Source: a virus. Taken from it: a DNA stretch of 28,903 bases. The stretch lies in IMG/VR virus record IMGVR_UViG_3300022602_000313, positions 1 to 28,903 of that record; one strand, given 5' to 3'. Under the pieces are notes generated by a model. The model was not told where the DNA came from, ran no database searches, and saw nothing but the letters and a program-made list of their open reading frames with translations. Of the stretch, positions 1-28,903 are shown piece by piece. Numbering within the stretch: the stretch's first letter is position 1; every line of letters starts with the position of its first letter. The position numbers and the translations under genes are program-made.

Positions 1-98
1 AAAGTATGTTCTTGACCATTAGGTAGTTTGGCATTAACCGAAATACAGCTATCCCATTTTTGTACTACCCATTCCCCTTGTGTGTGATTACTTTTCAT
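1..98 (-). CDS. HTxGxW-type phage protein, 5' fragment
   Basis: This is a leftward gene cut by the window edge. It starts at the ATG read from 98 to 96 and its first 32 residues are visible, beginning MKSNHTQGEWVVQKW. The start is preceded by an A-rich stretch, the usual start context in this window. The HTQGEW beginning matches the HTPGPW/HTQGEW type of small uncharacterised protein that I know from many Bacteroidota and other phages; its function is unknown. It is divergent from the early operon that starts at 255. A TAGTTTTG box read on the minus strand (131-124) lies about 25 nt upstream and could be its promoter. Confidence 0.6.
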   Translation of the reverse strand, partial: MKSNHTQGEWVVQKWDSCISVNAKLPNGQEHT

Positions 99-123
99 TT
101 TTTTATTTTTTAGTGTGATGATG

Positions 124-131
124 CAAAACTA
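124..131 (-). promoter_or_regulatory. Possible -7 box for the leftward gene
   Basis: Read on the minus strand this is TAGTTTTG, which fits the Bacteroidota -7 consensus TAnnTTTG. No TTG lies at the usual 17-23 nt upstream, so this is only half of a consensus promoter. It sits in the 156-nt AT-rich divergent gap between the two operons. Confidence 0.35.
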
Positions 132-200
132 AGGGTATTTATTGGAATTATTAAATAAATATTGTTAAAGTTTTAAAATAAAGTTTAACAAATAAAATTG

Positions 201-230
201 TTGCTATTCCAAATTATACCTATATATTTG
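201..230 (+). promoter_or_regulatory. Bacteroidota-type promoter of the early operon
   Basis: A TTG at 201-203 is followed after 19 nt by TATATTTG at 223-230. This matches the consensus TTG-N17-23-TAnnTTTG used by the Bacteroidota primary sigma factor. Transcription would start near 235, leaving about 20 nt of A-rich leader before the ATG at 255. A second TTG at 198-200 (spacer 22) is an alternative. It is the most complete promoter match I found in the window. Confidence 0.65.
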
Positions 231-254
231 CAACAGATTAAAAAAGAAAAAAAA

Positions 255-440
255 ATGAAAGGTAAAGATTTAATAGTAGGCTCTATAATAGAAGCATTAA
301 ATGGAGTTAAAATCTGGGAAAGAAAAACAATCACACGGGTTAGTGATAAATATGTATGGTTTAATAATAGCGGCTACGCAAGAATAGCTAAAACCACATT
401 TGACAATTACCCACAATTATATAGAATTATCTCACTTTAA
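255..440 (+). CDS. Small hypothetical protein, first gene of the early operon
   Basis: A 61-residue protein beginning MKGKDLIVGSIIEALNGVKIW. I chose the ATG at 255 because it follows a run of about 14 mostly A bases and lies just downstream of the TATATTTG promoter. The frame remains open further upstream to a TTG, but that start would lie at the promoter itself. The sequence is mixed and partly basic, with one cluster of aromatic residues (YVWF, about residues 33-36) and no motif I recognise. As the first gene of the rightward operon it could be an early regulator, but nothing in the sequence shows that. Confidence 0.6.
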   Translation: MKGKDLIVGSIIEALNGVKIWERKTITRVSDKYVWFNNSGYARIAKTTFDNYPQLYRIISL

Positions 441-455
441 TTAAACACTAATAAT

Positions 456-710
456 ATGATAGCAGGAGAACAATTAGATTTAGCCAATAGAAAATTGGTA
501 GCATTAAAGCCTAAAGTAAAACTTTGTGATATTGAATATCTTACAAAGCGTGGCGAATTAGGTAAGCCGAAAGTGTGCAGCAACCCTACTTACTATAAGT
601 ATATTAACGGGAACGGCACAAACGAAAACTTGGCGCAAGTTATTTACCGTGAACTTTCAAAAGTTATGAAGGCTCGTGGCGTTGATGTAGATTCATTACT
701 TAACAATTAA
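456..710 (+). CDS. Small hypothetical protein
   Basis: An 84-residue protein starting MIAGEQLDLANRKL, 15 nt after the previous stop. It is lysine-rich (pI likely basic). The middle part, with a KPKVCSNPTYYKY stretch, resembles a nucleic-acid-binding surface more than an enzyme, and the C-terminal third looks helical (NENLAQVIYRELSKVMKARG). I do not recognise a named family. Its place as second gene of the early operon, and the charge, would suit a small DNA-binding protein, but this is only inference. Confidence 0.55.
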   Translation: MIAGEQLDLANRKLVALKPKVKLCDIEYLTKRGELGKPKVCSNPTYYKYINGNGTNENLAQVIYRELSKVMKARGVDVDSLLNN

Positions 711-723
711 ATAAATAAAAAAA

Positions 724-1119
724 ATGAGACAGATAATTTTCAAAGCAAAACGAGTAGATAACGGAGAATGGGTAGAGGGGTTTTACGAGTACAATAAAGA
801 TGATGATATGCACTTCATCAGGACTTATGAAAACAGGGAAACGATAGAGGTTGTACCCGAAATGGTTTGCCAATATAGTTGGATAACCGATTGTAAAGAT
901 ATAAAGATATTTGACGATGATATTAGGAAAGATAATGAAGGTACTAAATTTAGAATTTATCGCACTTTTGGCGGCTTTGTTATTAAGGCTAGATATTGTA
1001 TGAGTGATATTAAAGACTTGGTATCTGGAGACGAATTAATATTCAAAAGTTTATCCGACCCACAACTTGCAGACTGGTTAATAAATGATACTATTCACGT
1101 TTACAACATTCACGACTAA
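724..1119 (+). CDS. YopX-like phage protein
   Basis: A 131-residue protein whose pattern fits the YopX family. It opens with a short beta-rich FKAKRVDNGEWVEGFY segment, has a VVPEMVCQYSWITDC segment at about residues 43-57 (the family's typical 'PETVGQYTGLxD' element), then the KIFDDDI 'IYEGDIV' equivalent at about 61-67, and ends with IHVYNIHD, matching the usual 'GNIYE' end. YopX proteins are common in phages of Firmicutes and Bacteroidota and have no established biochemical role. The start lies after an A-rich leader (aataaaaaaa). Confidence 0.8.
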   Translation: MRQIIFKAKRVDNGEWVEGFYEYNKDDDMHFIRTYENRETIEVVPEMVCQYSWITDCKDIKIFDDDIRKDNEGTKFRIYRTFGGFVIKARYCMSDIKDLVSGDELIFKSLSDPQLADWLINDTIHVYNIHD

Positions 1120-1129
1120 CCCCTAACCC

Positions 1130-1222
1130 ATGCTACTACGAACGATTGCCGCAATGATAGCATATACAATTAAATGCTATGTGACGGCTAACCACATAGA
1201 CGATGATATTATTAACTTTTAA
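1130..1222 (+). CDS. Possible 30-residue peptide
   Basis: A short frame coding for MLLRTIAAMIAYTIKCYVTA plus ten more residues (NHIDDDIINF) fills the gap between the YopX-like gene and the HD gene. The first 20 residues are hydrophobic enough for a weak membrane segment and the end is acidic. There is no A-rich stretch before the ATG (it follows ctaaccc), which weakens the case. It may be spurious. Confidence 0.3.
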   Translation: MLLRTIAAMIAYTIKCYVTANHIDDDIINF

Positions 1223-1233
1223 AAAATAAAATT

Positions 1234-1731
1234 ATGGATTACGCAATTAAAGCACACGCTGAAACAAATCACTTTTACGACAAGTATTTACCTTATGATT
1301 TTCACCTAAGAATGGTTGTAAGGAATGGGGAAAAATTTATACATTTAGTTTCAAATGATAATCAAGAAAGTGTTATTAATGGGTGTTGGTGTCACGACCT
1401 TATTGAAGATACTAGACAAAGTTATAACGATGTACTTGAAAATACATCTTATGAAACGGCTGAAATAGTAAGGGTTTGCACTAATTTAACAAGGGGAAGA
1501 AATAGGGCTGAAAGAATGCCCGATTGGATTTATAAAGACATTAAAGAAACCCCTAATGCACTATTTGTAAAGCTATGCGATAGGATTGCTAATTGTCAAT
1601 ACAGCAGAATGACGGGTAGTAGTATGTTTACTAAATATCAAAAGGAACACGCTCACTTTAAAGAAATGCTTTATACCAAAGGTTATCTTCAAGTAATGTG
1701 GGATTACTTAGAAGAAGTCCTTTATTCGTGA
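1234..1731 (+). CDS. HD-domain phosphohydrolase, MESH1/SpoT-hydrolase-like
   Basis: A 165-residue single-domain protein with the residue pattern of the metal-dependent HD hydrolases of the RelA/SpoT/MESH1 group. His24 is in YDFHLRMV, His54-Asp55 and Glu58-Asp59 are in CWCHDLIEDT, and Asp116 is in KLCDRIANC. In MESH1 and SpoT these positions hold the Mn ion and the catalytic water that removes the 3'-pyrophosphate of (p)ppGpp. Its length is close to that of MESH1-type small hydrolases, and no synthetase or regulatory domain is attached. The start follows aaaaaataaaatt. A host-control role, lowering alarmone levels during infection, is an inference. Hydrolysis of another nucleotide is possible. 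Confidence 0.75.
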   Translation: MDYAIKAHAETNHFYDKYLPYDFHLRMVVRNGEKFIHLVSNDNQESVINGCWCHDLIEDTRQSYNDVLENTSYETAEIVRVCTNLTRGRNRAERMPDWIYKDIKETPNALFVKLCDRIANCQYSRMTGSSMFTKYQKEHAHFKEMLYTKGYLQVMWDYLEEVLYS

Positions 1732-1787
1732 CGGCGGTACAGATGCCAAATGATATGGAGTTATAAACCCATTAAATATAAGAAATT

Positions 1788-1952
1788 ATGAAACACACCT
1801 TCCCTCTCGGTCACAAATTCGGGGGTAATAAAAAGAAACCTTATAGGACTAAACAAGTAGGAGTAAGAGTGCCAGAGAGCATACATAGTGAGGTAGTTGC
1901 CCTAGTTAAGAAATATGTTAAAGAAATGTTAAAGTCAAAAGAAATATTGTAA
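1788..1952 (+). CDS. Small ribbon-helix-helix-like protein
   Basis: A 54-residue basic protein that starts MKHTFPLGHKFGGNKKKPYR. The second half reads QVGVRVPESIHSEVVALVKK, the familiar beginning of ribbon-helix-helix-type DNA-binding proteins: a short strand (VGVRVP) followed by a helix with alternating hydrophobic residues. The ATG is preceded by ataagaaatt. Proteins like this are common in the early regions of phages and may regulate them. Only one helix after the strand is obvious, so an intact RHH fold is not certain. Confidence 0.55.
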   Translation: MKHTFPLGHKFGGNKKKPYRTKQVGVRVPESIHSEVVALVKKYVKEMLKSKEIL

Positions 1953-1980
1953 ATACTATTATTTGTATTCAAAATATACA

Positions 1981-1988
1981 TATCTTTG
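1981..1988 (+). promoter_or_regulatory. Possible internal promoter (-7 box)
   Basis: TATCTTTG matches TAnnTTTG and lies 41 nt before the ATG at 2030, in the only sizeable gap (77 nt) of this part of the operon. A TTTG at 1962-1965 is 15 nt upstream, shorter than the usual 17-23 nt, so the upstream half is imperfect. It could drive the 2030 gene and bet. Confidence 0.4.
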
Positions 1989-2029
1989 TCCTATCAAAGC
2001 AATTAAGCGGAGAGTTAAAAAGAAAAAAA

Positions 2030-2281
2030 ATGAATACGGAAACAGTTTACGCTAATTTAAGAAATGAACTTTTAAAAGTTCGCAGTAATGTTAACGATGT
2101 TATTATTTCTGATAATAGAAGTAAAAACAAGCAAATAAAACCATGTGATTATACTACATTCCTAAGTTCTGAAAATAAAGAATATTTGGAAATGTTTGCA
2201 AGGTTGCAAAATGTTTCTATTAATACAGTTTGTTTTAGAATTACAAGTTTTTTATTCGATGAGTTTATTCAATTTAATTAA
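2030..2281 (+). CDS. Hypothetical protein
   Basis: An 83-residue protein starting MNTETVYANLRNELLKVRSN. The ATG follows a strong A-rich leader (gagttaaaaagaaaaaaa). The C-terminal half, about residues 47-80, looks like two amphipathic helices (NKEYLEMFARLQNVSINTVC and RITSFLFDEFI), a layout reminiscent of small RHH or helix-turn-helix proteins, but no diagnostic motif is present. A GC-rich hairpin follows 9 nt after the stop codon. Confidence 0.5.
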   Translation: MNTETVYANLRNELLKVRSNVNDVIISDNRSKNKQIKPCDYTTFLSSENKEYLEMFARLQNVSINTVCFRITSFLFDEFIQFN

Positions 2282-2290
2282 CCCCTAACA

Positions 2291-2309
2291 GGGCGGCTAA
2301 CAACCGCCC
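2291..2309 (+). terminator. Intercistronic hairpin without T-run
   Basis: GGGCGG (2291-2296) pairs with CCGCCC (2304-2309) across a 7-nt loop, 9 nt after a stop codon. The following bases (actaattt) lack a U-tract, so it is more likely a partial terminator or mRNA-stabilising hairpin than a full terminator. Similar hairpins follow bet and ssb. Confidence 0.45.
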
Positions 2310-2324
2310 ACTAATTTAGAAAAA

Positions 2325-2453
2325 ATGCAACAACTACGCCAAATAATACACGAAGCACGCACGCAACTACAACCACCGCCGACAGTACAGGCTATTCTAA
2401 TAGTCGCAATGGCTTTAGCAATACTGTTCATTGGTGCAGCAACAGGTAATTAA
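2325..2453 (+). CDS. Small single-pass membrane protein
   Basis: A 42-residue protein that starts MQQLRQIIHEARTQLQPPPT and ends AGATG-like with a hydrophobic helix (VQAILIVAMALAILFIGAA, about residues 21-39). The N-terminus is polar and the ATG follows tttagaaaaa, a typical A-rich context. One membrane span with a short soluble head is clear from the sequence. It sits just before bet. Its function is unknown; small early membrane proteins of this kind can be superinfection-exclusion or host-takeover factors, but nothing shows that here. Confidence 0.55.
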   Translation: MQQLRQIIHEARTQLQPPPTVQAILIVAMALAILFIGAATGN

Positions 2454-2479
2454 TTTTTAACAATAAAAAAAAGAAAAAA

Positions 2480-3226
2480 ATGAGTACAGAAATCGTAAAG
2501 GCTACAACAGCCGAAGTATCAACAGTAACCGAGCAGGAACTTATCGGGCATCTTGAAAATTTAGGTTTAGTAAACAAACTAACCGCAGGGGAAAAAAGCA
2601 CTTTTATTGCTATCGCAAAGGCTTTTAATCTTAACCCTTTTAAGCGTGAAATTCACGTTAGTAAGTACGGCGATAAGGCTAGTATAATTACGGGCTATGA
2701 AGTGTATATTAAACGTGCAGAACGTACGGGATTGTTAGACGGTTGGGAGTGTGTAACTACGGGCAGCGTTGCACAAGGTAACTTAAAAGCTACTTTAACT
2801 ATTTACCGCAAAGATAGAAACCGTCCCTTTATTTGGGAGGCTGACTACAACGAATTTGTACAAAAGACAAGTAGTGGAAGTGTTACTCAATTTTGGCAAA
2901 AGGCTTCTTTTATGATAAAGAAAGTAGCTATATCACAAGGTTTTAGACTTTGTTTTAGTGATGAGTTGGGGGGTATGCCTTACACTAAAGAAGAAATGCC
3001 AGAACAATCAACAGAGGACGTTACTTATACTCCAGTAGAAGCACCACAGCCACAAATAGCGGCCAAAAAGAAGCTAACCGAAGCAAAGTATAAGCAAGCC
3101 TTAGAAGGCGTTAAAACAGGCGCAACGTTGCCAAATAGTGATGTTAGTTTCTTCACGTTCTTAACTACTGAATGCGAATTAACAACCGAGCAACTAATAG
3201 AAGTAAACGCTGCTTATCCTCTATAA
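2480..3226 (+). CDS. bet: RecT/Bet-family single-strand annealing protein
   Basis: A 248-residue recombinase of the RecT/Redbeta superfamily that anneals complementary single strands during phage recombination and replication. Family signatures are visible: the helical N-terminal part with IAKAFNLNPFKREIHVSKYG (about residues 45-64), the ITGYEVYIKRAERTG segment (about 69-83), the LTIYRKDRNRPFIWEADYNE strand region, and FWQKASFMIKKVAISQGFR (about 139-157). The C-terminus (about 165-248) is variable, with Pro/Gln/Lys-rich linker sequence. The ATG follows aaaaaaaagaaaaaa. SSB and a coiled-coil protein follow in the same operon, as is common for this module. No partner exonuclease of the lambda Exo or RecE type is visible. 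Confidence 0.85.
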   Translation: MSTEIVKATTAEVSTVTEQELIGHLENLGLVNKLTAGEKSTFIAIAKAFNLNPFKREIHVSKYGDKASIITGYEVYIKRAERTGLLDGWECVTTGSVAQGNLKATLTIYRKDRNRPFIWEADYNEFVQKTSSGSVTQFWQKASFMIKKVAISQGFRLCFSDELGGMPYTKEEMPEQSTEDVTYTPVEAPQPQIAAKKKLTEAKYKQALEGVKTGATLPNSDVSFFTFLTTECELTTEQLIEVNAAYPL

Positions 3227-3234
3227 TTTTAACA

Positions 3235-3258
3235 GGGTGCAGCCTAATAACTGCACCC
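3235..3258 (+). terminator. Intercistronic hairpin after bet
   Basis: GGGTGCAG (3235-3242) pairs perfectly with CTGCACCC (3251-3258) over an 8-nt loop, 8 nt after the bet stop. The sequence after it is ataaatta, without a U-run, so it is probably a partial terminator or an mRNA 3'-end stabiliser. Confidence 0.5.
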
Positions 3259-3275
3259 ATAAATTAAACAAAAAA

Positions 3276-3609
3276 ATGAAACATTTTAAATTAACATCGG
3301 AAAGTAAGGTAAACGCATTTGGCTTTACATTGTTTAGAATTGAATTAACCGTTGACTGTAAATGAGGTAAAGCGGGGGATAAAGGTGTATGGCGATGCTT
3401 TTGACAAATCACCACTTCAAATACAAGGCACTAGACATTTTGTAAATGAGTGTAAAAAAGGTTATTTAAAAATAGGCTGTAAAGAATTTACTTTTGAATA
3501 TTGGAAAGAAAACTTTGAAAGTATTGGTAAAGCAAATAACTATACCGACAAAGAAATTAAAGAATATTCATCATATATTGACTTGGCTATATCACTTTCA
3601 AAATTATAA
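3276..3609 (+). pseudogene. Collapsed beta-helix-repeat phage gene
   Basis: The first frame (3276-3365) encodes a 29-residue start, MKHFKLTSESKVNAFGFTLF followed by RIELTVDCK, then TGA. Past the TGA the same frame reads GKAGDKGVW, which resembles the family's usual FGxKGDKGGW element. A different frame then carries VYGDAFDKSPLQIQGTRHFV and a long C-terminal part. In proteins of this kind from Bacteroidota phages, as I recall them, the N-terminal element, a run of VYGNA-type beta-helix repeats and the KSPLQIQGTRHF end lie in one frame. I infer that the repeat region was lost with a change of frame, leaving two fragments. Confidence 0.55.
3352..3609 (+). CDS. C-terminal domain fragment of beta-helix-repeat protein
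   Basis: An 85-codon frame without an ATG. The first possible starts are the TTG at 3352 and the GTG at 3385. It contains VYGDAFDKSPLQIQGTRHFV, a cysteine pair (NECKKGYLKIGC), and the helical end YWKENFESIGKANN through YIDLAISLSKL. The conserved appearance suggests that it was recently under selection. It overlaps the end of the 29-residue N-terminal frame by 14 nt, so translational coupling from that frame could still produce it. Otherwise it is the 3' half of a broken gene. Confidence 0.45.
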   Translation: MTVNEVKRGIKVYGDAFDKSPLQIQGTRHFVNECKKGYLKIGCKEFTFEYWKENFESIGKANNYTDKEIKEYSSYIDLAISLSKL

Positions 3610-3614
3610 ACAAA

Positions 3615-3797
3615 ATGCAACTACTACAACAAGAAGTAATATCTCAGTACATTGAAGAAATGCCAATAGGCAGACCACCACGCAAAGAGCAAAGCAAATG
3701 GGCGGCGAAGATTGAAATAGCAAACAATTACACGATAGAGCAGTTAGAACAATTAGAGTATCAATATCAACAACATTTGAAGTATGGAAAAGAGTAA
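3615..3797 (+). CDS. Small hypothetical protein
   Basis: A 60-residue protein starting MQLLQQEVISQYIEEMPIGR. It contains a PIGRPPRKEQSKW segment, basic and proline-rich, followed by a Gln/Glu-rich helix (about residues 35-56). The start follows aacaaa. It overlaps the next gene by 14 nt, which implies translational coupling. I recognise no family. Confidence 0.5.
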   Translation: MQLLQQEVISQYIEEMPIGRPPRKEQSKWAAKIEIANNYTIEQLEQLEYQYQQHLKYGKE

Positions 3798-4023
3798 CCT
3801 TTACGACATTTACACCACCAAAGCCCGTGAAATGCGGATTAACTTTGAAAGTGCTAAGAAGTTGCAATGTCCATTAACACACCCACTATTTAAGACAGTA
3901 ATAAGGGATATTATCAACATAGATACTCCCACCGAATTACTAGCACCACTAAACAAACTTGCACATACTTTAGTTGCAGAGTATGACAAGGATTTAAACG
4001 CAACGATAATAAGTAAAATTTAA
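3784..4023 (+). CDS. Small hypothetical protein
   Basis: A 79-residue protein starting MEKSNLYDIYTTKAREMRIN. It looks entirely alpha-helical, with moderate hydrophobicity (for example TELLAPLNKLAHTLVAEYDK at about residues 51-70) and one cysteine near residue 29. It overlaps the previous gene by 14 nt and ends 3 nt before the next ATG, so it is tightly packed in the operon. No function can be assigned. Confidence 0.5.
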   Translation: MEKSNLYDIYTTKAREMRINFESAKKLQCPLTHPLFKTVIRDIINIDTPTELLAPLNKLAHTLVAEYDKDLNATIISKI

Positions 4024-4026
4024 AAA

Positions 4027-5118
4027 ATGATTACACAATTAATGGCATTACCTACCGAAGTAAATGAACTAGCGGTAAAAGTATCGGCTAACAAACAAGC
4101 CGAAGTGCAAACAATCCTTACCCAAATATTTACGGGTACTGATAATTGGGAAAAACAAGTAGATAACATTGAAGTGAAAGACATTCACGATAAAATGAGT
4201 ATTCAACTTGCAGACGTTGCTCGTAAAAATGCAAAGACCGCACGACTATCAGCAGAGAAAATATTTGATACTAAGCGTGAAGAAGTTCAACAACTTAAAG
4301 CGGAGTTTGACATCGAGGATAAACTTTGGCTAAAGGCTAAACAGGTGATGCAGATTAAATTCAAGGCTATCGAAGAAAAGGCTGAATGGAAAGCAAACTT
4401 TGTTAAGCGTTATGAGGCAGAACAAAAGGAGTTGCGCACTCAAACAAGGATTGCGCAGGTGGCTCAATATGCTGAGATAAACCGAATTGAGTTTGAGAAT
4501 ATGGGTGATGATAGTTTCAACACCTTTATAGGTGGCTTAAAGTCTGCACACGAAGCAAAGATTGCAGAAGCTAAACGCATAGAAGAAGAACGTATTGCCA
4601 AAGAAAAGGCTGATGCAGAAGAAAGAGAAAGGCAGCGTTTAGAAAATGAAAGACTAAAAAAAGAGGCTCAAGAACGTGAAGCAGCTATTGCAGCAGAAAG
4701 AAAGGAAAATGAACGTAAGGCAGCTATTGAACGTGAAAAACAACGTATTGAAGCAGAACGTTTAGCAAAAGAAAATGAAGCTAAATTAAAGCAAGAACGT
4801 GAAGCAAGAGAAAAGGCAGACCTGCAAGCAGCAGCTAAACTGAAAGCAGAACAAGAAGAAAAGGCAAGAATTGAAGCAGAACTAAAAGCTAAAAAGGATG
4901 CAGAAAAAAAGGCTGAAAATGAAAGATTAGCAGCAGAACTACAAGCAAAAAAAGAAGCAGAAAAATTAGCCAAAGCCCCTGTTAAAAAACAACTTACTCT
5001 TTGGGTTGATAGTTTTACTATACCTATATTATTTGCAGAACACGACAAAGCAAAAGACATAGCTGCAAAATTTGAAGCATTTAAGAACTGGGCTAAAAAA
5101 GAAATTGAATTACTTTAA
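4027..5118 (+). CDS. Long coiled-coil protein of the bet/ssb module
   Basis: A 363-residue protein. Residues 1-180 are helical with a mixed composition. Residues about 180-315 form an almost continuous charged coiled coil (runs such as RIEEERIAKEKADAEERERQ), rich in Ala, Glu, Lys and Arg. A short compact C-terminal part (LTLWVDSFTIPILFAEHDK and the end KNWAKKEIELL) follows. It resembles TolA-like sequences by composition only; there is no membrane segment. Proteins of this build occur next to RecT and SSB in phages and may be scaffolds or nuclease partners, but no biochemical role is established to my knowledge. Its ATG follows tttaaaaa. Confidence 0.65.
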   Translation: MITQLMALPTEVNELAVKVSANKQAEVQTILTQIFTGTDNWEKQVDNIEVKDIHDKMSIQLADVARKNAKTARLSAEKIFDTKREEVQQLKAEFDIEDKLWLKAKQVMQIKFKAIEEKAEWKANFVKRYEAEQKELRTQTRIAQVAQYAEINRIEFENMGDDSFNTFIGGLKSAHEAKIAEAKRIEEERIAKEKADAEERERQRLENERLKKEAQEREAAIAAERKENERKAAIEREKQRIEAERLAKENEAKLKQEREAREKADLQAAAKLKAEQEEKARIEAELKAKKDAEKKAENERLAAELQAKKEAEKLAKAPVKKQLTLWVDSFTIPILFAEHDKAKDIAAKFEAFKNWAKKEIELL

Positions 5119-5128
5119 AAAGTTTAAA

Positions 5129-5944
5129 ATGAAAGCAAGTAAAGAATTAGTAAAACACCTATCAGCGTGTTTATGGTATGCAAATGAAGAATCTATAAGT
5201 CAAATTTTAGAATCATTCGGTGGCAACCCCTTGGATGAAAACCCATCTACTAAACACCCTATCGAGTTAGTAAATGAGTGTTACCCTAATGGGTGGTGTG
5301 TAGAAAAGTGTGACGAAGTAATAAAAGACATAAATAGTTTTTATGGTGCTACTTTTTTGGGAGAATGTAATTTTTATGGGCAAATATATAGAAGCTATTT
5401 TGCATCTAATTCAAGTTGGGAAATTATCATCACCCGTTCCGAGTATATGGCTATTACGAGACCACAAGAAGTTGAAAAATGGCAACCTAAAGTAGGCGAT
5501 TTAGTAGAGATGTACGGTGATAATGAATCGTACGGGGTTTTTAAAGGCGAATACAGCCATACTACAAAATATGGTTTCCATTACATTAAAGGGAATGATG
5601 CCATTGGGTGTAAGAATATTCGTCCTGCTTCTAATGGTGTACACATAGAACAACCGAAGCCTGAACCAACACAAAGGATTGAATCTTTAGAGAAAAGTAG
5701 AAAAGAATTGTTTACTAATCAAAGTAATATTTTTAGTAGGCTAGCACATCTGGAATCACTTGAATTAGCACACGCTATTGCCACACTTCAAGATTGCGTA
5801 AATGATTTAGATAGTAGGTTGAAACTATTAGAGGCAAACGAAGCCCCAACACTAAAACGCAATTTATCACTAGATAATACCGAACAAGAGTATTTAACAC
5901 CACAAGAACAATTCAGACATAACCAATGGAGGCAACGAAAATAA
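5129..5944 (+). CDS. Hypothetical protein with small beta domain and coiled coil
   Basis: A 271-residue protein. I chose the ATG at 5129 (MKASKELVKHL) because it follows aaaagtttaaa and lies after the previous stop; an upstream in-frame ATG at 5072 would overlap the preceding gene. The N-terminal 120 residues contain several Cys and Trp. A segment at about residues 122-165 (PKVGDLVEMYGDNESYGVFK and beyond) has the look of a small SH3-like beta barrel, and residues about 182-250 form a coiled coil. No enzyme motif is visible and I do not recognise the family. Confidence 0.55.
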   Translation: MKASKELVKHLSACLWYANEESISQILESFGGNPLDENPSTKHPIELVNECYPNGWCVEKCDEVIKDINSFYGATFLGECNFYGQIYRSYFASNSSWEIIITRSEYMAITRPQEVEKWQPKVGDLVEMYGDNESYGVFKGEYSHTTKYGFHYIKGNDAIGCKNIRPASNGVHIEQPKPEPTQRIESLEKSRKELFTNQSNIFSRLAHLESLELAHAIATLQDCVNDLDSRLKLLEANEAPTLKRNLSLDNTEQEYLTPQEQFRHNQWRQRK

Positions 5945-6093
5945 CCCCTACACTATCGCTATTAATAACAGATACTAGCGTAGTATTTACCGACAACACA
6001 AACTACCCATTTATTGAAATTGTAGCAATACCTATTGAGATGTGGGAGGATATTAACAATTTTGTAAACAGTAAGGCTACTTTACAGCCGTAA
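5926..6093 (+). CDS. Small hypothetical protein
   Basis: A 55-residue protein starting MEATKITPTLSLLITDTSVV, overlapping the previous gene by 19 nt and ending 5 nt before ssb. It contains beta-like stretches and an EMWEDINNFV helix near the end. The tight spacing on both sides supports its being translated by coupling. No family is recognised. Confidence 0.5.
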   Translation: MEATKITPTLSLLITDTSVVFTDNTNYPFIEIVAIPIEMWEDINNFVNSKATLQP

Positions 6094-6098
6094 GTATA

Positions 6099-6479
6099 AT
6101 GAATAAAGCAACATTTACAGGTAATCTTGGCGCAGATGCTATCATAAAAGATGCCGCAGGAAAAAAGGTTTTAGAGTTCAATATTGGTGTAGCAGTAGGT
6201 AGTAAAGACCAACCTCAAACGTTATGGGTAAAGTGTAGCCGTTGGAGTGAAAAGACAGCAATAGTAGACTATCTAAAGAAAGGTACTAAGGTGTTAGTTT
6301 ATGGCGATGTAGGACTACAAACTTACACCAACAAAGAAGGCAAAGAAGTTAGTATTTTAGTACTTAGAGTAGATAATATTGAACTACTTGGAAGTAAGGT
6401 AGAAAGTGCCAATACGGCATCAGCCCCTACACCACAGGCAGCGGCAGCCACAGCCCCACCAGATGACCTTCCTTTCTAA
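6099..6479 (+). CDS. ssb: Single-stranded DNA-binding protein
   Basis: A 126-residue SSB. The OB fold covers about residues 1-103: MNKATFTGNLGADAIIKD, the LEFNIGVAVGSK strand, LWVKCSRWSEKTA (the region of the conserved W-x-C-x-x-W), YLKKGTKVLVYGDV, and LRVDNIELLG. A Pro/Ala-rich linker leads to the acidic tip DDLPF, the site by which SSBs recruit partner proteins. It protects single-stranded DNA and works with Bet, the helicase and the primase in phage replication. It lies in the early operon 5 nt after the previous gene and is followed by a strong hairpin. Confidence 0.92.
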   Translation: MNKATFTGNLGADAIIKDAAGKKVLEFNIGVAVGSKDQPQTLWVKCSRWSEKTAIVDYLKKGTKVLVYGDVGLQTYTNKEGKEVSILVLRVDNIELLGSKVESANTASAPTPQAAAATAPPDDLPF

Positions 6480-6494
6480 TGTATTTCCCAACCG

Positions 6495-6521
6495 GGCTGC
6501 TACCATCACAACGTAGCAGCC
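6495..6521 (+). terminator. Hairpin after ssb
   Basis: GGCTGCTAC (6495-6503) pairs perfectly with GTAGCAGCC (6513-6521) over a 9-nt loop, 15 nt after the ssb stop, followed by tttaatt. The stem is strong and the U-run is short, so it is a weak or partial intrinsic terminator. The next ATG is only 9 nt downstream. Confidence 0.55.
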
Positions 6522-6530
6522 TTTAATTAA

Positions 6531-6803
6531 ATGAAAATGAGAGGTTCAATAGAAGTCTATTTCGATGGTGAGTTTAAGGGTAGCAGATACTATACAATGC
6601 GAAAAGAACGTAATGAATGGATGGCGCAGCAACTTAAATTATACCCACAGCACAAGCATCATAAAATTTATTTCATAAACAAACCAACAGAATACAATGA
6701 GAAGCAACATTGTCAGCGCAATACATCATCTCCGATTAGCGAAAGAACACTACCAAGACCTTCAACGGGAAATGCCCAACTCTCTTGGAGAAAAATTGGG
6801 TAA
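6531..6803 (+). CDS. Hypothetical protein with long 3' overlap
   Basis: A 90-residue protein starting MKMRGSIEVYFDGEFKGSRY. The first 55 residues look normal for a small alpha/beta protein (EVYFDGEFKG, then a helix with WMAQQLKLYP). The last 35 residues (from about CQRNTSSPISERT) are low in hydrophobic residues and overlap the next gene by 107 nt. This suggests that the original stop was lost and the end is read-through sequence. Function unknown. Confidence 0.5.
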   Translation: MKMRGSIEVYFDGEFKGSRYYTMRKERNEWMAQQLKLYPQHKHHKIYFINKPTEYNEKQHCQRNTSSPISERTLPRPSTGNAQLSWRKIG

Positions 6804-7032
6804 ACGTTATGAGGCTAAAATAGATTGGATTTATACAGACTTCATAACTAACCCGAATTTCCCTAAAGAAGTGCGTGAAGGCTGCCGTAAAGAATGGAAC
6901 TCCGATGTTTTCGCCGTTCCTGCCATTGCTGAAAAGATAGCACTACTACAACCAGAATTTAGGGAACTGTTAGAAAGTGTTATTGATGCAAAATTAAATG
7001 GTGAAGAAATTTTAATACAAGATATAAAATAA
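6697..7032 (+). CDS. Hypothetical helical protein
   Basis: A 111-residue protein starting MRSNIVSAIHHLRLAKEHYQ. It appears mainly alpha-helical with conserved-looking aromatic and acidic positions (AKIDWIYTDFITNPNFPKEV, then REGCRKEWNSDVF). The start at 6697 keeps an initial amphipathic helix; a later ATG at 6772 (MPNSLGEKL) would avoid most of the overlap with the previous gene and is an alternative. It lies 5 nt before the methyltransferase gene and so is probably co-translated. No family recognised. Confidence 0.6.
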   Translation: MRSNIVSAIHHLRLAKEHYQDLQREMPNSLGEKLGKRYEAKIDWIYTDFITNPNFPKEVREGCRKEWNSDVFAVPAIAEKIALLQPEFRELLESVIDAKLNGEEILIQDIK

Positions 7033-7037
7033 AAAAA

Positions 7038-8459
7038 ATGTTCGACAAGGAATTTTACCCGACCCCTGATAATGTGATAGACCGTATGATTAACGGTTAT
7101 GATTTTACAAATAAGATTATACTAGAACCATCCGCAGGAAGTGGTAACATTGTTAGCTATCTTTTACAGAATGGCGCAAAAGAAGTAATTGCGGCAGAAA
7201 AAAACGACAGCCTCAGAAAAATATTAAAGACTAAATGTAAAGTAATAAGCGAGGACTTTTTAACTATTACTAGCGATATGATTAGCCATATAGATATGAT
7301 AGTAATGAATCCCCCTTTTTCAAATGCTGACACCCATATTTTACACGCCTACAATATCGCTCCCGGTTGTTGTGATATTATTGCGATATGTAATCAAGAA
7401 ACTGTTAAAAATAGATATTCAAATAAACGTGGTGAATTGTTTTCTATTATTGAAAATTATGGCAGCTTTGAATATTTAGGCAATGTTTTTAGTGAGGCAG
7501 AACGCACAACAGATACGGGGATTGTATTAGTAAGAATAAAGAAAGCAGGAGAAAGTAATAAAGGCGAATTTGATGGATTTTTTTTAGATGAAGAAATTGA
7601 ACAACAAGTTAACGGTATTATGTCTTATAACGTTGTTCGTGATTTGGTTAATCGTTATACGGGTGCAATAAAGATATTTGACGAACAATTACAGGCAGCC
7701 GTTAAAATGAATAATTTAACAAACGGTTTTTATTCCGCAAAATTAGGGATGTCTATAACTGAAAAAGATGCACCTAAAAATAGAAATGAATTTAAAAAAG
7801 ACTTACAAAAAGCAGGTTGGAAGTTTATATTTAGTAAAATGAATATGAATAAATATGCCACCAAAGGGTTAAAGGAAGATATTAATAAGTTCGTAGAGCA
7901 GCAAACTGAAATACCCTTTACAATGCGTAATATTTACCGAATGATAGATATTATAGTGGGTACTAACTCTCAGCGTATGGATAAAGCTTTAATTGAAGTA
8001 TTTGATAAGTTGACAGAACACCACCACGATAATAGATATAGCGTTGAGGGATGGAAAACTAATAGCCATTATTTAGTTAATCGTAAATTTATTATGCCTT
8101 ATTTGTTCAATGTTGGATACGGCGGTGAGGTTACAGTCAATTTGTACCATAATAGAAATAATGATATTTTAGACGATTTTATTAAAGCATTATGTTATCT
8201 CAATGGTGATAATTATGATAGCTTAAAAAGTCTTTATAAAACTTGTAATCGTGAAGCAAATTTAGAGTTTGGAAAGTGGCACGAATTTGCATATTTTCGT
8301 TTTAAAGCATTTAAAAAAGGTACAGGGCATTTTGAGTTCTTAAACGAAAATATTTGGCATAAGTTTAATCAAAATATTGCAAGAATTAAAGGCTATCCAT
8401 TATTTGAAGGGAAGCAACAAACAGCTTATCAGAAAAAACAAACGGGAAGAAATAATTAA
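7038..8459 (+). CDS. DUF4942-type protein with N-terminal adenine methyltransferase domain
   Basis: A 473-residue protein. The N-terminal domain has the AdoMet-binding motif I LEPSAGSGN (residues 29-37), an acidic AAEKND element (about 52-57), and the N6-adenine methyltransferase motif IV NPPF (91-94), preceded by FYPTPDNVIDRM, typical of phage MTases. From about residue 180 the protein continues into a long region that I assign to DUF4942 (for example FMRNIYRMIDIIVG-like helices and LVNRKFIMPYLF, then FAYFRFKAFKKGTGHFEF). It probably methylates adenines in phage DNA, perhaps against host restriction. Target recognition is unknown. It ends 2 nt before the Dam-like gene. Confidence 0.75.
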   Translation: MFDKEFYPTPDNVIDRMINGYDFTNKIILEPSAGSGNIVSYLLQNGAKEVIAAEKNDSLRKILKTKCKVISEDFLTITSDMISHIDMIVMNPPFSNADTHILHAYNIAPGCCDIIAICNQETVKNRYSNKRGELFSIIENYGSFEYLGNVFSEAERTTDTGIVLVRIKKAGESNKGEFDGFFLDEEIEQQVNGIMSYNVVRDLVNRYTGAIKIFDEQLQAAVKMNNLTNGFYSAKLGMSITEKDAPKNRNEFKKDLQKAGWKFIFSKMNMNKYATKGLKEDINKFVEQQTEIPFTMRNIYRMIDIIVGTNSQRMDKALIEVFDKLTEHHHDNRYSVEGWKTNSHYLVNRKFIMPYLFNVGYGGEVTVNLYHNRNNDILDDFIKALCYLNGDNYDSLKSLYKTCNREANLEFGKWHEFAYFRFKAFKKGTGHFEFLNENIWHKFNQNIARIKGYPLFEGKQQTAYQKKQTGRNN

Positions 8460-8461
8460 TT

Positions 8462-9292
8462 ATGCCTATACCTTACATGGGAAGCAAGCGCAAAAGTGCC
8501 AATAAGATTTACAGCACAATACATAAACTTAACCCTAACGGTAAGTTATTAGTTGATTTATTTTGTGGTGGCTTTGCCATAAGTGAAAAATTTATTTGCA
8601 AAGGGTGGAATGTTATAGCAAATGACAAAAATAAATACGTCATTGCTTTATTGCAAAAAGTATTGCTTGAAGGACTTCCCGAAGATGTGGTTACTAAGTT
8701 TGTCAGCCGGGAAATATTCTTTGATATTGCAGCAAATCCAAATAATTGCGAGGATTGGTATGTCGGCTACGTTCAATGTGTTTGGAGTTTTGGAAACAAT
8801 CAAAGGAATTATCTTTTTGGGAGGGCAGTTGAACCTATTAAATATGCAGGACATGAATTGGTAGTTAATTGTAATTCAGATTTAATACGTGGGTTTATTT
8901 CAGAAGAGGCAATAAGTCATATATTATCTAAGCTAGACAGGATTAGTCGCCGATTAGAATTAATGGCTTGTGTTTCAGAAAGAAAGTTTGAGCTACAACA
9001 GCTACAACAGCTACAACAGCTAGAACAGCTAGAACGGCTAGAACAGCTACAACAGCTAGAACAGCTAGAACAGCTACAACAGCTACAACAGCTACAACAG
9101 CTAGAACAGCTAGAACGGCTAGAACTATATAGCCTTAATTACAATGAGGTTACTATTCCAGATAGTGCTATTATTTATTGTGACCCACCTTATATCGGAA
9201 GGGCTCAATATAAAGAGGGTGGTTTTAATCACGATTATTTTTGGGATTGGGTCAGAGAAAAATCAAAAACAAATAAGATTTATGTAAGCTAA
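8462..9292 (+). CDS. dam: D12-class DNA adenine methylase, cut short by in-frame TAA
   Basis: A 276-residue product with the Dam/D12 order of motifs: PYMGSKRK at residues 4-11, motif I DLFCGGF (32-38), an IANDKNKY element for AdoMet, and catalytic DPPY (241-244). Between the two halves of the catalytic domain sit 14 tandem LQQ/LEQ/LER tripeptides (residues 178-219). The frame stops after NKIYVS. In-frame sequence after the TAA continues YNAPNDFVSVLKFEQKSTLQ and 34 more residues to the TAA at 9455-9457, which matches the usual VSSYNAPxDF ending of this family. The visible product thus lacks the last strands of the fold and is probably impaired unless the stop is read through. Confidence 0.8.
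   Translation: MPIPYMGSKRKSANKIYSTIHKLNPNGKLLVDLFCGGFAISEKFICKGWNVIANDKNKYVIALLQKVLLEGLPEDVVTKFVSREIFFDIAANPNNCEDWYVGYVQCVWSFGNNQRNYLFGRAVEPIKYAGHELVVNCNSDLIRGFISEEAISHILSKLDRISRRLELMACVSERKFELQQLQQLQQLEQLERLEQLQQLEQLEQLQQLQQLQQLEQLERLELYSLNYNEVTIPDSAIIYCDPPYIGRAQYKEGGFNHDYFWDWVREKSKTNKIYVS
8993..9124 (+). repeat. 9-nt tandem repeat array inside the Dam-like gene
   Basis: Fourteen copies of a 9-nt unit, CTA(C/G)AAC(A/G)G, plus a partial CTAGAA. In order the units encode LQQ three times, LEQ, LER, LEQ, LQQ, LEQ, LEQ, LQQ three times, LEQ, LER. The unit is a multiple of three, so gain or loss of copies would change protein length without shifting the frame. The nearly identical DNA of the units points to recent expansion by slippage or recombination. 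Confidence 0.95.
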
Positions 9293-9500
9293 TACAATGC
9301 CCCTAATGATTTTGTTTCAGTACTTAAATTTGAGCAAAAAAGCACTTTACAAGGGGGAAATCAAAAGCATAAAAATCAACCAATTGAAAATTTATTCACA
9401 CCAATAGGTCAAGACAATATCGAATTTAAACATTTTAAACAACAATCCCTATTCTAACATGACAGCAAAAGAAAGGTATAATTTTTTGTTAAATGTTTAG

Positions 9501-9508
9501 TATATTTG
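9501..9508 (+). promoter_or_regulatory. -7 box of the structured-RNA transcript
   Basis: TATATTTG is a perfect match to TAnnTTTG and lies directly before a string of three hairpins, with a predicted start near 9513. No TTG is found 17-23 nt upstream; a TTTTTTG at 9482-9488 is 12 nt away. Support therefore rests on the -7 box and on what follows it. A 13-codon frame (ATG at 9459) ends at 9500, directly before the box. Confidence 0.5.
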
Positions 9509-9511
9509 TAG

Positions 9512-9618
9512 CGTAGTGTAGCACCTACGATTAGAAACTAATTAATGGCTTTAAAAGGGATGGTGTACCTGTTTTACAGGGTGCTATTACATCATCCACT
9601 TTAAAGCTTTTTTATTTT
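9512..9618 (+). ncRNA. Structured small RNA or attenuator leader before the helicase gene
   Basis: Three hairpins fill the space between the TATATTTG box and the helicase ATG. H1: CGTAG (9512-9516) with CTACG (9525-9529). H2: ATTAG (9530-9534) with CTAAT (9538-9542), triloop AAA. H3: GCTTTAAA (9548-9555) with TTTAAAGC (9600-9607), then GGATGGTGTA (9558-9567) with TACATCATCC (9588-9597, one G-U), then CCTG (9568-9571) with CAGG (9577-9580). H3 is followed by a U-tract (9608-9618, interrupted by one A), as in an intrinsic terminator. The helicase ATG follows the U-tract with no gap and no A-rich leader. It is either a free RNA of about 105 nt or a leader that controls read-through. I match it to no named RNA family. 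Confidence 0.6.
9548..9618 (+). terminator. Intrinsic terminator directly before the helicase start
   Basis: An outer 8-bp stem, a short internal loop and a 10-bp inner stem end in TTTTTTATTTT. This is the strongest terminator-like structure of the early half, and the next gene starts with the base after the U-tract. Helicase and primase expression must therefore come from read-through, antitermination or an unseen promoter. Confidence 0.65.
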
Positions 9619-11070
9619 ATGTCATCATACGAACTTTACCCGTATCAAAAGAAGTTTAAAGAAAATATACGGTCATCACTTGCCAAAAGTAAAAAGGTAA
9701 TTGCTTGTGCTGCCACAGGAAGCGGTAAGACTAAAACTTTTCTTTCGATGGTTAAAGATGCTTTAGAAAAGAAAACTACTGTTTTAATAGTATCCGAAAC
9801 ATCAAAGATTTATAAACAAATACACGAAGAGCAAAGCGATTGCATAACCATTGGAGACGGTGTAAAGTTTGTAGATATTGAAGTAGGTAAATGCTACGTT
9901 GCAATGGCTCAAACATTGGTACGCAGACCATTTATAATATCACAGTTTCAAAACTTTGGTTCAAAACTTTTAATCATAAATGACGAGTGTCATGTGGGAA
10001 CGTCTACGAAATTATTGCAACAATTAACAGATGCCTATCTTATTGGGTTTACAGCAACACCAGACTACAGAGTAGCAAAACATCTACCGCTTTTATACAA
10101 TGATATTGTAATCGGAGCACAACCACAGGAACTATTAGAAGGTGGATATTTGTCACCTTATTACCACTACGAAAGACAGGCGGCGGATTTAAGCGGATTA
10201 AAAAAAGATAGTAAAGGTGAATTTTCGGAGGCATCTCAATTTGATGCGTTTAATAAGCCAAAAGTATTTGCAGGACTTCACGAAGATTTAGAAAAGTACC
10301 ACAATAAAAAAACAATAGTTTATTGTGCCTCAATAGCGGATTGTGCTGCCTTATCTCAAGAACTTAGAAACGTTGGTTTTGTAGTGTCGGAAGTACATAG
10401 TAAAAATGAACAATCAGATATTGAACTTAACCAATTTACACACGGTCACGTTGATATTTGTGTTTCTGTTTCTGTATTAACAAAAGGTTGGGACTTTAAA
10501 CCAATAGACTTAGTAATACTTAGACGTGCCACTACATCACTAGCTTTGTATTGTCAAATGGTTGGGCGTGGTGCAAGGGTTATGGATGGTAAAGAACGCT
10601 TTACCGTACTAGATTATGGCGGTAACGCATCCCGTCACGGACTATGGAACTTTGAATTTGATTGGGCTAAAATGTGGAATAAACCGCCTAAGAAAAAGAA
10701 AGACGGCGTAGCACCTATAAAAGAATGCCCTAAATGTTTTTTGATACTTGCACCTCGTGTTATGACTTGCCCAGAGTGCGGACATACATTTGAAACAAAA
10801 GAAAAAGAATACGTTGAAGGTAAGCTAGTAGAGGTCACGGAAAGTTATAATAAACTAAGGGGTAAATATATTGCAGACCTTACTCCGATTGAATTAGCCG
10901 ACTATGCTAAGATAACAAATAAGAAACCTTTTGCGATAAGAGTAGCGAAAGCAAAGCAAGATGTCCTATTTTTACAATCTTTTGCTACTGCAATGGGCTA
11001 CCATTCGGGATGGGTTAAGCATCAAGACATAAGTGAACCATTAGAATTTTACAACATTAAAATTAAATAA
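9619..11070 (+). CDS. SF2 DEAD/DEAH-box helicase
   Basis: A 483-residue superfamily 2 helicase. An LYPYQKKFKENIRSSL Q-motif-like start is followed by Walker A ATGSGKT (residues 32-38), Walker B DECH (122-125), motif III-like GFTATP (143-148), KGWDFKPIDLVIL, and motif VI QMVGRGAR (313-320). A zinc-ribbon pair CPKC (370-373) and CPEC (384-387) plus a nearby His lies in the C-terminal part. It would unwind duplex DNA or remodel forks during phage replication. The primase-polymerase gene follows with no gap. The start is unusual: it has no A-rich leader and follows the U-tract of a terminator. Confidence 0.88.
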   Translation: MSSYELYPYQKKFKENIRSSLAKSKKVIACAATGSGKTKTFLSMVKDALEKKTTVLIVSETSKIYKQIHEEQSDCITIGDGVKFVDIEVGKCYVAMAQTLVRRPFIISQFQNFGSKLLIINDECHVGTSTKLLQQLTDAYLIGFTATPDYRVAKHLPLLYNDIVIGAQPQELLEGGYLSPYYHYERQAADLSGLKKDSKGEFSEASQFDAFNKPKVFAGLHEDLEKYHNKKTIVYCASIADCAALSQELRNVGFVVSEVHSKNEQSDIELNQFTHGHVDICVSVSVLTKGWDFKPIDLVILRRATTSLALYCQMVGRGARVMDGKERFTVLDYGGNASRHGLWNFEFDWAKMWNKPPKKKKDGVAPIKECPKCFLILAPRVMTCPECGHTFETKEKEYVEGKLVEVTESYNKLRGKYIADLTPIELADYAKITNKKPFAIRVAKAKQDVLFLQSFATAMGYHSGWVKHQDISEPLEFYNIKIK

Positions 11071-13536
11071 ATGAATACTACCTTTCAACAGTCAATAAAA
11101 GAATGTGAATACTACTTAGATAACGGAATTTCAATTATACCCGTAAGAGATAAACCACAAACATTTAATGGTAAAGAATATCCTGTAAAGTCTGCTTACC
11201 CTTGGAAAAAATGGCAGTCGGAAATAATAAGCAAGGCAGAACTTTTATATCTTATGACAGAAAAATATGATACCGTAGGATATGGTATTGTGTGCGGTAA
11301 AGTTAGTGGTAACTTAGAAGTTGTTGATATTGATGTAAAAAATTGGGCTGGCATTGATGCAATGCTTTTTACTGATTTAAAGTCTTTTTATCCCGAACTA
11401 TTTGAACGACTAAGAATAACACAAACACCGTCTAAAGGTTATCATATATTTTATAGAATTGAGGGAAACCAAACGGAAGGTAACAGGAAATTAGCTTGGA
11501 AAGAAGGAGCGACAGAGGCAGCTATTGAAACCCGTTTTGAAGGTGGCTATGTTGTGGCAGCCACACAAATGAATTATAAAATAGTAAAAGACAATCCTAT
11601 TCCTACTATTACATGGGAAGAACGTTGCAGCATTATTTCTATTTGTATGGGGTACAACCAAAAAGTAAAAATAGCTGCTATTACACCCACTACAACATCA
11701 TCCGACTATTACGACCAAAACCCATTTGACCACTTTAATGGGTCACCTGCTGCCGAAAGTGTGCTAACTGATAACGGTTGGAAAGTAAAAAAAAGTAATA
11801 ATAACTTTATATGGTTTACACGACCAGAGGCAAAAACAAATGGGATAGATGCTTCTTTTAATAGGCTAAAACGTTGCTACTATATTTTTTCTAGTAGCAC
11901 AGAATTTGAACCGTCAAAAGGGTATAACCCAGTTACTGCGCTTTCTATATTGCAGCATAAAGGCGATAAAAAGAAAACATATTCTTGGCTATGTGATAAC
12001 GGTTATGGTATAATAAAAGAAAAAAAGCAAAAGATATTAGCACAAAATGCAGCCCGTAAAGGTTACACACTACCAAAAAATGTGAGCGAAGAAACTAGAC
12101 AACTAGCAATTACTTTACAAGGCGAACTGCAAGAACTGCATCCACACGGCACTTTTTGGGATTATGACGAAGATGGTAAAATGACTATTAACCGTGAGAA
12201 ATTAATGCTAGTATCGAACTATCTAGGATTTAGATATTACAAAGGAAATGTAGTTAGGATATTGTCTTATCTTATTCATAAAATAGAAGAAAGGGAATTT
12301 CAAGATGTATTAAAAGAATACATAAAAGAACCAAATAATGAAGAATGTATATCTATTTGCAATGCTTTAGAGGCTTTCTTAGAATCTCATGGTAAATACA
12401 CAATGAAGCGTTTATCAATATTGGCAGAAGATACAATACTAAAGGATAACGAAAATATATGCTTTAAATTTTTTAAAAATGGTTACTTGGTAATAGACCG
12501 TAATAACATAAATTTTCTTGAATATGATGCCTTAGATATGCTTATTTGGGCTGAAAAATTACAAGATAGAAACTACAATAAAGGCGAAGGGGGTAAGTAT
12601 GTGGATTTTTTAAAGTTAGCAATAGGCGAAGAACACATAGCCCACACTCAACAAATACTTGGTTTTCTTTGTCACGAATACAAAGATGAAACAACAGGCT
12701 ATATTATTGTGCTAACAGAACAATGTCGTGACCCTAGAGATGGGGGTGGTAGTGGAAAAAATGTATTTTGCAGTTTACTAAAACATACAACTTCTTACAC
12801 TTCAAAGCCAGGAGCCCAAACAAAATTTGATGAAAAGTTTTTTCAATCTTGGAACGGGCAACGTATATTTTGCATCAGCGATGTGCCAAAGAATTTCGAC
12901 TTTTCTTTTCTGAAAGAACCATCCACAGGCTCATTTATTTGGAAGAAACTTTTTAAGGATGAAGTGGAAGTATCAAACGAGGAAGCACCTAAATTTATGG
13001 TACAAACTAATTACAGCTATGAAGTGATAGACGGCGGATTAAAACGTAGAATTATCCCTATTGAATTTACCAATTTTTTTACTAATGTTGGAGGCTTAGA
13101 TGTGCATTATGGATGTCATTTTCCGAAAGGTTGGACTAATGAAGATTGGGCAGGTTTTGACAATTTTATAGCGCAATCAATACAAGAATGGTTATTGTGC
13201 AATAAGAAACTATCTGCACCTACATTGACCGAAGGGGGGTGGCTTAAACAGTTTGAGCAAACATACGGTTCAATAATATTTAACTTCATTGAGCAGAATT
13301 TTAATCATTGGTGTGAGCGTGTAGAAATAAGTAACGATACCTTTAAAAGTTATTTAGAAGCCTATTACGGCGAAAATAACACACCTAAGCAATATCAACC
13401 TTCAACACAACGTATTAACTCAGCCATTAAAGCGTATGCAGAGAAAAAAAAGGTTGATTATAAATGTGATTTGCAGAAAAGGGATAACGGAGTAGTGGTA
13501 AAATACCGTTTATTTAGTGTTGAAGTGCCATTTTAA
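11071..13536 (+). CDS. Primase-polymerase fused to SF3/D5-like helicase
   Basis: An 821-residue replication protein. The N-terminal primase-polymerase (AEP) domain starts with CEYYLDNGISIIPV and has the metal-binding pair Asp86 and Asp88 in VVDIDVK, with His125 in the SKGYHIFY motif. A middle region (about 200-480) is followed by a D5/DUF5906-type ATPase with Walker A GGGSGKN (558-564), then IFCISDVPKNFDF and KRRIIPIEF motifs. It would make primers and unwind DNA at the phage origin. The gene starts directly after the helicase stop (TAA-ATG). An iteron-bearing AT-rich region lies directly downstream, which suits an origin recognised by this or another replication protein. Confidence 0.88.
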   Translation: MNTTFQQSIKECEYYLDNGISIIPVRDKPQTFNGKEYPVKSAYPWKKWQSEIISKAELLYLMTEKYDTVGYGIVCGKVSGNLEVVDIDVKNWAGIDAMLFTDLKSFYPELFERLRITQTPSKGYHIFYRIEGNQTEGNRKLAWKEGATEAAIETRFEGGYVVAATQMNYKIVKDNPIPTITWEERCSIISICMGYNQKVKIAAITPTTTSSDYYDQNPFDHFNGSPAAESVLTDNGWKVKKSNNNFIWFTRPEAKTNGIDASFNRLKRCYYIFSSSTEFEPSKGYNPVTALSILQHKGDKKKTYSWLCDNGYGIIKEKKQKILAQNAARKGYTLPKNVSEETRQLAITLQGELQELHPHGTFWDYDEDGKMTINREKLMLVSNYLGFRYYKGNVVRILSYLIHKIEEREFQDVLKEYIKEPNNEECISICNALEAFLESHGKYTMKRLSILAEDTILKDNENICFKFFKNGYLVIDRNNINFLEYDALDMLIWAEKLQDRNYNKGEGGKYVDFLKLAIGEEHIAHTQQILGFLCHEYKDETTGYIIVLTEQCRDPRDGGGSGKNVFCSLLKHTTSYTSKPGAQTKFDEKFFQSWNGQRIFCISDVPKNFDFSFLKEPSTGSFIWKKLFKDEVEVSNEEAPKFMVQTNYSYEVIDGGLKRRIIPIEFTNFFTNVGGLDVHYGCHFPKGWTNEDWAGFDNFIAQSIQEWLLCNKKLSAPTLTEGGWLKQFEQTYGSIIFNFIEQNFNHWCERVEISNDTFKSYLEAYYGENNTPKQYQPSTQRINSAIKAYAEKKKVDYKCDLQKRDNGVVVKYRLFSVEVPF

Positions 13537-13540
13537 AGGC

Positions 13541-13566
13541 TTTGTAACGATATTTTTCGTTACAAA
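13541..13566 (+). repeat. Inverted repeat of the iteron element
   Basis: TTTGTAACGA (13541-13550) and TCGTTACAAA (13557-13566) are perfect reverse complements separated by 6 nt. It lies 4 nt after the primase stop. It could form a hairpin, or be a paired binding site of the protein that reads the TCGTTACA elements. Confidence 0.8.
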
Positions 13567-13863
13567 AATAGGTTTCGTTACATTTTTCGTTACGCTAAAA
13601 CCCTTACTGCTATTGACTTTTATAAAACTGTAACGAATATTTATACTTTTTTTATATTATTGTGTAAGAAAAAAAATAAATAGTAAAAGATATAATTAGT
13701 TACAAATATTTAAAGCATTAATAGTTTTTATTTATATAATTATTAGTTAGGTATATTTTTCGTTACATTAGTTACAAAAACGCTAAAAAGCAATACAGCA
13801 TTGAATTATAGCTGTAACGAACTAAAAATAAAACTACGTTACAAACATTAATTATTCGTTACA
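13543..13863. repeat. Iteron-like TCGTTACA repeats; candidate replication origin
   Basis: This 329-nt gap (13537-13865) holds no gene. It has eleven copies of a GTTAC-centred octamer on both strands. TCGTTACA or TCGTTACG occurs at 13557, 13575, 13587, 13760 and 13856. TGTAACGA (the reverse) occurs at 13543, 13629 and 13813. Variants with A or AC before GTTACA occur at 13698, 13770 and 13836. Between the clusters lies a very AT-rich stretch (about 13637-13755) that could melt easily. Clustered short repeats beside an AT-rich tract and a primase gene are the usual build of a phage origin. An operator array for a repressor is the alternative. Confidence 0.7.
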
Positions 13864-13865
13864 TT

Positions 13866-14258
13866 ATGACTCAACAACAATTTTTAACCACTATTTACTC
13901 CAACGAAGACCAATTTACAGCTGCAACCCATAAATATATCAATCATAATTACCCAGCGTTAAGGGGATTTTACTTTCACGTTGCTAATGAATCGGCTACA
14001 AGTATGGCAATGAGATTGAAACTACATTCACTTGGATTACTTGCAGGCGTTCCCGACTTCTTATTTGTGTATCCTAAATTTTGGGGATTAGAGTTAAAAA
14101 TGCCCAACGGTAAATTATCAGATAAGCAAAAATACCTACATAATCATTGGGCTAGTGTTGGGATAACGGTTGAAGTTTGCTATAACGCCGAGCAAGTAAT
14201 TACAGTTTTGGAAAGGGCTTTAACAAAAACTTTCTTACTACATTCGCACCGAACGTAA
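13866..14258 (+). CDS. VRR-NUC domain nuclease
   Basis: A 130-residue protein with the PD-(D/E)xK pattern of the VRR-NUC family: Glu14 in the first helix, FHVANES (37-43), GVPDF with Asp64, and LELK with Glu76 and Lys78, followed by GKLSDKQKYLHNHW and GITVEVCYNAEQV. Family members in phages are single-domain nucleases thought to act on branched replication or recombination DNA. The ATG stands 2 nt after the last TCGTTACA element, so occupation of that site could affect its expression. The last 11 residues (TKTFLLHSHRT) overlap an XRE-like frame and look unlike the family, so the natural end may be elsewhere. Confidence 0.85.
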   Translation: MTQQQFLTTIYSNEDQFTAATHKYINHNYPALRGFYFHVANESATSMAMRLKLHSLGLLAGVPDFLFVYPKFWGLELKMPNGKLSDKQKYLHNHWASVGITVEVCYNAEQVITVLERALTKTFLLHSHRT

Positions 14259-14418
14259 ACTAAATGACATATCTTTGCAACACATGGCAAAAGCGATAGG
14301 CGTAACACCCGAAGCACTTTGCAGAATGGAGAGAGGTAAGTATTGGATTAATTCTAAGAACTTATTTGCTATCCTTAAAGTACTTAATATAAAATTGTTT
14401 GAAGATGGGATTGAGTAA
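14224..14418 (+). CDS. XRE-type helix-turn-helix frame without a normal start
   Basis: The frame from just after the TAA at 14221-14223 to the TAA at 14416-14418 reads LSYYIRTERKLNDISLQHMA, then KAIGVTPEALCRMERGKYWI, then NSKNLFAILKVLNIKLFEDG. This is a recognisable XRE/Cro-type DNA-binding domain with its helix-turn-helix (SLQHMAKAIGVTPEALCRMERG). The only ATG (14284) lies inside helix 2 and would cut the domain, leaving 44 residues. Upstream there are only ATT (14242) and TTG (14275) codons. It overlaps the nuclease gene by 35 nt and the small terminase start by 14 nt. Possible explanations are a rare start codon, a frameshifted fusion with the nuclease, or decay. Confidence 0.55.
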   Translation, partial: QKLSYYIRTERKLNDISLQHMAKAIGVTPEALCRMERGKYWINSKNLFAILKVLNIKLFEDGIE

Positions 14419-14815
14419 AAATATATCTACACCTCAAGAACTTTGGAAACTTTTTTGTGACTATGTAGAACACGAAAAAGAAAGTCCTTTGTATAGGCGT
14501 GACTATGTTGGGAAAGAGGGCGAAGAAAAAGATACTCCATTACAAGTACCTATTACCTTTGAAGGGTTTGAGTGTTATCTTTGGGATAAGGGAATAATAG
14601 GAAATTTAAAAGATTATGCAAGCAATAGAGACGAAAGATATAATGATTTTGTTCCCATCATTACACGCATACGTCAAAATTGCTTTGTTCAAAATTTTAA
14701 AGGGGCATCCGTTGGGTTATTCAATGCAAACTTAATAGCTAGAAAATTGGGATTAGTTGAAAGTACTAAGAACGAAAATAATACAACTTTTACCGTAGAA
14801 ATTAAAGAAGATTGA
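14405..14815 (+). CDS. terS: Terminase small subunit
   Basis: A 136-residue protein starting MGLSKNISTPQELWKLFCDY. I chose the ATG at 14405; an in-frame TTG 6 nt upstream is less likely. The layout fits phage small terminases: an N-terminal helix ending in a Tyr/acidic stretch, VPITFEGFECYLWDKGII, and the helical end RIRQNCFVQNFKGASVGLFN then NLIARKLGL. Small terminases bind the packaging site and load the large subunit. The large-subunit gene follows 51 nt downstream, after an intrinsic terminator hairpin. Confidence 0.8.
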   Translation: MGLSKNISTPQELWKLFCDYVEHEKESPLYRRDYVGKEGEEKDTPLQVPITFEGFECYLWDKGIIGNLKDYASNRDERYNDFVPIITRIRQNCFVQNFKGASVGLFNANLIARKLGLVESTKNENNTTFTVEIKED

Positions 14816-14837
14816 TAATAATAATAACTATTTTTAT

Positions 14838-14863
14838 AGCCCTATTTATTTAGGGCTTTTTTA
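14838..14863 (+). terminator. Intrinsic terminator between terS and terL
   Basis: AGCCCTA (14838-14844) pairs with TAGGGCT (14851-14857) over a 6-nt loop and is followed by TTTTTTATTT, a classic terminator. The terL ATG is at 14867, only a few bases after the U-run, so as at 9618 a terminator stands directly before a gene of the same direction. Confidence 0.75.
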
Positions 14864-14866
14864 TTT

Positions 14867-16300
14867 ATGAAAATAATACTACCACCGTGGAATAAGATAA
14901 TAAACGAAACGTTTATCCCTTTGACTGACAATGAGGATAGGTATCTTATTTGTTGGGGGGGGCGTGGTAGTAGTAAGTCTTTATTTGCTGCAAAGAAGTT
15001 GATTTATAGATGTTTAAATGAGCCTTATTTTAGATACATCCTTTACCGTAAAACGTTTAATACGATTAAGGATTCACAGTTTCAAACCATTAAAGATATT
15101 GTTTACGATTGGGGGTTAGAGCAATTTTTTATATTCAATACTTCACCTTTAGAAATACGTTGTATTAATGGCAATAAGTTTATTTGTCGTGGTGGTGATG
15201 AGCCAAAGAAACTAAAATCTATTAAAGACCCGACAGGGGTATGGTATGAAGAAGAAATACCAGAGGAAGGGGATTTTATTACTATCACAACTTCTATAAG
15301 GACGCAGAAAGCAAAGTATTTACAAGAAATATTTACTATCAACCCAGAAGTAGAAGGGGATTTTGCCGACCACTGGTTTTGGAAGCAATTTTTTAAAGAT
15401 AAGCCAGATGGTAGTTTTAAAGATAAAGCCGAAATAGATATAGGCGGCGGCAAGAAACATATTTTGACTTATACAAGCCATCACAGCACCTATAAAGACA
15501 ATAGATGGATTCCTGATAGTTTTATTGCTCAATTATTGGCACTAAAAGAAAACAACCCTTATTATTACACTATTTACGCTTTGGGCAAGTGGGGCAACAA
15601 GTCAAGCGGTGGAAACTTTTATAAACTATTCAATAGGGCAAAAAATACGGCTTTTTTAAAATACAATCCTGACTTAGCTTTACACGTTAGTTTTGACTTT
15701 AACGTAAACCCATATATGACTTGCACTATATGGCAAATAGAAGGTAAAAAAGCGATGCAAATAGATGAAATTACTTTGCCATCACCTAACAATAGAACAG
15801 AAATAATTTGTAGGGAGTTTGAAAAGAAATATTTTAGCCACATTGCGGGGGTTTTTATTTATGGTGACCCGGCAGGAAAGCACGAAGATACTAGAACTGA
15901 AAAAGGGTACAATGATTTTGTGATTATTAAAAAAGGGTTGCAAAAGTTTAAACCCGTTGAAAGGGTGCAACGTTCAGCCCCGCCAGTTGCTATGCGTGGT
16001 AATTGGATAAACTCTATCTTTGCACATAATGAGGGCGGATTAGAAATATTGATAGATGAAAAATGCAGCAAAACAATAAACGATTATTTATATTTGAAAG
16101 AAGATTCAGACGGCACTAAGTCTAAGTCGAAAGTTAAAGACCCCGAAACAGGTATTAGTTATGAAAAGTACGGACATACATCAGATGCCAACGATTATCT
16201 TCTTTGCTCCGCTTTTGCCCAAGACTTCACGGCGTATCAGCGTGGGGGCGTAATACGCACCCCAACCACAGGCAAAAATGTCTCTAAAAATAATTATTAA
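14867..16300 (+). CDS. terL: Terminase large subunit
   Basis: A 477-residue packaging motor and nuclease. The ATPase has a Walker A-like GGRGSSKS (residues 31-38), common in PBSX/Mu-related large terminases, an adenine-contact region YILYRKTFNTIKDSQF, and Walker B/catalytic acid VWYEEE (125-130). The RNase H-like nuclease domain begins near Asp277 in VSFDFNVNPY, with IYGDPAG and the final TSDANDYLL supplying the other acids. It cuts concatemers and drives DNA into proheads. It is followed by the connector and portal genes. Its start has no A-rich leader. Confidence 0.93.
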   Translation: MKIILPPWNKIINETFIPLTDNEDRYLICWGGRGSSKSLFAAKKLIYRCLNEPYFRYILYRKTFNTIKDSQFQTIKDIVYDWGLEQFFIFNTSPLEIRCINGNKFICRGGDEPKKLKSIKDPTGVWYEEEIPEEGDFITITTSIRTQKAKYLQEIFTINPEVEGDFADHWFWKQFFKDKPDGSFKDKAEIDIGGGKKHILTYTSHHSTYKDNRWIPDSFIAQLLALKENNPYYYTIYALGKWGNKSSGGNFYKLFNRAKNTAFLKYNPDLALHVSFDFNVNPYMTCTIWQIEGKKAMQIDEITLPSPNNRTEIICREFEKKYFSHIAGVFIYGDPAGKHEDTRTEKGYNDFVIIKKGLQKFKPVERVQRSAPPVAMRGNWINSIFAHNEGGLEILIDEKCSKTINDYLYLKEDSDGTKSKSKVKDPETGISYEKYGHTSDANDYLLCSAFAQDFTAYQRGGVIRTPTTGKNVSKNNY

Positions 16301-16344
16301 AAATAAACGAACTATTTTAGTACTTTTACGGCAAATTTTATTTA

Positions 16345-17295
16345 ATGGATAGCTTTTTATTTATAGGCGACTATTACAAGCAAATACAGGCAGATGCTTT
16401 AACGCAAATAATAGGCGGCAGCAATCAAATATTAGAAGCCATACAACGTGCGGCAGTAGAAGAATGTATCAGCTATCTAAAACAAAAATACGATACAACA
16501 CTTGAGTTTGAGCCAGTGACGCAACATAACCGCACTTTATCCTATTTGGCAGAAAACACGGTTTATCTTAATGCCATTGCCTACGACCCGACAGCTACTT
16601 ACGCATTGAACGCCTATACGCTATACAATGGAAGCGTCTATGAATGTAGTTTAGCCATTACGATACCTGAAACATTTAATCCCGAACATTGGACTTTATT
16701 AGGGTTGCAATACGATTTGTTTTATGCGATACTGCCTTACCCAACATTCAACTATCAATCCTTTTATAATGTCGGCGAGCAAGTATTTTGGCGCAATAAA
16801 ACATACACGGCTTTATTGCAGACGCAAGTGTTGGGGCATGATGATAAATTACAAATCAACCAAGCTGCAACCGACACAATTTTGAACGTATTCCCTGATG
16901 ACCCCGTTAATGGGGTAAAGTATTGGGGTGATGGTGTCGATTATAGCGTGCCAGCAAATACGGATTTATCAAATACGACCTATTGGGCAAGTGGCGACAA
17001 TAGAGACCAGAAATTGTTAATGATTTGCGTGGATATTGCACTTTACCACGTTTACGCAAGGATTGCACCGAGAAATATACCAGATTTGAGGATACACCGA
17101 TACATGGGGGATAGTCAGGACAGGGAGAAGGATACGGGCGGAAAAAGGATATTATACCCTACATATTCAGCTTTGGGTTGGTTGCAAGCTGCAAGCATTG
17201 GGGACGATATTACCCCCGAACTTCCACTATTGCAACCAGCACAAGGTGGCAGGATAAGGTTTGGGGGAAATTTTAAAAATGTTAATTCATACTAA
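16345..17295 (+). CDS. gp36-like (DUF1320) connector with inserted carbohydrate-binding-like modules
   Basis: A 316-residue protein. Residues about 1-55 (ADALTQIIGGSNQILEAIQR, then AAVEECISYLKQKYD) and 218-300 (DQKLLMICVDIALYHVYARI, PDLRIHRYMGD) together resemble Mu gp36/DUF1320 head-tail connector proteins. The usual single domain is interrupted by about 160 residues. The insert has two modules with spaced aromatic residues: one at about 88-120 (AYTLYNGSVYECSLAI, then FNPEHWTLLG) and one at about 139-215 (GEQVFWRNKTYTALL, then TTYWASG), which look like CBM5/12-type chitin-binding folds. It probably sits at the neck. It lies between terL and the portal gene, 3 nt before the latter. Confidence 0.65.
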   Translation: MDSFLFIGDYYKQIQADALTQIIGGSNQILEAIQRAAVEECISYLKQKYDTTLEFEPVTQHNRTLSYLAENTVYLNAIAYDPTATYALNAYTLYNGSVYECSLAITIPETFNPEHWTLLGLQYDLFYAILPYPTFNYQSFYNVGEQVFWRNKTYTALLQTQVLGHDDKLQINQAATDTILNVFPDDPVNGVKYWGDGVDYSVPANTDLSNTTYWASGDNRDQKLLMICVDIALYHVYARIAPRNIPDLRIHRYMGDSQDREKDTGGKRILYPTYSALGWLQAASIGDDITPELPLLQPAQGGRIRFGGNFKNVNSY

Positions 17296-17298
17296 ATT

Positions 17299-18642
17299 AT
17301 GGGCGCACCAAATAATAATCCATTCGTAGGTTTTCTTAAATCTATTAACCCATTTGGGCAGGATAGCAATAATCCGTCAGCGGTAAAGAAAGATTTAAGA
17401 AATTATATTGCACCTGTACAATTTCAGCGTCTTAGGGCGGACGTTTTATCATGGCGTGACATTATGGTAGAATCGGAATCAGCTTGGTATCCGCATAGGG
17501 TCAAAGCCCAACGCCTGTTTATTGACACCATAAACAATGCTCAAATATTCGCCTGCATAGAACGCCGTAAGGATTTGACACTACTTCGCAAATGGGAGTT
17601 TATGGATAGGCACGGAAAGATAGACCAATACACGACTGATTTGTTGACCGATACTATCAACGGGCGCAACCAAAATAAAGAATGGTTCAACAAGTTTATA
17701 TCATATTCACTCGATGCACTTTATTATGGTTACACATTAATTACATTGGGCGATATAGTAAACGATAGTTTTCCTAACATCGACATAGTAAAACGTTGGA
17801 ACGTTTCGCCGGATAGGTTGAACGTTACCAGTTACGTTTATTCATTAAGTGGAGCAAACTTTATGGAAAAACCCTATAAAAATTGGCACGTTTACATTGA
17901 TACACCAAACGATATAGGTAGTAGCAGGAGCGGTTTTGGCTTATTGTATAAAGTTGGTATTTATGAAATCTTTTTGCGTAACATTTTGGGATTTAATGGT
18001 GACTTTGTAGAATTATATTCACAGCCTTACAGGGTAGGTAAGACTACTAAGACTACTGAAGGCGAAAGAGCAGAACTAGCAACAGCCTTACAGCAAATGG
18101 GTAGTGCAGGGTGGGCATTGATAGACCCGGAGGATGAGATTACTTTTTTGGAAACAGCATTAGGCGGGACGGGTTACCAAGGCTATGATAATTTTGAGCA
18201 ACGACTTGAAAAGAAGATAAGCAAGATTATTTTGGGTCACGCCGATGCGATGGATAGTGTGCCGGGAAAATTGGGAGCAGGTCAGCAAGGCGGGCAAAAA
18301 TCTCCCGTGGAACAAGCAATGGATGATAAGGCAACTAAGGACGGTAGTTTTGCCCAGAACGTGGTTAATACCAAGCTGTTTGAAAACCTTAGAAACTTAG
18401 GCTTTCCGATTCCACCCGAAACGGTAGCCGTATTAAAAAATGATGCCGAGGTGAAGGAATTTAACGACAGCGTAATAGACCAAGCCGTTAAGATGCAAAC
18501 GGCGGGGCTTACTATGGATGCCAAATATTTTACAAAGACTACTGGGATTCCCGTTGCTGCACCAGCGTTACCAATGCCTTCATTTACGCCGAGCATTAAA
18601 AACAAATTGGAAAAAATTTATAATAAACATACGCATGATTAA
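17299..18642 (+). CDS. Portal protein, DUF935/Mu gp29-like
   Basis: A 447-residue portal protein that forms the ring through which DNA enters the head. Family-like segments are visible: ACIERRKDLTLLRKWEF (about residues 90-106), WFNKFISYSLDALYYGYTLI (about 132-151), a Gly-rich loop with TEGERAELATALQQMGSAGW, and ISKIILGHADAMD near residue 310, followed by the Gly/Gln-rich tunnel-loop area. The C-terminal tail has a Pro-rich stretch. It follows the connector and precedes the MuF-type head gene, the order usual in Mu-like phages. Confidence 0.85.
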   Translation: MGAPNNNPFVGFLKSINPFGQDSNNPSAVKKDLRNYIAPVQFQRLRADVLSWRDIMVESESAWYPHRVKAQRLFIDTINNAQIFACIERRKDLTLLRKWEFMDRHGKIDQYTTDLLTDTINGRNQNKEWFNKFISYSLDALYYGYTLITLGDIVNDSFPNIDIVKRWNVSPDRLNVTSYVYSLSGANFMEKPYKNWHVYIDTPNDIGSSRSGFGLLYKVGIYEIFLRNILGFNGDFVELYSQPYRVGKTTKTTEGERAELATALQQMGSAGWALIDPEDEITFLETALGGTGYQGYDNFEQRLEKKISKIILGHADAMDSVPGKLGAGQQGGQKSPVEQAMDDKATKDGSFAQNVVNTKLFENLRNLGFPIPPETVAVLKNDAEVKEFNDSVIDQAVKMQTAGLTMDAKYFTKTTGIPVAAPALPMPSFTPSIKNKLEKIYNKHTHD

Positions 18643-18952
18643 GAAACTAATTGAAAAGTATAAGGCTTACAGAAAATATAAGTTGCAAACAAAAGCCTAT
18701 AAAGAGATTACGACAGCTTTGGCGAGCAATCCGACCATACTTGCCGAAAAGAAACTGCAATTTGAGAAAATATTTGGCATTGACAGCAAGACAAGAACTA
18801 GGGAACAATGGGCAAACCTTGTGAGGGTTTACGGTATTGCCACGGTGGCGGAAAAAGAAGGATTGACGGAACGTGAAGTAAATTTGAAATGTACCGAAAG
18901 TTTTAGTATTAGATTGAAAAGGGAGTTTAAAGAAAAAGCTGCTAATGCCTAA
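18635..18952 (+). CDS. Hypothetical helical protein between portal and MuF
   Basis: A 105-residue protein starting MIKKLIEKYKAYRKYKLQTK. I chose the ATG at 18635, which overlaps the portal stop by 8 nt; longer versions would lie inside the portal gene. It is strongly basic and helical, with REQWANLVRVYGIATVAEKE and LTEREVNLKCTESFSIRLKR. It overlaps the following MuF-type gene by 8 nt. The position suggests a head-assembly accessory role, but no family is recognised. Confidence 0.6.
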   Translation: MIKKLIEKYKAYRKYKLQTKAYKEITTALASNPTILAEKKLQFEKIFGIDSKTRTREQWANLVRVYGIATVAEKEGLTEREVNLKCTESFSIRLKREFKEKAANA

Positions 18953-19742
18953 AGAAAAAGACACACCCAAAATGAAATACACCGAAGCACAAGTCGAAAG
19001 CTTGCTGCATGGTATTTTTACGGGTGAAGTTGACGAGTACAATATCCCAGAAGAATTGTACAGCGCAATTTCAGACTACCTTTTGAAAGCACTTTATGAT
19101 GGCTTTGGTGGTACTTTGGCAGACTTTGAGGGCAAGGATTATGAGTTGTTGAACGAGTTACGGGAAAATATATATATGTTTTCGGCGGCGAAGTCTTACC
19201 AGCAGCTAAAGGATATTGGTAGTTTGATGTTCGATGAAAACGGCGACAGGGTAAGCATCAATGAGTTTTCAAAGTTAGGTGCAGAAAGATTTGATACGTG
19301 GAACGATGCCTACGGACGGACGGAATACAATACAGCCGTAGCCAGTGCCGAAATGGCTGGTAAATGGAATGAAGTTGAACGCAACAAAGATTTATTGCCG
19401 TACCTTCGCTACAGCACCATTGGGGATGCTTGCGATATTTGCGCACCATTGGACGGCATGACAGCTAAGGTTGATGATGCTATTTGGAACACGGTAACAC
19501 CACCAAACCATTTCAACTGCCTTTGTGTGCTTACCCAAGAAGAGGCAGATATAGAAGAAACGCCAACAGACGAAAAGGATGCTATCTTTGCAAAGGTGGA
19601 CAAAGAAATGGATGATACTTTTAAATTTAATCCCGGAAAGGAAAAGGTAGTGTTCAGTGAAGACCACCCATATTTCCAAGTTCCAAAAGAAGATAGGGAG
19701 TATGCAGAGAATAATTTTGGGTTAGAAATTCCTACACCATGA
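18945..19742 (+). CDS. MuF-type minor head protein
   Basis: A 265-residue protein of the phage Mu F/SPP1 gp7 family. The signature is RYSTIGDACDICAPLDGMTA (about residues 150-169) followed by TPPNHFNCLC (about 187-196), with paired cysteines typical of the MuF fold, preceded by NDAYGRTEYNTAVASAEMAG. These minor head proteins associate with the portal, and some are ejected with the DNA. The C-terminal 65 residues are acidic and variable. The ATG at 19739 overlaps its stop as ATGA, which suggests that the next gene is coupled to it. Confidence 0.88.
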   Translation: MPKEKDTPKMKYTEAQVESLLHGIFTGEVDEYNIPEELYSAISDYLLKALYDGFGGTLADFEGKDYELLNELRENIYMFSAAKSYQQLKDIGSLMFDENGDRVSINEFSKLGAERFDTWNDAYGRTEYNTAVASAEMAGKWNEVERNKDLLPYLRYSTIGDACDICAPLDGMTAKVDDAIWNTVTPPNHFNCLCVLTQEEADIEETPTDEKDAIFAKVDKEMDDTFKFNPGKEKVVFSEDHPYFQVPKEDREYAENNFGLEIPTP

Positions 19743-19947
19743 CAACAAAAAAAAAATAGCAGAGTTGCACCTCGTTTCTATGATACTGTTATCGCAACAG
19801 TTGGAAGGCAACAGCGACTATGAGAAATTGAAACGACTGGAAGCAAAGGCTTTGGCGATAGTATGCAACTCTTTTGAGCAGGGCAGGGAATATGGCAAAA
19901 GGGAACGTGACGGCGAATTGATAATAAAAAGTATGGGGAATGAGTGA
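19739..19947 (+). CDS. Small protein whose start lies one base out of frame at an A10 tract
   Basis: The body is IAELHLVSMILLSQQLEGNS then DYEKLKRLEAKALAIVCNSF and a charged end (GREYGKRERDGELIIKSMGNE). It is open from 19726 but has no ATG until 19780; a TTG at 19765 is possible. An ATG at 19739 overlaps the MuF stop as ATGA. In its own frame it codes only MTTKKK before TAG, because the A tract at 19747-19756 has ten bases. With eleven A, or a one-base slip backwards, it would continue MTTKKKIAELHLVS as a 69-residue protein. Transcriptional slippage on A10 or a sequence error is the likely reason. It overlaps the next gene by 8 nt. Function unknown. Confidence 0.55.
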
Positions 19948-20422
19948 TAAATTCAATTTTCAAGAAATAACAAAACGCCTGCAAGCAGGGGAACGTGAGA
20001 CTTTAGTACTATTGAGCAATCAAGCGCAGAATTATTTCCTATCTTCGTTCAAGAATCAAGGGTTCGATGGGAAGCCATGGCAGGAAGTGCAGAGGAGAAT
20101 AGAAGGCACAAACGCCTACAAATATCCTAAGACAAAAGGACTACAACGGCATACTTCGCCGATATTGGTTGGTGCGGGATTCAAGATAAGGGGCGGCACG
20201 TTGCGAAGGGCGGTAAGTAGCATGGCAGACACGGCGCAGATAACAACAAGTGGTGGCGGTGGTACTAGCAAGTTAAGGATGGTGGTAGATTTGGATTATG
20301 CCAAATACAATAATGAAGGCGGCGGACATTTGCCAAAAAGACAATTCGTAGGACAAACGGCGCAATTGACAGAAATGCAATTGGCTAAGATTAAGGAAAT
20401 AACTAAAAGGATATTTAAGTAA
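19940..20422 (+). CDS. Virion morphogenesis protein, Mu gpG-like
   Basis: A 160-residue protein of the phage virion morphogenesis family (Mu gpG type). It shows the N-terminal helix with LVLLSNQAQNYFLSSFKNQG and PWQEVQRR, the GGTLRRAVSSM segment, and the family's best-known part near the end: LDYAKYNNEGGGHLPKRQFV. Such proteins act in tail or head-tail assembly. Its start overlaps the preceding small gene by 8 nt and the next ATG comes 1 nt after its stop. Confidence 0.82.
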   Translation: MSDKFNFQEITKRLQAGERETLVLLSNQAQNYFLSSFKNQGFDGKPWQEVQRRIEGTNAYKYPKTKGLQRHTSPILVGAGFKIRGGTLRRAVSSMADTAQITTSGGGGTSKLRMVVDLDYAKYNNEGGGHLPKRQFVGQTAQLTEMQLAKIKEITKRIFK

Positions 20423-20423
20423 A

Positions 20424-21035
20424 ATGGCAGGAATCAAACAACCTTTGCAGGATGTATTGGCGCAACTTGCTGCTATCCAAGTGACAAACATGGATAATCA
20501 AGTTGGTAACTTATACTCCCGTGTGTGGAACAACCAACTGCAATACATGGATGACGGAACGGGGGATGTATTCCCACGACCAGCCGCATTTGTGGAAGTA
20601 GTTAGCCCTGCACAATACGAACCCATGGGATTAGGTTTTAGGTCCGCCGATTTGGGTTTTCGTATCCATCTTATACACGACTTCTATAACCAAGATGGAA
20701 CGATGGAGCAAGATTTAGGAATATTCGACTTACGGGATACGATACTTGCAAACCACAACAACCCCGTTAATCCGGGGCTATCGCTATTTTGCCCGACAGC
20801 TTGCGGTGCGATGGTATGCGTAAGCGAAATGCAGGATTATTCACACAAAAATATTTATCACTACATATTGGATTTTGTTTGTAATTTTACCGACAGTAAA
20901 GGCAGTGGGTACGATACTAATGCTGGGCAGTTTGATGATACGCCTAATGCTAATATGGATACACAGATAACGGCAACTATTGGTGAAAGCGCAGCGAATA
21001 TTCCAGATACAACTTACTTTATAATACCGCAATAA
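20424..21035 (+). CDS. Putative tail terminator or connector protein
   Basis: A 203-residue protein starting MAGIKQPLQDVLAQLAAIQV. The fold looks alpha/beta with strands around FPRPAAFVEVV and LGFRIHLIHDFY, then a helix and YHYILDFVCNFTD. This layout resembles small tail-terminator and gp37-like neck proteins, and the location between the gpG-like gene and baseplate J would suit that, but the assignment is by context. The C-terminal 40 residues are low-complexity and acidic. Confidence 0.5.
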   Translation: MAGIKQPLQDVLAQLAAIQVTNMDNQVGNLYSRVWNNQLQYMDDGTGDVFPRPAAFVEVVSPAQYEPMGLGFRSADLGFRIHLIHDFYNQDGTMEQDLGIFDLRDTILANHNNPVNPGLSLFCPTACGAMVCVSEMQDYSHKNIYHYILDFVCNFTDSKGSGYDTNAGQFDDTPNANMDTQITATIGESAANIPDTTYFIIPQ

Positions 21036-21036
21036 A

Positions 21037-21918
21037 ATGGCACGAAGTGTAGCAACAATACAAACTCAAATACAAACCGCCTTGGTTGCAAACCTTGCAG
21101 CGGTAGGGATTACTTTGGATACTACCCAATGGAGCAAGCGCAACATCTTTAGGGTGTTGTGTTTCACGTTTTCCGTTTGCGCCGCTTTTATAGAACAGTT
21201 AATGGATGTATTGCAATTGTCAATCGAAACAACGGTAAGCCAAGCCGCTGCACCTTCAGCTACATGGTTGCAGTTAAAGATGTTTCTTTTTCAATATTCA
21301 GCCACCAACCCGCAAATTTTGCAATTAATAAACACTGTTATCCAATACCCAGTGGTTGATGCCACCCTGCAAATAATTACAGGGTGCAGCGTTACAAGTA
21401 GTGTAAGTAATGAGGTTGTAATAAAAGTGGCTAAAGGCAATCCCTTTGTTGCGTTATCAATCGGAGAGCTTTCAGCGGCTCAGGGATATGTCAATGAGTT
21501 GGGGGCGGCTGGAATAAAATACACGGTTGTTTCTTTAAACAGCGACAAGATTTATATCAATGCAAATATTTATTACAACGGTCAATACTCGGCGGTAATA
21601 CAGGCTAATGTTATTGCAGCCCTTAATGCCTTCTTGCAGAATATTGCAACAACAAATTTAACTACTAATCTTTCAACAAACGGGGCTATAAAGATTAGTG
21701 ATATTGAGAGTACCATAAGAAGTGTCACGGGGGTCAATGACGTGGTATTGTTGAATGTTTCCGCAAGACCAGACAGTGCAGCTTTCAGCGCAAGTGTAAA
21801 CCTTGTTTTGAATCAAACGCTACTAAGTAGGCAATGGCTGCCTATTGCGGGTTATACGGTGCAGGAGACAACAACCGGGGAAACATTCGCTGATTCTCTA
21901 AACTTTATACCGCAATAA
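21037..21918 (+). CDS. Baseplate J-like protein
   Basis: A 293-residue protein of the baseplate J group, a wedge component of contractile tails that joins the baseplate to the sheath and fibres. It has an N-terminal helical part (SVATIQTQIQTALVANLAAV), a domain with GCSVTSSVSNEVVIKVAKGN, and the characteristic region KIYINANIYYNGQYSAVIQA followed by a helix (NVIAALNAFLQN) and IKISDIESTIRSVTGVNDVV. These two segments match the J-family beta domain and the swivel helix. The next gene starts with an ATG that overlaps its stop. Confidence 0.75.
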   Translation: MARSVATIQTQIQTALVANLAAVGITLDTTQWSKRNIFRVLCFTFSVCAAFIEQLMDVLQLSIETTVSQAAAPSATWLQLKMFLFQYSATNPQILQLINTVIQYPVVDATLQIITGCSVTSSVSNEVVIKVAKGNPFVALSIGELSAAQGYVNELGAAGIKYTVVSLNSDKIYINANIYYNGQYSAVIQANVIAALNAFLQNIATTNLTTNLSTNGAIKISDIESTIRSVTGVNDVVLLNVSARPDSAAFSASVNLVLNQTLLSRQWLPIAGYTVQETTTGETFADSLNFIPQ

Positions 21919-22589
21919 TGAGTTTTTACGACTTAGACATATCGAAGCAAGCGAAAATATTATTGCCGCCTGATAAGCGTTACAATAATACGATTGCCAT
22001 TCTCACAGCCTTTTTGTCGCCATTGCAATGGGCGCACGATTTACTGTTTAATTCGTATTATGTAGGCAGTTCCGCTCCAGCATACGCTCCAGGTACTTAC
22101 AACTATCAAGACGAAGTTATTTACAACAAACAAGTTTACAGCAGTTTGATTGATAACAATACTGATGCACCAACTACTAGCAATTGGATATTAATACAAA
22201 ACAATTTCATAGGCGTACAAGAAAGGGCGTTATATAATGGCAACAAACTAATTTTAGAGTACGCCTGCAACAAGGAATTTGGTACTACATTTAGACAGCC
22301 TAACGACCCCATTAATCCAACACCTAGCGACATTTACATAACCAACGTTGCAGCCACGCTAACAGGTTTTAGAGTTGGCAGCACGGAAGCGGGCAGCAGT
22401 AGCGTTGGTGCTAGTGGTGCTAGTGCAAGCATCGGCGGTTTGACACCGTTTGTGTATGTAAACAATTTCACGGTAAACATACCTACGGCATTGGCAACGG
22501 GTTTGGGCGCAAACTATGTGGCGATAGTCAGCAGTTTTGTTGGGCAATATGCAGCAGCAAGTATCAACTTTACAATTTCAACATATTAA
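21918..22589 (+). CDS. Tail/baseplate protein with carbohydrate-binding-like module
   Basis: A 223-residue protein whose start overlaps the J-gene stop (TAATG). Residues about 53-92 read APAYAPGTYNYQDEVIYNKQ, VYSSLIDNNTDA, then NWILIQN, a compact module with spaced Tyr/Trp like CBM5/12. The same module pattern interrupts the connector gene at 16345. A Gly/Ser/Ala-rich linker (about 153-173) leads to a hydrophobic beta-rich end. The position after baseplate J suggests a baseplate or spike-associated binding protein. Confidence 0.55.
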   Translation: MSFYDLDISKQAKILLPPDKRYNNTIAILTAFLSPLQWAHDLLFNSYYVGSSAPAYAPGTYNYQDEVIYNKQVYSSLIDNNTDAPTTSNWILIQNNFIGVQERALYNGNKLILEYACNKEFGTTFRQPNDPINPTPSDIYITNVAATLTGFRVGSTEAGSSSVGASGASASIGGLTPFVYVNNFTVNIPTALATGLGANYVAIVSSFVGQYAAASINFTISTY

Positions 22590-22601
22590 AAATTTATAGC
22601 A

Positions 22602-23468
22602 ATGAGGATATTAGACGTTTCGGCAATAACAAATAGCAAACAATTCTTCCCAAAACAGGGGACGTTGCAGTTTTTACAGGATGCCTATAAAGAGCAGTTG
22701 AATAACATTTGTTTGTCATTATTGGGCAGCATAGCCTATTCGCCTACGACTGCCTATGTTTTGTTTGGGTGTGTAAATAGTGGAAGTGGCAGCAATTATG
22801 TAATCAGTGCTGGTGCTATTTTTTACAATGGTGAAGTTTTCAGTGTACCCGCTGTATCATTGACAGCAAGCGGTAATGTACCAGTGGCAAATATAGTAAC
22901 AGCACAATACACGGTTAATGCCGACCCTGTTACTTACAGCGATGCGACCACGGGTAATATACATAATATTAGAACCATCGCAATAGGTTTGGGTACAAGT
23001 GGAAGCGGAATAAGTGATTATTCTAATTTTGTAAATGTTAGTTTAGTACAGCCATCACAGGTATTACTCATAGGCGGCACAACAGCTTTTACGCCAACGC
23101 TATCAACGGATCCTGCAAACAAGGGATATGTTGATGCGGCGGTAGCGGTGAAGTGTATTTATGCTGGAAATATAAATAATTCAAACACTCCTAAAGCTAA
23201 TCAGTTATTCCCTACTTCTGGACTTGGTTCTGCGGGAAGCGTTACTGTAACAAGCGGCACAACTGGCGGCGAAAATTCCTATACCGTAAGTCACGCAATT
23301 GGAAATAGTAATTATTTTGTGACCTTTCAAGGAAGTGACATTTCAAATGAAACAACTTACGCAAATGGAGTTATCTCGATAAGTAACAATTCTTTTATCA
23401 TTCCATTAATTGTAAATAGTGGAAAAGAGTATCCTAACGTTTCTTTTCAAATTTGGCAATATCAATAA
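22602..23468 (+). CDS. Tail fibre-like protein
   Basis: A 288-residue protein starting MRILDVSAITNSKQFFPKQG. The N-terminal helical part QGTLQFLQDAYKEQLNNICL may attach to the baseplate. The rest is rich in Gly, Ser, Thr and Asn with repeated beta strands, including STDPANKGYVDAAV, a motif found in tail fibres near the start of the shaft. The end (NVSFQIWQY) looks like a receptor-binding head. It is followed by a small gene and a terminator, so it closes the first late transcript. Confidence 0.65.
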   Translation: MRILDVSAITNSKQFFPKQGTLQFLQDAYKEQLNNICLSLLGSIAYSPTTAYVLFGCVNSGSGSNYVISAGAIFYNGEVFSVPAVSLTASGNVPVANIVTAQYTVNADPVTYSDATTGNIHNIRTIAIGLGTSGSGISDYSNFVNVSLVQPSQVLLIGGTTAFTPTLSTDPANKGYVDAAVAVKCIYAGNINNSNTPKANQLFPTSGLGSAGSVTVTSGTTGGENSYTVSHAIGNSNYFVTFQGSDISNETTYANGVISISNNSFIIPLIVNSGKEYPNVSFQIWQYQ

Positions 23469-23501
23469 ATTTTACTTTTTCAATATTCACACACCCATAA
23501 T

Positions 23502-23705
23502 ATGGCAAACGAAAACAATAAATTAAGTCCACAGGAAAGGGGTGAAAAGGTGTATTTACCGCCATTGTACCACCGACTTGTGGAAGCAGAAAAGGATTAT
23601 ACGGGCGACAGTAAAAGTGGGATAATTGCGGCTGCCGTAAAGAAGCATTATGACGCTATGCCATTAGACCAAAAAAATAATTTATTAAACAGAAATAGAG
23701 GGTAG
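23502..23705 (+). CDS. Small hypothetical protein
   Basis: A 67-residue basic protein starting MANENNKLSPQERGEKVYLP. The part VYLPPLYHRLVEAEKDYTG has a strand-then-helix look, and GIIAAAVKKHYDAM a second helix, which fits a ribbon-helix-helix fold. It lies after the fibre gene and before a terminator. A role as a late regulator is possible but unproven. Confidence 0.55.
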   Translation: MANENNKLSPQERGEKVYLPPLYHRLVEAEKDYTGDSKSGIIAAAVKKHYDAMPLDQKNNLLNRNRG

Positions 23706-23735
23706 GTAGTTTTTTTTTCATAGTTTTTATGTGAA

Positions 23736-23772
23736 AGGGGTGGCGTTTCTACGCATAGCCCTTTTTTTTAAA
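23736..23772 (+). terminator. Terminator at the end of the tail cluster
   Basis: AAGGG pairs with CCCTT, and further in GCGT pairs with ACGC across a TTCT loop, with a small internal loop between the two stems. A run of eight T follows. It ends the rightward transcript and faces the 3' end of the minus-strand cassette. Confidence 0.7.
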
Positions 23773-23775
23773 TTT

Positions 23776-24138
23776 TTACAATTTTACTTCCAATTCTTTG
23801 CCATTGCACCATGCAGGGTAATAGTTCTGTAAAGTATGGAGGTATTTAGCACAAGTGCCTTTATACTCAACCTCTTTTCCATCAAAATAAATACTAATAA
23901 CCCCGTTCCCAAATACATTATTATATTCCACATTTTTCTCAAACCCGCACTTATCTAATATTTCAGGAGTTAATAAAATAGGCATCAATTGAGTGATAGG
24001 TAAATTTGGGTAGCTTATACTGCCAACTTCAAGATAGACGGTTCCGTCCCTGCTTGCACTTATTGCTTTGATTATTCCAAACATTTCAGGCTTATAAGTA
24101 AACGCATAATTACCTATCCTTAAATCTTTTGCTTCCAT
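23776..24138 (-). CDS. Conserved Bacteroidota phage protein of unknown function
   Basis: A 120-residue protein starting MEAKDLRIGNYAFTYKPEMF. I recognise the pattern of a widespread uncharacterised family of Bacteroidota phages and prophages: KDLRIGNY at the start, PILLTPEILDKCGFEKN in the middle, and KYLHTLQNYYPAW at the end, followed by GKELEV. No biochemical role is known to me. It is the last gene of a three-gene leftward cassette and overlaps the 41-residue gene upstream by 19 nt. Confidence 0.75.
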   Translation of the reverse strand: MEAKDLRIGNYAFTYKPEMFGIIKAISASRDGTVYLEVGSISYPNLPITQLMPILLTPEILDKCGFEKNVEYNNVFGNGVISIYFDGKEVEYKGTCAKYLHTLQNYYPAWCNGKELEVKL

Positions 24139-24245
24139 AATTTTATTATTTTTTTTGTATAACTATCGAACTTCAAACCATGCAAAGGGCATGTAATCAC
24201 ACCCTCTTTCCCCTCAACTTGAGTTAGGTTATTAGCCTCTATCAT
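24120..24245 (-). CDS. 41-residue protein with CPLHG motif
   Basis: A short gene that starts with an ATG overlapping the stop of the gene before it (ATGA, 24245-24242) and runs into the next gene's start. It encodes MIEANNLTQVEGKEGVITCP followed by LHGLKFDSYTKKIIKLWKQKI. The segment VITCPLHGLKFD resembles one half of a Rieske iron-sulphur motif (C-x-H), but the second C-x2-H is missing, so it may simply resemble it. The 4-nt start/stop overlap is strong support for real translation. Confidence 0.6.
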   Translation of the reverse strand: MIEANNLTQVEGKEGVITCPLHGLKFDSYTKKIIKLWKQKI

Positions 24246-24508
24246 TCATTTGGTAGGGCTTTTTGGTTTAAGTGCCTTTTATTACTGCCAACTATATCAT
24301 ATAGTCCAAATTCGTTGCATTTAATTATAACGTAGTTTAGGTAAGTAACATAAAAATCAATAGCAAAATATTTTCTATTAGAACTAGACTGATTAAGGTA
24401 ATCAATTTTATATAAAACCCAATTAACCAATTGCTTCAAATACATTATTTCATCACCTACATACATTAGCGAATTTTCTGTTTCCTGTATTCTTTTTTCT
24501 AAAGTCAT
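24242..24508 (-). CDS. Helical hypothetical protein, first gene of minus-strand cassette
   Basis: An 88-residue protein starting MTLEKRIQETENSLMYVGDE with a helical N-terminal half and a beta/helical end (KYFAIDFYVTYLNYVIIKCN). I chose the ATG at 24508, four bases after a TATATTTG box, which would make a leaderless message. An in-frame ATG at 24541 would add 11 hydrophobic residues (WVGIILYICC), but it would place that promoter box inside the gene. Function unknown. Confidence 0.6.
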   Translation of the reverse strand: MTLEKRIQETENSLMYVGDEIMYLKQLVNWVLYKIDYLNQSSSNRKYFAIDFYVTYLNYVIIKCNEFGLYDIVGSNKRHLNQKALPNE

Positions 24509-24512
24509 ACAG

Positions 24513-24520
24513 CAAATATA
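24513..24520 (-). promoter_or_regulatory. Promoter box of the minus-strand cassette
   Basis: Read on the minus strand this is TATATTTG, a perfect TAnnTTTG, 4 nt from the ATG at 24508. Transcription would begin at or next to the start codon. A TTGG lies 11 nt upstream of the box, closer than the usual -33 spacing. Confidence 0.5.
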
Positions 24521-24588
24521 CAAAATTATTCCAACCCACATATAACCCTTTACTTAATTACCCATATTGCCATACGTAATTTTACCAC

Positions 24589-25770
24589 ATGATTTATTGT
24601 ATTGACCCGACAGTTGACGAGCCTATCATGTTGCTGAATACGCATATTGGTATGGATGAGACAGACGGGCAAGGAATAAACGGCTCTTTGTTTCAACAGG
24701 AACTTTTGCAACTGGATACTTTAGGTAAGAAACGCATACAGATTTGGATTAACAGCCCCGGCGGCGTGGTAACGGATGGGTACAACATCTACAACGCTAT
24801 TTTAAAATCCAATACCCCCGTGGATACCTATTGCGTGGGTTGTGCAGCCTCGATAGCTGGTGTCATATTCCAAGCAGGGCGCAAAAGGATAATGGCTGAT
24901 TACGCATGGTTGATGTACCACAATCCATTTGGAAGTGAAAACGGCGACATCATAAAGACAATGAAAACAAGCATCGTCACAATGATTGAAAAGCGTTCCG
25001 GGATGGATGAAGGTTCGGTTAACAAGATGATGAACCGTGAGACATTCATAACTGCACCGGAGGCTTTGGAAATGAAGTTGTGCGATTCGATAGAAAGCAG
25101 TGTAAAGTTAAACACTAAGTATTTACAAAAAATTTCGGATAGCTTACAATTCCACAAGGAATGCAACAAAGTAGTAAACACTTTTCTAAACACAAATACA
25201 AATAAAATGAGCGAGTTAACAAAAATTACAATGCGCTTAAAGCTGAATGACGCAGCCCGTCAGGAGGATATAGTAGCTGCTATTGATGCCATCGAAAACA
25301 GGGCTAAGGTAGCCGAGGAAAAAGCCGTAGAGGTAGAAAACAAGGCTAAGGTAAAAGCCGATGCAGACATGGAAGAAATGGACGCTTTGAAAACCAAAAT
25401 CAAGAAATTGCTTGAGGACAAAGAAAAAAACCAAGCCGAGTATGAAGACTGCAAGGCTAAGTTGGACGCTATGACCAAAGACAAACTTGCCGCAGAGGAA
25501 AAAGCAGAAGGCGAAAGGGTAAAGAACATGATTGAGGGTTACGCAAAAATCGGGCGTATCAAGAATGAGGCTACCGTGGTGCTTGAATGGTGCAACACTG
25601 CAAAAGAGTTGGGTTTTGACCGTGTGAAAAACATTATAGAGGCTTTGCCTTTGAATGTAAAAGCACCAGTCATTACTGATGTGGTAAACACTTTGAAAGA
25701 AGGTGAATTGCCCACAACCGCACAAGGGCTTGCAGTTAAAAACAAACTAAAAAGAGAAGGTAAAATCTAA
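24589..25770 (+). CDS. ClpP-type prohead protease with C-terminal scaffold
   Basis: A 393-residue protein. Residues 1-175 form a ClpP/S14-like serine protease: INSPGGVVTDGYNIYNAI (about 54-71), nucleophile Ser88 in GCAASIAG, and His111 in MYHNPF. The acid is probably Glu151 in NRETFITAPEALEM, where ClpP usually has Asp. From about residue 205 a charged coiled coil follows (VAEEKAVEVENKAKVKADAD and beyond), ending in a small C-terminal part, the usual build of phage protease-scaffold fusions. It cleaves scaffold and capsid parts during prohead maturation. The major capsid gene follows. Confidence 0.85.
   Translation: MIYCIDPTVDEPIMLLNTHIGMDETDGQGINGSLFQQELLQLDTLGKKRIQIWINSPGGVVTDGYNIYNAILKSNTPVDTYCVGCAASIAGVIFQAGRKRIMADYAWLMYHNPFGSENGDIIKTMKTSIVTMIEKRSGMDEGSVNKMMNRETFITAPEALEMKLCDSIESSVKLNTKYLQKISDSLQFHKECNKVVNTFLNTNTNKMSELTKITMRLKLNDAARQEDIVAAIDAIENRAKVAEEKAVEVENKAKVKADADMEEMDALKTKIKKLLEDKEKNQAEYEDCKAKLDAMTKDKLAAEEKAEGERVKNMIEGYAKIGRIKNEATVVLEWCNTAKELGFDRVKNIIEALPLNVKAPVITDVVNTLKEGELPTTAQGLAVKNKLKREGKI
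25207..25770 (+). CDS. Nested scaffold protein from internal start
   Basis: An in-frame ATG at 25207 (residue 207 of the protease) is preceded by aacacaaatacaaataaa, an A-rich leader like those of independent genes here. The product would be 187 residues beginning MSELTKITMRLKLNDAARQE, that is the coiled-coil and C-terminal part alone. This is the arrangement known from lambda C/Nu3, where a free scaffold is made inside the protease gene. The start is inferred from sequence only. Confidence 0.55.
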   Translation: MSELTKITMRLKLNDAARQEDIVAAIDAIENRAKVAEEKAVEVENKAKVKADADMEEMDALKTKIKKLLEDKEKNQAEYEDCKAKLDAMTKDKLAAEEKAEGERVKNMIEGYAKIGRIKNEATVVLEWCNTAKELGFDRVKNIIEALPLNVKAPVITDVVNTLKEGELPTTAQGLAVKNKLKREGKI

Positions 25771-25797
25771 TTTCAGTAAACTTTAAAACAAAATAAA

Positions 25798-26808
25798 ATG
25801 GCATTAAATATTCAAGACGTATCGTACTCCGGCACATACGCATCGTATTTCTGGTTGCCCGCAACCTTCGGTATGGATACCGTAGAAAAGGGAGTGGTTT
25901 ACGTTCAAGATGGCATTAAGAAACAACATACGATTGACCGTATGGATTTTTCTAACCCATTACAAGAGAGGGCAGCAACGCCTACATCCAGCGGAACGTT
26001 CACAATTGACGGTCGTGTGATAATCCCTCAAGATATTATGTTGTACACCGAGTTCAATCCTCGTGCTTACGAAGCTAACTTTTTGGCAGAACAATTAAGC
26101 CGTACATTGTTAGCCCGTGAGTTACCAGTGACAGCCGAAACGTATATGATGCAAATTGCTCTTAACAGGGCATTTGAACAAATAGAGACAGGCTTATGGA
26201 TGGGTTCAACTACCTACACCGCTCCTACCGGGAGTGCAGGTAACGGGCAATTGAAATTTTTTGATGGCTTCTTGAAGAAAATGGTAAATGATAGCTCTGT
26301 TTATCAGATTGCCAACCCATTGCCTTTAAGTGCAGCCGCTACAAGTGGAAGTGTTTACAACATATTAGACGCTTTGGATGCTTTGATTTCAAGTGCAGCC
26401 ACTAATAATAAGGCATTGATAAGCCGTTCAAGTCGTTTTAAAAGGATGAAGTTCTTGGTTTCCGTTAATACAGAACAAATCTATCAAACAGCGATTACGC
26501 AAGGGACAACCTTTAAAGGCTTGAATACGATGGATGCAGGAGTTAAGCCTTGGAAGGGTTATGAAGTAGTAACGCTTGCTGGTTTACCTGATAATACAAT
26601 ACTATTCTGCGAATCATTGGACGACACTAGCTCTAACCTTTACATTGGTATGAATAGCACCGAGGACAATGCTTTGCAACTTCAAAAATTACAAGCTAAT
26701 TCGGAATTGTTCTTCCTTAAAGGATTGATGAAATACGATGTACAATATGGTTTCAGCAAAGAAATATTTTTGTTCACAACATTGACAGCAGCATCTTTTA
26801 ACGTTTAA
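25798..26808 (+). CDS. Major capsid protein
   Basis: A 336-residue protein, the expected size and position for a major head protein after the protease-scaffold gene. It has an N-terminal arm, a glycine- and beta-rich loop region (PTSSGTFTIDGRVIIPQDIM), a long spine-like helix (AETYMMQIALNRAFEQIETG, about residues 116-135), an A-domain-like part, and LFFLKGLMKYDVQYGFSKEI then FLFTTL at the end. It looks HK97-like by layout, though no single motif proves it. The ATG has an A-rich leader (ttaaaacaaaataaa). Confidence 0.8.
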   Translation: MALNIQDVSYSGTYASYFWLPATFGMDTVEKGVVYVQDGIKKQHTIDRMDFSNPLQERAATPTSSGTFTIDGRVIIPQDIMLYTEFNPRAYEANFLAEQLSRTLLARELPVTAETYMMQIALNRAFEQIETGLWMGSTTYTAPTGSAGNGQLKFFDGFLKKMVNDSSVYQIANPLPLSAAATSGSVYNILDALDALISSAATNNKALISRSSRFKRMKFLVSVNTEQIYQTAITQGTTFKGLNTMDAGVKPWKGYEVVTLAGLPDNTILFCESLDDTSSNLYIGMNSTEDNALQLQKLQANSELFFLKGLMKYDVQYGFSKEIFLFTTLTAASFNV

Positions 26809-26819
26809 AATTTATAAAA

Positions 26820-27251
26820 ATGAAAAAAGTATTTTCAATATTGGCTTTATTGGTTTGCCTAACAACCATTTCGAATGCACAATCTACGGGTCCACGTTTT
26901 GACACTACAAGGGCAGGGGATAATACGGGTCGTGTGTTAACTTATCGTTGGTACACAATGACAGATGCAACAGGTGCGGACAGCTTATCCATTACTCCAC
27001 GGGCATGGTTAACCACTTTGCCTATTGCTTTGGTTGATAGCTTTACATTGAAACAGCCAAACATTGTTTCTTCTTATGCTGGTGACAATATCAAGATTAT
27101 AGCCACAGGCGCAAGTGGAACAAAGATTAAATTTTACGGGTCGTACTGGAAAACAACCGGAACTGCCACGCTATCTACTAATGGGAGGGCGGTAATAGAT
27201 TTAGTTTTTGATGGTGCATATTGGGTAGAGGCTAATCGAACAGTACAATAA
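26820..27251 (+). CDS. Protein with signal peptide in the head gene cluster
   Basis: A 143-residue protein with a clear Sec signal peptide: a basic start, a hydrophobic core and a small-residue cleavage site (MKKVFSILALLVCLTTISNA, then Q). No lipobox cysteine is at the cleavage point. The rest is beta-rich (for example TGTATLSTNGRAVIDLVFDG and AYWVEANRTV), like decoration or carbohydrate-binding proteins. Export is unexpected for a head protein. It may be a decoration protein that recruited a host leader, or a surface or exclusion factor. It lies 11 nt after the capsid gene. Confidence 0.65.
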   Translation: MKKVFSILALLVCLTTISNAQSTGPRFDTTRAGDNTGRVLTYRWYTMTDATGADSLSITPRAWLTTLPIALVDSFTLKQPNIVSSYAGDNIKIIATGASGTKIKFYGSYWKTTGTATLSTNGRAVIDLVFDGAYWVEANRTVQ

Positions 27252-27252
27252 A

Positions 27253-27426
27253 ATGGATACTTCTAAAGTATTTGAGGCGTTGCCTCATGTAACTGAAATA
27301 TGGGTAACAGCAGATGGAAATTTTCATCTGCACCCACATTACGGTGGGGAAAGAATAGAAAGACCTTTCGAAGAAAAAAAAGAGGTAGTAAAAAAGGCTA
27401 CCACTAAAAATAAACAAAATGGCTAG
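27253..27426 (+). CDS. Small hypothetical protein before the sheath gene
   Basis: A 57-residue protein starting MDTSKVFEALPHVTEIWVTA with a His-rich stretch (FHLHPHYGG) and a lysine-rich end (EEKKEVVKKATTKNKQ). It begins 1 nt after the previous stop and overlaps the sheath start by 8 nt, so translation is probably coupled. Strong hairpins lie inside its coding region at 27273-27287 and 27301-27336. No family is recognised, though small proteins of this kind precede sheath genes in some contractile phages. Confidence 0.6.
   Translation: MDTSKVFEALPHVTEIWVTADGNFHLHPHYGGERIERPFEEKKEVVKKATTKNKQNG
27301..27336 (+). other. Strong hairpin inside small gene
   Basis: GCAGATGGA (27310-27318) pairs with TTCATCTGC (27323-27331, one G-U) around an AATT tetraloop. 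Outside it TGGG (27301-27304) can pair with CCCA (27333-27336). It lies about 85 nt before the sheath ATG. A second hairpin, TGAGGC/GCCTCA, lies at 27273-27287. They could tune expression of the sheath or serve as a protein-binding site, but coding constraint alone may also explain them. Confidence 0.5.
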
Positions 27427-28903
27427 ACCAGATATAGTTTTCATAAAGGGTCAAGGAGCAAGCAAGAGGGTAGCACCGGGACAAGACTACATTAGTGGCT
27501 TATTGCTTTACACGGGTTCTTTGCCAAGTGGTTTTACCACAACAAACAACACAAAGGCACTTTATAGTATCGTTGATGCGGAAAATGCAGGAATACTTCC
27601 TAACTACTCCGATGCAACTGCTGCCACAGCTACTTATTTGATTTCTACAAAAGGCAATACAGGCGATACAATAGCATGGATTTATACAGGTGCGCAAGGT
27701 GCAGTATTGAACTTAGGCACTTACACTGTTGGCAGTAGCGATACTACCATAGCCTTACAAGGGGCTGCATGGGCTGCCGTTATCAATGCGGGAACAAATA
27801 TCCATGGTTGTACCGCTTCATTTACCACAGCCACTTTAACGGTAACACTCCCTAAGTCACAGGGTATATTTCCAAATAGCGGTACACCTAACGCAATTAC
27901 TTTAACAGGTGCCTTTGCCGGAACACTTACCCAAAATGTAGTTGCGGGAGTGGCAAGCAAGCAAGCGGTTTGGCATTACCATATTAGCGAGTTTTTCCGT
28001 GGCAATCCTAATAGCGTTTTGTGGATAGGTTTTTACCCAGTTCCTTCTACCTACACATTTGCAGAGATTACACTTTTGCAAACTGCAAGTGGCGGAACAA
28101 TCAGGCAAATGGGTGTGTATAAAGACGCAGCGGCTTGGGCAAGTGCAGACCTTACGGCTATCAATACGCAAGTCGTAACATACAACGATAATAAGCATAA
28201 GCCGCTATCTGTTCTGTATGCCGCAGACCTATCAGGCACTACCGATATTACAACTGTTTACGACTTGTCAACTTTAAGCGCAAATAAAGTAAGCTCAATA
28301 ATTGGGCAAGATGGGAATGCTTTGGGTAATTTCCTTTACCTTACTTATGGAAAATCAATCACACACTTAGGTATTGCTTTAGGGCTACTTTCTTTGAGTG
28401 CGGTAAGTGAAGATTTCGGAGAACCTGCAAAGTTCAATATTTCAGATGGCACGGAAAACGCCGTTCCAGCTTTTGCAAATGGGCAGTTGCTTTCAGCCCC
28501 AGCTTTGAGCGACAGTGCATTGGATGCAATAAATAACAAACGCCACATTTTCGCACAGCAATATATTGGTTACAGTGGGACTTTCTTTGTGGATAACCAC
28601 ACAGCTATAAGTGCAAGTAGCGATTACGCCTATATCAATGACAATAGGGTAATAGATAAGGCTACTCGTGGTATTTATACCGCTTTGATACCTTACCTTA
28701 AAAGTAGGCTAATAAAGAATGCAGACGGCACTTTAACGACTACAACTATTGCTTTCTTGCAAAATCAATGTCTTGCACCACTTTATCAAATGAATAGGGA
28801 CGGCGATTTAAGCACAGTATCTACTAGTGATGTTTATATAGACCCTACGCAAAATGTGACAAGTACAAATACTTTGGTTATAACGGTATTATTGAATGAG
28901 GAT
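27419..28903 (+). CDS. Tail sheath protein, 3' end cut by window
   Basis: The gene starts MARPDIVFIKGQGASKRVAP and is open for 495 codons to the window edge, without a stop. The layout fits the tail sheath (DUF2586) group of contractile tails: an N-terminal strand (PDIVFIKGQ) and a DYISGLLLYTG segment, a long middle part with GYSGTFFVDNHT and SDYAYINDNRVIDKATRGIY, and a final region with VYIDPTQNVTST and LVITVLLNE. The sheath contracts to drive the tail tube through the host envelope. Its ATG lies 8 nt before the end of the previous gene. The tube protein would be expected downstream. Confidence 0.8.
   Translation, partial: MARPDIVFIKGQGASKRVAPGQDYISGLLLYTGSLPSGFTTTNNTKALYSIVDAENAGILPNYSDATAATATYLISTKGNTGDTIAWIYTGAQGAVLNLGTYTVGSSDTTIALQGAAWAAVINAGTNIHGCTASFTTATLTVTLPKSQGIFPNSGTPNAITLTGAFAGTLTQNVVAGVASKQAVWHYHISEFFRGNPNSVLWIGFYPVPSTYTFAEITLLQTASGGTIRQMGVYKDAAAWASADLTAINTQVVTYNDNKHKPLSVLYAADLSGTTDITTVYDLSTLSANKVSSIIGQDGNALGNFLYLTYGKSITHLGIALGLLSLSAVSEDFGEPAKFNISDGTENAVPAFANGQLLSAPALSDSALDAINNKRHIFAQQYIGYSGTFFVDNHTAISASSDYAYINDNRVIDKATRGIYTALIPYLKSRLIKNADGTLTTTTIAFLQNQCLAPLYQMNRDGDLSTVSTSDVYIDPTQNVTSTNTLVITVLLNED

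Follow-up and report, generated by a model that had tools for sequence, protein, structure and literature searches.

Attenuators built on an intrinsic terminator (trp-type, ribosomal-protein and riboswitch platforms) combine a promoter, a structured leader, a terminator with a U-tract and a controlled gene. In phages, the autoregulatory leader of T4 gene 32 is a pseudoknot placed before a DNA-replication gene, and in HK022 the put antiterminator RNA forms a pair of hairpins immediately behind a phage promoter; put lacks a terminator itself and exerts its effect on distant ones. Plasmid kissing-loop control (the IncI/IncB repZ leader pseudoknot, ColE1 RNAI/RNAII) uses loop-loop contacts with a sequence that is variable between relatives. 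In the Pistol ribozyme the loop of a 5' hairpin pairs, as a pseudoknot, with a strand that adjoins helices further downstream.

The window is the whole stretch of DNA that was analysed, 28,903 nt of a virus contig (IMG/VR virus record IMGVR_UViG_3300022602_000313, positions 1-28,903, one strand). At 9501-9618 it carries a leader having the same order of parts as the intrinsic-terminator attenuators, but without a conserved leader peptide, a conserved aptamer or a clear antiterminator, and with a sequence-variable kissing contact between a 5' hairpin and the terminator. As in T4 gene 32, a phage leader pseudoknot precedes a replication gene; the window leader differs by its terminator hairpin and U-tract, and by belonging to a class reused before many unrelated genes. 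Two hairpins follow the promoter directly as in put, whereas the second one is here itself terminator-like and is kissed by the first. The loop-loop contact varying between relatives is shared with the plasmid systems, but no antisense gene or copy-control context was seen, and both kissing strands lie in one short leader. The likeness to Pistol is one of topology only: the window leader has no conserved catalytic sequence, has its complementary strand on the 3' side and ends in a U-tract, and Pistol-type Rfam models gave no match at the thresholds used.

At the curated gathering score Rfam 15 gave no match in the window or in 15 relatives, and relaxed thresholds returned only sub-threshold chance matches, which agrees with the preliminary description, where the stretch could not be assigned to a named RNA family. 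No tRNA or tmRNA was found by ARAGORN. A motif termed 'ssNA-helicase' has been published; our literature search found no such text, and there was no Rfam match. Searches on kissing terminators and Bacteroidota phage leaders likewise found no description, with many subscription papers outside the search, so that an earlier description is possible. The element is probably a built-in on/off leader of a kind not described before, invisible to standard RNA families because its sequence varies while the shape is kept.

Parts and fold of the leader

The leader is followed on the same (+) strand by a DEAD/ResIII-type helicase gene (9619-11070; Pfam PF04851 and PF00271, PHROG 16) and, immediately downstream, a primase-polymerase gene (11071-13536, + strand; Pfam PF09250, phrog_19930). 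The order of parts is TATATTTG, 3 bases, hairpin H1, an A-rich linker, a long hairpin, T6, ATTTT and the helicase ATG at 9619.

The box TATATTTG at 9501-9508 (+ strand), already reported in the preliminary description, has the form TAnnTTTG, which is the consensus at -7 for sigma-ABfr, the primary sigma factor of Bacteroidota (PMC7366714). Taken alone the box is unremarkable, as TANNTTTG is found 50 times in the window against 44 expected. Its weight lies, as far as sequence comparison goes, in the fixed position 5' of H1 among relatives: in 23 of 26 members a box is found there, mostly at 2-9 nt. With this spacing the transcription start would fall at the base of H1, at a predicted position of about 9512. 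The window shows no obvious -33 element.

H1 (9512-9529, + strand) is a hairpin of 5 bp, CGTAG-TGTAGCAC-CTACG, with which the RNA is predicted to begin; its loop contains GTAGCAC (9518-9524). The A-rich linker (9530-9546, + strand) contains AACTAA, an instance of a weak family motif AACwwA. This motif was present in 12 of 26 members against 2.0 in shuffles, and is only suggestive since it was picked after looking. The terminator-type hairpin (9547-9608, + strand) has three stems, P2 (9547-9555/9600-9608), P3 (9558-9567/9588-9597) and P4 (9568-9572/9576-9580), and a 7-nt 3' bulge, GTGCTAT (9581-9587, + strand), between P4 and P3. The U-tract (T6, 9608-9613, + strand), also noted earlier, ends 5 nt before the helicase ATG, leaving 10 nt between hairpin base and ATG; a U-tract adjacent to the start codon is conserved in relatives. 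The lower part of the terminator stem is rich in A and U (UUUAAAGC), so that termination could be weak.

The predicted RNA (9512-9616) has a minimum free energy of -32.8 kcal/mol compared to -18.6 in shuffled sequences (z -4.48), and none of 200 shuffles was as good. For 9501-9625, z was -3.7. The minimum free energy structure of 9512-9616 consists of H1, a weak 5-bp hairpin at 9530-9542 and the long compound hairpin at 9547-9608 followed by T6. All three hairpins proposed in the preliminary description are thus present in the fold; the middle one is not kept in relatives, and 9530-9542 is best read as part of the linker. The key feature, a pseudoknot between the H1 loop and the 3' bulge of the terminator, had been overlooked.

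A frame of 19 codons in the window leader (ATGGCTTTAAAAGGG...TAA) is broken in a relative, L006 (ATGGCTTAA). The stretch is therefore still not explained by a protein frame, as had been stated, and a leader-peptide attenuator was rejected, there being no conserved short ORF.

Covariation and the kissing contact

Relatives from IMG/VR keep the box, H1, the long hairpin and the U-tract, while the gene upstream is swapped between them. The leader DNA is more conserved than the helicase gene (79% versus 69% identity to L006, 97.5% versus 91% to L004), and in the same comparison the 150 nt upstream of the leader diverge to 38-57% identity. Relative to the window, L006 carries a compensatory C-G to U-A change in H1 and a compensatory U-A to A-U change at position 6 of P2. 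The remaining stem changes in L006 are swaps between standard pairs and G-U, and G-U pairs occur in P2 and P3.

The H1 loop strand (9518-9524) is complementary to the bulge strand (9581-9587), with a duplex energy of -7.9 kcal/mol. The two strands change together across distant leaders (5'/3'): GGTAGAATC/GATTCTACC in L016, GTAGAGG/CCTCTAC in L017, GTTGGTAGCC/GGCTACCAAC in L021, GTTCGCC/GGCGAAC in L023, CGTCCAC/GTGGACG in L028, GTAGTGAG/CTCACTAC in L071, GATCTCA/TGAGATC in L046 and GGGCAT/ATGCCC in L048.

A permutation test was carried out on 13 distinct leaders located directly before helicase genes. These were chosen by the box, the terminator hairpin and the start codon, and the kissing match was not a criterion; most came from a scripted list, and four (L017, L019, L039, L071) were picked by eye, where some prior knowledge of the match is possible. 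The 5' part of every leader was paired with every terminator interior. The self-pairing sum was 245 compared to a permuted mean of 178 (sd 10), and 0 of 200,000 permutations reached 245; using duplex energies, 4 of 200,000 reached the observed value. Single self-matches are modest (p about 0.05 for the window by shuffling), and the strength of the signal is that of the set, not of individual leaders. Together with the compensatory changes in L006, this provides the covariation among homologues that the preliminary description had proposed to look for.

In folds of 11 members computed blind to the pseudoknot, both kissing strands were unpaired or nearly so in most cases, the 3' strand being placed in an apical loop (e.g. 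L039, L111, L127) or in a bulge (window, L006, L016). One leader, that of BF766P1, has a mismatch in its kissing strand, which speaks slightly against the idea that each kissing pair is strictly necessary.

These data bear on another alternative, in which the hairpin is an ordinary terminator serving the upstream gene and the complementarity arose by chance. Terminator hairpins are indeed present between genes of this phage; here, however, the promoter box separates the upstream stop codon from the hairpin, relatives exchange the upstream gene while keeping box, H1 and hairpin, and neither the permutation result (0 of 200,000) nor the shuffle controls fit chance pairing. We consider this explanation highly improbable.

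A structure formed in single-stranded DNA or at a replication origin is given equally little weight. It would suit the adjoining helicase and primase genes and the rarity of G-U pairs in the kissing strands (4 of 192), but G-U pairs do occur in P2 and P3, and the conserved box and U-tract imply transcription. Moreover, up to two copies are found per contig, also before methylase, HNH and antirepressor genes, and the origin idea was rejected since these are not replication genes.

Distribution among phages of Bacteroidota

Before helicase homologues of 27-55% identity we found leaders without obvious sequence similarity to each other but with the same order of a TAnnTTTG-like box, H1, linker, hairpin with U-tract, and ATG. 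What is conserved is the architecture and not the sequence, and the architecture is the older of the two. The U-tract directly after the stem is kept in nearly all members; linker length varies widely, from about 6 to 28 nt. In many other helicase loci looked at, the element is absent directly before the helicase gene.

The members are too variable in sequence for the aligner used, and kissing pairs cannot be represented in a covariance model; the search instead relied on a descriptor scan, controlled by shuffling. The loosest descriptor was noisy, and all counts rest on the strict one, which was applied to the window and to 45 pieces of named and IMG/VR phages. Requiring a start codon at most 40 nt from the U-tract, it found 19 elements (near-identical copies counted), compared to 0-0.5 when the sequence was shuffled. 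Control loci totalling 387 kb (both strands), nearly all of them taken from non-Bacteroidota genomes, contained none. Exact-pattern scans returned only near relatives and one unrelated coding match (L055), and the window leader as a sequence query gave only chance matches in named phages.

The preliminary description had linked the stretch to helicase and primase expression, but a role specific to these genes does not hold, as the element is also found before genes for an SNF2/methylase fusion, N4/N6 methylases, a NUMOD4-HNH endonuclease, a CHC2/DnaG-type primase, Pif1-like helicases, antirepressors and small unknown proteins. Its distance to the start codon is usually 4-37 nt, and mostly 9-37 nt before the methylase, NUMOD4-HNH, DnaG-like primase, Pif1 and antirepressor genes; the orientation is nearly always sense, and several contigs carry two copies. 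Among isolates, the descriptor scan located it in Flavobacterium phage 11b (AJ842011, 33634-33718) and, before an antirepressor-type gene, in Bacteroides phage B40-8 (L112; FJ008913, 28403-28490). In three Bacteroides fragilis phages (L112, L154, L155) the leaders are 93-100% alike and the antirepressor gene behind differs in its N-terminal domain. For BF766P1 and BF702P1 the likeness of the leader is 93-94%, and the gene after the BF702P1 leader has a different N-terminal (Bro-N) domain.

A leader subtype with an ATTACC..GGTAAT-type terminator base was seen in L024, L066, L067 and L023 (near 1700-1780 / 2886-2961); the Pif1-like or ResIII helicase genes that follow begin about 18-33 nt further on. 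A riboswitch was also considered and rejected: no aptamer nucleotides are conserved across distant members, in which H1, the kissing strands and the terminator all differ, and only the weak AACwwA is shared.

The main rival is a free small RNA of about 105 nt acting in trans, protected by the 5' hairpin, the kiss and the terminator, with its place next to a gene reflecting compact packing. With its own promoter box, a 5' end placed at H1 and a terminator on the 3' side, the element bears the canonical features of a stable small RNA. Against it, the element nearly always lies in sense orientation shortly before the start codons of many unrelated genes, and the kissing strands differ between phages, so that no shared target sequence is kept. 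We regard a small RNA as unlikely.

Less likely still is an action on the helicase mRNA after read-through, as a stabiliser of the 5' end or as a translational operator bound by a protein of the phage itself, in the manner of the T4 gene 32 leader pseudoknot, for which termination would not be needed. Such a function would suit the location of H1 at the predicted 5' terminus, the 10 nt between hairpin base and ATG, and the fact that several downstream genes encode nucleic-acid-binding proteins. The U-tract right after the stem, however, is a hallmark of termination and is kept in nearly all members, and the downstream proteins differ too much for a single autoregulator to be shared.

Proposed attenuation and read-through

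We conclude that the stretch is probably a promoter-proximal leader acting in cis and attenuating transcription, with the kissing contact as a tertiary or switching element. The preliminary description had offered two readings, a free RNA of about 105 nt and a leader gating helicase/primase expression; that proposal is supported by the covariation, the conserved box and U-tract and the lack of an Rfam family, and of the two the leader is favoured, since the element sits so constantly right in front of the start codons of many different genes. Both the structure and its linkage in cis are supported at the level of sequence, which shows the box, H1, the covarying kissing complementarity, the terminator-type hairpin, a fixed distance to start codons and a modular reuse of the element. 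A promoter box lies upstream on the same strand and a stable hairpin with a U-tract precedes the gene. In a fold-based look at secondary structure, no clear antiterminator fold and no ligand site were seen.

From this arrangement we infer the transcription start, termination and its conditionality; the kissing contact may either help or hinder termination, and any ON/OFF direction, trigger or ligand would likewise be a matter of inference. Transcription would start at the base of H1, which would fold first, after which the terminator hairpin would begin to fold. Its bulge or apical loop would kiss the H1 loop on emerging, shortly before the final arm, a timing that places the contact to tune closure of the terminator. 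The completed hairpin with its U-tract would act as an intrinsic terminator releasing an RNA of about 105 nt, and the kissing contact would set how often, or under what condition, the terminator closes. Helicase and primase would be made only from read-through transcripts, since the gap between U-tract and ATG leaves no room for another promoter and, with the ATG 10 nt past the hairpin base, any helicase transcript must cross hairpin and U-tract. The same short distance means that the structure could also restrain ribosome access.

More tentatively, the element may represent a widespread and undescribed class of control RNA in Bacteroidota phages, a self-kissing leader in which a fast-evolving loop pair, formed by the 5'-terminal hairpin and the intrinsic terminator, sets the termination of early and DNA-metabolism genes; we hold this as a possibility. 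Through its variable loops each leader could then be specific, which might for instance guard against cross-regulation when phages co-infect. Alternatively, all leaders could respond at once to a phage or host factor that recognises their shape and serves as a general antiterminator of early genes. Bacteroidota are a major group in gut and fresh water, and little is known of how their phages time their genes. This RNA element, recognisable in laboratory isolates (Flavobacterium phage 11b, Bacteroides phage B40-8), marks promoters, start points and probable early-gene control. With it, attenuation in these phages can be tested directly, and the search descriptor can be used to annotate leaders that have so far not been placed.

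A terminator adjoining a start codon is not unique to leaders with a kissing contact. At 14838-14857 of the window (to 14866 with the U-tract) a plain terminator hairpin of 7 bp, without promoter box or H1, ends directly before the ATG of the terminase large subunit. The terminase gene must therefore need read-through, which suggests that this phage uses terminator read-through elsewhere too. Another hairpin, GGCTGCTAC...GTAGCAGCC followed by TTTAATTAA (6495-6530), lies directly before an ORF at 6531, again without a promoter box.

Upstream of the leader, the gene for a D12-class adenine methylase (8462-9457) has an in-frame TAA at 9290-9292; it looks recently truncated, since the methylase-like frame runs on past this codon to a stop at 9455-9457. 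Within it, a repeat of 9 bp, AGCTAGAAC, occurs 15 times (8991-9125) and codes for an LQQ/LEQ repeat, a possible site of slippage or length variation.
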